A stretch of DNA of 64,000 nt from Candidatus Uhrbacteria bacterium (GTDB lineage Bacteria; Patescibacteriota; Patescibacteriia; 2-12-FULL-60-25): contig RHKK01000003.1 in the NCBI GenBank assembly GCA_008363075.1, forward strand, positions 1 through 64,000, given 5' to 3'. The translations under genes were made by a program, and so were the position numbers. The notes under the pieces are model-generated. The model worked only from the letters and a program-made list of their open reading frames with translations, did no database searches and was not told where the DNA came from. Below, piece after piece: positions 1 through 64,000 of the stretch. The first letter of the stretch is position 1; each line of letters starts with the position of its first letter.

Positions 1-187
1 TCGAGTAGCTGCCGTCGGCGACCGGGAAGCCCGAGGGATCCATGAGACGAGCCTGGTATGAGATGAGGGGCGCGATGCCCTGGGCGGCGAGGGAGGGGGT
101 CGGTGCAAGGATGACGATGATGATAACGACAACCAACCCGATCATGGATTGGGCTTGTTTCAGAAAAGAACGAACAGCCTTGTGCAT
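1..187 (-). CDS. Cell-surface protein, N-terminal fragment (runs off the window)
   Basis: Only the first 62 codons are inside the window and the frame is still open at base 1. Residues 1-35 form a short basic start, a run of Ile/Val/Leu and an Ala-x-Ala-like end, so the protein is very likely exported. The following stretch ISYQARLMDPSGFPVADGSY is the kind of segment that opens many large CPR surface proteins (usually YQGRLTD.xGxPVxDGxY); this is from family knowledge. The start is the ATG at 187-185; no Shine-Dalgarno site is visible. It lies downstream of and in the same direction as the 357-5569 surface operon, after a 170-base AT-rich gap. The function of the missing part is unknown. Confidence 0.7.
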   Translation of the reverse strand, partial: MHKAVRSFLKQAQSMIGLVVVIIIVILAPTPSLAAQGIAPLISYQARLMDPSGFPVADGSYS

Positions 188-356
188 GCCGATAACGAAT
201 CCGCCTGTAAAGATACGGATCCATAGTTATTCTATCGACAATCTAATACAACTTTTTCTTAGCTATTATTAGCCTCGTTCACGAACTTCGATCATAAAAC
301 CATGAAATCAAGTCCTGTGGATGAAATGTGTAAAATAAAATTTTAACTAAAACAAC

Positions 357-3300
357 CTATTCTGACTCCATTTTTATGTGTTTATCCACAACGGTGACCT
401 CTTTTTGCGTCAGGTCGATATCTTCTGATTGGTAACGTTTGTACCCCTTCCTCTCCGCCGTGATGAAATAGACGTTCTTTTGTGCAAAGAATCCGTAATT
501 TCCATGACTATCCGTCACTTGCGTTTCAAGCAGCTTATTGAATTTTTTATCAAAGATACGCACGATCGTAGCCCCGACCGGTTTGCGTGATGCTGCATCA
601 TACACAATCCCCCAACCTTTCGGCTTTTTTGGCAATGCCAGCCTACGAAATAGCAGGTAGGTCACGATCTGAATCGCAAGCAAGCCCGCCATCCACCATG
701 TTGGGGCGATCGACAGTGCCGCCACCGTGATGATGATACTCGTAAGCGCAAGCGCGTGCTGGATCTTACGCAAGGCGCGTTTGAAGTAGACGGATCTTGG
801 TGTTTCTTCCTTTGTGAGCGGATCAAGCGGGATATTGACGGCGATATTCGATTCTTCCTCGACCGTGATAGTTTCGCCGTGATAGATGTCGACAAGCTCG
901 CCGTCCTGCTTCTGCCCTTTCAGGTATTCGGAAGGAAATCGATATCCTGTCTTCGCGGCCTCAAGCCGATACGCGCCGGGACGGACGCGAAACGAGAATC
1001 GCCCCTTGATATCCGTGATGCGGGTCTGAAGGATGAGGTTTGTTTTCGCGTGGACGAGACGGACGGCCACCAAATCGATGGGCTGCTTGGACAGGGCATT
1101 GTACGCGAGACCCCAACGCTCGCGCCGTTTGCGGCCGAATAAGAGTAACGGTTGCGTGAACAGGAACCAGAGATAATTGAGTATGCTCGCCAACGACGCG
1201 GCGAGAGAAAGGTTGGCGAGCGCGATGGCAACCGCGACGGGCGCGGCGATTTCGGCCGCTTGCTGCGCTTCCTCAGATTGGAGGATGTCCAGTATAGGGC
1301 CCAGGATCGGTATCGCGATCTCCGCCGGCATCAGGACATCAACCGAAGCGACGTTACGCGTCACTCGGAATTCGCGTTCTTGCGTGACGTACCCATCTTT
1401 CTCGACCACGACCCGATAACGACCGTTTCGCACGAGGAATCCGTAATACCCTTCCGTTCCGGTGACCTGCGGATTGGATTGACCGTGGCGCGTACCGTCC
1501 CAGACGACCCAGCCCTGCACCGTCAGCTCATACAGCGTGACGGTCGCCCCTTCGAGCCCGGTCGGGACGGGGAACGGAAGTTCACGATGGAGAATCCGAC
1601 CGACCGGTTGCAGGCTGACGGTCGATCGCGCGCGGGATTGCGTGCCGTCCGGAAACGAGAAGACGACCGTCACGGGTACGTCTTCGACGCGCGTGGACGG
1701 GACAAAGGACGCCCCCCAGAACTCGCCGTCGGGAAGCGGCGTCAACGCGTATCTGGATGCGCCCACCTCGACGATGGCGGACGAGGGTTCCTGATCGAAA
1801 CCCGCGACCGGAACACGGACGAGAACCGGAGCGCCCGGCAAGGAACCGACGACGCCGGATGCGTCGGGCTCGAGCTCGATCGTGCCCGACCCGCCGAAAA
1901 ACGAAGGAGTGATCGTGATGCCTGAAGGGGCTTCGGGTTCGATCGGCGTCGGTTCTGGCGGGAGCACGATCGGCGGCGTGGTGGTCACCGTCGGGGGAAT
2001 CGGCGGCGTGGTGGTCACGCCGGGCGTGGGCGGAACCGTCGGTGGGACGGTGGGAGGCGTGGGAACGGACGGAGGGGTCGGTCCGGGGGGCGTGACCGGC
2101 GGAGGCACCGGAGGTAAGGGAGGCGCGGCCTCACTCGGCGTCGCTTGTGCAAGCGCGCCGCCGGAACGGTTGCCGGACACGTCAAAGGCAAAGTTGGTGT
2201 AATAGTAGGTCGTGCCGTTCACGAGACCGGTATCCAAAAACGCTTCCGCCGAACCTTGATAGACGAAACGGCCGTCCGTCGGGTTCGAAGGATATCCGTC
2301 GGTGCGGGCGCGAATATGTACGAAGGCGAAATCCGGGTCCGGAGGATTGTTCCAGGTCAGAAGGTTCTCCGCATTTCCGGGCGTCGCGACAAAGTTGAAG
2401 ACGTTGGATGGGGGCGTTGAATCGGGCAACGTCGTAAACGTGCGGTCGCCGGAAAACGAAGCGAGGCCGCTTGCTTCCGTAGACCCCACGCGAAAATGAT
2501 ACAGGGTTGCGGGCGTCAGTCCGGTCAGCGAAACCGCATGTTCGGTCACGAGGCTCGACGAGCCGGCGGATCTTCCGTAGGCGACCGTTTCCCCGAATTC
2601 GACCAGGCTCGTCGCGGGAATATCCGTCCTCCATGTCACGATGGCGGACGTATCCGTGATGTTGATCACGAGAATATCGGAGATGACGGGCGGCGCGGGC
2701 GGCGGCAGCGTGCGAAAGGTCACGTTTCCCGATTGAGACGTATTTCCGACCGCATCCGCGGACGTGACGCGGAAGTGGTACTCCGTATCCGGCGTGAGAG
2801 CCGACAACGGAACGGCATGCGAGGTCACGAGACCCGCGTGACTCGCGGTCAAACCGTAGATCGGCGACAACCCGTATTCCACGAGTCCGGTTGCGGACTC
2901 GTCCGTGTCCCATGCGATCGTCGCCGTGGACGTCGTGATATTGATGACGCGGACGTTCGTGATGACCGGCGCCGTTCCGTCCGCGGCCGGTCCGCCGCCG
3001 CCGGGGCCGGGACTCGGGGGCGGAGCGGCGGACGGGACCGTCGCGCTAATGCTGATGAAATCGTTTTCGTAGATCGGTACGTCGAATCCCCCCGTGTCCC
3101 CGAACGACCCGTCGATCGTCACGAAGACGGCGTCGCCGCCCGCGCCGCCCGGATTCACGATGCGATTGGTCCCGCCGCTCGCATTCGTCCCGATGCGAAT
3201 GACCGCCTTGTCGCCTGCGGCGATCGGCCCCGCATTCGTCGGTGCCGTGAACGTGATCGTCCGACCCGAGATTGCAACACCCCAGATATTCACGCCGGCG

Positions 3301-3605
3301 GCCGAAGCGAGCGTTGCGGCGTTTTCAAATCCGGTCGTTGGCCCGTAAAAAAGATCGATGTCCCCCACGCCGATCGATGAAAGTTCAAAATCATAGGGGT
3401 AATTCACCCGTACGGTCTCGCCCGCCGCATCGACGCCGCTCGGCGTGGTAAACCGGATCTCCTGATTCGACGCGACGCCGGGCGCGTTCCTCTCCATGAG
3501 AACGGATCGGTCGGTGAGCGTCGCGGCGATCGCACTCCATGGAAACGCCAAAGACGCGGCGAGAACCGCGGCAAAGAATGCGCGAGCCATGAAACGTTTG
3601 TGCAT
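357..3605 (-). CDS. Large exported protein with fibronectin III-like domains, Pro/Thr linker, membrane segments and carboxypeptidase-regulatory-like repeats
   Basis: About 1082 residues. A signal peptide (basic start, then AFFAAVLAASLAFPW, cleavage near AIAA) is followed by a domain starting TLTDRSVLMERNAPG, at least two FN3-like repeats (each with TEYHFRV or TLYHFRV and TAxIxWxTD motifs), a third fibronectin-like unit, a long Pro/Thr/Val linker, a beta-rich region, and a C-terminal third with hydrophobic segments separating two Cna-B/carboxypeptidase-regulatory-like modules (GLAYNALSKQPI and GWGIVYDAASRKPV). The layout suggests a surface stalk or adhesin anchored in the membrane. A TTG 13 codons earlier (3644) extends the frame, but the ATG at 3605 begins directly at the signal peptide. 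It is the last gene of a three-gene leftward operon. Confidence 0.75.
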   Translation of the reverse strand: MHKRFMARAFFAAVLAASLAFPWSAIAATLTDRSVLMERNAPGVASNQEIRFTTPSGVDAAGETVRVNYPYDFELSSIGVGDIDLFYGPTTGFENAATLASAAGVNIWGVAISGRTITFTAPTNAGPIAAGDKAVIRIGTNASGGTNRIVNPGGAGGDAVFVTIDGSFGDTGGFDVPIYENDFISISATVPSAAPPPSPGPGGGGPAADGTAPVITNVRVINITTSTATIAWDTDESATGLVEYGLSPIYGLTASHAGLVTSHAVPLSALTPDTEYHFRVTSADAVGNTSQSGNVTFRTLPPPAPPVISDILVINITDTSAIVTWRTDIPATSLVEFGETVAYGRSAGSSSLVTEHAVSLTGLTPATLYHFRVGSTEASGLASFSGDRTFTTLPDSTPPSNVFNFVATPGNAENLLTWNNPPDPDFAFVHIRARTDGYPSNPTDGRFVYQGSAEAFLDTGLVNGTTYYYTNFAFDVSGNRSGGALAQATPSEAAPPLPPVPPPVTPPGPTPPSVPTPPTVPPTVPPTPGVTTTPPIPPTVTTTPPIVLPPEPTPIEPEAPSGITITPSFFGGSGTIELEPDASGVVGSLPGAPVLVRVPVAGFDQEPSSAIVEVGASRYALTPLPDGEFWGASFVPSTRVEDVPVTVVFSFPDGTQSRARSTVSLQPVGRILHRELPFPVPTGLEGATVTLYELTVQGWVVWDGTRHGQSNPQVTGTEGYYGFLVRNGRYRVVVEKDGYVTQEREFRVTRNVASVDVLMPAEIAIPILGPILDILQSEEAQQAAEIAAPVAVAIALANLSLAASLASILNYLWFLFTQPLLLFGRKRRERWGLAYNALSKQPIDLVAVRLVHAKTNLILQTRITDIKGRFSFRVRPGAYRLEAAKTGYRFPSEYLKGQKQDGELVDIYHGETITVEEESNIAVNIPLDPLTKEETPRSVYFKRALRKIQHALALTSIIITVAALSIAPTWWMAGLLAIQIVTYLLFRRLALPKKPKGWGIVYDAASRKPVGATIVRIFDKKFNKLLETQVTDSHGNYGFFAQKNVYFITAERKGYKRYQSEDIDLTQKEVTVVDKHIKMESE

Positions 3606-3666
3606 AGGCGGATCGTGATCATCCGGAACCCGCCGCGTCCCCAAACGAGACGTGGCGGACGCCCGA

Positions 3667-4650
3667 TTATCGCAATGGATCGGACTTGGCCGTGGCGCTC
3701 ATGATCGCGAGTCTCTTCGCGAGGAAGAAGAACGGCACGAACGCGAAGACGAGCGCGACGAGCGCGACGAACGTGCGCCACGGCCACACCGAAAACGCGA
3801 TCTCCGAACGCATCGGCTGCGCAAATCCGTCGCCACGCAACTCAAGCGTCGCGCGATACGGCCCGAACGCGAAATTCGAGAGCTCACGCAAAAGCCCTTG
3901 CCAATATCCGCCCCCTTCCGGAACCGGCCCCTTGATCCACGCGACGCGATACACGCGACGCGAATCCGGCAGGATGTTTCCGCCTTCGGCGTTCACGCGC
4001 AGCTTCGCCACCGTCGATCCGAAGGCATTCCTTACGGTTATCGTCCCCTCGGGCGCGAGATGCACGTTGCCCTCGTTCAAGATCGACACGCGAAAGCCGA
4101 CCGGAAGATGCGCATAGGAAGAGTCCGAGTCCGTCGCGAAATCTTCCAAGATGAGCCGTTCGATCGCCGGACCGCTCACGCGGACGAAAAAGAGGATGCC
4201 GACGCGAGGCAACATCGCCAACTCCTCCCCCGCCGCTTGCGTTCTCGACAGGAACAGCGCCGCATAATACCCGCCCGCGTTCGCGTCTTCCGGCGCGCGG
4301 ATCGTGATCGGCAAACTCAGCGCCTGCCCCGGCGCGAGCGTCACTTCCGAACGATCGACGTACATCCACTCCGGAAGCCCGGACATATCACTTGAATCAA
4401 GGAACTGCTGCTGGCCAAATTCGCCTTTCGGAACGAATTTTTGGATGGAAAACACGTACGTTTGCACGGTTGCTTCGTCATTCTCCAACGTGACGGTCCT
4501 CGTCTCCGTTTGCCCCGGATCGATTTCGATATCCTGAATGGCCGGATGCACCGTCAACGCCGACGCATGAGGCACGATGAACAAACAGCTAACAAGCAGG
4601 AAAGAGAGACCTCCGATGATGCGTGATACGCGATGTACGATGCGAGACAT
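3667..4650 (-). CDS. DUF916-like membrane-anchored surface protein
   Basis: 327 residues: an N-terminal signal segment (IIGGLSFLLVSCLFIV), a beta-sandwich opening LTVHPAIQDIEIDPGQTET, a second Ig-like part, then a C-terminal transmembrane helix (VALVALVFAFVPFFFLAKR) with a basic cytoplasmic tail. The opening PxxxEIxxxPGxTxTxxVxxxN pattern resembles DUF916 of Gram-positive WxL surface complexes, where such proteins anchor secreted partners. The ATG lies one base after the stop of the upstream gene, so the two are almost certainly translationally coupled. I infer an envelope complex with its two neighbours. The exact family is not certain. Confidence 0.65.
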   Translation of the reverse strand: MSRIVHRVSRIIGGLSFLLVSCLFIVPHASALTVHPAIQDIEIDPGQTETRTVTLENDEATVQTYVFSIQKFVPKGEFGQQQFLDSSDMSGLPEWMYVDRSEVTLAPGQALSLPITIRAPEDANAGGYYAALFLSRTQAAGEELAMLPRVGILFFVRVSGPAIERLILEDFATDSDSSYAHLPVGFRVSILNEGNVHLAPEGTITVRNAFGSTVAKLRVNAEGGNILPDSRRVYRVAWIKGPVPEGGGYWQGLLRELSNFAFGPYRATLELRGDGFAQPMRSEIAFSVWPWRTFVALVALVFAFVPFFFLAKRLAIMSATAKSDPLR

Positions 4651-4651
4651 A

Positions 4652-5569
4652 TTAGTAATTCGCCGTCAGCGTGTAGTAGACCGTTTGTGTGTACGTCCCC
4701 GGATTGGTCGACGCCGTAATGGAAAGCTTGAAAATCATCGCCACTTTGTCCGATACCGACCCGGAAGCGGCTGCGGAAGTCTGGATGACGCGCTGCGTCG
4801 TCGTCACTCCCAGATCCGAACCCGCCCCGAATGCCGTCGCGCCGGTCACTTCCGCACCGTACTCCTCGGAACCGACGCTGACCGCGCCGTCCGTCACCTC
4901 CCCCATCACTTGTGCCGAAGCGTTCTGAAGTTCCTGATTCGCTTGGATATAGACGGAATAACCTGTAGATATATTCGTAAGAACGGAAGTGCCCACCACT
5001 CTTGCGTACTCCGAACCGGCGGCAACGCTTCCAAAGTTAAAACTGTTCGCGTCTAATCGGTAAACGAAATCATTGCCTCCCGAAGGGATGCCGCTCATGC
5101 CGGCACCATCGCCCTCGAAACGATCCACCGTAAATGTCGTACCTGCGATATCCGTGATGATTCCAACCGCAACCAACTGTGCAAACCCTTCATTTTCGAC
5201 GACGGCGATCAAGTCTCCCGTGGCAAAACCGCTCGCATCCGCAACCGTGACGCTCCCTCCGATGCCGTTCGAAAAGGACGTGTATGACGTTGGCGTGGAA
5301 TTGCTTGACTTCACGATATATGAAAGCGTGTTCGCAGCTTCCGGCACCCGATATCCTTGAGAAAGCTGATAATTCGCGCTCGTACCCGTACCAACAACCG
5401 TTCCTCCGATAGAGTCACGCAAAGTAAAGTTCGTGCTGGTACCGATATCGCTCCCCCCGGAATTAATCGTGTCCCAAGGAATCCAATAATTCGTGCTGGA
5501 CATAGCCAAAACATTGGATCCGATCAGGAACACGCAAAGTACGATGGTCAATGACCAAAACTTCTTCAT
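4652..5569 (-). CDS. Secreted beta-rich surface protein
   Basis: 305 residues with a clear signal peptide (MKKFWSLTIVLCVFLIG, cleavage around VLAM). The mature part is rich in Ser, Thr, Gly and aromatic residues, has no cysteines, and contains the phrases SSTNYWIPWDTINSGGS and SANYQLSQGYR before a beta-rich body ending in YYTLTANY. It has no further transmembrane segment, so it is secreted or held by partners; the next gene encodes a DUF916-like anchor, recalling WxL/DUF916 pairs, though no WxL motif is seen. It is the first gene of the operon, with a good promoter 17 bases upstream of the ATG. Confidence 0.65.
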   Translation of the reverse strand: MKKFWSLTIVLCVFLIGSNVLAMSSTNYWIPWDTINSGGSDIGTSTNFTLRDSIGGTVVGTGTSANYQLSQGYRVPEAANTLSYIVKSSNSTPTSYTSFSNGIGGSVTVADASGFATGDLIAVVENEGFAQLVAVGIITDIAGTTFTVDRFEGDGAGMSGIPSGGNDFVYRLDANSFNFGSVAAGSEYARVVGTSVLTNISTGYSVYIQANQELQNASAQVMGEVTDGAVSVGSEEYGAEVTGATAFGAGSDLGVTTTQRVIQTSAAASGSVSDKVAMIFKLSITASTNPGTYTQTVYYTLTANY

Positions 5570-5586
5570 ATCAAAACTATGTATTC

Positions 5587-5615
5587 ATTATATCCTTTTT
5601 TAACCTTATATACAA
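5587..5615 (-). promoter_or_regulatory. Promoter of the surface operon
   Basis: Read leftward: TTGTAT, 17 bases, TATAAT. The -10 box ends 17 bases before the ATG at 5569, giving a leader of roughly ten bases. Confidence 0.65.
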
Positions 5616-5677
5616 AGCGATAATCTATGCGTCTTAAAATAATTAATAATAATATTTGCTGTGTTTCATGTACGTGA

Positions 5678-5693
5678 TGTTTCACGTGAAACA
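5678..5693. promoter_or_regulatory. parS site 1 (ParB-binding palindrome)
   Basis: TGTTTCACGTGAAACA, a perfect 16-bp palindrome differing at one position from the Bacillus parS consensus TGTTNCACGTGAAACA reading with C at N. First of five in 0.71 kb. Confidence 0.88.
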
Positions 5694-6079
5694 TAAATAT
5701 TGGTAATTCTTACGCAAGAATGGCTTAAGACTTTCATGCAGGAAGGGTGAGTCGTCACCATCCATGCCTACCCGCCATTGCAACGCATAGCGTTGCAGGC
5801 CGGCACCCTCCCGCTCACGCTGGCACTGAGACAAAACATACCCTTCCGAGCATCGGACATCGGTTCGTGAGCGACGACGAGACGCAGGCCGCATGTCTGA
5901 CGGCAAATTGTCGAAATAAACATATTATCAATTTGCCCAGTTCAGCCTGCAGTCGGAGCGAGACGAATACCGATGGAGAAGCGCAGGACCGGGGGCGCAG
6001 GAGAGTGCAGAGAGGAAAGCGCTTTCCTCTCTGCAAGAAAGGCTGGAAGTCAAGTTTTTGAAAAGCTAGTTTAGACTCG
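5694..6079. other. Structured 386-base intergenic region, function unknown
   Basis: No convincing gene. It holds several strong hairpins: TGCAACGC-ata-GCGTTGCA near 5779-5797, GGCAAATTG with CAATTTGCC near 5903-5937, and a perfect 30-base palindrome TGCAGAGAGGAAAGC / GCTTTCCTCTCTGCA at 6006-6035. This could be a non-coding RNA or a DNA structure lying between parS sites 1 and 2. RNase P RNA was considered and not supported. Confidence 0.4.
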
Positions 6080-6095
6080 TGTTCCACGTGAAACA
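6080..6095. promoter_or_regulatory. parS site 2
   Basis: TGTTCCACGTGAAACA, identical to the best-characterised Bacillus parS sequence. It lies just beyond the 3' end of tRNA-Ala. Confidence 0.9.
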
Positions 6096-6131
6096 TAAAA
6101 CCGCCGAAGCTTGAGCCACGACGGTTTATGA

Positions 6132-6207
6132 TGGTGGACCAAAGGAGATTCGAACTCCTGACCTCTGCAATGCGAATGCAGCGCTCTACCAACTGAGCTA
6201 TTGGCCC
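6132..6207 (-). tRNA. tRNA-Ala (anticodon CGC)
   Basis: 76 bases with an encoded CCA. Acceptor GGGCCAA pairs with TTGGTCC and includes the G3:U70 pair that marks alanine tRNAs. The anticodon stem is CTGCA/TGCAG with loop TTCGCAT, anticodon CGC (reads GCG). The T-loop TTCGAAT is canonical. Confidence 0.95.
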
Positions 6208-6307
6208 ATAAGTTGCCGAAAATTATTAGCTACACCATCTGTAAAGAGACATAAGTCTCTACGTATAGAGTAACTAACAATTTTCTTATTTTTCATCATT
6301 TCAAAAT

Positions 6308-6323
6308 AGTTTCACGTGAAACT
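6308..6323. promoter_or_regulatory. parS site 3
   Basis: AGTTTCACGTGAAACT: the 14-bp core is intact, with the outermost pair changed to A:T while remaining palindromic. Confidence 0.8.
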
Positions 6324-6332
6324 CAATGTAAT

Positions 6333-6348
6333 TGTTTCACGTGAAACG
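6333..6348. promoter_or_regulatory. parS site 4
   Basis: TGTTTCACGTGAAACG: core intact, last base off consensus. Its start is 25 bases (about 2.5 helical turns) after the start of site 3. Confidence 0.82.
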
Positions 6349-6370
6349 CCTTCGAGTAATCGCTCAAAGC

Positions 6371-6386
6371 TGTTTCACGTGAAACA
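6371..6386. promoter_or_regulatory. parS site 5
   Basis: TGTTTCACGTGAAACA, the same sequence as site 1, 23 bases from the 3' end of tRNA-Arg. Confidence 0.88.
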
Positions 6387-6408
6387 AATGAAAATCACTT
6401 GTTTCGCA

Positions 6409-6483
6409 TGGTGCCTCCACGTGGAATCGAACCACGATCTAGGGCTTAGGAGTCCCTCGTTCTATCCATTGAACTATGGAAGC
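6409..6483 (-). tRNA. tRNA-Arg (anticodon CCT)
   Basis: 75 bases with encoded CCA. Acceptor GCTTCCA pairs with TGGAGGC; the D-arm is GTTCAATGGATAGAAC; the anticodon loop is CTCCTAA with anticodon CCT (reads AGG); the T-loop is TTCGATT. The last anticodon-stem pair is A:G, a mismatch. Confidence 0.92.
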
Positions 6484-6688
6484 ATGTGTCGTAAAATATA
6501 AAAAAGTTATTATTATGTTTCGGCGAGGGGACTGGCTTCGGATTTTGAAAGACCGAAAATTATTGATGACCTTTAAAATCGGAGCAGACAGAAGTATAGA
6601 AGTCTTGGACACTCATGTCAATCCAAAATATCCGAACTTTTGTATCTATGCCCGCCATGACTCGACCCGTGCGCCACTCTATCGCCAT

Positions 6689-6717
6689 TTGACAATTCTC
6701 CAGAATCTAACTAATCT
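6689..6717 (+). promoter_or_regulatory. rpsT promoter
   Basis: TTGACA, 17 bases, TAATCT. Only 11 bases separate the -10 box from the rpsT ATG, so the mRNA should begin within about five bases of the start codon. Confidence 0.8.
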
Positions 6718-6728
6718 TAGCCCGATCT

Positions 6729-6989
6729 ATGCCGAACAAGCATGCCGCCATCAAGGATCTCCGCAAAAACAAGCGCCGCGCCGCTCGCAATTTACGTGAA
6801 AAAACCAACGTAAAAGCGCTGACAAAGCAGCTAAAGGCGCTCGTGAAGGACGGAAAGAAGACGGAAGCTCTTGCGCTGGTAGCCAAACTGCAGCAAGCCT
6901 CGGCCAAGGCCGCAAAGAAGCACGTGATTCACCGCAACAAGTCCCGTCGCCTCACATCCATGGCGATGAAGCTCACGGCATCAAAATAA
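6729..6989 (+). CDS. rpsT: Small ribosomal subunit protein bS20
   Basis: 86 residues, the usual length. The N-terminus MPNKHAAIKDLRKNKRRAARN is a lysine/arginine-rich helix typical of bS20, which binds 16S rRNA early in 30S assembly, and the C-terminus carries the conserved AAKKHVIHRNKSRRLTSM block. There is no Shine-Dalgarno site; the promoter sits directly upstream, so translation is predicted to be leaderless. The gene stands alone, between the tRNA/parS region and a convergent terminator shared with holA. bS20 is often self-regulated, but nothing here shows how. Confidence 0.95.
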   Translation: MPNKHAAIKDLRKNKRRAARNLREKTNVKALTKQLKALVKDGKKTEALALVAKLQQASAKAAKKHVIHRNKSRRLTSMAMKLTASK

Positions 6990-7020
6990 AAAAGCCCCGT
7001 CGATAGCGGGGATTTTTTAT
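6986..7020. terminator. Bidirectional terminator between rpsT and holA
   Basis: AAAAAAG-CCCCG-TCGATAG-CGGGG-ATTTTTT: a five-pair GC stem flanked by A and T runs, usable by both convergent genes. Confidence 0.85.
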
Positions 7021-7027
7021 TATATTA

Positions 7028-7867
7028 CTATGGCAGAAGCGTGTCGAGCTCGTCCGCCTCGGCGAGACCGGAGCGCGCGAGCAGGATCGTCAGTGTCGTC
7101 GCGCCAGCCACCGATGCCGCACGGCGCTCATCGGAACGACGCAATTTCGAAACGACGAACGGCGGGAGTCCTTGTACGTCCCCTGAGTGGACGCGAAGAG
7201 CGGCAACGGCTTGCTGGAAGAGGGGGTAGGAGACGCGATCGGACGGACCGTGTGACGCAAGCGCGCGGTAGCGATCGGGTTCATTCAAAAGAAACGCGTC
7301 CGCGATCTCGTACGCACTCGTTTCTTGCACGCGCACGGCGTCCGAATCGCCGCCGGCCGCGAGCTTCATGAGCTCGTTGGACGCGAGCCACGCGTCGCCG
7401 TCACATGCGTCGGCCAATCGCGCGAGCATCGTCGCGTCGGTCACGCCCAAGGTCGCGCCCGCTTGAACGACCCATTGAGCGAACGCCTTGCCCGAACGCA
7501 GGGGATACTCGGTCACGATAAGTTTCGGTACCGACGCGAACGGTTTTAAGGCCGTCGCAGAGGGTTTTTCCTGCTCAATGGATACAACGATGACTCGTTC
7601 CGAATCCTTTGTGAGCGCGAGCGCGAGCGGCTTGGCCTTCGCCTTTGGACACCGCTCGACCAAGCCGTCCGCGCGGATAAAACGCATAGGTGAAAACAGG
7701 CTCACGGCGAGACTGCGCTCGATCACGGCATCCGCCGTCGCCCTGCCCGGCTCCAATCGTTCGATGCTCGAACCGGAAGGATCGTGCTTGGCGCGAAACG
7801 CGGCTTCAAGTTCCCGCGCCCGTTGCATCGCTCGGTACGTATCCGGCCCGCAACACAAAATCAACAT
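7028..7867 (-). CDS. holA: DNA polymerase III delta subunit (clamp-loader subunit)
   Basis: About 279 residues. The N-terminus MLILCCGPDTYRAMQRAREL matches the beginning of HolA proteins (hydrophobic strand, GxDxY, then a helix). The body has the expected order: a Rossmann-like N-domain with low conservation, a middle section (GKAFAQWVVQAGATLGV), and a helical C-terminal collar (AYEIADAFLLNEPDRYRAL). HolA opens the sliding clamp, here the product of dnaN at 18.4-19.6 kb. The ATG at 7867 was chosen because the 37 codons upstream do not look like protein and overlap the end of polA. It is 32 bases downstream of polA, probably in one operon. Confidence 0.85.
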   Translation of the reverse strand: MLILCCGPDTYRAMQRARELEAAFRAKHDPSGSSIERLEPGRATADAVIERSLAVSLFSPMRFIRADGLVERCPKAKAKPLALALTKDSERVIVVSIEQEKPSATALKPFASVPKLIVTEYPLRSGKAFAQWVVQAGATLGVTDATMLARLADACDGDAWLASNELMKLAAGGDSDAVRVQETSAYEIADAFLLNEPDRYRALASHGPSDRVSYPLFQQAVAALRVHSGDVQGLPPFVVSKLRRSDERRAASVAGATTLTILLARSGLAEADELDTLLP

Positions 7868-7899
7868 GCTGATTATGTTCCGCTCCGGAACCCGTTTCG

Positions 7900-10563
7900 T
7901 CAAACGGCTTCCATCTCTTCCCAATTCTCTCCCGTCTTCACATCGACAACGATCGGCACGGCGAGCTTCTCGACGCATTGCATCACGTCGCGTACAAATT
8001 CGGCAACGGCTTGTACTTTATTATTTGGCACTTCGAACAGCAGTTCGTCATGCACCTGCAGGAGCATTTTCGCGTCGGCACATATCGCCGGTAGCTTCTC
8101 GTGAATCGCGATCATGGCAAGTTTCATGAGATCCGCGTCCGTCCCTTGCACGGGCATATTGATCGCCATGCGTTCGGCCTGTGCGCGCACCTGCGCGAGT
8201 TGCGAATGGATTTCCGGCAGATAGCGTCTGCGTCCGAACAGCGTCTCGACATAGCCGAGCGAATGGGCGAGCGCCTTGGTCTGATCCATGTACTCCTTCA
8301 CGCCGCGATACACCTCAAAGTAACGGCGGATGAACTCCTTGGCTTCCGAAAATGAAATCCCCGCCACTTGCGCCAATCCCTGCGCTCCTTGGCCGAAAAT
8401 CAGCCCGAAGTTAATCGCTTTCGCGATTCGCCTCTGTTCTTTTGTTACCGCTTTCAACGGCACCTCCCAAATCTTGGCCGCCGTGGCCGTATGGATGTCT
8501 TCACCACGCTTGAATGCGTCGAGCATGTTCTGATCTTTTGCTAACAATGCGACAATTCTTAGCTCGATCTGTGAATAATCGCAGGAAAGTAGCTTGTAGC
8601 CCCGCTTGGCGATAAAAGCCCGGCGGATCTTGCGCCCAAGCTCGGTCCGGATGGGAATATTCTGTAAATTTGGCTCGGTTGAGGACAATCTTCCGGTGGC
8701 CGTCACTGCCTGATTGAACGTCGTGTGCACCCGTCCCGTCTTGTCCGCAAGATCGGGAAGTACGTCGACGTAGGTCGAGAGAAGTTTTGAGACTTCGCGA
8801 TACTCTTCGATCATCTCGATGATCGGGTGCGTGCCGCGCAATTTTTCGAGTTCGGGCGCCGCGGTCGAGTATCCTTTTTTGCCGCGCTTGACGCCTTTGG
8901 TCGGCAGGCCGAGATGCGAGAATAGAATATCGGCGAGTTGCGTCGGCGAGGCGGGATTGAATTCCTTGCCGACGGTCTTGCGCATCTTCTCCTCGATCTT
9001 CACTTTTGCCGCCGACATCTGTTTCGACAATGACTTGAGATACGCCCTGTCGATGAGGATACCTTCGCGCTCCATGTCACGCAGCACCTGAACGAGCGGC
9101 AACTCGAACCGCTCGAAGACATGCTCGAGCGACTCCTCGCGCAACTTCGCACGCAGCGGACGTACGAGCGAGCATACCGTCTCCGCGACGCTCGTAGGCG
9201 GTGCATCCGACTCCAGTTGTACGCCGAGATGGGTGGCCGCGAGCGCGTCGAGATCGTGGTTACGTTCTCCCGCGCCAAGGAGATACGCCGCGAGCATCGT
9301 ATCGAAATTCCATCGCCCGACAACGAGCCCGTACGCCTCGAGTTTGCGCAATTCCGACTTCGCGTCATGCGCGACGAACGGCACATCCTCATCTGCAAGA
9401 AACTCTCGAATCACGGACGTGTTCGCAAGATCGGCCGCGACGTGAAACGCCTTGTGATTTCCGGCGAAAACAAGCCCGGAGCCGGTGTCTACAAAAAGTG
9501 ATCGTTGCGGATGCTCCGGCACGAACACCGCCACGGCGTCGGACCTCTTCAGGTCCTTGAGCGCCTCCCCGAGTTCTGATGACTTGGTCAGTCTCTTTTC
9601 TTCGAACGTGTCCGCGCTGTGCAAAGCGGGCGGGAGCGCTTTGCGATCTTTTTTCGACGGAGTTCGCGTCGACACGACGGTCTTCGTTTCCTGTTTCTCG
9701 CCGTTCATACGTGCGACAAGTGAACGAAACCCCATCCGATGGAGGAAGGTGAGGAACGCCTCGCGATCGCGCGGGAACGTCGTCTTCTTCGGCGTCCATT
9801 TCACCGGCGCGTTCGTGACGATCTTCACGAGTTTCACGATGAAAGGAAGCTCCGCTTCCGCGGAGAGCAATTTTTGTCTCGTCGACGGCGTAAGTTCGGA
9901 AGACGGGTCATGCGCCGCCTGCAAAATCTTATTCAGTGTTCCATATTTTAATAAAAGTTCCTTCGCGCCTTTTTCACCGATGCCCTTGATGCCGGGAATG
10001 TTGTCGGACGGGTCGCCGCGCATGGCCTTGTATTCCAAAAACTGTTGCGTCGTCAGTCCGTATTCCTCCTTGAGCGTCCACTCGTCATAGAGCTTCGTAT
10101 CCGTCACGCCTTTGAGAAAGGCCATCACGCGTACGCCCGGCTCGAGCAATTGCAGCGCATCGCGGTCGCCCGTCACGATCACGACTTCCCAACCGGATTT
10201 TTTTGCTTTTTTTGCCAAGGTTCCGATCAAATCGTCGGCCTCATACCCGTCGACGGCCAGTGAATCGATGCCGAGAGCTTCAAATCCCTCCTTGACCCAT
10301 GGAATTTGCGCATACAATTCGTCCTCTTTCGTCTTCCGTTGGGCTTTGTACGCCTCGTACGCGTCGTGCCGGAAGGTCGCGGCTTCCGTGTCCCAGCAGG
10401 CGACGAACGCGTCCGGTTTTTCGCGTTCGATCAGCTTCAAAACCGACATGAGCATGCCGTACACGCAGTTGACGACCAATCCCTCGGGATTGGTGAGCGG
10501 CCGGATGGCATGCCATGTCCGGTGAAGCAGGGAATTGGCGTCGAGGATGAAAAGGCGCTTCAT
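7900..10563 (-). CDS. polA: DNA polymerase I
   Basis: 887 residues. The 5'-3' exonuclease domain is complete (LFILDANSLLHR, GYEADDLIGTLAKK, VTGDRDALQLL, GDPSDNIPGIKGIGEKGA). The middle 3'-5' exonuclease domain has lost the first acidic pair: where E. coli has a DxE motif this protein reads SDAVAVFVPEHP, so proofreading is probably absent. The polymerase domain is intact: motif A DYSQIELRIVALLAKD, motif B KAINFGLIFGQGAQGLAQ, motif C LLQVHDELLFEVP. In motif B the Phe equivalent to F762 is kept and the Tyr equivalent to Y766 is Phe. PolA fills gaps and removes RNA primers. It is followed by holA. Confidence 0.97.
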   Translation of the reverse strand: MKRLFILDANSLLHRTWHAIRPLTNPEGLVVNCVYGMLMSVLKLIEREKPDAFVACWDTEAATFRHDAYEAYKAQRKTKEDELYAQIPWVKEGFEALGIDSLAVDGYEADDLIGTLAKKAKKSGWEVVIVTGDRDALQLLEPGVRVMAFLKGVTDTKLYDEWTLKEEYGLTTQQFLEYKAMRGDPSDNIPGIKGIGEKGAKELLLKYGTLNKILQAAHDPSSELTPSTRQKLLSAEAELPFIVKLVKIVTNAPVKWTPKKTTFPRDREAFLTFLHRMGFRSLVARMNGEKQETKTVVSTRTPSKKDRKALPPALHSADTFEEKRLTKSSELGEALKDLKRSDAVAVFVPEHPQRSLFVDTGSGLVFAGNHKAFHVAADLANTSVIREFLADEDVPFVAHDAKSELRKLEAYGLVVGRWNFDTMLAAYLLGAGERNHDLDALAATHLGVQLESDAPPTSVAETVCSLVRPLRAKLREESLEHVFERFELPLVQVLRDMEREGILIDRAYLKSLSKQMSAAKVKIEEKMRKTVGKEFNPASPTQLADILFSHLGLPTKGVKRGKKGYSTAAPELEKLRGTHPIIEMIEEYREVSKLLSTYVDVLPDLADKTGRVHTTFNQAVTATGRLSSTEPNLQNIPIRTELGRKIRRAFIAKRGYKLLSCDYSQIELRIVALLAKDQNMLDAFKRGEDIHTATAAKIWEVPLKAVTKEQRRIAKAINFGLIFGQGAQGLAQVAGISFSEAKEFIRRYFEVYRGVKEYMDQTKALAHSLGYVETLFGRRRYLPEIHSQLAQVRAQAERMAINMPVQGTDADLMKLAMIAIHEKLPAICADAKMLLQVHDELLFEVPNNKVQAVAEFVRDVMQCVEKLAVPIVVDVKTGENWEEMEAV

Positions 10564-10622
10564 GGCGACATGCTCTCACGGACATGAACGATGGGCAATG
10601 AGTCATGAACGACGAGCGATAC

Positions 10623-10648
10623 GAAAAAGCCCGGAAAGGAATCCGGGC
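10623..10648 (-). terminator. Terminator of the 10664-11575 gene
   Basis: Read leftward: GCCCGGA-TTCCTT-TCCGGGC followed by TTTTT, 16 bases past the stop codon. Confidence 0.85.
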
Positions 10649-10663
10649 GGAGGGGTGCGGGAA

Positions 10664-11575
10664 TCAGAGATTCCCGGCGTTGACGAAGTAGGCGTACAGC
10701 TGCTGCACGCGGCACTGCGTGAGCGGGAGGCGATGCAGCGCATACCCGTGCGCCCCGGCCTCTTGCAGGAGAAGCGCGTTCGGGATCGTGCCTTCCTCCT
10801 TGCGGATCGCTCGCTCGCGCCAGTCCGGCCCGAGCACCGGATAGTCCGCGCGGAAAGGATCGCTCCAGCGGGGGATCGGGCCGTCGTCGGTCTCCTCGAT
10901 CGTGAGCAGGCGATGCGTCTCGAAACCGCGCGCGTCGGCGAGCCGGATCACGGCCTGCGTCGCGGCAGGGCGCCCGTCGTCGAAGACGACGCGCACGAAG
11001 CGCGACGCGTCCACGAACGTCGCGGCATCGCCCGGCGGGGCGGCGAGCGGGACCCAGGACGCGGCGCGATCCGCCACGGAAATCGTGGCATGACACAGCT
11101 GGTGCTTGAAGGAGCGGTCGGTCGGGGTGGAGCGGAAGGCGAACACGCGTCGGCGCTCCTCGTCCATGCCGATGACGTGGTATCCGTCCTCGCCCGGCGG
11201 TCCGAGGTCGGCCCACCTCTTGCCCGACGAAACGAGACTGCGCGCGCACGGCCCGACGAGGCGGCGCTGGTAGGAGCGCCGCCCGGGAAACTCGCGCATC
11301 GAGCGACACGCGTCAACGAGCTCCCCCAGGTCGGCCGGGCGGTTGAGGAACCCGGCGAGCGCGTCGCTTCCCGAAAGGAAGACGACATTGCCGAGCTGGA
11401 GACAGAGGCTCACGACCGCCTCGTCGGGCGAGACGTCGAAAAGCTGCGGTCGGCCGAGGTCCTGCGCGCGCAGTCGCTCGACGCGGATGCGCGTCCGTTT
11501 CCCGTCGGGCCGAAGGCGCACGAGCGCAATCGGATCGCCGGATGCATCCATCTCGTCTTCGATACGTACTTCCAT
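10664..11575 (-). CDS. Unrecognised 303-residue protein
   Basis: I do not recognise the family. The start is fixed by GGAGG five bases before the ATG at 11575; a longer frame exists but contains no ribosome site. The protein is acidic to neutral, without signal peptide or transmembrane segments, and rich in Arg, Asp and Pro; cysteines are scattered (VVSLCLQLGN, VDACRSMREF, FKHQLCHATI, LTQCRVQQL) with no obvious metal-binding spacing. It has its own promoter and terminator, so it is a one-gene unit between polA and tRNA-Cys. Its style (strong Shine-Dalgarno, no family) matches the genes of the 34-40 kb island. Confidence 0.6.
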   Translation of the reverse strand: MEVRIEDEMDASGDPIALVRLRPDGKRTRIRVERLRAQDLGRPQLFDVSPDEAVVSLCLQLGNVVFLSGSDALAGFLNRPADLGELVDACRSMREFPGRRSYQRRLVGPCARSLVSSGKRWADLGPPGEDGYHVIGMDEERRRVFAFRSTPTDRSFKHQLCHATISVADRAASWVPLAAPPGDAATFVDASRFVRVVFDDGRPAATQAVIRLADARGFETHRLLTIEETDDGPIPRWSDPFRADYPVLGPDWRERAIRKEEGTIPNALLLQEAGAHGYALHRLPLTQCRVQQLYAYFVNAGNL

Positions 11576-11630
11576 GCGTTCCTCCCTGTTCGAAGTATGG
11601 ATCCCCATCGGATCATCGATAGGGGGTGGC

Positions 11631-11659
11631 ATGCTACCCTCGATCGAGATGGCCGTCAA
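11631..11659 (-). promoter_or_regulatory. Promoter of the 10664-11575 gene
   Basis: Read leftward: TTGACG, 17 bases, TAGCAT; leader of about 50 bases carrying GGAGG. Confidence 0.6.
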
Positions 11660-11794
11660 GGGTAGCGTCAGCCGGCTTGATTCCTCCGTTGTGATCGGCT
11701 ACGATCCGCCTCGCAAGGCATGGTATGGCCTACGGCCATCCCCGTCTCGTCTCTCGGAATCAGGCAAGCAAGCTTGCCCGTTCTCTCGCTCCTC

Positions 11795-11869
<75 letters not shown>

Positions 11870-11876
11870 AGAGATG

Positions 11877-11902
11877 CACCGCTCGCAAGGCGGTGTTTTC
11901 TT
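11877..11902 (+). terminator. tRNA-Cys terminator
   Basis: CACCGC-TCGCAAG-GCGGTG then TTTTCTT, eight bases after the tRNA. Confidence 0.8.
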
Positions 11903-11917
11903 GTTGGTTGAGCGCAG

Positions 11918-11940
11918 AATCGAACGCGCGCATAGGGGTT
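11918..11940 (-). repeat. Inverted partial copy of tRNA-Cys
   Basis: AATCGAACgCGCGCATAGGGGTT is the reverse complement of tRNA-Cys bases 11831-11853 (anticodon 3' stem through T-loop) with one mismatch. With a small gap the match extends toward 11908 (TGAGCG). It may be a remnant of integration or rearrangement at the tRNA gene. Confidence 0.7.
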
Positions 11941-12108
11941 ATTTGAGCGGCGTTCGCCGCGGGCGTCGCGTCGGTGACCACATGGTGACCATGATGCAAT
12001 ACTATTGACAAATCGACCATTTTATGGTTCGATGTCTCCTTCGATCGAGAGGTATGTATACTGATGAATCGATCGTCGCATTTTTTTCACCAAAAGGGAG
12101 AAGCGAAC

Positions 12109-12552
12109 ATGAAGAACGTCGTGATCCAACGACATGTAGAGAACTTGTGGGACATCAAAGATAGTGTCGCCGGACTGAACGCGACGCGTGCCGAAAGCAT
12201 CTTCTACACATCCGACCCGGAAGAAGCGCTGAAGGCCGTCGAGAACGCCGGCCCGGCACTCGTCATCTCCGGCCTGGTGCTTGACTCGAGCGACCGCTCA
12301 AGGCCTCCGCTGTGGGATGGAACCGATCTGGCACGAGAAATCAAGAGCGCGAACCCCGAAGCCCTCTTCTTCATCTACAGCATCTTCAGCAACAGCGCAC
12401 GCAGGAATGAGGCGGTCGACGGTTTCATCCTGAAGCCATCCGGGATATCCCACACCGGAGATCACTCGACCCTCGTGGAGATTCTCGTGAGCGACCTCGA
12501 AAACGCCACGACCGAGACCCTGCGAGCCGCGTTCCCCGCCATCACTCCCTGA
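12109..12552 (+). CDS. Receiver-like protein lacking the phosphoacceptor aspartate
   Basis: 147 residues. The fold order of a CheY-like receiver can be followed: strand ALVISGLVLDS, loop and helix WDGTDLAREIKSANPE, strand ALFFIYSIF, then GFILKPSG with the conserved lysine-proline. The position normally holding the phosphorylated Asp (LLDL in CheY) reads ISGL, so it is probably not switched by phosphorylation. The start at 12109 follows AAAGGGAGAAGCGAAC, a good ribosome site; an upstream ATG at 12064 lacks one. No output domain is present, so it probably acts by protein contact. It stands alone behind tRNA-Cys with its own terminator. Confidence 0.65.
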   Translation: MKNVVIQRHVENLWDIKDSVAGLNATRAESIFYTSDPEEALKAVENAGPALVISGLVLDSSDRSRPPLWDGTDLAREIKSANPEALFFIYSIFSNSARRNEAVDGFILKPSGISHTGDHSTLVEILVSDLENATTETLRAAFPAITP

Positions 12553-12573
12553 CTCTGTGATGCATCACGTCCG

Positions 12574-12600
12574 GCCTCGTGTAAAATCACGGGGCTTTTT
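12574..12600 (+). terminator. Terminator of the receiver-like gene
   Basis: CCTCGTG-taaaat-CACGGGG followed by CTTTTT (one G:T pair in the stem). Confidence 0.75.
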
Positions 12601-12628
12601 AAAAACTCCGGCGGATGCCGGAGTTTTT
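12601..12628. terminator. Bidirectional terminator
   Basis: AAAAACTCCGGC-ggat-GCCGGAGTTTTT, a perfect 12-bp stem. It serves the leftward 3D-domain gene and backs up the rightward terminator. Confidence 0.88.
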
Positions 12629-12637
12629 AGATTCTCA

Positions 12638-13252
12638 TTATTTGAGAGCGATCTCCTTCACGCGGCGTTTGGCAAGCCGCTCTTGCTTGATCTTTTCCGC
12701 ACGGGCGGCCCACTGCGTCTTGTTATCACCCCAGTCCACGACTTCGACCGGGATGCGACGCTTCACGCCGTACTGTTTGGCTTTCGTAAGATCGTTGGAC
12801 CACACGTCGATGCGGTAGGAGTAGCGGGCGTTCATACGGTCATGCACCGTGAAGATGCGGTCGCCGAACACGGTCGGAAGACGTACCTTGGTGCCGAACG
12901 GGAGCACGTTCGTGGCAACGATGCCGTCGCGCACGTCCGAACCGTCGGCCGTCACGAACGGGTCGGCGTCGGTTTCCTGCGGGCGCGACGTGTACGACGT
13001 CGAATCCATGTAGATCGTCTTCAGTGCGGTCGGACGCGCCTCCTTCTCGGTCGCGACGGCCTCGTCCGCATTCACGATCGCACCCGTGTCAGCGCGGATC
13101 GCGAACACCGTTCCCCAACCGGGATTCGGCATGGCCGCATCGGCGGCGGCAACCTGCACCTGTAACGCGGATACGCCAACGGACGCGACCATGATGCCGG
13201 CCACGGCCTTGCGGATATAGCGAACCATGCACGTATTGACGTAGAATGGCAT
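12638..13252 (-). CDS. Exported 3D-domain protein (RlpA/YabE-type double-psi barrel)
   Basis: 204 residues. A signal peptide lies in the first ~40 residues (AVAGIMVASVGVSALQVQVAAADA). Residues ~80-175 show a 3D domain: YMDSTSYTSRPQETD, then PFGTKVRLP and FTVHDRMNARYSYRIDVW, with the conserved aspartates of a peptidoglycan-remodelling double-psi barrel. The C-terminus is basic. By family it should act on or bind the cell wall. The start at 13252 places the ATG about 27 bases downstream of a near-consensus promoter; an in-frame ATG at 13228 is an alternative. It is divergent from the penicillin-binding protein gene. Confidence 0.75.
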   Translation of the reverse strand: MPFYVNTCMVRYIRKAVAGIMVASVGVSALQVQVAAADAAMPNPGWGTVFAIRADTGAIVNADEAVATEKEARPTALKTIYMDSTSYTSRPQETDADPFVTADGSDVRDGIVATNVLPFGTKVRLPTVFGDRIFTVHDRMNARYSYRIDVWSNDLTKAKQYGVKRRIPVEVVDWGDNKTQWAARAEKIKQERLAKRRVKEIALK

Positions 13253-13279
13253 AGTTGAGAGCTTGATTTTTAACGCAGG

Positions 13280-13308
13280 ATCATAGCATAGTGAAGGGCT
13301 TTTGTCAA
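13280..13308 (-). promoter_or_regulatory. Promoter of the 3D-domain gene
   Basis: Read leftward: TTGACA, 17 bases, TATGAT. The -35 box overlaps the first codons of the extended PBP frame. Confidence 0.82.
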
Positions 13309-13316
13309 CGATCTAC

Positions 13317-16142
13317 ATGAAGAATTTAGCTAGAATTAGCAAAAAATATTGGAAGCTTGCCCAACCTTGGCTTAAAATAGCCGGGCTGGCCGCTTTGGCG
13401 CTGGGTGTCGTGGGGTTCTTTGCTTTTACCCTCTACGCCGCGTGGGTGAGCCGCGATCTCCCGGATCCGAACGAACTGTTGTCGCGCAGCGTCCCGCAAA
13501 GTACCAAGATCTTTGATCGGACGGGCCAGCGTCTGCTCTACGAGATCCATGGCGACGAAAAACGGACCCTGGTGCAAATTGGGGACATCCCGGATTACGT
13601 GAAGCACGCGACGATCGCCATCGAAGATCGTCAGTTCTACGAACACCATGGCGTGTACTGGCGTGGGCTGTTCCGCGCCGTCGTGATGAGCGTCGTGCGC
13701 GGACAGCGCATCCAAGGCACCTCAACGCTCACGCAGCAATTCGTGAAGAACGCCGTACTCACCAACGAGCGCAGCCTTGATCGCAAGTTGCGCGAGTTCA
13801 TCCTGGCGTTGCAGATCGAGCGCAAGTATTCGAAGGATCAGATCCTCCAACTGTATCTGAACGAAATCCCGTACGGATCGACGATCTATGGCGTCGAAGC
13901 GGCGGCGCAAACGTATTTCGGCAAACCCGCGAAGGAGCTCACGATCGACGAGTCCGCGCTGCTCGCCTCCATTCCGCAACGTCCGTCCTTCTATTCGCCC
14001 TACAGTACTTCCGGCGCGGCCGAGGAGTTCAAGACGCTGATCGGCCGGCAGCATTACACCATCGATCGCATGGCGGCGGATGGATACATCACCAAGGAGG
14101 AAGCGGAGAACGCAAAACAGGTGGACACGCTCTCCAAGGTGAAGCCGCGGACGCTCGGCGATATCCGTGCACCGCATTTCGTCATGCACGTCCGCGAGCA
14201 ACTCGAGGCGAAATACGGGGAAAAGACCGTCGGTGAGGGCGGGCTGCATGTGATCACGACGCTGGACCTGGACAAGCAGGGCATGGCGGAAGAGGAGGTG
14301 ACGAAGGGCGTCGAGGCCCGCGGCGAACGATATGGGTTCGGGAATGCCGCGCTCGTGTCCCTGGATCCCAAAACCGGCCAGGTACTGGCCATGGTGGGCT
14401 CGAAAGATTTTTTCGACAAGGACATCGACGGACAGGTGAACGTGACGCTGAGTCAGCGCCAACCCGGTTCAAGCTTCAAGCCCATCGTCTATGCCGCGGC
14501 ATTCGCGCGCGGATATTTGCCGGAGACGCAGCTATGGGACGTGAACACGACGTTCAAGACGGACACGCAGAACTACGAACCCAAGAACTACGACCTCAGG
14601 GAGCGTGGTCCCGTGAACCTGCGCCAAGCGTTGCAAGGCTCGCTCAACATCCCGGCCGTGAAACTCCTGTACCTTGTCGGACTCGGCCCGATCATCGATT
14701 TCGCCGAGGAGCTCGGATACTCGACCTTCCGGGACCGAAGCCGTTTCGGACTCTCGCTCGTGCTGGGCGGAGGCGAGGTGTTGCCGATCGAACACGCGGC
14801 GGCTTACGCCGTATTTGCGCGCGAAGGCGAATACCGAACTCCGGCGGTCATCTTGAAGGTCACGGACGCGCAGGGCCGCACATTGGAGGAGTGGAAGGAG
14901 CCGGAGCCGAAACGCGTGATGGATGCGCAGACGGCGCGCATCGTAAACAACGTCTTGTCGGACAATGACGCGCGCGCTTACGTCTTCGGCCGCGGCAACA
15001 GCCTGACATTGCCCGGCCGGCCCGTCGCGGCAAAAACCGGGACGACGAACAATTACAAGGACGCCTGGACGGCCGGATATACGCCCAATCTTGTCGCCGT
15101 CGTATGGGTCGGGAACAGCAAGGGCCAGGAGATGAAGCGCGGCGCCGACGGATCTATCGTCGCCGCCCCTATCTGGCAGGCGTACATGCGCCGTGCGCTC
15201 GAGGGCGTCGACACCGAGCCCTTCACGCCGCCCGCGCCCGCGCAAACGACGAAGCCCGCCTTACTCGGCAAGGCGCTTGAGGAGAAGGTACTCGTAAACA
15301 AGATCACGGGAAAACGCGCGACCGAGCTCACGCCGCCTGAATTCGTCGAGGAACGCGTCAACCGGATCGCGCACTCCATCCTGTGGTTCGTCGATAAGAA
15401 CGATCCGACAGGTCCGCCCCCGACGAATCCGGCCAATGATCCGCAATTCGCCAACTGGGAGTCGGCCGTCCGCGCCTGGGTGGAGAAGACGCAATGGAAT
15501 GCGACGAGCACGATCCCGCTCGAATATGACGACGTCTTCACCGAGGCGAACCGCCCCAAGGTGACGGTGCTTGCCCCGCCGGAGAACGGCTCGCTGACGT
15601 CCCGCATTCTTCGGGTCACCGCGCTCGTGAGTGCGACGCGGCCCGTCGTACGCGTCGAGGCGTATCTCGACGGCGTTCCGGTGGGCTCCACCGATTCCGC
15701 GCCGTGGGACTTCGATATCCGCATCCCGAATCGCATCGGCAAAGGGTTCCGTACGCTCACGGTACGCGCCTTTGACGACATTGGGCTGCCCGGCGAAGCG
15801 TCGGTGACCGTGAACGTGCTCGCGGATCCGGATCCGACCGTCTCCGGCATTACGATCCTCTCCCCGCAAAACGACGATACCTGGTCGCGTGCGACGTTCC
15901 CGAAAAAAATCCAGGCGAATCTCGACGAACCAAGTCTCTATGAACGCGTGGACGTCGCCCTGCTCGGCCCCGACGGCGTGCGCCGACTCGTCGGCAACAT
16001 GCTCGATCCGGAAGACCCTCTCTTCGAAGTGACCCTCCCCGCCGGCCCGCCCGTGGGGCGTCACACGATCGTCGTAGAAGCCACGCGGCGCGGAACCGGT
16101 CAGCTCGATCGCGCCGAGATCTTCGTCACCGTGACGGAGTAA
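13317..16142 (+). CDS. Class A penicillin-binding protein (transglycosylase/transpeptidase)
   Basis: 941 residues from the ATG at 13317 (a TTG at 13302 would add five). One transmembrane helix lies near residues 20-45. The GT51 glycosyltransferase domain has the catalytic Glu in AIEDRQFYEHHG (Glu103) and GTSTLTQQF. The transpeptidase has SSFK (Ser385, Lys388), SLN and KTGTT (Lys573). After the catalytic core the protein continues ~300 residues with Ig-like, bacterial surface-type modules (PENGSLTSRILRVTALVSA, GITILSPQNDDTW), longer than a minimal PBP1a. It polymerises and cross-links peptidoglycan at the membrane. No ribosome site is visible. Confidence 0.95.
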   Translation: MKNLARISKKYWKLAQPWLKIAGLAALALGVVGFFAFTLYAAWVSRDLPDPNELLSRSVPQSTKIFDRTGQRLLYEIHGDEKRTLVQIGDIPDYVKHATIAIEDRQFYEHHGVYWRGLFRAVVMSVVRGQRIQGTSTLTQQFVKNAVLTNERSLDRKLREFILALQIERKYSKDQILQLYLNEIPYGSTIYGVEAAAQTYFGKPAKELTIDESALLASIPQRPSFYSPYSTSGAAEEFKTLIGRQHYTIDRMAADGYITKEEAENAKQVDTLSKVKPRTLGDIRAPHFVMHVREQLEAKYGEKTVGEGGLHVITTLDLDKQGMAEEEVTKGVEARGERYGFGNAALVSLDPKTGQVLAMVGSKDFFDKDIDGQVNVTLSQRQPGSSFKPIVYAAAFARGYLPETQLWDVNTTFKTDTQNYEPKNYDLRERGPVNLRQALQGSLNIPAVKLLYLVGLGPIIDFAEELGYSTFRDRSRFGLSLVLGGGEVLPIEHAAAYAVFAREGEYRTPAVILKVTDAQGRTLEEWKEPEPKRVMDAQTARIVNNVLSDNDARAYVFGRGNSLTLPGRPVAAKTGTTNNYKDAWTAGYTPNLVAVVWVGNSKGQEMKRGADGSIVAAPIWQAYMRRALEGVDTEPFTPPAPAQTTKPALLGKALEEKVLVNKITGKRATELTPPEFVEERVNRIAHSILWFVDKNDPTGPPPTNPANDPQFANWESAVRAWVEKTQWNATSTIPLEYDDVFTEANRPKVTVLAPPENGSLTSRILRVTALVSATRPVVRVEAYLDGVPVGSTDSAPWDFDIRIPNRIGKGFRTLTVRAFDDIGLPGEASVTVNVLADPDPTVSGITILSPQNDDTWSRATFPKKIQANLDEPSLYERVDVALLGPDGVRRLVGNMLDPEDPLFEVTLPAGPPVGRHTIVVEATRRGTGQLDRAEIFVTVTE

Positions 16143-16162
16143 AAAAACGGGCCGAGCCCGAG
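16141..16162 (-). terminator. Terminator of the radical SAM gene
   Basis: Read leftward: CGGGC-TCG-GCCCG followed by TTTTTTT, eight bases beyond the stop. Confidence 0.8.
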
Positions 16163-16169
16163 GGAAAGA

Positions 16170-17351
16170 TCAAGACCGGAGCGCCCTCAGGACATCGATC
16201 TCTTCTTTGAGGTAGCGCCGTCCACGAAACCGCCACCATTGATCGACGCAACGCTCATGCAACGCCATGAGATCAAAGCCGGGACGCAGCCGTTCAACGG
16301 TGAAGCCACGAAGATCCTCGCCGTCATCCGAACGCCCGTGACGAAGCTCGACCAGCGTACGGCTGATGCTGTACGCGGTTCGATACGCACCATCGGCGTC
16401 GATGAGAAACGTCTCGCCGGGCCACAAACTGAGCGGGGAGAAGACGATTGGGACATCTTCCAACGTAAGATACACCTCGCCCGGCGTGAACCCCGTAGGC
16501 CGTTCAAGCGCTTCGAGCACCGCTCCCGGTCCGACTACTCGTGCAAGCTTGAGGAGGTCCTGATGTCGATACAGACGGAAAAAGATGCGCTGCTTTGAGT
16601 TGCTTGCCTGTCCGTATTGTCGAAACACGCGTCGCGCCTGAGTCCAGACCTCGCTTAGGTCGTGACACTCAAGAGTCGCAATATCTCGCCGGGCGGGGGA
16701 CAGCGTCGTGATATGCCATTCATCCACAACCTCATCTCCAAAGAGGAGATGCGCCGTCCTCACCAGCTCTGCGCGGTTGAGCTCCGTGACCGTGAACAGC
16801 GACGTCACTCGACCGTCCGGCTTCACGACCTCCCGAGCGCGGGCAAGACCCGCCATCGCGTCACGATATGCGATTCGACTCGCGCGTTGTTGGTTGTGAA
16901 CCTCTTCCGGCCCGTCCAGAGAGATGTCCAACCAGTCGAGCGCAAAGCCTCGCCGGGAGAAGCGCTCGAGACAACGAAGATACGTCCCGTTATCAAGAAG
17001 CCCGACCCGCAGATCCGTCCTCATGCTCGCCGCGTCAGCCAACACATCCACGTGCCAAGGTCGGATGATCCTTCCCTCATGCAACAGTCTCGGTGAGTCG
17101 CTCGGAAGTTGCCTGACAGCTTCTCGCACGAGCTCCGGCAATCCCGCTTCAATCGAGAACCGCCGCGACGATACTTCGGGCGGATAGATGCAGTGAAGGC
17201 ATTGGAGATTGCAGGCCCGCTCGAACGTCACGGAACACATGCTCGGCGGCTCGCGCTTGAGCGCGGCAAGCATCGCATCTTCAAGACCTTCATGCTCCCG
17301 GCCTTCGACGACCCTTGCGTGCCAGTAATCAGTTGAAAAGGGCGTTCGCAT
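16170..17351 (-). CDS. Radical SAM enzyme next to a short peptide gene (putative peptide-modifying enzyme)
   Basis: About 393 residues. The radical SAM cluster motif CNLQCLHC lies near residues 47-54, preceded by MCSVTFERA (first strand of the barrel). LDISLDGPEEVHNQQR is the typical strand beta-4 SLDGxxxxHN block of peptide-modifying and SPASM-type enzymes, and DEWHITTLSP continues the barrel. No C-terminal cluster of cysteines is seen (only HERCVDQWW), so there is no SPASM domain. Two ATGs are adjacent; AGGAGG is two bases from the first (17354) but five from the second (17351), so the second is preferred. A 31-codon peptide gene and an attenuator-like hairpin lie immediately upstream. The substrate is not known; the neighbour peptide is the natural guess. 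Confidence 0.75.
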   Translation of the reverse strand: MRTPFSTDYWHARVVEGREHEGLEDAMLAALKREPPSMCSVTFERACNLQCLHCIYPPEVSSRRFSIEAGLPELVREAVRQLPSDSPRLLHEGRIIRPWHVDVLADAASMRTDLRVGLLDNGTYLRCLERFSRRGFALDWLDISLDGPEEVHNQQRASRIAYRDAMAGLARAREVVKPDGRVTSLFTVTELNRAELVRTAHLLFGDEVVDEWHITTLSPARRDIATLECHDLSEVWTQARRVFRQYGQASNSKQRIFFRLYRHQDLLKLARVVGPGAVLEALERPTGFTPGEVYLTLEDVPIVFSPLSLWPGETFLIDADGAYRTAYSISRTLVELRHGRSDDGEDLRGFTVERLRPGFDLMALHERCVDQWWRFRGRRYLKEEIDVLRALRS

Positions 17352-17364
17352 CATGACCTCCTAG

Positions 17365-17391
17365 AAAAAAGCGGGGCCAGTCCGGCTCCGC
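17365..17391 (-). terminator. Attenuator-like hairpin between peptide and radical SAM genes
   Basis: Read leftward: GCGGaGCC-ggact-GGCcCCGC followed by TTTTTT, placed directly after the peptide stop and just before AGGAGG of the enzyme gene. One internal mismatch. Partial read-through would give much peptide and little enzyme. Confidence 0.75.
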
Positions 17392-17486
17392 TACTTGGAC
17401 GGGTGCCGCGGCTTGGGCGGCGGCTTGATCTTGGTGGGAGCCTGGGGCTTCCCGCGGAACGTCGATCCTGCGTTTGCACCTGCCAT
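17391..17486 (-). CDS. 31-residue basic, proline-rich peptide (candidate precursor peptide)
   Basis: The ATG at 17486 follows AAAGGAGGTACAT, the best ribosome site in this part of the window. The product begins MAGANAGSTFRGKPQAP and ends IKPPPKPRHPSK; it has seven prolines, six lysines, two arginines and one histidine but no cysteine, tyrosine or tryptophan. There is no signal peptide or membrane segment. It lies between a promoter with a palindromic operator and the radical SAM gene. The order precursor, attenuator, radical SAM enzyme is that of many RiPP clusters, so I infer a modified peptide; it could instead be a small regulatory or nucleic-acid-binding protein. Confidence 0.6.
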   Translation of the reverse strand: MAGANAGSTFRGKPQAPTKIKPPPKPRHPSK

Positions 17487-17526
17487 ATGTACCTCCTTTG
17501 CTTCGCGGTTCGGATCCCGCACCTCC

Positions 17527-17554
17527 TTTATAGAATGGCTCCTAATATATTCAA
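17527..17554 (-). promoter_or_regulatory. Promoter of the peptide/radical SAM unit
   Basis: Read leftward: TTGAAT, 16 bases, TATAAA. The -35 box lies inside the palindrome at 17546-17568. Confidence 0.55.
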
Positions 17555-17568
17555 AAATAATGAATATA
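17546..17568. promoter_or_regulatory. Candidate operator (inverted repeat)
   Basis: TATATTCA-aaaataa-TGAATATA: perfect 8-bp arms in the divergent control region between the peptide gene and the TrmB-type regulator. TrmB-family proteins bind palindromes of this kind; the link is inferred. Confidence 0.5.
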
Positions 17569-17656
17569 CATCGGTCTATGGATTTGATATATTGTTGAAG
17601 AATTACAATGAAAATATCTCGATACGGGATAATCATCATTTTTATTGACGAAAAAT

Positions 17657-18403
17657 ATGGATGCGGTCTCCGCGGTAGAGCAACTGGGCTTCTCCGAAAA
17701 AGAAGCGCGCGTGTACCTAGCCTTGTTGCAGGCCGGGCCTTGCACGGCATATCAGGCGGCAAAGCGCAGCGGTTTGAAAAACGCAACCGCCTACGTCGTT
17801 CTCGACTCGCTTCTAGAGCGGAATGCGGTAAAGAAGGTACCAACCATGAAGGCGACGCGATACGCGGCAACGGATCCTGTTGAGTTATTTGTTCTCGCCC
17901 GTAGCCGCATGGAGCGTGCGCAGGCGGCGTTGCCGGAGCTGCAGGCCCTTGCAAACAAACCCGGCCATGTCGTGAAAGCGAGCTATTATGAAGGGCTGGC
18001 CCAAATAAAGCTTATGTACGACCGGCTCCTTAAAGAAATACCGGGCGAAACGTTCGTGGCATTTTTTGCGCACGGGAAAGACACGCCGCAAGATCTCTGG
18101 AACTATTGGTCGGAGCTGAATCACGAGCTCGTGAAGCAAAAGATCAAGGTTCGTGCCGTAACCAGCGAACACGAAACAACGAAACCCTATCTAAACTATA
18201 CGAAAGTCCCGAAGGAGTTTATGGAAATCAAAGGTCTGCCGGAGCGCGTCTATTCGAGCAATGTCTCGATTGAGGTCTATCACGACAAAGCCCAAGTTGT
18301 CTCACATCGTTATAAACAGGCGATTCTCATCGAGAATCCTGACGTCGCCAACGTCTTAAGACAAATTTTTGAAATCGTTTGGAAATCGGCGAGGACGCGT
18401 TGA
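17657..18403 (+). CDS. TrmB-family transcriptional regulator
   Basis: 248 residues from the ATG at 17657 (a TTG at 17645 adds four). The N-terminal winged helix is clear: AVEQLGFSEKEARVYLALLQAGPCTAYQAAKRSGLKNATAYVVLDSL, the pattern of the TrmB sugar-sensing family. A coiled linker follows, then a C-terminal PLD-like effector region (ASYYEGLAQIKLMYDRLLKEIPGETFVAFFAHGKD). It is divergent from the peptide/radical SAM unit with about 170 bases of AT-rich sequence between them, so it is the likely regulator of that unit and of itself. The ligand is unknown. Confidence 0.8.
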   Translation: MDAVSAVEQLGFSEKEARVYLALLQAGPCTAYQAAKRSGLKNATAYVVLDSLLERNAVKKVPTMKATRYAATDPVELFVLARSRMERAQAALPELQALANKPGHVVKASYYEGLAQIKLMYDRLLKEIPGETFVAFFAHGKDTPQDLWNYWSELNHELVKQKIKVRAVTSEHETTKPYLNYTKVPKEFMEIKGLPERVYSSNVSIEVYHDKAQVVSHRYKQAILIENPDVANVLRQIFEIVWKSARTR

Positions 18404-18437
18404 TCAATGGGCGGTTCCGACCGAAGCGGCCTTTCTC

Positions 18438-19568
18438 CTACTGCCTGATCGGCATCACAATGTAGCGATACTCATCTCCTTCGGCCGGACGCAATTCCAC
18501 GGGGTTCATCCCGTCGATCAGCCGCATCTTCACCTTATCCGTCCCCATAGCCGCCAATCCGTCGGAAACGTAGCGAAAATTCATGGTGACCTTGTTCGCG
18601 TCGCCTTCGGTTTCCACCTTGAGCGTGGTCGAGTGCGCCCCCGTCCCCGTGTCGGATGACGAGACCTTCAGCGCCCCGTCCAAAAGCTCGAAATGGACGT
18701 CAAATAAGCCTTGTTTTGAGAAAAGCGACGCCGCACGGATCGCCTTGGCCAACTCCGTTCTCATGATCGTAGCCGAGGACTTGAATTCCTGCGGGATGAT
18801 TTGCTTGTAATCAGGGAACGACCCCTCAATCAGGCGGGAAATCAGCTCGACGTTGCCATAGGTAATCACCATCTGACTGTCCGTCAGAGCCCATTCCACG
18901 GCTTCCGGCATCCCGACGTCATCTTTGTAGGCGGACAGGATGCGCGCGACCTCCTGCATTGCCTTGGCCGGCACGATACATCTCGTCTCGGCCGAAGCGC
19001 TTCCAGGCTCAAGCTCCATGAGACGCTCCGCCAGACGGTACGAATCCGTCGCCGCCATCGTAAGCTTATTCGCTTGGTCAAAACCATGGAAGGAACAGGC
19101 AACGCCGCCGAGCTCCGGACGCGACTCCGAGGATGACACCGCGAACGCGACCTGCGCGATGGCGGAACGCAACACCTCCGCTTTGAGACGATATCCGTTT
19201 TCCTTCGCCAAACGAGGAATCAGGGGGAACTCCGACGACGGCATGCCACGCACGCTCGTCGACGATCCGTCCGCACGCACCTCCAACGCGTCGCCGTTCA
19301 AAACAAGCTCAACCTTTCCGGAGGGAAGGAGTGAAACGTAGTCCTGTAGGAGCTTCGCCGGTACCGTGAACTCGCCGGGTTGTTCCACGCGCCCTCTCAC
19401 CATCGCGGAGACCGCCATCTCAAGATTTGTCGTGGACAGCTTGAGACCGCCGTTCTCCGTCTTGAGCAACACGTTTCCAAGAATCGGAAGGTTTACATTC
19501 TTCCCCGAGACGTGGCTGACAAGCGAAAGGCCCTGCAGGAGATTTTCTTGAGTACAGGCGAAGTTCAT
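18438..19568 (-). CDS. dnaN: DNA polymerase III beta subunit (sliding clamp)
   Basis: 376 residues, the standard clamp length. The N-terminus MNFACTQENLLQGLSLVS aligns without gaps with E. coli MKFTVEREHLL, which fixes the ATG at 19568 in place of the GTG ten codons upstream. LPILGNVLLK, VPAKLLQDYVSLLP, and the C-terminal NPVELRPAEGDEYRYIVMPIRQ (clamp hydrophobic pocket and MP.R end) are typical. DnaN holds polymerase III and other enzymes on DNA. It lies downstream of dnaA across the candidate origin and has its own promoter. Confidence 0.96.
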   Translation of the reverse strand: MNFACTQENLLQGLSLVSHVSGKNVNLPILGNVLLKTENGGLKLSTTNLEMAVSAMVRGRVEQPGEFTVPAKLLQDYVSLLPSGKVELVLNGDALEVRADGSSTSVRGMPSSEFPLIPRLAKENGYRLKAEVLRSAIAQVAFAVSSSESRPELGGVACSFHGFDQANKLTMAATDSYRLAERLMELEPGSASAETRCIVPAKAMQEVARILSAYKDDVGMPEAVEWALTDSQMVITYGNVELISRLIEGSFPDYKQIIPQEFKSSATIMRTELAKAIRAASLFSKQGLFDVHFELLDGALKVSSSDTGTGAHSTTLKVETEGDANKVTMNFRYVSDGLAAMGTDKVKMRLIDGMNPVELRPAEGDEYRYIVMPIRQ

Positions 19569-19877
19569 ATCGATGTGCGTATCTTGGATGGGCGTCACTG
19601 AATCGTCAATAAACTTTCATCACACGAACGGTATTGTTATTAGGATAAGATAGAAAGAATAAATATAGTGGTGATGATAAGGGCTGTGGATGGCGTGGAT
19701 AAGCGCCAAACCCCTTTATCCGCGCGTCATTTCGTACGAAATCCGTCCACGCCCCACCCCGATATCCTGGGGGATGCGTCGGGATAACGTTCACGGCCGC
19801 CAGGACGTATCAGAACGGTACTCAATGCGTCCCGAGTAGATCCGAACGATTCTCCCAGTCTGTGCACAGAGTTGTCC
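19569..19877. other. Candidate replication origin (oriC) between dnaA and dnaN
   Basis: 309 bases without a gene. DnaA-box-like 9-mers lie at 19694-19702 (CGTGGATAA, one mismatch), 19685-19693 (TGTGGATGG) and 19716-19724 (TTATCCGCG), beside an AT-rich stretch at about 19617-19675 that could be the unwinding element. The gene order rpmH-dnaA-dnaN is that of many origins. No perfect box is present, and the dnaA-rpmH gap is a second candidate. Confidence 0.5.
19580..19609 (-). promoter_or_regulatory. dnaN promoter
   Basis: Read leftward: TTGACG, 17-18 bases, CAAGAT/AAGATA, ending about 11 bases before the ATG at 19568. The -10 box is weak. Confidence 0.5.
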
Positions 19878-21296
19878 TCAAGACCGGGTACCGCCGCTCG
19901 AATAAATTTTTTCGCGGATGATGGAAAGATCCCGCTTCAGCTGTTCGTCAGATTTGAGAAGCGAAGAGATTTTGTCACACGCATGCATCGCCGTGGTGTG
20001 ATCGCGCCCGCCGACCTGGTCGCCGATGGATGGATAGGAGCACTTTGCTTCCTCCCGCAGCAAGTACATGGCGATTTGTCGTGGGAACGCGAGACGCCGC
20101 TCGCGGCTTTTGCCGAGAATTTCGTCCATCGTGATCTCGTAATACTCGGTGACGGTTTCGAGCAGCACGCGAGGCGTGATCGTGCGTTTGGTGATCGTCG
20201 GGGCGAAGCTCTGGAGGATCGGTTGGATGGTTTCAAGCGACGGCAACAAGTTTTTGAATTGATGGTAGGCCACGATTTTGTTGAGCGCTCCTTCCAGTTC
20301 GCGAATGTTGGACTGGATCGCTCCGGCGATCGCGTGGAGGATCTCGGTGGAGAGCGGATAGTTTTTCTCGCGCGCCTTTGCTTGGAGGATGGCGACGCGC
20401 GTCTCGAAATCGGCTTTTGAGATGTCGGCCATCATGCCCCATTCGAGCCTCGATTGAAGACGCGTTTCCAGGTTCGAGATGTCCTTCGGCGGTCGGTCCG
20501 ACGAGAGCACGATTTGTTTGTTCCCTTGATGGAGATGGTTGAAAGTGTGGAAAAACTCGTCCTGTGTGCCCTCGCGGCCGGCGAGAAACTGGATGTCATC
20601 GACCAAAAGAATGTCAACCAAGCGGTATTTATCCTTGAATGAGTCTGCGTGACCGCTGCGGAGCGCCTGGATGAATTCGTTCGTGAACTTTTCGCAGGTG
20701 ACGTATTTCACCTTCAAATTCGGGTTGATGTGCAGCGCGTGATGGCCGATGGCCTGCAACAGGTGTGTTTTCCCCATGCCTGGGCTTCCGTACACGAAGA
20801 GAGGATTATGGACCTCGCCTGGCTTGGTCGCGACGGCCGTGGAAGCCGCGTGCGCCAGTTCGTTGTTTTTTCCCACCACGAATGTGGAAAACTGGTATCG
20901 GGGATTAAGCCCAACATCCGCGCCGGCCTTGGATGTCGGCGCGGAAGCAAAGGCGGTGGAGTTCGGTGGCGCGTACGTAACCGATGTCGCGGCCGGGGCC
21001 GATTCGGGTTGCGTCGCGACGTAATCCAGAGGCAAGACGGTGGTATTGCGGACTTCCACGCGGTAAGACACCTCGCGGATCGGCAGGTTTGACGCGTTGC
21101 GAAGCGCTTTCACGATCTGGTCGTGGTATTTCTTTTCCATCCACGCCTTCGTGAACGTGTTGGGAACGGACACGACGGCTTTCGTTCCCTCGATCTCGCT
21201 CAAAAACGTGTTCTTGAACCACGTCGTGAAATTCGCCTTGGAAAGCGTGAGCTCAAGTTCGCCGAGCGCGGCCTGCCAAAGGGCTTGGATATCCAT
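19878..21296 (-). CDS. dnaA: Chromosomal replication initiator DnaA
   Basis: 472 residues with all four domains: domain I (MDIQALWQAALGELELTLSK), a variable linker (residues ~95-130), an AAA+ core from PRYQFSTFVVGKNNELAHAA with Walker A GSPGMGKTH (170-178) and Walker B LVDDIQF (231-237), and domain IV with the DnaA-box-binding signature GGRDHTTAMHACDKI. It binds origin DNA and opens it for replication. It is divergent from rpmH and upstream of dnaN. The promoter ends 11 bases before the ATG, so the mRNA is probably leaderless. Confidence 0.98.
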   Translation of the reverse strand: MDIQALWQAALGELELTLSKANFTTWFKNTFLSEIEGTKAVVSVPNTFTKAWMEKKYHDQIVKALRNASNLPIREVSYRVEVRNTTVLPLDYVATQPESAPAATSVTYAPPNSTAFASAPTSKAGADVGLNPRYQFSTFVVGKNNELAHAASTAVATKPGEVHNPLFVYGSPGMGKTHLLQAIGHHALHINPNLKVKYVTCEKFTNEFIQALRSGHADSFKDKYRLVDILLVDDIQFLAGREGTQDEFFHTFNHLHQGNKQIVLSSDRPPKDISNLETRLQSRLEWGMMADISKADFETRVAILQAKAREKNYPLSTEILHAIAGAIQSNIRELEGALNKIVAYHQFKNLLPSLETIQPILQSFAPTITKRTITPRVLLETVTEYYEITMDEILGKSRERRLAFPRQIAMYLLREEAKCSYPSIGDQVGGRDHTTAMHACDKISSLLKSDEQLKRDLSIIREKIYSSGGTRS

Positions 21297-21307
21297 ACAA
21301 CGCGTCG

Positions 21308-21336
21308 ATCATTCCAACAGAGCATAGCCCTGTCAA
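21308..21336 (-). promoter_or_regulatory. dnaA promoter
   Basis: Read leftward: TTGACA, 17 bases, AATGAT, then 11 bases to the ATG. DnaA-box-like sequences (21341-21349 and 21352-21360) lie just upstream, compatible with autoregulation. Confidence 0.7.
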
Positions 21337-21426
21337 ACTCTGTGGAAGAATCGTGGACAACGTTCGAAAATCAAGTAGCGAGTATCGCGAATCGTCGGAG
21401 CACGCGTAGAAACCCGTGCATCCCTG

Positions 21427-21455
21427 TTGACGGTTAAGCCGTTTTTCCGTATCAT
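21427..21455 (+). promoter_or_regulatory. rpmH promoter
   Basis: TTGACG, 17 bases, TATCAT, 47 bases before the rpmH ATG. Confidence 0.7.
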
Positions 21456-21502
21456 TGGACCGTTCCTCGATTCAAGAGACGAGATTCACGATTCATGAAC
21501 AT

Positions 21503-21673
21503 ATGGCCACCAAGCGAACATATCAGCCGAAAAAGCGGCGCCGTGCCCGAGTGCACGGCTTTCGCGCCCGCATGAAGAGCAAAAAGGGCAAAGAAGTGCT
21601 TTCCCGCCGCCGCCGAAAGGGTCGCAAAACCATCGCGCTCAAAACCACGAAGGTGAAGCGGTCACGCCGATAA
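21503..21673 (+). CDS. rpmH: Large ribosomal subunit protein bL34
   Basis: 56 residues beginning [19 protein letters not shown], the expected bL34 start (MxKRTxQP), followed by [20 protein letters not shown]. Very basic; it binds 23S rRNA. The ATG at 21503 is chosen from the family; a longer in-frame start at 21455 lies on the -10 box and is excluded. The C-terminal tail ([14 protein letters not shown]) is longer than in most bacteria, where bL34 ends near residue 46. It is the first gene of the rpmH-rnpA-yidD block and is followed by a terminator. Confidence 0.95.
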
Positions 21674-21698
21674 GGATTAGGCCTAAGGCTTTGGGAAT

Positions 21699-21725
21699 AA
21701 GGGTCTTGTTGGACCCTTTTCTTAA
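21699..21725 (+). terminator. Terminator after rpmH
   Basis: AAGGGTC-ttgtt-GGACCCTT followed by TTCTT. It separates rpmH from rnpA; partial read-through is possible. The sequence either side repeats CCCTAATCC / GGATTAGG. Confidence 0.7.
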
Positions 21726-21771
21726 ACCCTAATCCCTTTTCCCTAATCCCTAATTCTTATAGCATTGATCC

Positions 21772-22182
21772 ATGCTTCCTAAGTCCGACCGCCTGCGCCG
21801 CGCCAAGGATTTCGCCCTGCTCTCGCAAAAGGGCCGGGTGATTTACAGCCCCTTGTACGCGCTTCGTTTGCGGCCGAGCCGGGAAGCGACCAAGGTCGGG
21901 TTCGTGACGTCGACAAAGGTGTTCAAGACGGCGGTGAAGCGGAACCGCGCAAAGCGGCGGATGCGCGAAGTGCTGCGCATGCTAAAAACCGAGTGGCCGA
22001 AACATGTCGATTTGCTGTTCATATTAAAATATGACGTACTCGACGCGGCGTTCGAGGATTTGCAGGCGGCGGTGCGCCGGTCGTTCGAAAAAGTCCCCGA
22101 AGCGTTGTCCAAACCGCCGGTCCCGCGCAAGAACATCAAGGCGCGGCGCAGGACCTCCGTGGTTTATCGGGAAAATCCATGA
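21772..22182 (+). CDS. rnpA: Ribonuclease P protein component
   Basis: 136 residues. MLPKSDRLRRAKDFALLSQKGR matches the conserved N-terminus (LxxxxxFxxvxxxGR), and the RNA-binding signature appears as KTAVKRNRAKRRMREVLR. It helps the RNase P RNA trim the 5' ends of tRNA precursors. It sits in the conserved order rpmH-rnpA-yidD and its last four bases (ATGA) overlap the yidD start. No ribosome site is obvious; TTATAGC lies about 10 bases upstream of the ATG and could be the -10 box of a leaderless promoter. Confidence 0.95.
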   Translation: MLPKSDRLRRAKDFALLSQKGRVIYSPLYALRLRPSREATKVGFVTSTKVFKTAVKRNRAKRRMREVLRMLKTEWPKHVDLLFILKYDVLDAAFEDLQAAVRRSFEKVPEALSKPPVPRKNIKARRRTSVVYRENP

Positions 22183-22436
22183 ACCTCTTTTTCGTCCCTC
22201 GCGCGATCGGGCAATTCCTGATCCGCATCTACCAAGCCACACTCTCCCCCGATCATGGTCCGCTTCGGCGCGTTTTGCGGCAGCCCACGTGCAAGTTTCA
22301 CCCGACCTGTTCCGAATATACGCATGAAGCGATCGGCCGGTTCGGACTCGCGCGCGGTTCATGGCTTGGCGCAAAACGTATCGGCCGCTGCCATCCGTGG
22401 AGTCTCGGCGGCGTCGATCCCGTCCCCGACCGGTAG
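22179..22436 (+). CDS. yidD: Membrane protein insertion efficiency factor YidD
   Basis: 85 residues. RAIGQFLIRIYQATLSPDHG, CKFHPTCSEYTHEAIGRFGLARGSWLGAKRIGRCHPW and GGVDPVP are the full set of YidD signatures, with three conserved cysteines. YidD is a small peripheral membrane protein that helps YidC insert proteins. Its start overlaps the rnpA stop (ATGA), so the two are coupled. The usual next gene, yidC, is missing here; the following gene is on the other strand. Confidence 0.95.
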   Translation: MNLFFVPRAIGQFLIRIYQATLSPDHGPLRRVLRQPTCKFHPTCSEYTHEAIGRFGLARGSWLGAKRIGRCHPWSLGGVDPVPDR

Positions 22437-22559
22437 GGGCGCATGGTGATACGCCTCCGCTATGGGCCGTCATGAATGCGCCGAAGCCCCGTTTTACGGG
22501 CATACGAATAATGCACACAACGTATGTCCAGCCTGATTCGATTGACCGTCATCCAATTC

Positions 22560-22859
22560 TCAAAACATCTGTTCCTGTACCGATGGTTTCTCAACACCCA
22601 GATCAACGGCTAAACGTTTCACCAGCGCCTCCCGCTCCAACGGGAGGCGTATCGTTTTCTTTTTTGACGTGAGTCCATTCGTGATCTCAATCTCCGATTT
22701 CGACACGCGCAACGTCTTTGCGAGAGAGGACACGAGCTCCTGATTCGCTTTCCCATCCACCGGCGGCGCGTCGAGCCTGATCTTCAAAGACCCATCGGCC
22801 ATCCATCCGACGATTTCGGTTCTTGAGGCGTTCGGTATCACTCTGACGGACAAGTGCAT
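22560..22859 (-). CDS. YggU/DUF167 family protein
   Basis: 99 residues. MHLSVRVIPNASRTEIVGW, LKIRLDAPPVDGKANQELVSSLAKTL and SKSEIEITNGLTSKKKTIRL are the standard DUF167 motifs (VxPxAxxxxI, lxAPPVdGkAN, G..sr.K.v.i). The family is small, soluble, widespread and of uncertain function. It is downstream of tig in the same direction but separated from it by a large terminator-like structure, and no clear promoter of its own is visible. Convergent with yidD. Confidence 0.9.
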   Translation of the reverse strand: MHLSVRVIPNASRTEIVGWMADGSLKIRLDAPPVDGKANQELVSSLAKTLRVSKSEIEITNGLTSKKKTIRLPLEREALVKRLAVDLGVEKPSVQEQMF

Positions 22860-22872
22860 GGAATGAGTGTAT

Positions 22873-22968
22873 CAAAAATCTGGGTGACGCCGAGACGGGT
22901 TCCCAGCGAAGAAATGACGAAGTCATTTTTCGGAGGGTGGCGAGGCGGCAGGACCCAGATTTTTTCAA
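22873..22968 (-). terminator. Large branched terminator-like element after tig
   Basis: A 12-bp outer stem (AAAAATCTGGGT with ACCCAGATTTTT) encloses an inner hairpin AAATGAC-gaa-GTCATTT. Read leftward it starts six bases after the tig stop and ends in a T run. Confidence 0.65.
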
Positions 22969-22973
22969 AATAA

Positions 22974-24257
22974 TTATTTAACGCACTTCTTCTTCAGCCA
23001 CTCGAGCGTCTTGCGGTTGCGCATCTGGATCTTCACGTAGTCGCGATAGTCTGGGCTTGAGACGTGCTGTCGCGTTTCCGCCTGGTCAGCCGGCACGCCC
23101 GCGAGGATGCGATCGATCTCGGCGTCGAGCTCCTCCTCGCTCACGTCGATGTTCTCGCGTTTGGCCACCTCCTTGATCAGCACCGCGGTTTTCACGCGGC
23201 GGATGGCCTGTTGCGAGAAGTCGATGCGCAGCTCGTCCATCGTTTTCTTGATTTGCTGGAGATACGTGGCCATATCCATCCCCTGGTCTTCCAATCCATG
23301 TTCAAGCTCGTGCAGCATGCGGCCCACCTCCTCTTTCACGAGAATATCCGGAACTTGGCTAAAACTTGCGGAATCAACCAGCTTCTCGAGCAGCTCGATT
23401 TCCGCAGCTTCCTTGGAGCGGTTGTCATGTTCCGCTTGGAGGTTTTCCTTCAGTTTTGCGCGCAGCTCGGTCATCGTTTCAATGCCGACGCCCTTGGCAA
23501 AGGCGTCATCGGCCGGTGGGAGCTTCAATTCATACACGCCCGTCGCCTGCACCTTGAAGTTGATGTCCTGGCCGGCCAGATTTTTTTGGAAGTGTTCCTT
23601 GGGAAAGGGGAGTGTGAAGGTCTTTTTATCGCCTGCCTTCATGCCCGAGAGCTGTTCGGCCATGCCGGGGATGTAGTTTGGTTCGGCGAGATAGACGCGA
23701 TAGTCACGTCCCGTACCGCCTTCGACGGGCACGTTTTCCTTCAACATCTCCATATCGATGACGACCAAGTCTTCCATCGTGGCGGGACGATCTACTTTTT
23801 CTTCCACGCGGCGCATGCGTCGCATCTCATCGATCGCCTCCTCGACGTTTGCGTCGTTCACCTCCTTCTTTTTCTCTTCCACGACGCACTTCTCGAAGTC
23901 CGGCATTTTTGTGACCTCCGGAATCAGCGCCGAAGTAGTCGTGAACGCGATCGTCTCGCCCGGCACGAGCTTATCGATATTGATCGCCGGCGAGCCGACG
24001 GTTTCGAGTTTTTCGGCGAGCACGGTCTTCACGTAATGCGCGCGCACGATGCGCTCCAGCGCCGTCTCCAAAATCGCCATCTCGCCGTGGATGCGCTTCA
24101 CGTCTTCATACGTCGCGAATCCGGGGCGGAATCCCGGAAGCGGTTTCGCCTTGGAAATGTCCTTCGCGGCCTCCTCGCGATAGGCTAAAGTCTCCTCCCA
24201 GGGAATCTCGAACTTGATCTCCACTTCGCCCGAGGGCAATCGGTTGATTTTATGCAT
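22974..24257 (-). CDS. tig: Trigger factor (ribosome-bound chaperone)
   Basis: 427 residues from the ATG at 24257. The N-terminal ribosome-binding tail has the signature GFRPG (KPLPGFRPGFATYEDVKR). The FKBP-type middle domain runs from about residue 145 (EDLVVIDMEMLKENVPVEGG, PNYIPGMAEQLSGMKAGDKKTF). The helical C-terminal domain ends RKTLEWLKKKCVK. It binds nascent chains at the ribosome exit. The frame extends 31 codons upstream, but that part lies on the promoter (TTGACT-17-TATTCT), which ends 10 bases before this ATG; translation is therefore predicted to be leaderless. Confidence 0.93.
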   Translation of the reverse strand: MHKINRLPSGEVEIKFEIPWEETLAYREEAAKDISKAKPLPGFRPGFATYEDVKRIHGEMAILETALERIVRAHYVKTVLAEKLETVGSPAINIDKLVPGETIAFTTTSALIPEVTKMPDFEKCVVEEKKKEVNDANVEEAIDEMRRMRRVEEKVDRPATMEDLVVIDMEMLKENVPVEGGTGRDYRVYLAEPNYIPGMAEQLSGMKAGDKKTFTLPFPKEHFQKNLAGQDINFKVQATGVYELKLPPADDAFAKGVGIETMTELRAKLKENLQAEHDNRSKEAAEIELLEKLVDSASFSQVPDILVKEEVGRMLHELEHGLEDQGMDMATYLQQIKKTMDELRIDFSQQAIRRVKTAVLIKEVAKRENIDVSEEELDAEIDRILAGVPADQAETRQHVSSPDYRDYVKIQMRNRKTLEWLKKKCVK

Positions 24258-24267
24258 AATCACGCGG

Positions 24268-24296
24268 AGAATAGAGAAAATAACTGAGTCAGTCAA
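24268..24296 (-). promoter_or_regulatory. tig promoter
   Basis: Read leftward: TTGACT, 17 bases, TATTCT, then 10 bases to the ATG. Confidence 0.72.
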
Positions 24297-24317
24297 GGCG
24301 CCAAAGTTAATAAATGG

Positions 24318-24346
24318 TTTACAAATTATGGCACTTTTGATATAAT
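24318..24346 (+). promoter_or_regulatory. Promoter of the HTH-ATPase gene
   Basis: TTTACA, 17 bases, TATAAT, 16 bases before the ATG at 24363. Back-to-back with the tig promoter. Confidence 0.75.
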
Positions 24347-24362
24347 ACATTTGTTAACTTTT

Positions 24363-25403
24363 ATGACTCTCCGTGAGAAGATTCTTCATGAGTTAGACAG
24401 GAAAGGAGTCGTCCGTGCGACTGAGTTGAGCCGGTTGTTTGGCGTGAGCCGAGTGGCGATACACAAAGCCATGAAGCAGCTGCGTGAGGAAGGTCTGGTT
24501 CAAGTGGTGGGGAAAACGAGACAGGCTCGTTATGTCCCGGCGAAATCCGAAGCCGTGAACGCGGCCTTGAAAGAAGTAAAACACATCTCCCTTCGCTTGA
24601 AGAACGAGGCGTTGGATGAAGCGGCGGTGTTCGAGCGCATTCAACGAGAGACGGGCATTTTTCTCGGTGTAAAGAATAACGTGCTCGATATTTGCCGCTA
24701 CGCATTTACAGAGATGCTGAATAATGCGATCGATCACTCTCGCTCCGAGCGAATCGTGGTGGACTGTCGTCGCACCGGAACGGCGATCGTCTTCACGGTT
24801 CGCGACTTTGGTATCGGGGTATTCAACAATATCCGACGGACACGTCATCTGCCGAACGCGCTTGCCGCGATCCAGGACCTGCTGAAAGGAAAAACGACCA
24901 CGATGCCGAAACAACATAGCGGAGAAGGTATTTTTTTCACGTCCAAAGCCGTGGATGTATTCGTGCTGGATAGCTTTGAAAAGCGACTGACCGTGAATAA
25001 CCTGCTTCCGGACTTGTTCGTTTCCGACCGACGTCCGCTACGTGGAACGTTGGTCACGTGTTCCATCGCGCTTCAATCCAACCGCGTTCTTGCCGATGTG
25101 TTTAAAGCTCACACGATTGAGCATGACGAAGGCCACGCATTTGCAAAAACCCGCGTACATATAAAACTGCATGATATGGGCGCTTCATTCGTTTCGCGTT
25201 CTGAAGCCAAGCGAGTTCTCGTGAATCTAGAACGATTTGAGGAAGCGGTACTGGACTTCAAAGACGTTGAAACGGTCGGTCAGGCGTTTGCGGATGAAAT
25301 TTTTCGCGTGTGGCACGACAAGCATCCGGAGGTACGTCTCATCCCCGAGAATATGAATGATAATGTCGAGTTCATGGTGCGGCGGGCCGGCGGGCGAAGT
25401 TGA
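24363..25403 (+). CDS. Winged-helix / GHKL-ATPase / DUF4325 (STAS-like) regulatory protein
   Basis: 346 residues in three parts. Residues 1-60 are a winged helix (LSRLFGVSRVAIHKAMKQLREEGL). Residues ~95-200 are a histidine-kinase-type ATP-binding domain: N box FTEMLNNAIDHS, G1 VRDFGIGV, G2 HSGEGIFFTSK; no histidine phosphotransfer domain precedes it. The C-terminal ~80 residues (ASFVSRSEAKRVLVNL, then FKDVETVGQAFADEIFR) match the STAS-like DUF4325 family. ATP binding may control DNA binding, as in anti-sigma/anti-anti-sigma switching; that is inference. A TTG at 24351 is an alternative start. It has its own promoter, divergent from tig. Confidence 0.8.
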   Translation: MTLREKILHELDRKGVVRATELSRLFGVSRVAIHKAMKQLREEGLVQVVGKTRQARYVPAKSEAVNAALKEVKHISLRLKNEALDEAAVFERIQRETGIFLGVKNNVLDICRYAFTEMLNNAIDHSRSERIVVDCRRTGTAIVFTVRDFGIGVFNNIRRTRHLPNALAAIQDLLKGKTTTMPKQHSGEGIFFTSKAVDVFVLDSFEKRLTVNNLLPDLFVSDRRPLRGTLVTCSIALQSNRVLADVFKAHTIEHDEGHAFAKTRVHIKLHDMGASFVSRSEAKRVLVNLERFEEAVLDFKDVETVGQAFADEIFRVWHDKHPEVRLIPENMNDNVEFMVRRAGGRS

Positions 25404-25427
25404 AAAATCCCGGTGGTTATCCGGGAG
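25402..25427 (-). terminator. Terminator overlapping a stop codon
   Basis: Read leftward: CCCGG-ATAACCA-CCGGG-ATTTTT; the TAA stop of the 25417 gene is in the loop. Confidence 0.7.
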
Positions 25428-25851
25428 GGGGATCGGCGGGCCGGAGCGTGGTCCGGTCCGGCGGAAGGACGGCAATGCCTCCGTCCGCGTCGTATTCGAG
25501 CGAGAAGTCCGGACCGATGTCTGGCGGATGCGCGACCAGCTCGAGCGCGCGGGTCATGAGGGGCCGCATGCGCCGAAGCCACTCGATCGGGACGGGGACG
25601 TGCCGTGTCTGCCCATCGGCTAGTTCGAGCGGGATGCGAATCTCGCACACGCTGTGCACGCGGGCCTCATACGGGCCGACGGCGATCGACTTTTCCGTGG
25701 AGCGCGTCCAGGGCTCCATCAGGTCGAAGTAAACGAGGAGCCTGTCGATATCCCCGGCTGTCAGGCGATAGCGTTCGTTTTCTTGGGAGACGAGTTCGAA
25801 GCGTCCCCGCAGATACGTGAGCATCACGTGAATCAGGACGGCTTCATTCAT
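25417..25851 (-). CDS. Unrecognised 144-residue protein
   Basis: Family not recognised. The ATG at 25851 follows TTGGAGGCCGAG, a good ribosome site; the frame upstream has none. The protein begins with a helical MNEAVLIHVMLTYLRGRFELVS, contains GDIDRLLVYFDLMEPWTRS and ends in a proline-rich tail (PPDRTTLRPADPPPG). There is no membrane segment. It is compact, soluble and convergent with the HTH-ATPase gene, with its stop inside the terminator. It has the same style as the 34-40 kb island genes. Confidence 0.6.
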   Translation of the reverse strand: MNEAVLIHVMLTYLRGRFELVSQENERYRLTAGDIDRLLVYFDLMEPWTRSTEKSIAVGPYEARVHSVCEIRIPLELADGQTRHVPVPIEWLRRMRPLMTRALELVAHPPDIGPDFSLEYDADGGIAVLPPDRTTLRPADPPPG

Positions 25852-25949
25852 CTCGGCCTCCAAGGTTCGTGCAGGCACCTTGCGTCGCGTCCGCAAAAAC
25901 GTCAATCCTTGTCACTGTTAGCTGTTTCCTGTTAACTGCTCTTTGGTTT

Positions 25950-27032
25950 ATGGCGCTCCAAATCGGTATCGTCGGCCTTCCAAATGTGGGCAAATCCACA
26001 TTGTTTTCGGCGATCACGAAGAAGCAAGTCGATTGCGCGAACTATCCGTTCTGCACGATCGACCCGAACGTCGGCGTCGTCGAGGTGCCGGACGAGCGCC
26101 TGGCCGTGCTCGCGAAGATCAGCAACACCCAGAAGATCGTCCCGACCGTGATCGAATTCGTGGATATCGCCGGTCTCGTGAAAGGCGCGGCCGAGGGGCA
26201 GGGGCTCGGCAACAAGTTCCTGTCGAACATCCGTGAGACGGACGCGATCGCGCAAGTCGTTCGCGCCTTCGAAGACACGAACATTCTGCACGTGGACGGA
26301 TCGATCGATCCGTTACGCGACGCGGAGACGATCAACACCGAGCTTGCCCTCGCCGATTTGGAACAGCTGGTAAAACGAAAAGACAATATCGAGAAGCAAA
26401 TGAAGAGCGGCAAGACGAAAGAGCTTGAAGCCGAACTTGCGGCCGTCACGCGTGCCGTCGATGCGTTGAATGCCGGCATTATGTTGCGCGACGTGCCGTG
26501 GCCCGAGGAGGAGCGCAAGGCGCTGAAGCAACTCAACCCGTTGACGCTGAAGCCCATGCTCTACGTCGTGAACGTGAGCGAGGCCCAGCTTGGCGACGGT
26601 TCATGGAAAGAGCGCGTGAAGGACTTGAAGGGCCGTCTCGTGCCCGTGTGCGTGAAGATGGAAGCCGATCTCTCCACGATGTCGGACGAAGAAAAGAAAG
26701 AATATCTTGAGATGGCGGGGCAGACTCGCTCCGGTCTCGATGAATTGATCAAGCAAGCCTACGATGTGCTCGGCCTCATCACCTTTTTGACGACGGGCGA
26801 GATCGAAACGCGCGCCTGGACCGTGACCAAAGGATCGACCGCGCCGCAAGCCGCGGGAAAAATCCACACGGATTTCGAAAAGAACTTCATCCGCGCGGAA
26901 GTGACATCCTATGACGATTACGTCGCCTGCGGCGGCGAAGCCGGCGCCCGCGACAAGGGTAAGACGCGGGTCGAAGGGAAGGAGTATGTGATGCGCGACG
27001 GCGACGTTTGCTACTTCCGTATCGGAGCGTAA
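25950..27032 (+). CDS. ychF: Ribosome-associated GTPase/ATPase YchF (OLA1)
   Basis: 360 residues. G1 GLPNVGKSTLFSAITK, switch II VDIAGLVKGAAEGQGLGNKFL and the C-terminal TGS-like domain (FLTTGEIETRAWTVTKGSTAPQAAGKIHTDFEKNFIRAEV) are all present. YchF binds ribosomes and prefers ATP in many bacteria. The ATG at 25950 begins at MALQIGIVGLPN; the upstream frame is not protein-like. A weak promoter (TTGTCA-17-TTAACT) ends 12 bases before the ATG. ugd follows after 12 bases and is probably co-transcribed. Confidence 0.96.
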   Translation: MALQIGIVGLPNVGKSTLFSAITKKQVDCANYPFCTIDPNVGVVEVPDERLAVLAKISNTQKIVPTVIEFVDIAGLVKGAAEGQGLGNKFLSNIRETDAIAQVVRAFEDTNILHVDGSIDPLRDAETINTELALADLEQLVKRKDNIEKQMKSGKTKELEAELAAVTRAVDALNAGIMLRDVPWPEEERKALKQLNPLTLKPMLYVVNVSEAQLGDGSWKERVKDLKGRLVPVCVKMEADLSTMSDEEKKEYLEMAGQTRSGLDELIKQAYDVLGLITFLTTGEIETRAWTVTKGSTAPQAAGKIHTDFEKNFIRAEVTSYDDYVACGGEAGARDKGKTRVEGKEYVMRDGDVCYFRIGA

Positions 27033-27044
27033 AGTGAACGTTCT

Positions 27045-28331
27045 ATGAACGTCGCCGTCATCGGTACTGGATACGTGGGCCTCGTGTCTGGCGCGTGTTT
27101 GGCCGAACTTGGCCATCGCGTCACATGTGTGGACGTCGATCCGGCCAAGATCGAGAAGCTGCGGCAGGGCGTGATGCCGATTTATGAGCCGGGGCTTGAG
27201 GAGTTGGTGAAGCGCAATGTGGCGAACGGCCGTTTGTCGTTTACGACGCAATATGAAGACGCCGTTCCGGAAGCGGAGTTCGTGTCGATTGCCGTCGGGA
27301 CGCCCTCTGCCGAAGATGGTTCCGCTGATCTCCAATACGTCTTCAAGGCCGCCGAGATGATCGGCAAGTACCTGAAGCGTTACGCCGTCGTCGCGGACAA
27401 AAGCACGGTTCCCGTTGGCACGGCCGAGCGCGTTGGTGGGATCATTCGTTCGGTCTATTCCGGTGAATTCGACGTGATCTCGAATCCGGAAATTCTGCGC
27501 GAGGGCCACGCCGTGTCCGATTTCCTGAACCCGACGCGCATCATCATCGGCTCGCCGTCCGAGCGTGCTGCAGATGTTGCACTGAAGCTCTATTCATTCC
27601 TCGATTGCCCGAAGCTTGTGATGTCGCCGCGTTCGGCCGAGCTTACGAAATACGCAGCAAACGCGTTTCTTGCGACCAAGATCAGTTACATCAACGAGAT
27701 TGCGCATCTCGCGGAAGAGCTCGGCGCGGACATCGAGGAGGTCGCGGCCGGCATCGGGAGCGATCCGCGCATCGGAAAGGACTTTTTGCGCGCCGGTCTC
27801 GGCTGGGGAGGATCGTGCTTTCCGAAGGACGTCCGCGCGATCCGGCATACGGCATCCGCCGTCGGTCACGACATGCCGATCGTGAGCGCCGCGCTCGAGA
27901 TGAATGCGCGCGCCAAACAACGCGTCGTCTCGCGCATCGAAAACGCGTTGGGCGACCTAAAAGGCAAGCGTGTGGCGCTGCTCGGCCTTTCGTTCAAGAA
28001 CAACACGGACGACACGCGCGAGTCCGCCGCGCTCGAACTTGCGCGTCGCTTTCTCGATGCGGGTGCAAGCGTCTCCGCATTCGACCCCGCCGCCGTGATT
28101 TATGACGCCGACCTCGAAGCGAACATCGACCGCAAAACGTCGGCGATGGATGCTTTGCACGAGGCCGACGCGCTCATCCTTGCCACCGAATGGGACGAGT
28201 TCCGCAGTCTCGATCTCGCGGAAGCAAAACAAAAGATGAAAGGCAATCTGATCATGGACGCTCGCAATCTTCTGGATCCGGAACAGGTCAAAAAATTCGG
28301 CTTTGTGTACCTCTGTGTGGGTCGGTCCTAG
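27045..28331 (+). CDS. UDP-glucose 6-dehydrogenase family
   Basis: 428 residues. The N-terminal Rossmann motif is VAVIGTGYVGLVSG, the catalytic region contains NPEILREGHAVSDF and GGSCFPKD with the nucleophile Cys258, and the C-terminal UDP-binding domain has LGLSFKNNTDDTRES. It oxidises UDP-glucose, or a related UDP-sugar, to the uronate using NAD for surface polysaccharide. UDP-N-acetyl-hexosamine dehydrogenases share these motifs, so the exact sugar is open. It lies 12 bases downstream of ychF. Confidence 0.9.
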   Translation: MNVAVIGTGYVGLVSGACLAELGHRVTCVDVDPAKIEKLRQGVMPIYEPGLEELVKRNVANGRLSFTTQYEDAVPEAEFVSIAVGTPSAEDGSADLQYVFKAAEMIGKYLKRYAVVADKSTVPVGTAERVGGIIRSVYSGEFDVISNPEILREGHAVSDFLNPTRIIIGSPSERAADVALKLYSFLDCPKLVMSPRSAELTKYAANAFLATKISYINEIAHLAEELGADIEEVAAGIGSDPRIGKDFLRAGLGWGGSCFPKDVRAIRHTASAVGHDMPIVSAALEMNARAKQRVVSRIENALGDLKGKRVALLGLSFKNNTDDTRESAALELARRFLDAGASVSAFDPAAVIYDADLEANIDRKTSAMDALHEADALILATEWDEFRSLDLAEAKQKMKGNLIMDARNLLDPEQVKKFGFVYLCVGRS

Positions 28332-28364
28332 ACACGCAACCGGTTTTCTGCAACGGGGTAGTAC

Positions 28365-29597
28365 ATGCCACCTTCGGCATGTCTTTTTTGGGGCTTCCTT
28401 TCCGGAATCGCCTTGCATTCGCTCTACCTGCGAACGCCGTTTGAGTTGAGTTGGCTTTTCGCCGGCGCCTGTCTCTTTGGATGGGCCGCGTGGTTTTTGC
28501 GAAGCAAGCGCGAGGCGTTGCTGATGCTCGCTTGTTTCGGGGTCTGTGTCGGACTGATGCGCTTCGAGCTCGCGCGGCCGGATCTTCCGGCGAACCTTCG
28601 AGCGTTTGATCCGTCCGTTTTCGCATACCAACTCGACGGATCGCCTCCGCTGATTGCCGATGTGCGTTCTGCGCTTTCTACGCGAATCCAGACGCTATTC
28701 CCGGGCGATCCGGGCCGACTGTTTGCCGGATTTCTCTATGGCGAGCGTAAATTGTCGGCGCAAACAAAGGAGGAAGTGCGACGCGCGGGGCTCACGCATC
28801 TCGTCGCCGTGTCGGGCGGCAATGTCACCATGCTGTTTCTCGCCTTGTCCCGCGTGCTCAAGCCGCTACGCTGGTCCAAGCGGCGGCGTTGTATCGCGCT
28901 CACGTTTGCGCTTGGACTGTTCGTGCTCCTCGTATCCCCGCAGGCGCCGGTGATGCGTGCGGCCGTGATGGCGACGCTCATCCTGCTCGCGCCTCTCGTC
29001 GGTCGCATTCCCGACACGAAGCACCTCCTCCTTGTTGCGGCCGTCGCGTTCACGATATGGCGCCCCGAATCCATGCTCTTCGATCCCTCATTCATCCTGT
29101 CGTTCCTCGCCATGCTTGGCCTGTTCACCTACGGCGCGAACATCGGCGAGTGGATCGAAGAACGAACGCGCTCCTCATTCCTCGGTGAACTGGTCGGTTC
29201 CACGCTCGGCGCGACGTTACTGACGACGCCGTATTCGATGTGGGCGTTCGGAAACGCGAGCGCCATCGGGATCATCGCGAACCTCTTCGCCGTCCCGCTC
29301 GTTCCGTGGACCCTCGTTGCGGGTTCTCTCGCCCTCGTCTTCCCGCTTCCTCCCTTCGTGTTTTTCGCCGAACTTATTTTGCGGGCAACTCTCGGGATCG
29401 CGCATCTTTCCGCGCTGGTTCCGTTCGGCGCCTGGTCTCGGGTGATTGTCTCGCCTTGGTTTATGTTCGCGAGCTATGCGGCGATCGGATGGGTATGGAT
29501 GTCATTACGTCGACATGAGAGTATCCACAGAAAATTGTCAGCGCGCGATCGCGTGTCGGATCACACGGACGGAATCGGATCATTCTTTTTCACCTAA
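28365..29597 (+). CDS. comEC: ComEC/Rec2-type DNA uptake channel (competence domain only)
   Basis: 410 residues, much shorter than the ~750 of full ComEC. It has several membrane helices, the competence-domain signature GLTHLVAVSGGNVTMLFLALS, SPQAPVMRAAVMATLILLA, and a membrane core ending WFMFASYAAIGWVWMSL. The C-terminal metallo-beta-lactamase domain is absent and no OB domain is obvious. In many CPR genomes ComEC is kept as the route for DNA or nucleotide uptake; that is family knowledge. A separate metallo-beta-lactamase-fold protein is encoded at 49.3 kb but is not linked. It follows ugd after 33 bases. Confidence 0.88.
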   Translation: MPPSACLFWGFLSGIALHSLYLRTPFELSWLFAGACLFGWAAWFLRSKREALLMLACFGVCVGLMRFELARPDLPANLRAFDPSVFAYQLDGSPPLIADVRSALSTRIQTLFPGDPGRLFAGFLYGERKLSAQTKEEVRRAGLTHLVAVSGGNVTMLFLALSRVLKPLRWSKRRRCIALTFALGLFVLLVSPQAPVMRAAVMATLILLAPLVGRIPDTKHLLLVAAVAFTIWRPESMLFDPSFILSFLAMLGLFTYGANIGEWIEERTRSSFLGELVGSTLGATLLTTPYSMWAFGNASAIGIIANLFAVPLVPWTLVAGSLALVFPLPPFVFFAELILRATLGIAHLSALVPFGAWSRVIVSPWFMFASYAAIGWVWMSLRRHESIHRKLSARDRVSDHTDGIGSFFFT

Positions 29598-30112
29598 GTT
29601 GAATCAACTCCGGCATCTGCCTGTTTGCATCGTTGATCGTGACAAACAAACATTTTTGACGCAGTTTTTGGCTAACGTATCGTGAATATCAGGTCGCGAG
29701 ACCTTTTGACAGGGACAAGGATGGCCGATCCGAACGGCAGAAGGGTGGCGCCCGGAGATAACCGATCCGGGAGCGGGCCACCGCGGTGCGGTCGACGTTA
29801 CGTCGAACTGCGCTTCGTCCGGCGCATGCTGGACCGCGATGCTCGGAACGGCCACGGGTGCGTGGAAGTTTGATGGAGCGGGGCACACGGTGTCCGACCG
29901 AGGGTCGGACGACCCGCCGCCGCGATATGAATCTTGGTCGGCCGTTTTTACAAGCTTCGCCGGCCTCGCGCTCCCGATCTTATCCAAAACGGCCGACACG
30001 CGGGCGCATCCGACCTTGCGTCCGCGGTTGGTCGGACTTATCCACGTTTTCACTCTTGATCGATCAAAGACGGGAACGTAACCTATCGAACATAAATAGA
30101 ACACCTAACGCT
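29598..30112. other. 515-base gene-free region upstream of recA; candidate structured RNA
   Basis: TTGACG, 16 bases, TATCGT at 29657-29684 could be a promoter. The GC-rich sequence after it (from about 29690) is full of hairpins: GGTCGCGAGACC, and a 12-bp inverted repeat GTCGGCCGTTTT / AAAACGGCCGAC at about 29938-29998. A DnaA-box-like TTATCCACG lies near 30044. No open frame with a ribosome site is convincing. It may hold a non-coding RNA or the recA control region. Confidence 0.35.
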
Positions 30113-31198
30113 ATGGCCAAAAAACTGAATGAACCACAGGATGGGCGACGCGTCGCCGTCCAGGGAGCGATCGACCAGATCAAGGAAAAGTTCGGCGAAG
30201 GCTCGATCATGAAGCTTGGCGAGGCCCGTAAGATGCAAATCGAGACGATCCCGACCGGATGTCTTTCGCTCGATCTCGCCCTCGGCGTGTTCGGCGTCCC
30301 GCGCGGTCGTATCATCGAGATTTACGGCCCGGAAGCGTCCGGAAAGACGACGCTCGCGCAACACATCATCGCCGAGGCGCAAAAGCAGGGCGGCATCGCC
30401 GCGTTCGTGGACGCCGAACACGCGCTCGATCCGGATTACGCGCGCAAGATCGGCGTGGACGTCGACAACATGCTCATCTCGCAGCCGGATACGGGAGAAC
30501 AGGCGCTCGACATCGTCGAAACGCTCGTGCGCTCGAACGCGGTGGACGTGGTGGTCGTGGACTCGGTGGCCGCGCTCACGCCGCGCGCGGAGATCGAGGG
30601 CGAGATGGGCGACCAGCACATGGGACTTCAGGCGCGGCTCATGAGCCAGGCGTTGCGCAAGCTCACGGGCATCATTTCGCGTTCGCGGTGCACCGTGATC
30701 TTCATCAACCAGATCCGCCAAAAGATCGGCGTCGTCTTCGGTAATCCGGAGACGACCACCGGCGGCACGGCGCTCAAGTTTTATTCGTCGGTGCGTATCG
30801 AAGTACGCCGCAGCGCGCAGATCAAGATGGGCGAAAAGATCATCGGCAATCGTACGAAAGTAAAGGTAGTGAAAAACAAGGTGGCCGCGCCGTTCCGTAC
30901 CTGCGAGTTCGATATCATGTACAACGAAGGCATCTCCATTCCGGGTGACGTCCTCGATGTCGGAACCGAGCTCGGTGTGATCTCGAAGTCCGGGAACTCA
31001 TATACGTATGGAACGGAAAAGCTCGGCGTCGGGCGAGAGAATGCGAAGCTCGGCTTGCGCGAACGCCCCGCGCTCCTCAAGGAAATCCGCGAAAAATCCC
31101 TTGCCGCTTGGCAGGAGCGTGAACAGGTAGGCCTTCCGGGCAAGCCTGCGGCGGACGAGCCGCCGGCGGGAGATGACGAGATGCCTTCAAGCGAATAG
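30113..31198 (+). CDS. recA: Recombinase RecA
   Basis: 361 residues from [20 protein letters not shown]. Walker A is GPEASGKTT (72-80), loop regions [11 protein letters not shown] and [19 protein letters not shown] are conserved, and the C-terminal domain ends in an acidic tail ([15 protein letters not shown]). It forms filaments on single-stranded DNA for strand exchange and repair. A longer in-frame reading from 29786 runs through the structured upstream region and is not protein-like. No clear SOS box is visible. ftsK begins 12 bases after the stop. Confidence 0.98.
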
Positions 31199-31210
31199 AA
31201 TGGGCGTGTC

Positions 31211-33514
31211 ATGGGCCGTCGCAGAAAGTCATCCGTGGGTCTCCGGATGGAGCCGGAAACAAGGAAGGGGGTCGCCGTCGTGGCCCTCTTCTTCGGCGCA
31301 TTATTCCTACTGCTCACGTTTTTCGACATGGGCGGTGACATCGGTCGCACGGTGAACGAGGGCGTGTCCTATATTTTCGGATGGGACAAGCTCGTGATCC
31401 CGTTTATCCTCATGGCATGGGGATATCACGTGGCTGCCCCGGACCGCTTGCCGCTCCGGTTTTCCAACATGCTCGGGTTCCTGCTCTTTTTCCTTTCGCT
31501 GAACCCGCTTGTGCATGCCGTGACGTTTCCGGAACTCCAGCCCGTGGCTGACGCCGCGCTTTCCGTGGCCGGAGGCAAGCTCGGGGAAAGCGTCGCGATC
31601 CCGCTCGCGCGGATGCTCGGACTGCCCGGGAGCGTCGTCCTCCTGACCGCGCTCTTGGTGATATCACTCTTGCTCATGTTCAATGCCACGCTCCGGCAGG
31701 TGCTGTTTTTCATCGATCTCGTCTGGAAAGGACTGGCGATGTTCCTGAAGGGGCTTTGGTCACCCGTGCGGTCGTGGATGGAAGCGCGCGCCGAGGCGCG
31801 CGCGGCGACTGCGCTGAAACCCTTGGAAGAAGAGGCGGAAGAGGAAACGGGCGAGGAGATCGAAGAGGAGGAAGCGGATGAAGAGACGGAGGAGGTCCAA
31901 GAAGAGGGGCGTGACGAAATTCGCATGTCGCGTCCGAAGCCGAAGAAGCGCTATCCGCGCGTCGAGATCCCGCTCGACCTGCTCGATCGTCGCGATGACA
32001 AGCCGACCTCGGGCGACATCGTGCATAACCGCGAGGTGATCCGACGCACGCTCGAAAACTTCGGCATCCCGGTCGAGATGGCGGAAGTCGCGGTCGGGCC
32101 GACCGTCACGCAGTTCGCATTCAAGCCGTCCGACGGCATCAAGCTTTCGCGCATCACGGGTTTGAATAATGATCTTGCTCTCGCGCTGGCCGCGCACCCG
32201 ATCCGCATCGAAGCGCCGATTCCGGGCAAATCGCTCGTCGGCGTGGAGGTGCCCAACAAGTCCGTCGCGACGGTCGGCGTGCGCGAGATGCTCGAATCTA
32301 GGGAGTTCCGCGAGCGTCGCGGCGGCCTCACCTTCGTGCTCGGCAAGGACGTCTCCGGCAAGGCGTGGACGGCCGATCTCGCCAAAATGCCGCACTTGCT
32401 CGTCGCCGGCGCGACCGGTTCCGGCAAATCCGTGGGCCTGAACGTACTCATCATGTCGTATCTCTACACGCTCGGACCCGATGACGTGAAATTTATCATG
32501 GTGGATCCGAAGCGCGTCGAGCTCCAGGTGTACAACGGCATCCCGCATCTCATCACGCCGGTCATCACAAAGGTTCCGGAAACGGTAAACGCGCTCAAAT
32601 GGGCCCTGCGCGAGATGGACCGCCGCCTCGACTTGCTCGGCAGCATGAACGCGAAGGATATCGCGAGCTATAACATGCGCGTGCAGGACCGGCTGCCGTA
32701 CATCGTCATCATCATCGACGAAATGGCGGATCTCATGGCCGCCTCGGCGGCGGAAGTCGAGGGGCCGATCGTCCGCCTCGCGCAAATGTCGCGTGCCGTC
32801 GGCATCCACCTTGTGCTTGCGACGCAGCGTCCGTCCGTGGACGTGATCACGGGTCTCATCAAGGCCAACGTCCCGGGGCGCATCGCGTTTGCCGTCGCGT
32901 CCGCGACCGACTCGCGCACCATCCTGGACCAGCAGGGTGCGGAAAAGCTGCTTGGCCGCGGCGACATGCTCATCACGTCGAACGAAATCCCCGTTCCGAA
33001 GCGCTTGCAGGGAGCATTCGTCTCGGAGGCGGAAATCGGCCGCGTCGTGGATTTCATCAAATCGAAATACGAACCGCCGGAATACGATGCCTCGGTGGTG
33101 GAACGTTCATCCGGCGGACCGACGGTATTCGGCAACGGCGGCGGCGAGGACGCGGACCCGCTTATTCCCGATGCGAAGGAGGAAATTATTCGAGCGGGCA
33201 AGGCGTCGGCTTCGCTCCTGCAGCGCCGGCTTAAGGTCGGGTACGCGCGAGCCGCGCGCCTGCTCGACCTGCTTGAACAGGAAGGCTTCATCGGTCCGGC
33301 CGACGGAGCAAAGCCGCGCGAAATCCTGAAGGCTGACTTCACCAAGGCGGATCCGCTCGTGGCCAACCGCCGCGCCATTCCTGTGCCGGAACCTGAACCC
33401 GAGGACGAAAAGGATGACGAGGAAATCGAAGACGAGGAGGTGGAAGAGGACGGCGAGGATGCGGGGGAGGAGATGGATGAAGAGATCGAAGAAGAAGAGG
33501 AGGAAGGGGTTTGA
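31211..33514 (+). CDS. ftsK: DNA translocase FtsK/SpoIIIE
   Basis: 767 residues. Four membrane helices lie in the first ~180 residues, then an acidic linker (~200-240; EEEAEEETGEEIEEEEADEE), the alpha/beta motor with Walker A GATGSGKS (400-407) and Walker B VIIIDEMADLM, and the gamma winged helix SASLLQRRLKVGYARAARLLDLLEQEGFIG, which in relatives reads KOPS/SRS sites. A further ~75-residue tail, extremely Glu/Asp-rich, follows the gamma domain, which is unusual. FtsK pumps chromosome ends through the division septum. Downstream of recA, upstream of a RodZ-like gene. Confidence 0.96.
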   Translation: MGRRRKSSVGLRMEPETRKGVAVVALFFGALFLLLTFFDMGGDIGRTVNEGVSYIFGWDKLVIPFILMAWGYHVAAPDRLPLRFSNMLGFLLFFLSLNPLVHAVTFPELQPVADAALSVAGGKLGESVAIPLARMLGLPGSVVLLTALLVISLLLMFNATLRQVLFFIDLVWKGLAMFLKGLWSPVRSWMEARAEARAATALKPLEEEAEEETGEEIEEEEADEETEEVQEEGRDEIRMSRPKPKKRYPRVEIPLDLLDRRDDKPTSGDIVHNREVIRRTLENFGIPVEMAEVAVGPTVTQFAFKPSDGIKLSRITGLNNDLALALAAHPIRIEAPIPGKSLVGVEVPNKSVATVGVREMLESREFRERRGGLTFVLGKDVSGKAWTADLAKMPHLLVAGATGSGKSVGLNVLIMSYLYTLGPDDVKFIMVDPKRVELQVYNGIPHLITPVITKVPETVNALKWALREMDRRLDLLGSMNAKDIASYNMRVQDRLPYIVIIIDEMADLMAASAAEVEGPIVRLAQMSRAVGIHLVLATQRPSVDVITGLIKANVPGRIAFAVASATDSRTILDQQGAEKLLGRGDMLITSNEIPVPKRLQGAFVSEAEIGRVVDFIKSKYEPPEYDASVVERSSGGPTVFGNGGGEDADPLIPDAKEEIIRAGKASASLLQRRLKVGYARAARLLDLLEQEGFIGPADGAKPREILKADFTKADPLVANRRAIPVPEPEPEDEKDDEEIEDEEVEEDGEDAGEEMDEEIEEEEEEGV

Positions 33515-33547
33515 CGTTTCACGTTTCACGCTTCACGCTGCAGGAGT

Positions 33548-34249
33548 ATGGCGTTCGTGACAAAACGATTGAACTCGCCGGGCCGGCTCGGGCCCGATCT
33601 GATCGAGCTGCGCGAACGAGTCGGACTGACCCTTGAGGAGGCGGCGCACAAGACCAAGCTCGCGCCCTCGCTCGTGAAGGCGTTCGAGCGGGAGGAATGG
33701 ACGGAGCTCCCGGACCCGGTATACGCCGAGCGGTTGCTGAAATCGTACGTGTCGTACTTCGGCGCGAACGAATCGTATTATCTCCACAAATTTCGCGAGG
33801 GCCTCGAGGCGCGCGAGATCGTGCGCGACCGCGCGACGCTCCTGCCGCGGCCGATGCGCGTCGGTGCGTTCGAGCTCGCGGTCACGCCGCGCATCCTCGC
33901 GGCCGCGGGATCCCTGTGCTTCACGCTCCTGCTCGGCGGCTACGTGTTTTCGCAAGCGCGCGCGATGTCGGTCGCACCGACGTTACGCGTCGACGCGCCG
34001 GCGGACGGGGAGCGCGTCGAGGATCCGCACGTCATCGTGCGTGGGCGGACCGTGTCCGGCGCGACCGTCACCGTCAACGACGAACCCGCGGTCGTCGGGG
34101 ACGACGGCGGGTTCGAATACGAGCTCAACGTCCCGCGCGGGACGACCGTCATCCGCATCGTGGCGCGCCGGCGGCACGGCAGCGAATCGGTGGAGGCGCG
34201 GCGCGTCATCTACGATCGCCCGCTTCCGACGCTGCCTGAAACGAGATAA
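33548..34249 (+). CDS. RodZ-like membrane protein with N-terminal HTH and Ig-like outer domain
   Basis: 233 residues. Residues 10-85 are an HTH_25/RodZ-type helix-turn-helix (LGPDLIELRERVGLTLEEAAHKTKLAPSLVKAFE, then YVSYFGA). A single membrane helix lies at ~115-135 (ILAAAGSLCFTLLLGGYVF). The outer part (LRVDAPADGERVEDPHVIVRGRTVSGATVTVNDE) resembles a small Ig-like domain common in CPR and Firmicutes envelope proteins. RodZ links the cell-shape machinery to the membrane in other bacteria; here MreB is not in the window, so the role is inferred. Between ftsK and this gene lie short repeats of CGTTTCA/CGCTTCA. Confidence 0.8.
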   Translation: MAFVTKRLNSPGRLGPDLIELRERVGLTLEEAAHKTKLAPSLVKAFEREEWTELPDPVYAERLLKSYVSYFGANESYYLHKFREGLEAREIVRDRATLLPRPMRVGAFELAVTPRILAAAGSLCFTLLLGGYVFSQARAMSVAPTLRVDAPADGERVEDPHVIVRGRTVSGATVTVNDEPAVVGDDGGFEYELNVPRGTTVIRIVARRRHGSESVEARRVIYDRPLPTLPETR

Positions 34250-34301
34250 AAAAGCCCACCTTCTCCCGCGGTACGGCGGGATTCGGCGGATCCAGAGACG
34301 G

Positions 34302-34505
34302 CTAACGCCGACGGAAAAACAGGACGAGGCGCGCGATGAGATCGAGCGCGACCTCGGTGAGGAACATCGCGATCATCGCCAGCATGAAGGCGCTGATCGC
34401 GTCGAGCAGGAGCCAGACACCGACGAACGTGAAGACGCTGACGATCGCGTACACCTTGTGGCGGATCGGCATCTCGCCTTCGTCGAGCGAATCCTTCAGG
34501 CTCAT
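34302..34505 (-). CDS. Small two-helix membrane protein (67 aa)
   Basis: Family unknown. After MSLKDSLDEGEMPIRHK, two hydrophobic helices follow (VYAIVSVFTFVGVWLLLDAI and SAFMLAMIAMFLTEVALDLI), then a basic end RLVLFFRRR. The ATG at 34505 overlaps the stop of a nine-codon upstream frame (ATGA), so it may be translated by coupling. It is the last gene of the leftward island and has its own promoter 65-95 bases upstream. Its short length, acidic head and basic tail suggest an inner-membrane protein with both ends in the cytoplasm. Confidence 0.55.
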   Translation of the reverse strand: MSLKDSLDEGEMPIRHKVYAIVSVFTFVGVWLLLDAISAFMLAMIAMFLTEVALDLIARLVLFFRRR

Positions 34506-34531
34506 GCGATTCCCTGCGGCCGTTCGTTCAC
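34502..34531 (-). CDS. Nine-codon leader frame coupled to the 67-aa membrane protein
   Basis: GTG at 34531 follows GGGAGGAAATC, a strong ribosome site; it encodes nine residues (MNERPQGIA, the first from GTG) and its TGA overlaps the next ATG. The strong site belongs to this mini-frame and not to the main gene, so it probably delivers ribosomes to it. Confidence 0.4.
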   Translation of the reverse strand: MNERPQGIA

Positions 34532-34569
34532 GATTTCCTCCCGTAAAGCCGTCGTCGAGACGGACGATC

Positions 34570-34599
34570 ACCATAGCCAAACGCGTCGATTTTGTCCAA
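34570..34599 (-). promoter_or_regulatory. Promoter of the 67-aa membrane protein gene
   Basis: Read leftward: TTGGAC, 18 bases, TATGGT. Confidence 0.5.
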
Positions 34600-34611
34600 T
34601 CCCGTTTATCA

Positions 34612-34682
34612 ATCAAAGAAGGGCCCCGCCGTCCGCCGCTTGTCCCGTCGGATGACGGGATGCGGCAGAGTTTGGGGCCCTC
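34612..34682 (-). terminator. Branched terminator after the 34733 gene
   Basis: Read leftward: GGGCCCC ... GGGGCCC then TTCTTTGATT; inside are GCCGC/GCGGC and CCCGTC-atcc-GACGGG stems. Confidence 0.7.
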
Positions 34683-34732
34683 AGGGGGCTTGCCCGGTCG
34701 GACCTGTCCCGTCGAATAACGGGGTGACCGGG

Positions 34733-35800
34733 TCACTCGTCGGAGCTCTCCTCAGATGACTCGCTGTCACCTTGGGACGAATCAGCGAGGGAAGCATCGC
34801 GGCCGAGCATGACTCGTTGGAGCTCTTCCAGAAGCTTGCCTCCGCGCTCGACGAGCATTGCATTGAGCCGGTCTTCGTCAAGGGCGGTTCCCTTTGCAGG
34901 ATCGAACTCTTCGAGAAGCTCCTCGAACATCATCTTTGCCTTAGCGAAGGGATCCGGAGTCACCCGTCGCGGGTACCGATAGTACTCCGCCGCGAGCTGA
35001 TCGAGATCATCGAGCATGCCGGGGATGATCATCATCAGGTTCTCGACCATCTGCGCGTCGAGCAGCGCGATCGCGCCGGCGACGCCGTGCCGCTTTCGGT
35101 CCGGAACCTCGAACACATCTCCCTTCTTCTCGAGCTTGTCGCGATCGGGAAGGCGTACGAGAACGATCTCGGTTGCGTCGTTATCCAAGGGTCGCGCTTG
35201 CACCCAGTGCGCCTTCGCCGGGTGTCCCGGCTCCCCCGACTTCTCGAACGTTGGACGGAAGAGCACCCCCGGCGATTCCATGGCGCCGAGCAGATCGGAG
35301 AACCTGACGCGGATCCTACCCGGTCGGTGATTCCGCCGATCCGTGACGCGGCGCACGGCTCCTCGCATGCACTGCGGATCACCGAGATCCGCCGCCGCGA
35401 ATAGCGGCCGAAGATGGAAGATCTCCGGCTGGAAGGGTTCTCCCGCCGCGTTCGAGAACGCGATCTTCGCGCCTTCGCGATCGACGGCCATACCGTTGAA
35501 GGCGAAGTCGACGATCTCGGACGCGACCTTCTCGTACGGGAATTCCGTGTTTTCCATGTGCTCGAGCGGGAAGTGCAGCTCGAATTCGATGGAGGGATTG
35601 CCGGGCCGTCGCGGATCGGCGAATACCGACGCCTGCCAGCAGAAGCGCCGGGCCAATGCTTCCGCGAGCTCGGGGTCATCCGAGTTCGAGACGGGCATGC
35701 GGCCCTTCTCGATCGCATCGGCCAGGAGCTCCGAGCCCACGAGGAGTCCCCGGGCGGTCATGGGTCGCTTTCGACGACCTCGGCTTCTGTTCTTGCCCAT
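34733..35800 (-). CDS. Unrecognised 355-residue protein, island gene
   Basis: Family not recognised. The ATG at 35800 follows AAGGGAGGCCCGC. The start is basic (MGKNRSRGRRKRPMTARG), the centre is mixed with phrases such as RRFCWQASVFADPRRPGNPS and SEIVDFAFNGMAVDREGAK, and the end is very acidic and Ser-rich (SQGDSESSEESSDE). No signal peptide or membrane segment; three or fewer cysteines. A basic head with an acidic tail could mean nucleic-acid or protein binding, but this is only composition. It is the largest protein of the leftward island and is followed by a branched terminator. Confidence 0.6.
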   Translation of the reverse strand: MGKNRSRGRRKRPMTARGLLVGSELLADAIEKGRMPVSNSDDPELAEALARRFCWQASVFADPRRPGNPSIEFELHFPLEHMENTEFPYEKVASEIVDFAFNGMAVDREGAKIAFSNAAGEPFQPEIFHLRPLFAAADLGDPQCMRGAVRRVTDRRNHRPGRIRVRFSDLLGAMESPGVLFRPTFEKSGEPGHPAKAHWVQARPLDNDATEIVLVRLPDRDKLEKKGDVFEVPDRKRHGVAGAIALLDAQMVENLMMIIPGMLDDLDQLAAEYYRYPRRVTPDPFAKAKMMFEELLEEFDPAKGTALDEDRLNAMLVERGGKLLEELQRVMLGRDASLADSSQGDSESSEESSDE

Positions 35801-36241
35801 GCGGGCCTCCCTTCTCCCGGTATACGCCGGACGTTTCTTTGTCCGGGACATCCGGACGGATCTGGAGGTCAACACCGACGCGCCAAAAGGCGGATGGCGT
35901 TGGGCGTGGCGTCGCGTCGAGGCGCCCGGCGTATGCTGGGGACCTCTTCGCGTCGCCTGATCGCCGTTCCTCCATATCGATCCGGATGTCGATGAAACGT
36001 GCGGGAACCGGCCAGGCGAACCCTTGGGAGGATGTCGCCTGACCGGTAGCAGGGCGTCTTCACGATGAAGAGCCGGTCGGATCGGAAAAACGGAACGCAA
36101 TAATGTAAGATGATTCGTTCTTTTTCCTCACCGCGGGCTTGTCTTATTCGTGTCGGACTCGGGAGCCGAGGAATCGGCTCCCGGGGAGACACGCCGTCCC
36201 ACGGAACGCTTGCGCGCTCGACGTGAGACGGGGTCAGGGAA
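35801..36241. other. 441-base gene-free region inside the island
   Basis: No convincing gene. A hairpin GGGAGCCGA-ttcc-TCGGCTCCC (about 36160-36181) follows the stop of the 36242 gene without a T run. The rest is the probable leader of the 34733 gene; a frame read leftward from 35975 overlaps that gene out of frame and lacks a ribosome site. Confidence 0.4.
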
Positions 36242-37063
36242 TCAGAATGCGCCGGTCGTCCAGCCCCCGGTGCCCGGAGGAGGAAGATCCTCGCTCTGGA
36301 CGCCGGCAAAGCGGATCGTGAGCCATCCGGTCGGGACGTCCTCACCGGGACGATACATGGCGACGCGGCCCGAGTCGCGCGGGTATCCCGCAGGAGACAG
36401 CGCGACGCAGGCAGCGGAGACGGGGATGTCGCCGTCGGAGAGATGCCAGTCATCCCAGTGAATCCAGTGCAAGCCGTCCTGCACGGTCCCGAGGATGTTC
36501 CAACCCTCACTCGCCTCGTGGAGATCGACGCACACGTGCGTCGAGCGCTCGCCGACGCGAATGCGTATCCCCGTCCACACCATGCAGCCCGTGGAGCGGA
36601 GTCGTCGACCTCTTTGGTCGACGAAGTTCCTGCACAAGCGGGAGTTGGGTTCGTCGTCGGCAACCGATCTGAACGGAGTCCAGTCGAGCCGGAGTTGCGA
36701 GCGCAGGCCGGCCGCGGGGAGTGTGGTTCGCTCCTCGCCGTCGATCATGCGCGCCGCGAACGCCGAGCCCGTAATTTCCGGAAGTTGGTGGCGGCTCTCG
36801 AGCCACTGCCCCCACTCGCGGTAGGCGTCGTTCACTTCGAATCCGATCGCGAGCTGCGCGATGTGTTCGCGTCCGTGCGAGACCGGCTCGTTGCCTACGA
36901 CCGAGTCGTATGCTTCGCCGATCGTCTCGGATGCGGGACCGGCGAGCTCGTTGACCGTATCGCCCCCGGCCTCGAAGAACTCGGGGACGTAGTAGATCGC
37001 GGGTCCGACGAAGAGCAGCGCCCAGAACAAGCGCCAGTCCTTGTGCCATTGCCAATTGCTCAT
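36242..37063 (-). CDS. Unrecognised single-pass membrane protein (273 aa), island gene
   Basis: Family not recognised. The ATG at 37063 follows AAAGGAACATGCC. MSNWQWHKDWR precedes one membrane helix (LFWALLFVGPAIYYVPEFF), after which come ~240 residues that should be outside the cytoplasm or cytoplasmic depending on orientation; positive charge before the helix favours an outward C-terminus. The outer part is tryptophan-rich (GWNILGTVQDGLHWIHWDDWHL) and has a few cysteines (LCRNF, TGCMVW, HVCVDL, AACVAL) that could pair. It ends PPPGTGGWTTGAF. Confidence 0.55.
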   Translation of the reverse strand: MSNWQWHKDWRLFWALLFVGPAIYYVPEFFEAGGDTVNELAGPASETIGEAYDSVVGNEPVSHGREHIAQLAIGFEVNDAYREWGQWLESRHQLPEITGSAFAARMIDGEERTTLPAAGLRSQLRLDWTPFRSVADDEPNSRLCRNFVDQRGRRLRSTGCMVWTGIRIRVGERSTHVCVDLHEASEGWNILGTVQDGLHWIHWDDWHLSDGDIPVSAACVALSPAGYPRDSGRVAMYRPGEDVPTGWLTIRFAGVQSEDLPPPGTGGWTTGAF

Positions 37064-37132
37064 GGCATGTTCCTTTCTGTTCCGACGTGATGTCGGGACG
37101 AAATCTTGGTTGACGATACGCGTGATGGAATG

Positions 37133-37201
37133 TGCGATCTCATCGGCCGACAAAGGTCCGCCGATCGGATCGCACGGGATGACGAGAGCTTCGTCATCCC
37201 G
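37133..37201. repeat. Double-hairpin element after the 37223 gene
   Basis: Hairpin 1: CGGGATGACG with CGTCATCCCG (10 bp). Hairpin 2: outer TGCGATC/GATCGCA and inner ATCGGC/GCCGAT separated by internal loops. Same layout as the elements at 38.1, 39.6 and 40.1 kb. Confidence 0.6.
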
Positions 37202-37222
37202 AGGTTGGGGTTGTGGTTGATG

Positions 37223-37585
37223 TTATGCTGCGCCCTTCTTGCGCCGGACGAGCTCCGCGCGCCGGGCGGCGAGCTCATGCTGCGACGGGATGGGCGGCAG
37301 CGACGGGGTTGCCGCCGGCCGCTTGTCCTCGTCACCGAGGAGCTCCGAGAAACTCCGGTTGAAGCTCGCCTCCGCTTCGGCGTTGAAGCGCTCGATCCAC
37401 GTGGGATCGGAGTGCCTCTCGCAGTTTTCCTCGCTCGCTTCGAAGCTCGCGATCGGGGTGTTGCACTCGAGCTGGAAGTCGATCGCGAGATCGATTTCCT
37501 CGTCGAGCGCCGTGTCTTGCTCATACCCCACCGTGGGGTTGAGCCGGACGAACTCGCGCTGCGCACGCGTCAGGTTCTGCTGCAT
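37223..37585 (-). CDS. Unrecognised 120-residue protein, island gene
   Basis: Family not recognised. The ATG at 37585 follows AAAGGAGCTGCACG. MQQNLTRAQREFVRLNP is helical, the middle is acidic (DTALDEEIDLAIDFQLE) with two cysteines, and the end is basic (ELAARRAELVRRKKGAA) after a Pro-rich linker. Soluble, with no membrane segment. Its 3' side carries a double-hairpin element. Composition suggests a small adaptor or scaffold, but nothing specific can be claimed. Confidence 0.55.
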   Translation of the reverse strand: MQQNLTRAQREFVRLNPTVGYEQDTALDEEIDLAIDFQLECNTPIASFEASEENCERHSDPTWIERFNAEAEASFNRSFSELLGDEDKRPAATPSLPPIPSQHELAARRAELVRRKKGAA

Positions 37586-37854
37586 CGTGCAGCTCCTTTC
37601 TTTTCGGCGAGCGGTAGGCTGGTTTTGCTCCTACATCGCCAAACTCGATGTCTGAAGGAATTCAGGAATCGGGTTTGACGGGCGAACGAGAGGCAGTTGC
37701 AAGCTGCATGGCTCGCCGTCAGTAGGTGTTGTGAACGAAGGAACGTGGAGGAACGTCGGGTTGCCGTGGGTTGAGACCCGCGTTCGTGAGTCCCGATGTG
37801 AGCCGGGGTCTGTCGAACCGCGGTCCGTTGGCGTGGCGTCCGTTCCGGAAGCGG

Positions 37855-38052
37855 CTAGGTGCGCATCCCCCTCTTGCGCCAGCCCTCGAAGAAGGACTCG
37901 TTCTCCTCCTCGGGTGCCATGACGTCCTCCGGCAGAGCGACGAAGAGATCGCTCGTGCGAGAGGGGCGAGTCGCCGCCACGAACTCTTCGACGACCGCCA
38001 GATCGGCGACGTCGATGAGTACGGGAACGGAGCGGGGGTGACGGTTGCTCAA
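37855..38052 (-). CDS. Small acidic protein (65 aa), island gene
   Basis: Family not recognised. The start is a TTG at 38052, six bases after GGGAGG, so the ribosome site decides it. The protein reads MSNRHPRSVPVLIDVADLAV, then VEEFVAATRPSRTSDLFVAL, then an acidic segment (APEEENESFFEGW) and a basic end (RKRGMRT). The VLIDVADLAVVEEFVA stretch could be a strand-helix unit. A much longer frame on the same strand runs through the neighbouring gene in another phase and is spurious. Confidence 0.5.
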   Translation of the reverse strand: MSNRHPRSVPVLIDVADLAVVEEFVAATRPSRTSDLFVALPEDVMAPEEENESFFEGWRKRGMRT

Positions 38053-38089
38053 ATGATTCCTCCCTTGCGGATGTAATGGCTCCGCATGG

Positions 38090-38163
38090 CCCGACTCGAG
38101 ACTTGATCGATAGATCAAGGATCGGGTCGGGCGAGCGAGTGACGGATAATCCATCACTCGCTC
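38090..38163. repeat. Double-hairpin element between the 38178 and 37855 genes
   Basis: Hairpin 1: GAGCGAGTGA with TCACTCGCTC (10 bp). Hairpin 2: outer CCCGA/TCGGG, inner TTGATC/GATCAA with internal loops. Confidence 0.6.
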
Positions 38164-38177
38164 CAGCCACAGGATGG

Positions 38178-39110
38178 TCAAGCGGTTGCGGCGAGGTCGC
38201 GCAAGAGCTGTTGCCGCTTCCACCGGTTGAACGGCGGGAGCGATGCGCCCTTGGCGCGTGCCGCGTTGTACTCCTGGAGGAGGGCGGCCTCGCGGTTCTC
38301 GGCCTCGCGCTTCTTGCGCTCGGCCGCGGCCGCCTGCTCGGCCTTGACCTGGTCGATCTCGGCCCTCACGCGGGAGATGAGCCCGCGCAGGTTGCGCTTC
38401 CTTACCCGGATCGGCTCCGGGTGGAAGTGCGCGAGCTCGCGCAGGTCCTTGACCTTGCGGAGCTTCGCGAGCTCCTGCAGGAGACCCTTGTATTCGCTCG
38501 CGAGCAGACGGCGAGCCGAGCCGTACTCCGGCGGCGGCGCCTTCTTGACCGCCTCGAGCTTCTTGGTCTCGACAACCTCGGTCGGAGCCGCCTCGGCGAC
38601 GGACTCCTCCGCCTTGGTCTCGATGACCTCGGCGGAAGCGGACTCCGTGGCGGTCGCCTCGAGCTTCTCCAGCAGCACGGCTCCGAGTCCCGTGCTCGGG
38701 GTCTCGGCCATCGTCGGCGGCGTGTGCTTGGCGAGCGCGAGCGCGCCCTTGTTGAAGTCCGCCTCGAGACGCCGCAGCTCCTCGAGGGAGAGTCCCTTGA
38801 GGCTCCCTTTCCGTCGCGCGCCCTTGCCACTGTGCTTGCGCACAAGGCGCTCGAAGTTCGCACGCGCGTGCTCGCAGCGCTTGCGCGCCGCCGCGAGCTC
38901 GGCCTCGCTCGTGAGCGCGACGAGCGCCGGCGAGGGCTTCTCGACCGGCTTCGGCGTCTCGACGGGCTCCGCGAGCTTGAGGCTCGGGGCCGGCGCTGCG
39001 AACTCGATCTCGATCCGCTCGTCGGCGCGCACCGGCGCGACGAGCAAGAGGGCGCGGTCCGTGACCGCGTTGATGGCCGCATATGCGCGGCCGACCAGCT
39101 TCTTCAGCAT
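38178..39110 (-). CDS. Coiled-coil, Ala/Glu/Lys-rich protein (310 aa), island gene
   Basis: Family not recognised. The ATG at 39110 follows AAGGAGGTTCCG. MLKKLVGRAYAAINAVTD is a helix, followed by long helical, strongly charged stretches (SEAELAAARKRCEHARANFE, VIETKAEESVAEAAPTEVVE, RVRAEIDQVKAEQAAAAERK) that should form coiled coils, with PxP spacers between. It ends in FNRWKRQQLLRDLAATA. Such low-complexity helical proteins are often structural or scaffold proteins. The + strand also has a long frame here, but it lacks a ribosome site and mirrors the codon pattern. Confidence 0.6.
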   Translation of the reverse strand: MLKKLVGRAYAAINAVTDRALLLVAPVRADERIEIEFAAPAPSLKLAEPVETPKPVEKPSPALVALTSEAELAAARKRCEHARANFERLVRKHSGKGARRKGSLKGLSLEELRRLEADFNKGALALAKHTPPTMAETPSTGLGAVLLEKLEATATESASAEVIETKAEESVAEAAPTEVVETKKLEAVKKAPPPEYGSARRLLASEYKGLLQELAKLRKVKDLRELAHFHPEPIRVRKRNLRGLISRVRAEIDQVKAEQAAAAERKKREAENREAALLQEYNAARAKGASLPPFNRWKRQQLLRDLAATA

Positions 39111-39290
39111 CGGAACCTCCTTGGTGCGGTTGGTTGTGATCCGCACGTCCGTCGCGAGGCCGGAACGAAAAACAGTCCGGTTTCCTGACGGACGTGCGGA
39201 AAGCACGTCCTGTGGTGGTAGAAGGATCAGTCCACCGGAGGCCGAACGGCGTAGGTGGATGAATGTACGGGCGAAAACGGCATTCGCCCT
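39111..39290. other. Leader region of the 38178 gene
   Basis: 180 bases; contains the hairpin GGACGTGC-tttcc-GCACGTCC (about 39190-39211) and a second hairpin GGGCGAA-tgccgtt-TTCGCCC just past the stop of the 50-codon frame. No gene seen. Confidence 0.35.
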
Positions 39291-39443
39291 TCACATCCAT
39301 CCGTCCACGGTTTTGGAGGCGGAAATGGTCCATACTGGTCCGAAGACCGATGGATCCGGGCGACGTTGGTCGAGAAGTCCCAGTCGAAACCGAGTCTTCA
39401 CGATTCGCGTCGCCATAGCCCGCCGACAAAAGCCGACCGGCAT
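39291..39443 (-). CDS. Candidate 50-codon gene in the island
   Basis: The ATG at 39443 sits directly after GGAGGAGGT; the frame runs 50 codons and its stop is followed by a perfect 7-bp hairpin. The product starts MPVGFCRRAMATRIVKTRFR and ends TISASKTVDGWM; basic at the front, no membrane segment. Support comes only from the ribosome site and the hairpin, and the spacing between GGAGG and ATG is short. It could be a false call. Confidence 0.3.
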   Translation of the reverse strand: MPVGFCRRAMATRIVKTRFRLGLLDQRRPDPSVFGPVWTISASKTVDGWM

Positions 39444-39484
39444 ACCTCCTCCAAAACTGTGTACGGATAGTTTTTTTACCGTTC

Positions 39485-39570
39485 ATCATCCCGACCGAGG
39501 AGCGTAGCGACGAGCGGAGGGATCGCTTCGAAGGGATCCCTCGGCTTCGTCGAACTCCGCTCGGGATGAT
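39485..39570. repeat. Long imperfect palindrome
   Basis: Outer arms ATCATCCCGA and TCGGGATGAT (10 bp) enclose further complementary sequence (GGATC/GATCC, GAGCGGAG/CTCCGCTC). It resembles the other branched palindromes in the window. Confidence 0.6.
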
Positions 39571-39584
39571 TCGGCGATGCTTGC

Positions 39585-39630
39585 AAAGATCAGCATCAGG
39601 GATCGACTGATCGATCTCTCGTGCTGATCG
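39585..39630. repeat. 46-base island repeat, copy A
   Basis: 44 of 46 bases match copy B (40064-40109). It folds into a bipartite stem: outer GATCAGCA/TGCTGATC and inner GATCGA/TCGATC. A second palindrome, CGACGAGTGAATTCACTCGTCG, follows. It lies 3' of the leftward 39682 gene. Confidence 0.8.
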
Positions 39631-39681
39631 ACGAGTGAATTCACTCGTCGTCAGGAATGGGTGGAAGGTTCGCGTTCGTGA

Positions 39682-40011
39682 TCAGGCCGCCGAGTCCTGC
39701 ATCTCGGCGGCGCGCATGTCCGCCATCGAGTCGAGACGCGCGATCACGCGCTCGAGCGCGTCCGCGAGCTTCTCGTGCTCGTGGTCGCCCGTGTGCATCG
39801 TGCACACGAGCAGGACCGCCTCCGCCGACGCGCGCTTGCTCTGCGGCAGGTGCTCGATCGGCGTCGCCATGAGCTCTTCGCAGCCGAGCGCCTCGATCAG
39901 CTCGTCGGCGTCGACCGGGCGCAACTCGCCCTCCACGGTCGTGCCGTGACGGGGCTTCACGTGATCGAGGGCCTTCTTGAGCATCTCGCGCAAAGGATTC
40001 TTCTTCGCCAT
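39682..40011 (-). CDS. Unrecognised 109-residue protein, island gene
   Basis: Family not recognised. The ATG at 40011 follows TGGAGGAATGAGGCA. MAKKNPLREMLKKALDHVKP is a basic helix; the middle is acidic (DADELIEALGCEELMAT); the second half is a likely amphipathic helix with a His/Asp/Glu cluster (CTMHTGDHEHEKLADALERV). Two cysteines and that cluster might bind a metal, but spacing gives no known motif. Soluble. It is followed by repeat copy A and a palindrome. Confidence 0.58.
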   Translation of the reverse strand: MAKKNPLREMLKKALDHVKPRHGTTVEGELRPVDADELIEALGCEELMATPIEHLPQSKRASAEAVLLVCTMHTGDHEHEKLADALERVIARLDSMADMRAAEMQDSAA

Positions 40012-40063
40012 TGCCTCATTCCTCCAGTCGAAATACTGCGGTGATGGCCAAGTGGCCGGTTGG

Positions 40064-40109
40064 AAAGATCAGCATCAGGGATCGAGTGATCGATCTCTCG
40101 TGCTGACCG
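40064..40109. repeat. 46-base island repeat, copy B
   Basis: Two differences from copy A (39585-39630). It is followed by a different hairpin, CGGCGAAC-aagctgc-GTTCGCCG, in the place of the copy-A palindrome. It lies 3' of the leftward 40155 gene. Confidence 0.8.
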
Positions 40110-40154
40110 GCGAACAAGCTGCGTTCGCCGTCAGGGTGGAAGTTGCGGATGGAG

Positions 40155-40352
40155 CTAGCGCCGGCGGTTCGCCTTGCCGACGCGGACCTTCCAGTCCACG
40201 CCCATGAAGGGCCGGGGCCTGGGCGCGTCGATGAGCATGGGGCTCGACGAACGCTTGCGGTTGCGCATGGAGTCGCACGGCGAGCGCATCCAGGCCTCGA
40301 TCTCCGCCTCGCTGGCACGGTAGGCGGTCTGCGAACGGTGTCCGTCGAGCAT
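40155..40352 (-). CDS. Small basic protein (65 aa), first gene of the island
   Basis: Family not recognised. The ATG at 40352 follows TTAGGAGGAGCG. The protein begins MLDGHRSQTAYRASEAEIEA, continues with WMRSPCDSMRNRKRSSSP and ends VDWKVRVGKANRRR; it is strongly basic toward the C-terminus, with one cysteine. It may bind nucleic acid, by charge only. It is the promoter-proximal gene: a near-consensus promoter lies 75-103 bases upstream, divergent from rpoB, and the whole 34.3-40.4 kb series could be read from it. Confidence 0.5.
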   Translation of the reverse strand: MLDGHRSQTAYRASEAEIEAWMRSPCDSMRNRKRSSSPMLIDAPRPRPFMGVDWKVRVGKANRRR

Positions 40353-40426
40353 CGCTCCTCCTAAAGATCATGACCCCGGAAATCCGCTTGGGAGCATCCC
40401 TCACGGTTTTCAGAGTCGAACGTATA

Positions 40427-40455
40427 AGGATAACACAAAAAGACGATCTTGTCAA
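40427..40455 (-). promoter_or_regulatory. Island promoter
   Basis: Read leftward: TTGACA, 17 bases, TATCCT; leader of about 68 bases. Confidence 0.75.
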
Positions 40456-40628
40456 GATATGTGTGACAATTTTCTATCCATAAATAACCAAATTTAGCTA
40501 ATTAAAGCACTTATATATTTTTATTGTTTTTAAATAGCCGACAATTTTGGCTAATAAAAGCGCAATTTGTGGATATCTCGAGCTTTTCAATTCTAAGAAA
40601 ACCAAGATTTGTTTATTTTTAGCGATTT

Positions 40629-40687
40629 TTGACAAAACATTCCTTCCACACTTTATTCTTGACGATTATTCATTGGGTTGTTAGAAT
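40629..40687 (+). promoter_or_regulatory. Tandem rpoB promoters
   Basis: P1: TTGACA, 17 bases, TTTATT (40629-40657). P2: TTGACG, 17 bases, TAGAAT (40659-40687). P2 is the better match and would start RNA near 40694. Confidence 0.75.
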
Positions 40688-40693
40688 TCGCCC

Positions 40694-41050
40694 ACAACAG
40701 TGCGATTTGACATCCCGCATTTTGCGGGATATCGGACGGTTTCCGGACAACCGATCCTCATGAGCGACCACACACAAAATTGAAGCCCCTCCTTTAACCC
40801 CCGTTGGGAGGTGTTTTACTTGCCCCGTGATCCGCTTGCGGATTTTACGGGGATCCGGTCCTCATCAGCTTGTCGCGCTGTCTTTCATTCATCCCTAGGG
40901 TTTGTGCGTGCCTGTACGGTCACCGACTTCCCCGGCCGCCGTGTCTCATGCCGCGTGCCCCGTATAAAGCGCAAGCGCTCTACGGGGTTTACGCGGTCGC
41001 CGGTCCCGTGCGGACGCGCACTCCGAAAACCCGCAGCCCCCACATCGCCC
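40694..41050 (+). promoter_or_regulatory. Long structured leader of rpoBC
   Basis: About 357 bases between P2 and the rpoB ATG. It carries ATCCCGC-atttt-GCGGGAT (40712-40730); a terminator-like CCCTCC ... GGGAGG-TGTTTT (40787-40817); and two similar hairpins closed by CCCCGT/ACGGGG (40823-40852 and 40958-40987). The layout suggests attenuation or protein-mediated control. An open frame in phase with rpoB crosses it but is not conserved-looking. Confidence 0.55.
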
Positions 41051-44000
41051 ATGCCTGCGATGCAATTCCGCCGCCAAGCTCCGAAGGATTTGGAACGGCG
41101 CTATTTCACGGCCGCGCGCGACGCCATGGCGTTGCCCGACCTGATCGAGATCCAGAAGACCAGTTACCGCTGGTTCGTCGAGGAAGGAATCCGCGATCTC
41201 TTTAAGGAGATCTCGCCGATCAAGGACTTCATCGGACGAGACCTCGAGCTTCATTTCGTCGACTACTATTTTGACGAGCCGAAGTTCGACGAGAAGACGT
41301 CCAAAGCGAAAAACGTCAACTTTGAGGCGCCGTTGCGCGTGAAGTTGAAGTTGATCAACAAGCGCAACAACATGGAGAAGGAATCCGAGGTGTACCTCGG
41401 CGATTTGCCGCTCATGACCGACCGCGGCACGTTCATCGTGAACGGTATCGAGCGCGTGGTCGTCTCGCAGTTGGTGCGTTCCGCCGGCGCGTTCTTCGCC
41501 GCGGAACTTCTGCACAACCGTCGCTACTACGGCGCGAAGATCATCCCGAACCGCGGTGCGTGGCTCGAGTTCGAGACCGACGGCAACAACGTCATCTGGG
41601 TGAAGATCGACCGCAAGCGCAAGGTCGCCGCGACGGCGCTTCTGCGCGCATTCGGCATCGGATCGAACGAGGAGATCTCGCAGCTGTTCACCGACGTCGA
41701 CGTCCATCCGATGAACAAGTACATCGAGGCGACGCTCGCGAAAGACGTTTCGACGAACGAGGACGAGGGATATATCGAGGTGTACAAGCGCATCCGTCCG
41801 GGCGATCTCGCCACGGCCGACAACGCGCGCTCGCTGATCCATTCGATGTTCTTCAACTTCGACCGGTACGATTTGGGAACGGTGGGTCGCTACAAATTCA
41901 ACAAGCGCTTTAGCCTCACCACCGAGCACGAGGTGATCTCGAAGGAAGAGAACCGTATCCTCACCAAGGAGGACCTGATTCACATCTTGCGCGAGATCAT
42001 CCGCTTGAACGTGTCGCAGGAAGATGCGGACGACGTGGACCACCTGGGGAACCGTCGTGTGCGCGCGGTGGGCGAACTCGTTCAGAGCCGCTTCCGCATC
42101 GGTCTCGCGCGCATGGAGCGCATCGTCAAGGATCGCATGTCCACGATGGACATCGACGCGCTCAATCCCGCGAAACTCATCAACGCGCGTCCGGTGATCG
42201 GCGCGGTTCGCGAGTTTTTCATGAGCTCGCAGCTGTCGCAATTCATGGACCAGACGAATCCGCTGTCCGAGCTCGAGCATAAGCGCCGCTTGTCCGCGAT
42301 GGGACCGGGGGGCCTCACGCGCGAGCGCGCCGGCTTCGACGTCCGCGACGTACACCGCACACACTACGGCCGCATCTGCCCGATCGCGTCTCCGGAAGGT
42401 CCGAACATCGGCCTTGTGGGCCACTTGTCATGTTACGCGCGCATCAACGATTACGGCTTTATCGAGGCTCCGTATCGCGTCGTGAAGAACTGGGCCAAGA
42501 ACGACGGGAAGGACGCCGTCGGTGAAGTGCTGCGCGTGGACGTGCGCGACGGCGAAGGAAACGTCGTCGCGAAAGGCGGAACAGAGGTCGACAAAAAGCT
42601 CGCGGAAAAGCTTGCGAAGGTTTCGATCGACAAGGTGCCGGTTCACCCGACCGTCACGAAGGAGATCGTGTACCTCAACGCCTTTACGGAAGAGCGCGGT
42701 ACGACCGCGCCGGCCACGACGCCGATCGGCAAGGACGGCAAGTTCCTCGTCGAGCGCGCGGCCGCCCGCAAGAACGGCGAGCCGACGGTCGTCGACGTGC
42801 ATGAGATCGACTACGTCGACGTATCTTCGAAGCATATTCTTTCCATCGGCACGTCGCTCATTCCGTTCGTCGAACACGACGATGGTCACCGCGCGCTCAT
42901 GGGTACGAACATGCAACGACAGGCCGTGCCGTGCGTGAAACCGGATGCGCCGATCGTAGGCACGGGCGTCGAACGTCGCGTCGCTATCGACGCGGGCCAC
43001 GCCGTGATCGCTCCGGACGACGGCGTGATCGTGTCCGTATCGGGCAAGCACATCGAGTTCCAGGGTTCCGACAAGACCATCCGCCGCTACGATCTCATCA
43101 AATTCCAGCGCTCGAACCACTCGACCTGCCTGAACTATCGCCCGGCGGTCACGAAGGGGCAAAAAGTGTATGCCGGCGAAGTCCTCGCCGACGGCACGTC
43201 CGTCCAGCACGGCGAGCTCGCGCTCGGTCAGAACCTGCTGTGCGCCTTCTTGTCCTGGGACGGCTATAACTACGAAGACGCCATCATCCTCTCCGAGCGC
43301 CTGGTGCACCAGGATCGGTTCACGTCGATCCACATCGAACATCACGTGATCGATGTGCGCGACACGAAACTCGGTCCGGAAGCCGTGACGAGCGACATCC
43401 CGAATGTCTCGGAAGAAAAACTCCGCAACTTGGACGAGCACGGCATCGTGCGCATCGGCGCGGAGGTGAAGTCCGGCGATATTCTCGTCGGCAAGATCAC
43501 GCCCAAAGGCGAAACCGACTTGTCCGCGGAAGAAAAACTCTTGCGCGCGATTTTCGGCGAAAAGGCGCGCGACGTGCGCGACTCGAGCTTGTATCTCGAG
43601 CACGGCGAAAAAGGAAAAGTCATCGACGTGAAAACCTTCTCGCGCGACGCGGGCGACAAATTGCAGCCCGGCGTGTTGAAGCAAATCGTCGTGACCGTGG
43701 CCGACCTGCGTAAGGTGCAGGTGGGCGACAAACTTGCCGGCCGCCACGGCAACAAGGGCGTCATCTCCAAGATCGTGCCGGTTTCCGACATGCCGTTCCT
43801 CGAGGATGGCACTCCGGTGGACGTGATCCTCTCGCCGCTCGGCGTCGTCTCCCGCATGAACCTCGGGCAAATCCTCGAGACGCACCTCGGCCTCGCGGCG
43901 AACGCGTTGGGCTACCTGGTCGCGACGCCGGTGTTTGACGGCGTGCCGGAAGACACGATCCGCGAAGAGCTCAAGAAGGCCGGGTTCCCGGAAGACGGAA

Positions 44001-44512
44001 AGATCTCGCTGTTCGACGGCCGTACCGGCGAACGCTACGACCATAACCCGACCGTCGGCTACATCTACATGCTGAAGCTGAACCACATGGTCGAGGATAA
44101 GATCCACCAGCGCTCCATCGGCCCGTACTCGCTCATTACCCAGCAGCCGCTGGGCGGTAAGGCGCAATTCGGCGGCCAGCGCTTCGGTGAAATGGAAGTG
44201 TGGGCGCTCGAGGCGTACGGCGCGGCGCATACGCTGCAGGAAATCCTCACCATCAAGTCCGACGACGTGCCGGGCCGCTCCAAGGCATACGAGGCCATCA
44301 TCAAAGGCGAGCCGATCCGCAAGGTCAACGTGCCGGAATCGTTCCACGTGCTCGTGCGCGAATTGAAGGGTCTCGGCCTCGACGTCGAGCTCCTGAAGCA
44401 CGGCAAGCGCATCGAGGAAGCGGGACCGAAGCCGGAATCCTTCCGCGCGCGTCCGGCTCTCACGAATCCGACGGATGACTCCGAATGGGGTCCGCCGCAA
44501 GAACAGTTCTAG
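41051..44512 (+). CDS. rpoB: RNA polymerase beta subunit
   Basis: 1153 residues from MPAMQFRRQAPKDLERRYF. The family landmarks appear in order: ALPDLIEIQKTSYRWF, the rifampicin region SSQLSQFMDQTNPLSELEHKRRLSAMGPGGL, HYGRICPIASPEGPNIGLV, NLLCAFLSWDGYNYEDAIIL, and the C-terminal EVWALEAYGAAHTLQEILT. It forms the catalytic cleft with RpoC. The start was chosen from homology; an extra 80 codons upstream in the same frame belong to the structured leader. rplL, the usual upstream gene, is absent, so rpoBC form their own transcription unit. Confidence 0.97.
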   Translation: MPAMQFRRQAPKDLERRYFTAARDAMALPDLIEIQKTSYRWFVEEGIRDLFKEISPIKDFIGRDLELHFVDYYFDEPKFDEKTSKAKNVNFEAPLRVKLKLINKRNNMEKESEVYLGDLPLMTDRGTFIVNGIERVVVSQLVRSAGAFFAAELLHNRRYYGAKIIPNRGAWLEFETDGNNVIWVKIDRKRKVAATALLRAFGIGSNEEISQLFTDVDVHPMNKYIEATLAKDVSTNEDEGYIEVYKRIRPGDLATADNARSLIHSMFFNFDRYDLGTVGRYKFNKRFSLTTEHEVISKEENRILTKEDLIHILREIIRLNVSQEDADDVDHLGNRRVRAVGELVQSRFRIGLARMERIVKDRMSTMDIDALNPAKLINARPVIGAVREFFMSSQLSQFMDQTNPLSELEHKRRLSAMGPGGLTRERAGFDVRDVHRTHYGRICPIASPEGPNIGLVGHLSCYARINDYGFIEAPYRVVKNWAKNDGKDAVGEVLRVDVRDGEGNVVAKGGTEVDKKLAEKLAKVSIDKVPVHPTVTKEIVYLNAFTEERGTTAPATTPIGKDGKFLVERAAARKNGEPTVVDVHEIDYVDVSSKHILSIGTSLIPFVEHDDGHRALMGTNMQRQAVPCVKPDAPIVGTGVERRVAIDAGHAVIAPDDGVIVSVSGKHIEFQGSDKTIRRYDLIKFQRSNHSTCLNYRPAVTKGQKVYAGEVLADGTSVQHGELALGQNLLCAFLSWDGYNYEDAIILSERLVHQDRFTSIHIEHHVIDVRDTKLGPEAVTSDIPNVSEEKLRNLDEHGIVRIGAEVKSGDILVGKITPKGETDLSAEEKLLRAIFGEKARDVRDSSLYLEHGEKGKVIDVKTFSRDAGDKLQPGVLKQIVVTVADLRKVQVGDKLAGRHGNKGVISKIVPVSDMPFLEDGTPVDVILSPLGVVSRMNLGQILETHLGLAANALGYLVATPVFDGVPEDTIREELKKAGFPEDGKISLFDGRTGERYDHNPTVGYIYMLKLNHMVEDKIHQRSIGPYSLITQQPLGGKAQFGGQRFGEMEVWALEAYGAAHTLQEILTIKSDDVPGRSKAYEAIIKGEPIRKVNVPESFHVLVRELKGLGLDVELLKHGKRIEEAGPKPESFRARPALTNPTDDSEWGPPQEQF

Positions 44513-44551
44513 TCAGGCTACTGACTACTCACTACTGACTACAGACTACCT

Positions 44552-48541
<3,990 letters not shown>

Positions 48542-48570
48542 GGGCGCGACATGCTGTGCCCGTACAACAA

Positions 48571-48600
48571 AAAACTCCCTGCCAAAGCGGGGAGTTTTTT
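48571..48600 (+). terminator. rpoC terminator
   Basis: AAAACTCCCTGC-caaa-GCGGGGAGTTTTTT, 30 bases after the stop. Confidence 0.88.
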
Positions 48601-48608
48601 GAATCTTA

Positions 48609-48658
48609 TGTAGGGGCGCAATTCATTGCGCCCGGGCGTGATGAATCACGCCCCTACA
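48609..48658. repeat. Tandem palindrome between rpoC and ruvC
   Basis: GGGCGCAAT-tc-ATTGCGCCC and GGGCGTGAT-ga-ATCACGCCC side by side, with outer TGTAGGGGCG/CGCCCCTACA complementarity. Confidence 0.7.
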
Positions 48659-48672
48659 TGTAGGATATCGCC

Positions 48673-49149
48673 ATGCGCATGCTCGGCATCGATCCCGGAT
48701 TTGACCGCACCGGTTGGGGCGTGATCGAAGACGTCGGTGGACGGCTTTCGTTCGTCGAGTGTGGCTGTATTCAGACTTCGGTGAAGGATGCGTATCAAAA
48801 GCGTTTACAGGATGTGCGCGACGGCGTGCGCGTTCTGATCGCGCAATACAAGCCGGATGCGGTCGCCATCGAACAGCTTTTCTTCCAGACCAACGCAAAA
48901 ACCGCCATCAAAGTCGGGGAAGCGCGCGGCGTCGTCGTTCTCGCGGCGGCGGATGCCGGGCTTCCGATCGTGGAACCCACGCCAAACCAGGTGAAATCCG
49001 GCACGACAGGGCAGGGAAATGCCGAGAAAAAGCAGGTGCAGGAAATGGTGACCCGCCTCCTCAAATTGAAGGAAATCCCAAAGCCGGATGACGCCGCCGA
49101 CGCCCTGGCAATTGCGATCGTTGGGGTAGCGATGACCTCTCGGCTCTAA
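48673..49149 (+). CDS. ruvC: Holliday junction endonuclease RuvC
   Basis: 158 residues. MRMLGIDPGFDRTGWGVIE carries the first catalytic Asp (Asp7), AVAIEQLFFQTNAKTA the Glu (Glu67), and KPDDAADALAIAI the final acidic pair (Asp140, Asp143), as in the family. It resolves recombination junctions as a dimer. ruvA lies 6 kb away on the same strand and ruvB is not in the window, so the ruv genes are split. No ribosome site is clear. Confidence 0.96.
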   Translation: MRMLGIDPGFDRTGWGVIEDVGGRLSFVECGCIQTSVKDAYQKRLQDVRDGVRVLIAQYKPDAVAIEQLFFQTNAKTAIKVGEARGVVVLAAADAGLPIVEPTPNQVKSGTTGQGNAEKKQVQEMVTRLLKLKEIPKPDDAADALAIAIVGVAMTSRL

Positions 49150-49230
49150 CTCCTCCAGCTCCTCTTTTGCTAAAGAGGAGTGCATCAGAGACGCCTCCCT
49201 CTTGAGCACAAGAGGGAACGAGGGAGTTAG
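49146..49230. terminator. Branched palindromic element after ruvC
   Basis: Outer CTAACTCC/GGAGTTAG (8 bp) starts in the last codons of ruvC and encloses CTCCTCTTT-tgct-AAAGAGGAG and CCCTCTT-gagcac-AAGAGGG. No T run, so its role as terminator is uncertain. Confidence 0.5.
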
Positions 49231-49252
49231 GGTCCGGACTCTTGATTTTCTC

Positions 49253-49281
49253 TTGTTTGTTCTGCGGAAAAACGGTAAAAT
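49253..49281 (+). promoter_or_regulatory. Promoter of the metallo-beta-lactamase-fold gene
   Basis: TTGTTT, 17 bases, TAAAAT, 37 bases before the ATG. Confidence 0.5.
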
Positions 49282-49317
49282 AAGTCCGTCCACAGACCCT
49301 GATTTTTTCGCTCTATT

Positions 49318-49959
49318 ATGCAGATTTTCTGGCATGGTTTCTCCTGCGTCCGTATCGAGGCTGCCCATGGCGATAAAGAGGCCGTTTTAGTGACCGACCC
49401 GTACGGTTCCGAGACGGGTTTGCGCTTCCCGCGGACCCTCAAGCCCGATGTGGTCGCACTGACGCACCAAGACCGCGAGCGCTTCCCGCTTGAAGCGTTC
49501 GAGAACGCCCCGTTCGTCATTGACAATCCGGGAGAGTACGAGGTGAGCGGCATCTTTGCGTACGCGATCGCGGTCCGAACGGCCGACGAGGCGCATCCGC
49601 ATCACCTCATGTATCGCTTTGAGATCGAGGGCATGTCCGTCGGCTTTCTCGGGAACCTGAAGCGCAAACTGACCGACGAGGAAATCGCGCGGCTCGGCAG
49701 CATCGATATTTTGTTATTGCCCGTCGGCGGCGGCGAGTTCATCACCGCCAAGCAGGCGGTGGAGACCATCAAGGCGGTCGAGCCGCGCATGGTGATCCCG
49801 CTTGCGTATCATGTCGAGGGCCTCAAAAAAGAGCTCGGCACGGCCGATGCGTTCTGCAAAGAGCTGGTCTGCAAGCGGCAGGACGCGAACAAGCTCAAGA
49901 TCACCAAGAAGGACCTGCCCGCCGAGGATTTCGTCGTCACCGTCCTCGAACGCGCATGA
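49318..49959 (+). CDS. Metallo-beta-lactamase-fold protein (UlaG/UPF0173-like)
   Basis: 213 residues. The N-terminus MQIFWHGFSCVRIE and VLVTDPYGSETGL follow the UlaG-like pattern (xxxxGHSxxxI, DP). The usual metal motif HxHxDH reads ALTHQDRERF, so several ligands are missing; later IDNPGEYEVSGI, LLLPVGGGEFITAKQAVETIKAVEPRMVIPLAYH fit the fold. This GEYEV subfamily is common in CPR and may be non-catalytic or bind different metals. Its substrate is unknown. The next gene begins six bases later. Confidence 0.75.
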   Translation: MQIFWHGFSCVRIEAAHGDKEAVLVTDPYGSETGLRFPRTLKPDVVALTHQDRERFPLEAFENAPFVIDNPGEYEVSGIFAYAIAVRTADEAHPHHLMYRFEIEGMSVGFLGNLKRKLTDEEIARLGSIDILLLPVGGGEFITAKQAVETIKAVEPRMVIPLAYHVEGLKKELGTADAFCKELVCKRQDANKLKITKKDLPAEDFVVTVLERA

Positions 49960-49965
49960 TACATT

Positions 49966-50358
49966 ATGACCCGTAAAGCTCCCGCGCGATCTGCGCGCTC
50001 CCGATCACGAAAAACCGCCATATCGTCGGTGCCGGAAGCGTTCGCGATGCCTGCCCCGGAGGACAAACAAACGCTCATCGCCGCGCACGCGGAACGTCGC
50101 AAGGCGCATCCGCCCGGCAATCTCTTCGGCATGTATGTCGGTGTCGCGGTCTGTACCATTCTTGTACTCGTCGGGTGGGCGATTGCCCTGCCCAAGATGC
50201 TCGGATCGACGCCGGACAAGGCGGACGGCGCAATTGATGCGGTCGTGCAGCACGGCTCCGCCTTCACGCAAAGCTTCTCCGGGGACAAGCCGTTCGAGGA
50301 GACGGCAAAGCTCATCGAAGACATGAAACGTCAACAAGAATCAGCGAAAAATAACTGA
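49966..50358 (+). CDS. Unrecognised single-pass membrane protein (130 aa)
   Basis: Family not recognised. A basic N-terminus (MTRKAPARSARSRSRKTA) and a soluble part lead to one membrane helix (LFGMYVGVAVCTILVLVGWAIALP) followed by about 55 outer residues ending KLIEDMKRQQESAKNN. Orientation by charge puts the N-terminus inside. It starts six bases after the metallo-beta-lactamase-fold gene, so the two are one operon, and it precedes gyrA by 87 bases. Confidence 0.7.
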   Translation: MTRKAPARSARSRSRKTAISSVPEAFAMPAPEDKQTLIAAHAERRKAHPPGNLFGMYVGVAVCTILVLVGWAIALPKMLGSTPDKADGAIDAVVQHGSAFTQSFSGDKPFEETAKLIEDMKRQQESAKNN

Positions 50359-50445
50359 TGGCCGTCGTAAGGGACGGAGAGACGGAAGGGTCGTGGGGAT
50401 CACTTCCGTCGCTCCGCTCCTCGCGCCGACTCATCGACGCCCGAT

Positions 50446-52914
50446 ATGTCCGAACAGAACTCCATGTCCTTGCTGCCGCCGAACGTCAAACCGGCCGCCT
50501 TGGTGGACGAGATGCAAACCGCCTTCCTCGATTACGCGATGAGCGTGATCGTGGATCGCGCGCTTCCCGACGTCCGCGACGGGTTGAAGCCCGTGCACCG
50601 CCGCATCCTCTACGCGATGTGGACGCTCGGCCTGCGCGCGAACGCGAAGTTCCGTAAGTCCGCGACCGTCGTCGGTGAAGTACTCGGCAAATACCACCCG
50701 CATGGCGACACGGCAGTGTACGACTCCATGGTGCGCATGGCGCAGGAGTTCTCGATGCGCTATCCGCTCGTCAAAGGTCAAGGCAACTTCGGTTCCGTGG
50801 ACGGCGACAGCGCGGCCGCCATGCGATACACGGAAGCCAAGCTGTCCGGCATCGCCGAAGAGCTGTTGTTCGACATCGATAAGAACACGGTGGACTTCCG
50901 TCCCAACTATGACGGCTCGCATGACGAGCCCAAAGTGCTCCCGGCGAAAATTCCGAACCTGCTCCTGAACGGCACGCTCGGCATCGCCGTCGGAATGGCG
51001 ACGAACATCCCGCCACACAATCTGACCGAAGTTTGCGACGGCCTCGCGGCCGTGATCGAGGATCCGGACATTTCCATCGACGAACTCGTGAAGATCATCC
51101 CCGGCCCCGACTTTCCGACGGGCGGCATCATCTATGACAAGAGCGCGATCAAACAAGCGTATGCGTCGGGCAAGGGCGGGATCGTCATGCGCGCCAAAAC
51201 CGAGATCGTGGAGGAGAAATCCGGCAGTTTCCGCATCATCGTCGACGAGTTGCCCTATCAGGTAAATAAGGCTCAACTGCTTGAAAAAATCGCGGAACTC
51301 GTCACGGAAAAGAAGATTGAGGGGATCAGGGATTTGCGCGACGAGTCCAACAAGGACGGCATCCGCATGGTCATCGAGCTCAAGAAAGACGCGTATCCCA
51401 AGAAGGTCCTGAACCAGCTCTTCAAGATGACGCAGCTCCAGGACACGTTCCACGTGAATTCGTTGTGTCTCGTGGACGGCATCCAGCCGCGCATCCTCAC
51501 GCTCAAGGACTTGCTGCTCGAGTACGTGAAGCATCGCAAGGAAGTCGTGACGCGGCGCACGCAGTACGAGCTTGATCGCGCGAAGGAGCGCCTGCACATT
51601 TTGGAAGGCTTGCGTATCGCACTTTTGAAGATCGACCAGGTCATCGAGACGATCAAGAAGTCGAAGGACAAGGATGAGGCGAAGGTGAACTTGATGACGA
51701 AATTCAAGTTGAGTGAGATTCAGTCGCAGGCGATTCTCGACATGCGCTTGCAGCAGCTCGCCAACCTCGAGCGGTTGAAGGTCGAGCAGGAGTGGGAGGA
51801 GAAAAAGAAACTCATCGACGAGCTTGAGTCGATTCTCGCGTCCGCGAAAAAGATTTTGAACATCATCAAGAAGGAAGTCGAAGAATTGAAAGACAAATTC
51901 GGCGACGAACGTCGCACGAAAATCGTCGCGGGGCCTGTCGGCGAGTTCTCGATGGAGGATTTGGTGCCGCAAGAAGACACGCTCGTGATGCTCACGCAGG
52001 ACGGCTACATCAAGCGATTGCCCCCGGATACGTTTCGTACCCAGGGACGTGGCGGCAAGGGCGTGATCGGCCTGGAAACCAAGGAAGAAGACGCCGTCCG
52101 CACGATGTTCACCACCAATACCCACGCGGAAATCCTGTTTTTCACGAGCCGCGGTCGCGTGTTCCGCCTGAAGGCGTACGAGTTGCCGCAGGCGTCGCGT
52201 ACGAGCAAGGGCCAGGCGATCGTGAACTTCCTCCAGCTCGCGCCGGGAGAAAAAGTTTCGGTGACGCTTGCGGACGACGATCTCGAAGGCGCGAAGTATC
52301 TCGTCATGGTCACGACGCAAGGCACGATCAAGAAAACGGCGCTCGAGGATTTCGAGAACGTGCGTCGCTCCGGACTGATCGCGATCAACCTCCATGAGGG
52401 CGACGAGCTTGTGTACGTGAAACCGTCCACCGGCGGCGATGATATTTCGCTCGTGACGCGCGAAGGACAGAGTATTCGCTTCAGCGAAGAGGATGTGCGC
52501 GCGATGGGGCGGACGGCCGCGGGTGTGCGTGGTATTAAATTAAAGAAGAAGAACGATCGCGTCGTCGGCATGGATGTCATCAACCCCAAGCTCGCGGACA
52601 AGGGGCAGCTCGAGCTCTTCGTCATCACCGAGAACGGCATGGGCAAGACGACGAACCTGAAGGAGTACAAGACGCAGGGCCGCGGCGGCTCCGGCATCCG
52701 CACCGCCAAGGTCACCGACAAGACCGGCGGCGTGGTGAACGCCTTCATCTCGTCCAAGGATGATGAAACCGATCTCGTGATGATCTCGAAACACGGCATC
52801 GTGGTGCGCACGCCGTTCAAGAGCGTGCCGAGCCTCGGCCGCGATACGCAGGGGGTGCGACTCATGCGCTTCAAGGAGGCTGGAGACGGCGTGAGCGGCG
52901 TGAGTTTTGTCTAA
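50446..52914 (+). CDS. gyrA: DNA gyrase subunit A
   Basis: 822 residues. The catalytic tyrosine is Tyr128 ([10 protein letters not shown]). The quinolone region reads [14 protein letters not shown], with Thr89 where E. coli has Ser83, and the Asp equivalent to D87 kept. The C-terminal pinwheel carries the GyrA box QGRGGKG, which marks gyrase and not topoisomerase IV. With GyrB (not in the window) it introduces negative supercoils. It ends in a strong terminator. Confidence 0.96.
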
Positions 52915-52924
52915 GGTTGGGGGA

Positions 52925-52965
52925 AAAACAAAACACCCCGCAGTACTGCGGGGTGTTTTGTTTTG
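52925..52965. terminator. gyrA terminator (bidirectional)
   Basis: AAAACACCCCGCAGTACTGCGGGGTGTTTTGTTTT: a perfect 17-bp palindrome-type stem with T and A runs. Confidence 0.92.
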
Positions 52966-53047
52966 GATCAACTCGAGCTGATTCCGCGCTTGGTATCGTA
53001 TTTCCATGCTATTCAAAACTGTGCGTCTTGTCAACGATTTGTTGCGG

Positions 53048-53120
53048 AGCCGCCGAGGGAATTCGAATCCCTAGATCCCGCGATACCAAGCGCGGGTCTG
53101 CACCGAGCCGGCGGCCCGCC
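53048..53120 (-). tRNA. tRNA-like element (Thr-GGT or Pro-TGG?), atypical
   Basis: Read leftward: GGGCCGCC pairs with GGCGGCTC (one G:U); the T-arm AGGGA-TTCGAAT-TCCCT is perfect; the anticodon stem CCCGCG/CGCGGG has an eight-base loop CTTGGTAT; the D-arm is about four bases too short and pairs poorly. TATAAG sits just upstream like a tRNA promoter. No encoded CCA. It may be a degenerate or unusual tRNA. Confidence 0.4.
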
Positions 53121-53168
53121 TTATACCACGTTCGATATTTTGGAGCGCTTGTCAAGAATATGGATATG

Positions 53169-53202
53169 AAAAACGGCCTCGATCCGGATCGGATCGTGGC
53201 CG
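53169..53202 (-). terminator. Terminator of the second radical SAM gene
   Basis: Read leftward: CGGCCacGATCC-gatcc-GGATCgaGGCCG followed by TTTTT; interrupted stem. Confidence 0.8.
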
Positions 53203-53210
53203 CGTGGTTT

Positions 53211-54671
53211 TCAGTCAGGAGGCGCGTCGAGCTTCTCGCACTCGCGAATCGTGACCGAGAAGGCCGAGGATTGCTTCACCGCCGCGACCGCGGCATCGCG
53301 GGCTGCGATGACGTCTTCGAATGGCACGTCATGCTCGTGGTGCCGGATGCGGAGCTCCGTCAAGCGATCCTCCAGATCGAGCGGAAGATATCCATGCTCC
53401 CGGAAGAAGCGGAAGATATCCTTGACCTCGACGATATCGTGCCGCTCGCTTTCGCGCTCGAAGTGCTGCCAATTCTCGCTTCCGGGCAGGACGATCTCGA
53501 GAAAATTGCCCCAAGACAGGATCGTGTCTCCGTACTCGGCGAGTGTGTTGGCGACAAAATCGGGCAGGGCGCGGATGTTCTCGCGCGTGAGGCCCGAGCC
53601 GATCACCGTGCTGGTTCTCACCTTGATCCCGGCATCACGACAAGCCGCGAGCGGTTTCCAGGCATGGACCTTTGGTTTGTACAGCGCCCGATTGGTCGCC
53701 GCATCCCAGCCATCGAGCCCGATGTACACGATGCGCACTCCCGCCTGGTAGAGGAGTCGCGCCGACGAGGGTGTCAAAGTATTGCTCGTCATGTACACGT
53801 AGCGGTTCAGCGCCGGACCGCCGACCATTTCCTTGAGGCGCAGGTAATTACGGAGCCAAGCCTGCGCGTCCATCTTGTTCACGGTCGGTAGCCAGAGATT
53901 GCTGACGTCGAAAATCCAGTTGGCGCCATGCCGCTCCGCGAGCTCCCGTTCGATCCGAAGATGATCGGGAATGCTGCGGAACATGGGCGCGGTATCGACG
54001 CCCTGCAGTGAGCAGAACTTGCACACCTTGTAGGCGTTCGCCCACGAGCAGCCCCGTACGCTCTCCGTTACCAGCTGGCGGATGCCTCGGAACGGCCCGA
54101 ACTCATAGCGGCTCATCTCATCGAGTCGCGAGTCGAGCCCGAGATAGTTCTCGTAAAGCGGTGTCGCGTAGTGATCGACGGCTGTGACCATCTTGTAGCC
54201 CCGTACAAAGCGTTTCCGTTCGAGTAGGAGCGGTCCAAGAGTGACCTCGGCGTCTCCCACGCTTACGTGGTCAATGGCCGGATTGTTCACATACGCCTCG
54301 GGATGGACCCGGGTGAGCTGTCCGCCGACGCCGGTGCGCAACCGCGAGCCGAAAGCGCGTTTAAGGTTCTCGAGTAGGCGAATGGCGTTGCCGGCGTTGT
54401 AGGACATGAGGGTGCAGAAGACGATGGGTTCGTCGTCATTCGCGAGGGCGCGCTCGATCTCCTCCGAAAGGAAGTCGAGCAGCGCCGTCCGCTCTTGCCA
54501 CCGCGTCTCCGGACCCATCCAGGTCTCGTCGATGGCGAGTCCCGAGGTTCCGGTCAGATCACGGGAGATGTTGTTGAGTACGGCGACGCTGCCGTTCATC
54601 ATCATCACCGTGTCGAAGCGCTCGTCATGATCGGCGCTTGGCCGACAATGTATAAAGAACGGTCTAAGCAT
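53211..54671 (-). CDS. B12-binding-like radical SAM enzyme with unusual cluster spacing
   Basis: 486 residues. The ATG at 54671 follows AAAGGAGGTGGTG. Residues ~80-145 resemble the cobalamin-binding domain of B12-dependent radical SAM proteins (FCTLMSYNAGNAIRLLENLK, TGVGGQLTRVHPEAY, HVSVGDAE) but without the DxHxxG cobalt-ligand motif. The cluster cysteines read RGCSWANAYKVCKFC (Cys208, Cys217, Cys220), i.e. CX8CX2C where CX3CX2C is normal: five extra residues. The barrel continues with VSNLWLPTVNKMDAQAWLR, YVYMTSNTLTPSSARLLYQAGVRIVYIGLDGWD. The substrate is unknown. A 110-residue protein gene lies upstream on the same strand. Confidence 0.7.
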   Translation of the reverse strand: MLRPFFIHCRPSADHDERFDTVMMMNGSVAVLNNISRDLTGTSGLAIDETWMGPETRWQERTALLDFLSEEIERALANDDEPIVFCTLMSYNAGNAIRLLENLKRAFGSRLRTGVGGQLTRVHPEAYVNNPAIDHVSVGDAEVTLGPLLLERKRFVRGYKMVTAVDHYATPLYENYLGLDSRLDEMSRYEFGPFRGIRQLVTESVRGCSWANAYKVCKFCSLQGVDTAPMFRSIPDHLRIERELAERHGANWIFDVSNLWLPTVNKMDAQAWLRNYLRLKEMVGGPALNRYVYMTSNTLTPSSARLLYQAGVRIVYIGLDGWDAATNRALYKPKVHAWKPLAACRDAGIKVRTSTVIGSGLTRENIRALPDFVANTLAEYGDTILSWGNFLEIVLPGSENWQHFERESERHDIVEVKDIFRFFREHGYLPLDLEDRLTELRIRHHEHDVPFEDVIAARDAAVAAVKQSSAFSVTIRECEKLDAPPD

Positions 54672-54708
54672 CACCACCTCCTTTCTTCTCCCAAATAGGT
54701 GTACGCTA

Positions 54709-54737
54709 CTCATAGCGAAAAAATTGTGTTTTGTCAA
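54709..54737 (-). promoter_or_regulatory. Promoter of the second radical SAM gene
   Basis: Read leftward: TTGACA, 17 bases, TATGAG. Confidence 0.65.
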
Positions 54738-54849
54738 TCCTTTTGGGATCGTTCAAAAATAAAACGAGGGTGGTCATTCCGGATGCCACCCTACGTCAGG
54801 ATTTTTGATCACCATTTTCGGCTCCCTTTCTACGTTGTGCGTTGCCGGA

Positions 54850-55182
54850 CTAGAAGTGGAAAGTGTAGGAGACGCCGCGCCATGCCATCACGGTTTGCTT
54901 TCCCTGATGGATAATCTTTGCGTCGGCCGGAACGGCATCGAGTCTGATCGCCATTTCGAACAGCTTTTTCAGGCTGTCCGTGTTCAGGTAGCGGGACTGA
55001 TACGTGAGCTCTCCGAGCTCCGGAATGGCGGCGAAGGGGCGATAGATCTCTTTCTCCATCTCCTCCATCGCTCTCTCCGGATTCTCGTCGAAACGCCGTT
55101 CGAGCTCGATGGTCTGCTCGAGGATCTTCCGCAGAAGAATGAGTCTGAGATGATACACGAGGGACCTTTTGTTTCGGTCCAT
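54850..55182 (-). CDS. Unrecognised 110-residue protein upstream of the radical SAM gene
   Basis: Family not recognised. The ATG at 55182 follows CTGGAGGTCAAC. The protein is helical and charged: MDRNKRSLVYHLRLILLRKI, EQTIELERRFDENPERAMEE, then RPFAAIPELGELTYQSRYLN and a C-terminal beta-like part (KIIHQGKQTVMAWRGVSYTFHF). No cysteine and no membrane segment. It has its own near-consensus promoter and is the first of two leftward genes with the radical SAM enzyme; it could be a partner or substrate protein, but that is only context. Confidence 0.55.
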   Translation of the reverse strand: MDRNKRSLVYHLRLILLRKILEQTIELERRFDENPERAMEEMEKEIYRPFAAIPELGELTYQSRYLNTDSLKKLFEMAIRLDAVPADAKIIHQGKQTVMAWRGVSYTFHF

Positions 55183-55231
55183 GTTGACCTCCAGAGTTGT
55201 TGTCGACACGGAAATGTATCGAGAACATAGC

Positions 55232-55260
55232 AAAATAGCACAAAATATCGATTTTGTCAA
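55232..55260 (-). promoter_or_regulatory. Promoter of the 110-aa protein gene
   Basis: Read leftward: TTGACA, 17 bases, TATTTT. Its -35 box overlaps that of the divergent ruvA promoter. Confidence 0.7.
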
Positions 55261-55282
55261 TCAAGCCTTTTCCAGCTAAGCT
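55254..55282 (+). promoter_or_regulatory. ruvA promoter
   Basis: TTGTCA, 17 bases, TAAGCT, ending seven bases before the ruvA ATG: the RNA would begin at or next to the start codon. Confidence 0.6.
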
Positions 55283-55289
55283 TCCTCCC

Positions 55290-55841
55290 ATGATCGCTTC
55301 GCTCCGCGGCAGCATCCTCGAAAAAGGCCCGAATTGGGTGTTGATTGAAGTGGCGGGGATCGGGTATCGCGTTCGCGCGACGCCGTCGTTGGTTTCGGAT
55401 CTTCGCCAAGATGTCGAGGCGTTTATCTATATCTACCATCATGTCCGTGAAGACGCGGAAGAGCTGTTTGGCTTTAAGAGCATGGCCGATCTCGATCTCT
55501 TTAACAGCCTTCTTTCGATTTCCGGCGTCGGTCCCAAGGCGGCGCTGACGATCTTGTCCGTCGGTTCTTCCGATCAGGTGAAACGCGCGATCATGACGGG
55601 TGACCTCGCAACGCTTACGTCCATTCCGGGCGTCGGGAAGAAAACCGCGCAGAAAATCATTCTCGAATTGAAAGGACAACTTGTAGAAGAAGACTCGTCG
55701 TCGGGCATCGATTCCGATGTGCTCGACGCGTTGGTCGGCCTCGGTTATCCGGCGCAGCAGGCAAAGGACGCGTTGAAGCACGTGAACGCGGACGATCCGG
55801 CTGATAAGATAAAGGAAGCTCTCAAGCTCCTGGCGAAATAA
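55290..55841 (+). CDS. ruvA: Holliday junction branch migration protein RuvA
   Basis: 183 residues, normal length. MIASLRGSILEKGPNWVLIEVAGIGYRV is the domain I start, SISGVGPKAALTILS and SIPGVGKKTAQKIILELK are the two helix-hairpin-helix motifs of domain II, and domain III ends VLDALVGLGYPAQQAKDALK. It binds four-way junctions and recruits RuvB, which is not in the window. The ATG at 55290 is chosen by family and by the promoter position; the frame extends 12 codons upstream onto the promoter. Confidence 0.96.
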   Translation: MIASLRGSILEKGPNWVLIEVAGIGYRVRATPSLVSDLRQDVEAFIYIYHHVREDAEELFGFKSMADLDLFNSLLSISGVGPKAALTILSVGSSDQVKRAIMTGDLATLTSIPGVGKKTAQKIILELKGQLVEEDSSSGIDSDVLDALVGLGYPAQQAKDALKHVNADDPADKIKEALKLLAK

Positions 55842-55913
55842 CGTCATGCTGAACGGAGTGAAGTATCTCACTTCGTTCCGTCGGAGATTCTTCGCTACGC
55901 TCAGAAAGACACC

Positions 55914-56915
55914 ATGAAATTATTTCATCCAAACGATCAGAGAGAGTGGGACGACTTCGTCTCGGCGTTGCCGTACGCGCAATTCACGCAATCATGGGCA
56001 TGGGGCGAGCTCCAGAAGTCGGTTGGCCGCGAGGTCGTGCGCTATTTTGTCGCGTCGGACGAAGGCGCCGATCCGATCGCCGCCCTTCAATTGATCCACC
56101 AAGCGCGCCCCGTCGTCGGAGGATATTGGCTTGCCCCGCGTGGTCCCGTGTTCGCATCCGGGCTTGAACAGGCGATAAAAGAAGCGGTCTTGGATTTTTT
56201 ATCGCGCGAACTCCAGTTACCCGCGGGTCTGTTTATCCGCCTGGAACCCCAGCTCCTCGCGACGAACTATCAGTTACCGATGGCGTTCATCCCGCACCGC
56301 TCATACAATCCGGCAACCACGGTGTTGATTGATCTGAAAAAATCGCAAGACGAGTTACTTGCCGCGATGCATCAAAAGACGCGGTACAACGTGCGTGTGG
56401 CCGAGCGTCATGGCGTGACGGTACGCGTCGGAACGGACGAGGAGATCGGCACGTTCCTGCGTCTTACGAAGGAAACCGAAGAACGTGACAGGTTCAGCGC
56501 GCCCGATTTTTCCTATCTCGAAAAAACGTATCGCGTGATGGCAAAGGCGGGGATCGCGAGATTGCGGATCGCCGAATATCAAAACGAACCGCTCGCGATG
56601 AGTATGGAGATGGCATACGGCGATACCGTCACGTATTTGCACGGCGCGTCTTCGTCGCGGCACCGCAATGTCATGGCGCCGTTCACGCTGCATTGGGAGG
56701 CGATGCGTGCGGCGAAGCAGGAAGGAAAAACGATCTACGATTTTTGGGGATGCAACCCGGAGGACGTGAACGATCCGAATTACAAGCCGAGTTGGGAGGG
56801 GATCACGCGCTTCAAGCTTGGCTGGGGAGGCGCGCGCGTGAACCTCGTCGGAACCTTCGATGTCCCGTACAAGCCGTGGCTGTATAACGTACTGAAATCG
56901 GCCGGACGCGTATAA
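55914..56915 (+). CDS. FemAB-type aminoacyltransferase (peptidoglycan cross-bridge)
   Basis: 333 residues. FTQSWAWGELQKSVGREVVRYF is the typical N-terminal motif (QSxxWGxxK), TTVLIDLKKSQDELLAAMHQKTRYNVRVAERHGVTV the central GNAT-like motif, and IYDFWGCNPEDV with RFKLGWGG the C-terminal one. FemX-like enzymes add the first residue of interpeptide bridges from aminoacyl-tRNA. Two GNAT folds are expected. It follows ruvA after a 72-base spacer with imperfect inverted repeats and ends in a perfect terminator. Confidence 0.9.
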   Translation: MKLFHPNDQREWDDFVSALPYAQFTQSWAWGELQKSVGREVVRYFVASDEGADPIAALQLIHQARPVVGGYWLAPRGPVFASGLEQAIKEAVLDFLSRELQLPAGLFIRLEPQLLATNYQLPMAFIPHRSYNPATTVLIDLKKSQDELLAAMHQKTRYNVRVAERHGVTVRVGTDEEIGTFLRLTKETEERDRFSAPDFSYLEKTYRVMAKAGIARLRIAEYQNEPLAMSMEMAYGDTVTYLHGASSSRHRNVMAPFTLHWEAMRAAKQEGKTIYDFWGCNPEDVNDPNYKPSWEGITRFKLGWGGARVNLVGTFDVPYKPWLYNVLKSAGRV

Positions 56916-56952
56916 AAAAGCAGGGGGCACGATATATCGTGCCCCCTGCTTC
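56913..56952. terminator. Bidirectional terminator between the FemAB-type and DoxX genes
   Basis: AAGCAGGGGGCACGATA with TATCGTGCCCCCTGCTT: a perfect ~17-bp palindrome. Confidence 0.92.
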
Positions 56953-56969
56953 ACATGACCGTTGAAGAG

Positions 56970-57431
56970 TTACGATGCCGATTCTTGCTTGGCTTCGACA
57001 CCGGACATTTTATCCTTGAGCATCATGCCCGCAAGCGACCATTTGCCCGCGCCGGCCATCGCGAGCGCGACGGAAATGCCGAGGAGCGCGAGGTCGATGT
57101 CCGCGGCCGGGAACTTAAGTTTCTTGGCCATGGTGAGCGCGACCAACATCACGATGGCGAGTAGAACGCTCGCCGGACGGACAAAGATGCCCACGATGAG
57201 CGCAAGGCCGCCCAGGAATTCGGTCAACGCCACGAGCCAGGCGAAGAACATGGCCATCGGGATACCCATCCCGGTAAGCATACCCGAGAACATCTCGAGG
57301 CTCGGGTTGCCCGTGAGCTTGCCGTAGCCGTGCATGACGAAGATCAAACCGGCGGCGAGGCGGATGACAAGCAAGGCTTTGTCCATGGCGCCGCGGCCGC
57401 AGCAATCGGTTTTACAAAGGAGTTGTTGCAT
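56970..57431 (-). CDS. DoxX-family membrane protein
   Basis: 153 residues with four membrane helices. ALLVIRLAAGLIFVMHGYGKLTG is the characteristic first helix (RxxxGxxFxxHGxxKL), TEFLGGLALIVGIFVRPASVLLAIVM the second to third, and LALLGISVALAMAGAGKWSL the last. DoxX-type proteins are linked to redox or thiosulfate metabolism in some organisms, but the general role is uncertain. An N-terminal cysteine trio (LLCKTDCCG) is unusual and may be an extension. It is downstream of a phosphatase gene on the same strand. Confidence 0.88.
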   Translation of the reverse strand: MQQLLCKTDCCGRGAMDKALLVIRLAAGLIFVMHGYGKLTGNPSLEMFSGMLTGMGIPMAMFFAWLVALTEFLGGLALIVGIFVRPASVLLAIVMLVALTMAKKLKFPAADIDLALLGISVALAMAGAGKWSLAGMMLKDKMSGVEAKQESAS

Positions 57432-57461
57432 AGTGCGGCCATTTTACCAATCGGAACCGCC

Positions 57462-57917
57462 TCAAGCACCCTTTGGCGTCAAGCCTCGCAAAAACGCTTC
57501 CTGCGATGGCTCCAGATGTGCCTCGGGCCGAGAAGCACGGATCGCTTCCCAGGCATGATCAAAATCCATGCCGCGTTTCAGGATGAGATAGGCCGCGTAA
57601 AACGTCGGCGCGCGTCCGTGGCCGTTTTTGCAGTGGATGTAGACTTTTCGACCGTCTTGAAGCATCGCGTCGAGTGCCGCGACGCCGACGAGGCAATCAT
57701 GCAGGGATGGAGGCGTATGGTCCGGCGTGGGGAGCCAGACGTAGCAGTCGACGCCGAAGGGCTGGTCGAGCATCTCGCCCTCGAGGGAAATGTCGCAGGT
57801 AATGCCGAGGTCCAGCAGCTCGATCTTGAAGTGCTCCATGCAGCAGGCATTGGTGCCGATATAGACTTGGGAGTCTATCCGTGAAAACTCCATGCGCGGT
57901 TGGGCATGTTCGACCAT
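57462..57917 (-). CDS. Dual-specificity protein phosphatase-like
   Basis: 151 residues. The HCX5R signature is VYIHCKNGHGRAPTF with Cys96 as nucleophile and Arg102 in the P-loop; LPTPDHTPPSL is the general-acid loop with Asp66. The fold matches small dual-specificity phosphatases that act on phospho-Tyr/Ser or lipids. An in-frame ATG eight codons later (57893) is an alternative start. It lies 30 bases upstream of the DoxX-family gene, suggesting one operon. The target is unknown. Confidence 0.88.
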   Translation of the reverse strand: MVEHAQPRMEFSRIDSQVYIGTNACCMEHFKIELLDLGITCDISLEGEMLDQPFGVDCYVWLPTPDHTPPSLHDCLVGVAALDAMLQDGRKVYIHCKNGHGRAPTFYAAYLILKRGMDFDHAWEAIRASRPEAHLEPSQEAFLRGLTPKGA

Positions 57918-57984
57918 AGCTTCATGGATGGTACCAATCCGTCATGCTTTTGTCTGCGCGTCGTTTCCGTGATACCAACGATTC

Positions 57985-58668
57985 ATGCCTATGACTTCCA
58001 TCGTTCCAAAACCCCTTTGGCTCGTGCCACTTGCGACGCTCGCTCTCTTCGGTGCGGGCTGCTTTTCACCCGAAGCGCCTTCGGCACCCGAAGCGCCCGT
58101 CAAACCTGCGCCCGCTCCGGCCCCATCCGCGCCGTCGGCTCCGACGCCGTCCGAACCCGTACCGACGACGCCCACTCCCGAGACGCCCGAATCTTCCGCT
58201 CCGTCCGCGTATGAGCTACCGAGCATCGACGACTCCTGGCTGATGTACGCGAACAAGGCGCTCGGGTTTACGTTCCGTTATCCGACAAAAGGCCGCTATG
58301 CGCCGGAATGGGAGATGTCCATCGTGCGTGAAGACGATGCCCGCATGAAGGAGGGATGCTTCTTCGATGAACAGACCGACCCGGGAACCGAAAAGCGCAT
58401 GACGATCAACGGTCGCGAATTCTGCCGCACGCACGCCGTTGATCCCGCCGCCGGAAGTCGCTACTACACGTATCACTACGCCACGAAGTTCGGTTCGTCC
58501 TATGCGATCCTCTCTTTCACCAAGCGCGCGGTGAATGGCGATAACTATGAAGAACCGGCCTGCCACGGCAAGATCGTGTTTTCCTTTGGTGGTTGCGTGG
58601 AATTCGTCCAAGCGGATTTTGAGGCGCAGCTCGACCAGATCATGGGCACGTTCGTGGAAATCGAATAA
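57985..58668 (+). CDS. Exported lipoprotein with Pro/Ala linker
   Basis: 227 residues. The signal ends in the lipobox LFGAGC (Cys26), so it is a lipoprotein. A Pro/Ala/Ser/Thr linker follows (APEAPVKPAPAPAPSAPSAP). The globular part starts WLMYANKALGFTFRYPTKGR, a pattern (YxNxxxGFxFxYP) shared by many small bacterial envelope proteins (PsbP/DUF1795-like). Four cysteines (EGCFFDE, REFCRTH, PACHGK, GGCVEF) may form two disulfides. The function is unknown. It is divergent from the phosphatase gene and ends in a terminator. Confidence 0.82.
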   Translation: MPMTSIVPKPLWLVPLATLALFGAGCFSPEAPSAPEAPVKPAPAPAPSAPSAPTPSEPVPTTPTPETPESSAPSAYELPSIDDSWLMYANKALGFTFRYPTKGRYAPEWEMSIVREDDARMKEGCFFDEQTDPGTEKRMTINGREFCRTHAVDPAAGSRYYTYHYATKFGSSYAILSFTKRAVNGDNYEEPACHGKIVFSFGGCVEFVQADFEAQLDQIMGTFVEIE

Positions 58669-58686
58669 CCGTCAATATTCGTGAAA

Positions 58687-58718
58687 GAAAAAACCTCCCG
58701 GCACCGGGAGGTTTTTTT
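58687..58718 (+). terminator. Terminator of the 57985 lipoprotein gene
   Basis: AAAAAACCTCCCGG-ca-CCGGGAGGTTTTTTT. Confidence 0.9.
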
Positions 58719-58791
58719 GGTGGTGGGCGCTGGTCATCGCATACACCATTGGGCCGAATATCGGAGGATGTCTTGGAAGCGTCATGAGGAA

Positions 58792-58820
58792 TTGACGCTG
58801 CCGGATGATTCTGCCATTCT
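58792..58820 (+). promoter_or_regulatory. Promoter of the cysteine-rich lipoprotein gene
   Basis: TTGACG, 17 bases, CATTCT; the gene follows with a good ribosome site. Confidence 0.55.
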
Positions 58821-58861
58821 GACATTCGCTCGTTCCGTTCTCTCACAACAAGGAGGCCGCC

Positions 58862-60289
58862 ATGCGGAACATTTGGAACGTGATTGGCTTGTGTGTTCTT
58901 GTCGGATGCACCGCTCAAGAAGCGGAGACCGACGGAGGAAGATTCGATGACGCCGCCCACGCGTCGGATGCCTCGATGCCCGATACCGGGATCGATGCGG
59001 GAACCGCGCTCGACGCGGGATGGACGGACGGCGGACTCGCTGATGCCGTCGTCGACGCGTACGTGCCGCCGCCCTGCTCGCCCGATCTCTCGGGTCAGCC
59101 GGGCGAGCTGCTGTGCACCGGCCTGCGCGCGACGAGCGCCGATGTCATCGAGGCGAGCGCCGATATCGGGCGCGACGAGCGTATGCCGCTTCTCGCGTTC
59201 GAATACGACGGCGACATCTATCTTCAGACGCCACTGCGTGTCCGCCGCACGTGCGGAGGCGCGACCGGCATCATGGAGAACGGCGAACCGTGGACCGGCT
59301 CGATCCCCGTCGAGATGGTGGTGGCCGGAGTGTCGACGTCGCTCATGATCGACGTGGAGCCTCTCGTCGTCGCCGAGACGGGGGGCGGCGATCTGGTTCG
59401 CACCGCTTTCGAACGTCTGCGTGACGAGTACGCCGCCGTCTCTGATGAAGAGGCGGCGATGAACTTCGAAGCGGCTCGTCTGGGCGTGGAATCCGCGCAA
59501 ATGACGGGGGTGCCGGTATTCGGCTTCGGCTCGGACGGATGTATTCCCTACAGCAACTGTGACTGCGGTCCGGCGATGATGACGGCAACGAACCTCGCGG
59601 CCGTCGACGCGTTCCTTGCCAACGGCTGGAACGGACTCACGGCGCTCGAGCTCCCTCCGGGCGCGGGAGGAGGAACGGATCGGCTTGCGAGATGCGAAAG
59701 CAGCTCGGCGGCCGCACTTCGCTGCGCGATGGGATTCGCCGCGATCGCGATCCTCGCCGACCGTCCGACGGATTCGTTCCTCGCCGCCGCCGGAGCTGCC
59801 ATCTACACGGCGACCGCGTTTACCCTTCCCGGGGAGAGGCTGATCGCCTCCGCCGCGGGATCCGCCCGGTACTACGCCGGCCAGCTCGCATTTCTCGCGG
59901 GCCAAGCATCCGCACTTCGCCGCACGACGACGCGTACCCTCACGGATCTACCCGGTGCCGTGATGAACCGGGTTTTCGGGACGACCGGTTTCTCGGAGGA
60001 CGAAATCGCGTGTGGTGACTGTCGTACTCCGATGCCGTCGGGAGAGGAGCTGGCCGCGGCCGGATGTCCCACGGGAGCCTGCGTGATTTGGGCCGATTGC
60101 GGGTGTACGAGCGCGTTTGCCTGCCGAGGGTTCGTCGCCGGCGGCGGCTATTGCGGCGCCTGCGTCGAAAGCTCGTCCGGCTCGCCGATCTGCATCCCTC
60201 CCAGATGCGTCTACGAGAACACCTGGATCGAGATGCCCGTAGAGTGTCCCGGCCGCTGCACCTCGGACATGACGCCGGCCTGTCGGTGA
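58862..60289 (+). CDS. Cysteine-rich lipoprotein with Asp/Ala/Gly linker
   Basis: 475 residues. The ATG follows AAGGAGGCCGCC. The signal ends LCVLVGC (lipobox, Cys16). Next comes a linker rich in D, A, G and S (DAAHASDASMPDTGIDAGTA), a style familiar from myxobacterial lipoproteins. The body is helix-rich (FERLRDEYAAVSDEEAAMNF, AAAALRCAMGFAAIAILAD-like) with many cysteines, most of all at the end (EIACGDCRTPMP, GCPTGACVIWADCGCTS, YCGACVESS). No enzyme motif is recognised. Both the linker and the cysteines differ from the CPR-type proteins elsewhere, so it may be acquired. Confidence 0.7.
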   Translation: MRNIWNVIGLCVLVGCTAQEAETDGGRFDDAAHASDASMPDTGIDAGTALDAGWTDGGLADAVVDAYVPPPCSPDLSGQPGELLCTGLRATSADVIEASADIGRDERMPLLAFEYDGDIYLQTPLRVRRTCGGATGIMENGEPWTGSIPVEMVVAGVSTSLMIDVEPLVVAETGGGDLVRTAFERLRDEYAAVSDEEAAMNFEAARLGVESAQMTGVPVFGFGSDGCIPYSNCDCGPAMMTATNLAAVDAFLANGWNGLTALELPPGAGGGTDRLARCESSSAAALRCAMGFAAIAILADRPTDSFLAAAGAAIYTATAFTLPGERLIASAAGSARYYAGQLAFLAGQASALRRTTTRTLTDLPGAVMNRVFGTTGFSEDEIACGDCRTPMPSGEELAAAGCPTGACVIWADCGCTSAFACRGFVAGGGYCGACVESSSGSPICIPPRCVYENTWIEMPVECPGRCTSDMTPACR

Positions 60290-60319
60290 ATCTTGCCTGC
60301 AATACGAGGTGATAAACTG

Positions 60320-60342
60320 CCCCGATCTTTCGGGGTTTTTTT
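60320..60342 (+). terminator. Terminator of the cysteine-rich lipoprotein gene
   Basis: CCCCGA-tctt-TCGGGG followed by TTTTTTTG. Confidence 0.88.
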
Positions 60343-60562
60343 GTTTGTCTGTCGAATGCAAAAAGAAATCCGACCCCTTTCAGATCGGATTCTACATGGT
60401 GGACCAAGCTGGTAGAAGCTCGAACCGATCTCGCTGGAAGTCCTAGACTGACACGCAATCGTGGTGCTCCTGGGGACAAGCGCCCGTTCTTTGCGTCTCT
60501 TCCACCACCCACAGAACGGGCGTCGTGAACATATGATGAGACCGCTACATTTCCATTCCCAT
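60343..60562. other. Gene-free region before the recombinase, with inverted repeats
   Basis: Holds AATCCGA/TCGGATT (about 60367-60391), a stretch sharing TGGTGGACCA with the 3' end of tRNA-Ala (about 60397-60406), and a 10-bp inverted repeat CGCCCGTTCT/AGAACGGGCG (about 60480-60523). It could include a recomb­ination site for the adjacent recombinase; not shown. Confidence 0.35.
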
Positions 60563-61507
60563 ATGCACACCCCATCACCCCGCTACATCATGTACGCTCG
60601 CCGGTCCTCGGACCGCGACGACATGCAGCTCCTCTCGCTCGAGCAGCAGTTCACCATCCTCCGCGAGGTCGCCTTCACGCGGAACCTCGAGGTCGTCGCC
60701 GAGCTCACCGAGAGCGCCTCGGCCAAGGAGCCCTCGCGCCCCGGCTTCCTCGACCTCGTGAAGCGCATCGAGAAGGGCGACGCCGACTCCATCCTTGTGT
60801 GGAGGCTCGACCGCCTCGCCCGGAACGCCATGGACGGCGGCCACCTCATCCACCTGCTCTCGACCGGCAACCTCAAGTTCATCGTGACGCCCGAGGCGAC
60901 GTACACCGGGAGCGGCGACGCGAAGTTCATGCTCGCGATGCTCTTCGGCGCGGCGGCGAAGTACTCGGACGACCTCGCGACGGCCGTGAGGCGCGGCGAG
61001 GAGGCCGTGCTCCGGCAGGGCAAGATCCCGGGGCCTGTACCCCTCGGATACATGAAGACGCACGAACACGAGACGACTCCGGGAGCCGGCACCGTGATGC
61101 GCGACCCCGAGCGCTTCGAGCTCGTGAAGCGCATCTGGAAAGAGGTGCTTGGCGGCAACACGAACGTCCGCGAGGTCTGGCGGCAGGCGCTCTCCTGGGG
61201 TCTCTCGACGAGGCCCGCCAAGGCGACGCTCTCCAAGCCGGTCTCGGTCGCCATCATCTACGCGCTTCTCAAGAACCCCTTCTACGCAGGCAAGGTGAAG
61301 TGGGGCGAGCGTCTCTTCGATGGCGAGCACCCGCCCATGGTCACGTGGGAGGAGTTCGAGCGCGTGCAGAAGATGATCCGTCGCGACCACCGGAAGGCGG
61401 GAGCGGCCATCCACCACGACTTCCTCTTCCATGGGCTCGTCCACTGCCACTGCGGCCGAGCGCTCGTCGGCGAGCGGCACGCGAAGCACGGCCACGCCTG
61501 GGATTAG
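60563..61507 (+). CDS. Large serine recombinase, truncated in its zinc ribbon
   Basis: 314 residues from the ATG at 60563 (60533 or 60590 are alternatives). The resolvase domain reads YIMYARRSSDRDDMQLLSLEQQ with the catalytic Ser in RRSS, then WRLDRLARNAMDGGHL. The recombinase domain follows (VPLGYMKTHEHE, NPFYAGKVKWGERLF). The zinc ribbon starts HGLVHCHCGRALVGERHAKHG and then stops: the second cysteine pair (usually YxYYRC) and the ~150-residue coiled-coil end are missing. Full enzymes have ~450-550 residues. The break coincides with the change to unrelated sequence, so it is likely an artefact or recent rearrangement. Confidence 0.85.
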   Translation: MHTPSPRYIMYARRSSDRDDMQLLSLEQQFTILREVAFTRNLEVVAELTESASAKEPSRPGFLDLVKRIEKGDADSILVWRLDRLARNAMDGGHLIHLLSTGNLKFIVTPEATYTGSGDAKFMLAMLFGAAAKYSDDLATAVRRGEEAVLRQGKIPGPVPLGYMKTHEHETTPGAGTVMRDPERFELVKRIWKEVLGGNTNVREVWRQALSWGLSTRPAKATLSKPVSVAIIYALLKNPFYAGKVKWGERLFDGEHPPMVTWEEFERVQKMIRRDHRKAGAAIHHDFLFHGLVHCHCGRALVGERHAKHGHAWD

Positions 61508-63690
61508 AGGCGGTGCGCGCGCGTTCACTCCTCTGGATGGCCGAGATTCATGAGTTACTGGGAGCCGAGGAGGAGGTTCGGAGGATCACTCGCAAGCTAC
61601 GATCCCAATTCCCACGCCTGATCTCGCCTGCCGCCATGGAGATGCTCAAGCGACAGCCGTCTCACTCAGGATGGCAGCAGCGCGTCGCGTTCCCTGCGCT
61701 TACTAGCGACGAGGTAGGCGCATTTGCAGCAATCGGAGTTGCGGCTGATGACGAGCGTACGGCAAAGCGAGCGGCGCATTTCAGCCGTCTGGACTATGTC
61801 CCGCGAATGCTGCTACTCGATGTTCTGGGGAGGTTGATAGGCGGCGACGGGGCGCAGGGTCTACCCCCGGATGAAGCGTACGCATTTACGCGTGCATTTC
61901 ACGCGGTTGCGTTGTCAATTGACGAGTGGAAACTTGCCGCAACGCACGCGATGTATCGTTGGATTCTCAGTGTAGACAGGTCGAGTGAGGCCGCGGATGA
62001 GGCCGTCAGAGTGATTGAGCGTCTCCTTGCGCATGGCGCGTCTGTGCCCGCGCGAGTGCGCGGGGCGAGCCTCGCACTTTGCGCAGAGGCAGGTCTGCGT
62101 TGTGACCGTCCAAACGAGGAGTTGTCGGCTCGGGCTGTGGAGGCGGCCCGCGAGTCGCGTCGGCCCCATCTGGAGATGCGAGCTCTGTTCGTGCACGCTC
62201 ACACGTTGTGGCGGCTCGAGCGCTCAATGGACGCGGCATTGGCCTTTGGTGGCGCCGTGCGAGTAGCCTCCGAACTGATGCTGCGAGTTGCGTCGGAGGA
62301 TCGCAAGGCCGCGATTGCGGACTGGTGTCGCCAGGCCGCGGATTGTGCGATAGTGGCATCCATCGACGCCGATCGGCCGGATCTGGCACTGGAGGTCGCG
62401 GAGAGCGTCAGGAGCCGAGCGTTGCTCGATGCGCTAGGTAGTCCGGGCATCGGGCATTCCGCTGTATTGGAAGTGCGACAGGAAGTGGGGCGCCTCGCGC
62501 AGAAGCTTGAGCTAGCTGAGTTCGCTGCGCGCGTTGGTGGCGGTGATCGCGCACACGTCGAGCAGGTAGAGGAAGAGTATCTCGCGCTTCGGCGTGCGCT
62601 AGCAGAGCGTGACCGGCCCTTCGCTGCGTACGCGGGCACTGCTTCACTCTCACACGCTGAGGTGTTGAAACGGATCGATCCGGGAGAAGCGATCGTCTCC
62701 TTCACGGAGGTGTTCGACGACGAACTCGTCGTGCTTGTCACAACAGGTGATGGTACAGCGGCGGTGATACTTGAGAATCGGGATAAGATCTACGAGCTGA
62801 TCTCGGCAAGTCAGGTGGTGATGGAGAGGCGCGGTGCGCCGCCGGCTCGAGTTGTCCGGCACTTCGGCAGAGCCGTACTGGCTACGCTATGGGATGCGCT
62901 GTTGCGGCCTATCCAGCCGCTGATCCGAGACTCCGACCACCTCGTTTTTGTTCCTACCGGCCCGCTTCTTAGCGCTCCATTTGCGGCACTCGTGCCAGAC
63001 CGTGAGGCGCCCACTCGCTACCTTGGCGACGAGTACTCGATCGGTGTTGCGCCGTCAGTCTCGGCGCTTCTCATGTGTCGCGCGCGTGCTCTCACCAAGG
63101 CGGCCGCGCCGACCAGTGCGCTAGTTGTATCGGTGGACTACGACGAGGCGGCCGAGCCTCTCGCGGGGGCGAAGTTGGAGGCCGAGTCGATTGCGGAGAT
63201 CCTTCGGCTGTCTGTGCGTACGCAGCACTGCCGCGGCAAGAGAGTCTTCACGGCTGAGGCTGGTCTGCACGAGATCCTCCACGTCGCATGTCACGGGGAG
63301 TTCGTCCTTGGGCAGCCGCTTCTCGCGTCGCTCTGCTTCCCGCGCGGGGAGAGGCTAACCATGATGGAGGTACGCGAGCTTCAGCTTGCCGCCACGAGGC
63401 TGGTAGTACTGTCGGCATGCGAGACGGGACGGCAGGCGATGGGGGCCGGTTCTGAGGCATACGGCCTTGTTCGGGCCTTCCTCGAGGCAGGGGCCTGCGA
63501 GGTCGTTTCGGCTGGCTGGCGCATCGACGACGACGCAACCTCGGAGTACATGGGGCACTTCTATCGCGCGGTTGCGGCTGGCATGAGTCCCGCCACGGCA
63601 GTTTCACGTGCCGCTTTGCACTTGCGCGAGCAAGGATTTCTACATCCAAAGTACTGGGCGGCCTTTTGTGTGCATGGGGCGGCGCGATAC
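61507..63690 (+). CDS. CHAT-domain (caspase-like) protease with helical N-terminal repeats; both ends broken
   Basis: This reading frame is open from before 61,500 to the end of the window, so neither the true start nor the stop is present; the first ATG is at 61537. The N-terminal ~330 codons are helical, TPR-like (AEIHELLGAEEEVRRITRKL, ALEVAESVRSRALLDALGSP). The CHAT domain follows (EAIVSFTEVFDDELVVLVTT, HLVFVPTGPLLSAPFAALVP) with the catalytic His in HVACHGEF (codon at 63292) and Cys in LSACETG (63418), ending HPKYWAAFCVHGAARY. CHAT proteases work in programmed cell death and defence, typically as effectors fused to sensor domains. Codon choice differs from the rest of the window (many GTA, CTA, TCA), and there is no ribosome site. 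Confidence 0.75.
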
Positions 63691-63699
63691 TCGAACCAG

Positions 63700-63845
63700 G
63701 CTCGGGCGTGCGCGAGTGCGCCGAGAACCTGTGCCTCGCGCTGGAACGAGCCCCGCATGTGCCCCACCGACCCGTGTCGCGGCAGCTTGAGCGCGACACG
63801 CGATCCGTGCGCGCGGTCCTCGGCTTCCCACACGGTGCCGGTCAT
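63700..63845 (-). pseudogene. Serine/threonine protein kinase N-lobe fragment
   Basis: Read leftward: MTGTVWEAEDRAHGSRVALK, then FQREAQVLGALAHA. This is a eukaryote-like Ser/Thr kinase N-lobe: end of the glycine loop (GTVWEAED), the ATP lysine (VALK) and the alpha-C glutamate (REAQVL). The glycine-loop start is missing on one side and everything after alpha-C on the other. It lies antisense inside the open CHAT frame. Confidence 0.6.
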
Positions 63846-63846
63846 G

Positions 63847-64000
63847 GGTTCGATTGACTCAGGGCCTCACTGGCGCTTTCTGGTTGAGTTCCACGCCGGG
63901 CGCTTGGCCCTATGGAGCAGTGATCTCGATGAGGCGTTTCGCCGTCTCGTGGAGTGCAGGCGGCTGGCGAAGGATTCGGGACTTCGTTCGGACGCCCTAC
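63847..64000 (+). CDS. TPR-like coding fragment, open at the window end
   Basis: Read rightward in the CHAT frame: HWRFLVEFHAGRLALWSSDL, then DEAFRRLVECRRLAKDSGLRSDAL. It is a good amphipathic helix pair, like the N-terminal repeats of the CHAT protein at 61.5 kb, and it would read in frame into base 61505 (TAGAGGCGG...) if the two were joined. It is therefore probably the missing upstream part of that same gene. Confidence 0.5.

Follow-up and report, generated by a model that had tools for sequence, protein, structure and literature searches.

Beside rpoB in the genome of a Candidatus Uhrbacteria bacterium lies an island of eight leftward protein genes, and sequence comparison supports its being fixed in a single Ca. 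Uhrbacteria family, whose genomes share its position, orientation, promoter and homologues of three genes (g2, g7 and g8). The genes very probably form an inherited, fast-diverging and strongly promoted operon, and judged from codon use and promoter this operon is probably also expressed at a very high level, though with less certainty. For the complete explanation, a vertically inherited operon of this family fixed between a RodZ-like gene and rpoB (this interval is called the slot), we see an even chance. The analysis was done on a stretch of 64,000 nucleotides, referred to as the window.

Orphans make up a large share of CPR genes, and it is usually hard to tell noise from imports or from rapidly evolving core parts. 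The locus would be invisible to ordinary annotation because each genus seems to own separate orphans; position, promoter, gene order and profiles allowed the apparent orphans to be resolved as one inherited locus. It offers a concrete target, as about eight ORFs beside rpoB can be found by synteny in any Uhrbacteria bin, and a test case for the causes of fast evolution in some genes with strong promoters. A search of the literature on Uhrbacteria and Patescibacteria orphan loci found nothing on the island described here.

Gene Content of the Island

The island contains the following genes, in order of transcription (SD, Shine-Dalgarno site; TM, transmembrane):

40155..40352, minus strand: g1, 65 aa, basic C-terminus (GKANRRR); SD AGGAGG, GC3 0.94
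39682..40011, minus strand: g2, 109 aa, helical 'IHKG'-domain protein; HMM match
38178..39110, minus strand: g4, 310 aa, A/E/K-rich helical; SD AAGGAGG, GC3 0.92
37855..38052, minus strand: g5, 65 aa, TTG start; SD GGGAGGA, GC3 0.85
37223..37585, minus strand: g6, 120 aa; SD AAAGGAG, GC3 0.87-0.88
36242..37063, minus strand: g7, 273 aa, hydrophobic N-terminus; HMM of slot proteins
34733..35800, minus strand: g8, 355 aa, alpha/beta with acidic tail, distal large-protein family; HMM of 19 relatives
34302..34505, minus strand: g9, 67 aa, two TM; two hydrophobic segments, GC3 0.90

All eight are coding by host codon statistics, with GC3 from 0.76 to 0.94, and in g4 the C-ending and G-ending fractions reach 0.97 and 0.96. 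Seven have a clear SD and that of g9 (GCAGGGAATCGC) is weak, in line with the first-pass annotation, which had described strong sites for all but one or two genes. The same annotation had counted nine leftward genes, of which eight are confirmed. The ORF called 'g3' (39443-39291, 50 codons) has a GC3 of only 0.61 and a negative coding score, and its SD sits within one arm of an inverted repeat (39299-39322/39445-39468, 88% complementary) in a strongly folding spacer. Therefore, 'g3' is non-coding and the island consists of eight protein genes.

No match of note was obtained for the eight proteins in Pfam or PHROGs, where g9 gave a weak PHROGs match (E 0.2), and PADLOC returned nothing below E 0.02 for the window proteins, the best hit at E 0.02 being a partial Cas3 match. 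The earlier statements that the proteins match no family and that phage, plasmid or defence hallmarks are absent thus held for Pfam, PHROGs and PADLOC. A search of the PDB sequences with the large-protein and IHKG alignments and with g7 found nothing below E 1. AlphaFold models were built for two families. The model of the large protein (pLDDT 68, core 75-95) reached best Foldseek E-values of 0.31 and 0.053 against PDB and viral structures, with nothing at 0.001, and the IHKG model, whose N-terminal 100 residues have a pLDDT of 87-96, found four-helix-bundle look-alikes only, at E about 1. As modelled, neither family matches a solved fold.

Most island proteins have neither a signal peptide nor a TM segment; hydrophobic segments are limited to g7, g9 and possibly g5. 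The surface, attachment or symbiosis apparatus proposed in the first reading is hypothetical. One two-pass and one single-pass membrane protein had been proposed. The former is borne out by two predicted TM helices in g9, while for the latter, g7, the N-terminal hydrophobic stretch stays below the TM cut-off. A single-pass protein is nevertheless plausible, since the N-terminus of the g7 relatives in genomes G018, G027 and G009 includes an unambiguous TM segment; these relatives are predicted to be N-anchored with an extracytoplasmic Cys-containing domain.

Promoter and Intergenic Regions

Outside the genes the following elements were located:

40427..40455, minus strand: sigma-70 operon promoter TTGACA-17-TATCCT with extended -10 (TG), 10/12 consensus matches
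40456..40800, no strand: AT-rich divergent control region between operon and rpoB; GC 0.23-0.49 per 100-nt bin; motif counts
40060..40113, minus strand: first copy of a hairpin repeat of 54 nt; the second, 93% identical, is at 39581-39634
39111..39681, minus strand: long structured g2-g4 spacer including the 'g3' ORF, folding z -10.9
35801..36241, minus strand: structured spacer ahead of g8, 441 nt, folding z -10.5
34506..34732, minus strand: g8-g9 spacer; weaker promoter TGGACA-17-TATGGT at 34598; GC-rich hairpin GGGCCCC...GGGGCCC followed by TTCTTT

The promoter starting at 40455 is the near-consensus one that had been noted at the head of the series. The control region behind it contains TTAGCCAA/TTGGCTAA-like motifs, a DnaA box with one mismatch at 40568 and a rightward TTGACG-17-TAGAAT at 40659. 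The hairpin in the g8-g9 spacer, which was read straight off the sequence and is absent from the terminator-scan list, together with the weaker promoter suggests that g9 may be a separate transcript.

The 54-nt hairpin repeat has two copies genome-wide plus one short partial match. Intergenic hairpins were dropped as a mark peculiar to the island, as other window spacers also fold strongly (z to -8.8). Between 33000 and 41500 no Rfam match was found up to E 1, and no convincing pair of end-to-end direct repeats among the 20 largest repeat families (repeats of at least 14 nt).

Conservation of the Slot and Its Proteins

In all 23 family genomes with a closed slot, meaning that both flanks are on a single contig, the slot is filled with 2.3-8.6 kb and none shows an empty site. 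Of 34 family genomes, 27 have a leftward, near-perfect TTGACA-17-TATAxT promoter at a distance of 310-650 nt upstream of rpoB, and in the named set a leftward TTGACA-17 promoter was observed in 10 of 16 where 0.2 were expected. Three window proteins (g2, g7 and g8) are linked by profile to slot proteins of the neighbours with the order kept, and two-TM proteins of 56-89 aa recur in the slots. 'Unrecognised' also understates the case, as the slot is filled across the whole family. The earlier idea that the genes are CPR-specific is supported and can be sharpened to this family.

An HMM trained on four proteins from the slots of G009, G018 and G027, with g2 left out, ranked g2 first in a pool of 3,882 ORFs and decoys; its E-value was 0.001, that of the runner-up 0.36. 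Outside G000 and G018 the IHKG-domain family was found nowhere else in 240 class genomes (a listing without G009 and G027). For g7 and g8 the assignment depends on rank and on low p-values from single tests, and their database E-values are not significant: when 3,882 sequences were searched with an HMM built from three slot proteins, g7 was the best non-training match (E 1.4, single-test p ~4e-4), and with the profile from 19 relatives g8 was the best of all window ORFs and third of all non-training sequences (single-test p ~7e-4). By BLAST neither has a relative in 56 related genomes. The apparent absence from close relatives in ordinary sequence searches was thus overturned by profiles and synteny.

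The large-protein family of g8 occurs in 20 genomes, in single copy, only in the slot, distal and leftward; in 6 of the 23 closed slots it was not recognised. Leave-one-out profiles placed the positional homologue first among the non-training matches in 17 of 20 genomes. A model built from only three genera recovered the members from three others (E 3e-5 to 3e-3). In one of the 20 members, that of G026, residues 96-191 match positions 66-161 of RecR (TIGR00615, zinc finger and Toprim; E 4.9e-17). G026 retains a separate normal recR; the segment is an insertion and does not define the family.

For g1 a single-sequence comparison gave a weak match to the opening gene of the slot in G027 (p 0.0027), which was not confirmed by HMM. 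HMMs of g1-, g4-, g5-, g6- and g9-like families failed to retrieve the corresponding window genes, and these five are left without confirmed homologues. Single-sequence hhalign of window against slot genes was discarded as mainly noise, with decoys intermixed.

Divergence and Codon Usage

In slot genes of relatives dN/dS is about 0.2. Between G012 and G030 it is 0.2-0.3 for most slot genes versus 0.03-0.05 for FtsK and RodZ. Judged from these rates, the slot coding sequence is under purifying selection, yet it diverges far faster than the flanking genes; even in sister genera the slot proteins no longer look related.

In G018 four slot genes have a GC3 of 0.94-0.97, while none of 301 sampled ORFs exceeds 0.85 and the intergenic GC is 0.54. 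The C-ending and G-ending fractions of slot genes are mostly at least those of EF-Tu. Their C-ending shift has the same direction as in EF-Tu but is stronger, whereas the G-ending shift is absent from EF-Tu in G018 (slot genes 0.96-0.98, EF-Tu 0.48, ribosomal proteins 0.41-0.48, for ORFs read as such). As this excess is missing in EF-Tu and the ribosomal proteins, translational selection alone is insufficient to explain the codon use. As a proof of codon selection dS was dropped, being low in G012/G030 (0.62, like rpoB) and saturated in G031/G058.

Possible Function and Alternative Explanations

In the inherited operon, the family-conserved sigma-70 promoter directed away from rpoB would drive the eight genes, and the spacer hairpins may protect each cistron or set its dose. 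The products could form an abundant, partly membrane-anchored assembly of the helical g2 and g4, the alpha/beta g8 with its acidic tail and the small anchors g7 and g9. Conflict with an outside partner, a phage or a host cell, would be the simplest reading of the rapid divergence. A membrane-linked assembly in such an arms race is a tentative proposal. Equally speculative is its broadest form, a new multi-protein assembly present in Ca. Uhrbacteria, and perhaps in further lineages of ABY1, that is wired to rpoB control, ranks among the most strongly made proteins and diversifies against phages or host cells. If true, it would be central to the biology of Ca. Uhrbacteria.

An acquired element had been considered from the start. 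The slot could hold a domesticated or recurrently replaced mobile block, derived from a virus or plasmid, which entered in the family ancestor; recombination exchanging its genes would then account for the fast turnover and the unusual codon use. The GC3 resembles that of a window gene encoding a serine recombinase (0.90), neither fold nor family is matched, a small two-TM protein lies close to the distal end, contigs of many relatives begin inside the slot, and between genera the similarity of slot proteins barely tracks FtsK distance (rho 0.11). However, no integrase, terminase, capsid, relaxase or replication gene was found in the window genes or in 85 scanned slot proteins of relatives, and g7 and g8 matched nothing viral (g8 in a tblastn search of phages, both in scans of viral contigs). 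Within genera the similarity of slot proteins goes along with that of the core genes (Mantel p 0.001), and promoter and order are conserved. As mobility and phage hallmarks and empty sites are lacking and homologues keep their order, we consider this origin unlikely.

Slightly less likely still is a cassette for anti-phage or inter-bacterial conflict, made up of proteins that block phages or competitors and diversify under attack. Rapid divergence despite purifying constraint, tandem paralogues in G018, the RecR segment captured in G026 and weak PADLOC matches in 3 of 85 slot proteins would fit, but toxin-antitoxin, nuclease or sensor domains were not recognised, PADLOC gave no family below its E 0.02 in the window, and a single copy at one locked site is unusual for defence genes.

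A growth-linked housekeeping set, for example partners of RNA polymerase, nucleoid or ribosome that draw on the rpoB control region to keep pace with polymerase supply, is improbable. In its favour, the divergence from rpoB is fixed with a common AT-rich control region, the position is near oriC (skew minimum 19.5 kb, dnaA 19.9-21.3 kb), basic and acidic tails are present and exact DnaA boxes occur in four relatives. Such partners, however, normally stay BLAST-recognisable while rpoB is about 90% identical, and g7 and g9 appear membrane-linked. As a family feature DnaA boxes were rejected (exact in just 4 of 36 regions).

A mis-called or non-coding region, with structured RNA and spurious high-GC ORFs, would suit the strong RNA folding, the long antisense ORFs typical of high GC3 and the removal of g3 from the gene list, but is largely refuted by SDs, codon scores, dN/dS in relatives and the g2 profile homology, and is very hard to uphold.

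Comparison With Known Systems

The inherited operon resembles lineage-specific ORFan or hypervariable islands in its fixed site amid core genes, its unrecognised genes and the big differences among relatives. It differs from them in its single orientation with one conserved strong promoter, in never being empty in closed genomes, in its single-copy homologues in order, and in extreme synonymous bias without mobility genes. The recurring two-TM proteins are similar to phage holin-type small membrane proteins, but the PHROGs match of g9 is weak and endolysin and phage structural genes are absent. In other Uhrbacteria lineages (L131, L137, L141, L142 and L167) the large-protein profile found no member; the same slot upstream of rpoB is there occupied by unknown proteins with high GC3, which however are encoded in the opposite, rightward orientation and carry N-terminal CxxC pairs.

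Gene content of the space upstream of rpoB

The genome holding the 64-kb window is 1.1 Mb in size and 99.9% complete; judged by rpoB, its closest named relatives belong to Ca. Uhrbacteria, with a best match of 85% over 270 residues. In the window eight leftward genes (g1, g2 and g4-g9) occupy the space between a RodZ-like gene and rpoB, here called the slot:

33548-34249, RodZ-like gene with an HTH_25 domain, preceded by FtsK
34733-35800, leftward, g8, encoding the large slot protein (355 aa)
39443-39291, leftward, 'g3', a proposed ORF
39682-40011, leftward, g2, encoding the IHKG-domain protein (109 aa)

The first-pass annotation had counted nine leftward genes, whose order the names used here keep. 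Using codon statistics trained on the core genes of the window, the eight were all supported as coding (GC3 0.76-0.94), but 'g3' was dropped, as its GC3 is 0.61, its coding score is negative and its Shine-Dalgarno sequence sits in one arm of an inverted repeat (24 nt, 88% complementary). Folding is strong in the spacer containing 'g3' (z = -10.9) and in the g7-g8 spacer (z = -10.5). Because other spacers of the window also fold strongly, hairpins are characteristic of this genome as such, and the slot stands out only by their extent. A 54-nt hairpin repeat is present in two 93% identical copies, before g2 (40060-40113) and in the g2-g4 spacer (39581-39634), and elsewhere in the genome only one short partial match to it was found.

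The proposal that these genes match no known family held: Pfam and PHROGs gave no noteworthy match to the slot proteins of the window, and the lowest value obtained with PADLOC for the window proteins was 0.02.

The slot and its promoter are shared by the family

The comparison covered the region upstream of rpoB in two outgroups as well as in the family. Twenty-three family genomes have both flanks on a single contig, and in every one of them RodZ/FtsK and rpoB are 2.3-8.6 kb apart, with mainly leftward genes called in between. Of 34 family genomes, 27 have a leftward TTGACA-17-TATAxT promoter at a distance of 310-650 nt from rpoB. In the named set, 10 of the 16 family-like loci carry one that matches at 10 or more of the 12 positions (0.2 expected); among 61 more distant loci it was found in only 4. 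Three of these four had also been picked earlier by a screen for leftward genes with GC3 well above that of rpoB (L156, 0.91 vs 0.52; L158, 0.94 vs 0.51; L165, 0.76 vs 0.23). The slot is a feature of the whole family.

Other genes are seen at this position in further lineages. In five loci of other Uhrbacteria lineages (L131, L137, L141, L142 and L167) the proteins are rightward, 397-493 aa long and of raised GC3, and have N-terminal CxxC pairs. In two more distant Patescibacteria a leftward lipoprotein-like gene (172-173 aa) has a GC3 far exceeding that of rpoB (L173, 0.65 vs 0.35; L177, 0.68 vs 0.38).

Homology of the slot proteins

The first-pass annotation had named absence from all close relatives, with no expression, as a result that would count against its reading. 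Protein searches with g7 and g8 in 56 relatives gave matches confined to the window's own genome, and this result by itself would class both as orphans and would have told against that reading; profiles, however, link them to their neighbours' proteins. Inside genera, BLAST identifies a large distal gene common to the slots. A profile of 13 large proteins from three genera recovers positional counterparts in three further genera (E 3e-5 to 3e-3), and with leave-one-out profiles the counterpart was the top non-training match in 17 of 20 genomes. The family has one copy per genome, in the slot only. With a profile of 19 relatives g8 is the top window ORF (E 2.8 in 3,882 sequences, single-test p ~7e-4) but ranks third among all non-training sequences; its membership is suggested, not proven. 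The evidence is stronger for g2: a profile built from the IHKG domains of three genomes (G009, G018 and G027) ranks it at the top with E = 0.001, the runner-up having 0.36. For g7, the search profile came from three slot proteins with N-terminal anchors, and g7 was the top-ranked non-training sequence (E 1.4, p ~4e-4). The order of g2, g7 and g8 is identical to that in the neighbours. The slot proteins are homologous, yet almost unrecognisable as such. In G018 the slot holds three tandem IHKG-domain paralogues (L036:13966-16528, minus strand).

The large protein was modelled with AlphaFold2 from a 20-sequence alignment, using the G012 homologue. The confident core comprises residues 110-280, and Foldseek against the PDB and viral models gave no match at E 0.001. 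The IHKG domain is confidently predicted to be helical, and its model likewise gave no specific structural match in Foldseek. One of the 20 large-protein homologues, from G026 (L060:3797-5383, plus strand), contains a RecR zinc finger plus Toprim insertion at residues 96-191, while this genome keeps a normal recR elsewhere; nothing is built on this single case.

Divergence and selection

Between G018 and G027, rpoB is 93% and FtsK 78% identical, yet the large proteins reach a local alignment score of 48, near the range of 35-50 that g8 has against all other large proteins. Within genera the large protein tracks the core genes (Mantel test across all pairs, p 0.001), but between genera the signal is lost (rho 0.11). 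For G012 and G030, dN/dS is 0.2-0.3 for most slot genes and 0.03-0.05 for FtsK and RodZ; the slot genes are functional but loosely or diversely constrained.

The cumulative GC skew has its minimum at 19.5 kb, adjoining two genes which, from their sequences, we take to be dnaN and dnaA. If this minimum marks the origin, the operon would lie near it, on the lagging strand and head-on to replication. It has been argued that genes in this orientation mutate and adapt faster (PMC6220195; PMC7451550), a claim that is disputed (PMC9098457). The placement possibly contributes to the fast divergence.

Codon use and interpretation of the locus

Four slot genes of G018 have GC3 values of 0.94-0.97; among 301 ORFs sampled from 360 kb of the G018 genome the highest value is 0.85. 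The slot spacers of G018, by contrast, have 54% GC. In the window, g1, g2 and g4 reach 0.92-0.94, EF-Tu 0.87, and rpoB and rpoC 0.83-0.86. C-ending codons are raised in the slot genes as in EF-Tu; in the G018 slot genes G-ending codons are raised too, a rise that EF-Tu does not have. We infer strong selection on the synonymous sites of the slot genes; expression is its most likely target, and message stability may be another.

Overall, the locus is genuine: it is inherited, has a strong promoter, diverges fast and encodes protein families with no known match. Our best guess is an assembly, made in abundance, in which helical and alpha/beta proteins would be combined with small membrane anchors; pressure from an outside partner may be changing its contact surface. 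The chief rival readings are a mobile block that was domesticated and a cassette for conflict. A mobile origin may still apply, since similar codon use is shown by one other gene of the window:

60461-61507, plus strand, putative serine recombinase, GC3 0.90, G-ending 0.94

We presume its identity from the sequence (MYARRSSDRDDMQLLSLEQQ... WRLDRLARNAMDGG); it stops shortly past a zinc-ribbon-like CHCG motif.

The control region on the rpoB side

The AT-rich region between the operon and rpoB (40456-40800 in the window) contains several TTAGCCAA/TTGGCTAA-like motifs. GGCTAA occurs six times in this region of G027, four times in G057 and three times each in G018 and G013, with 0.27 expected. Exact DnaA boxes are present there in G018, G027, G009 and G049. 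In the rpoB leader a hairpin is followed by TTTT (40781-40817, plus strand, TTGAAGCCCCTCC...GGGAGGTGTTTT), which looks like a candidate attenuator of rpoBC; the hairpin has a visible likeness in G018, G027 and G009.
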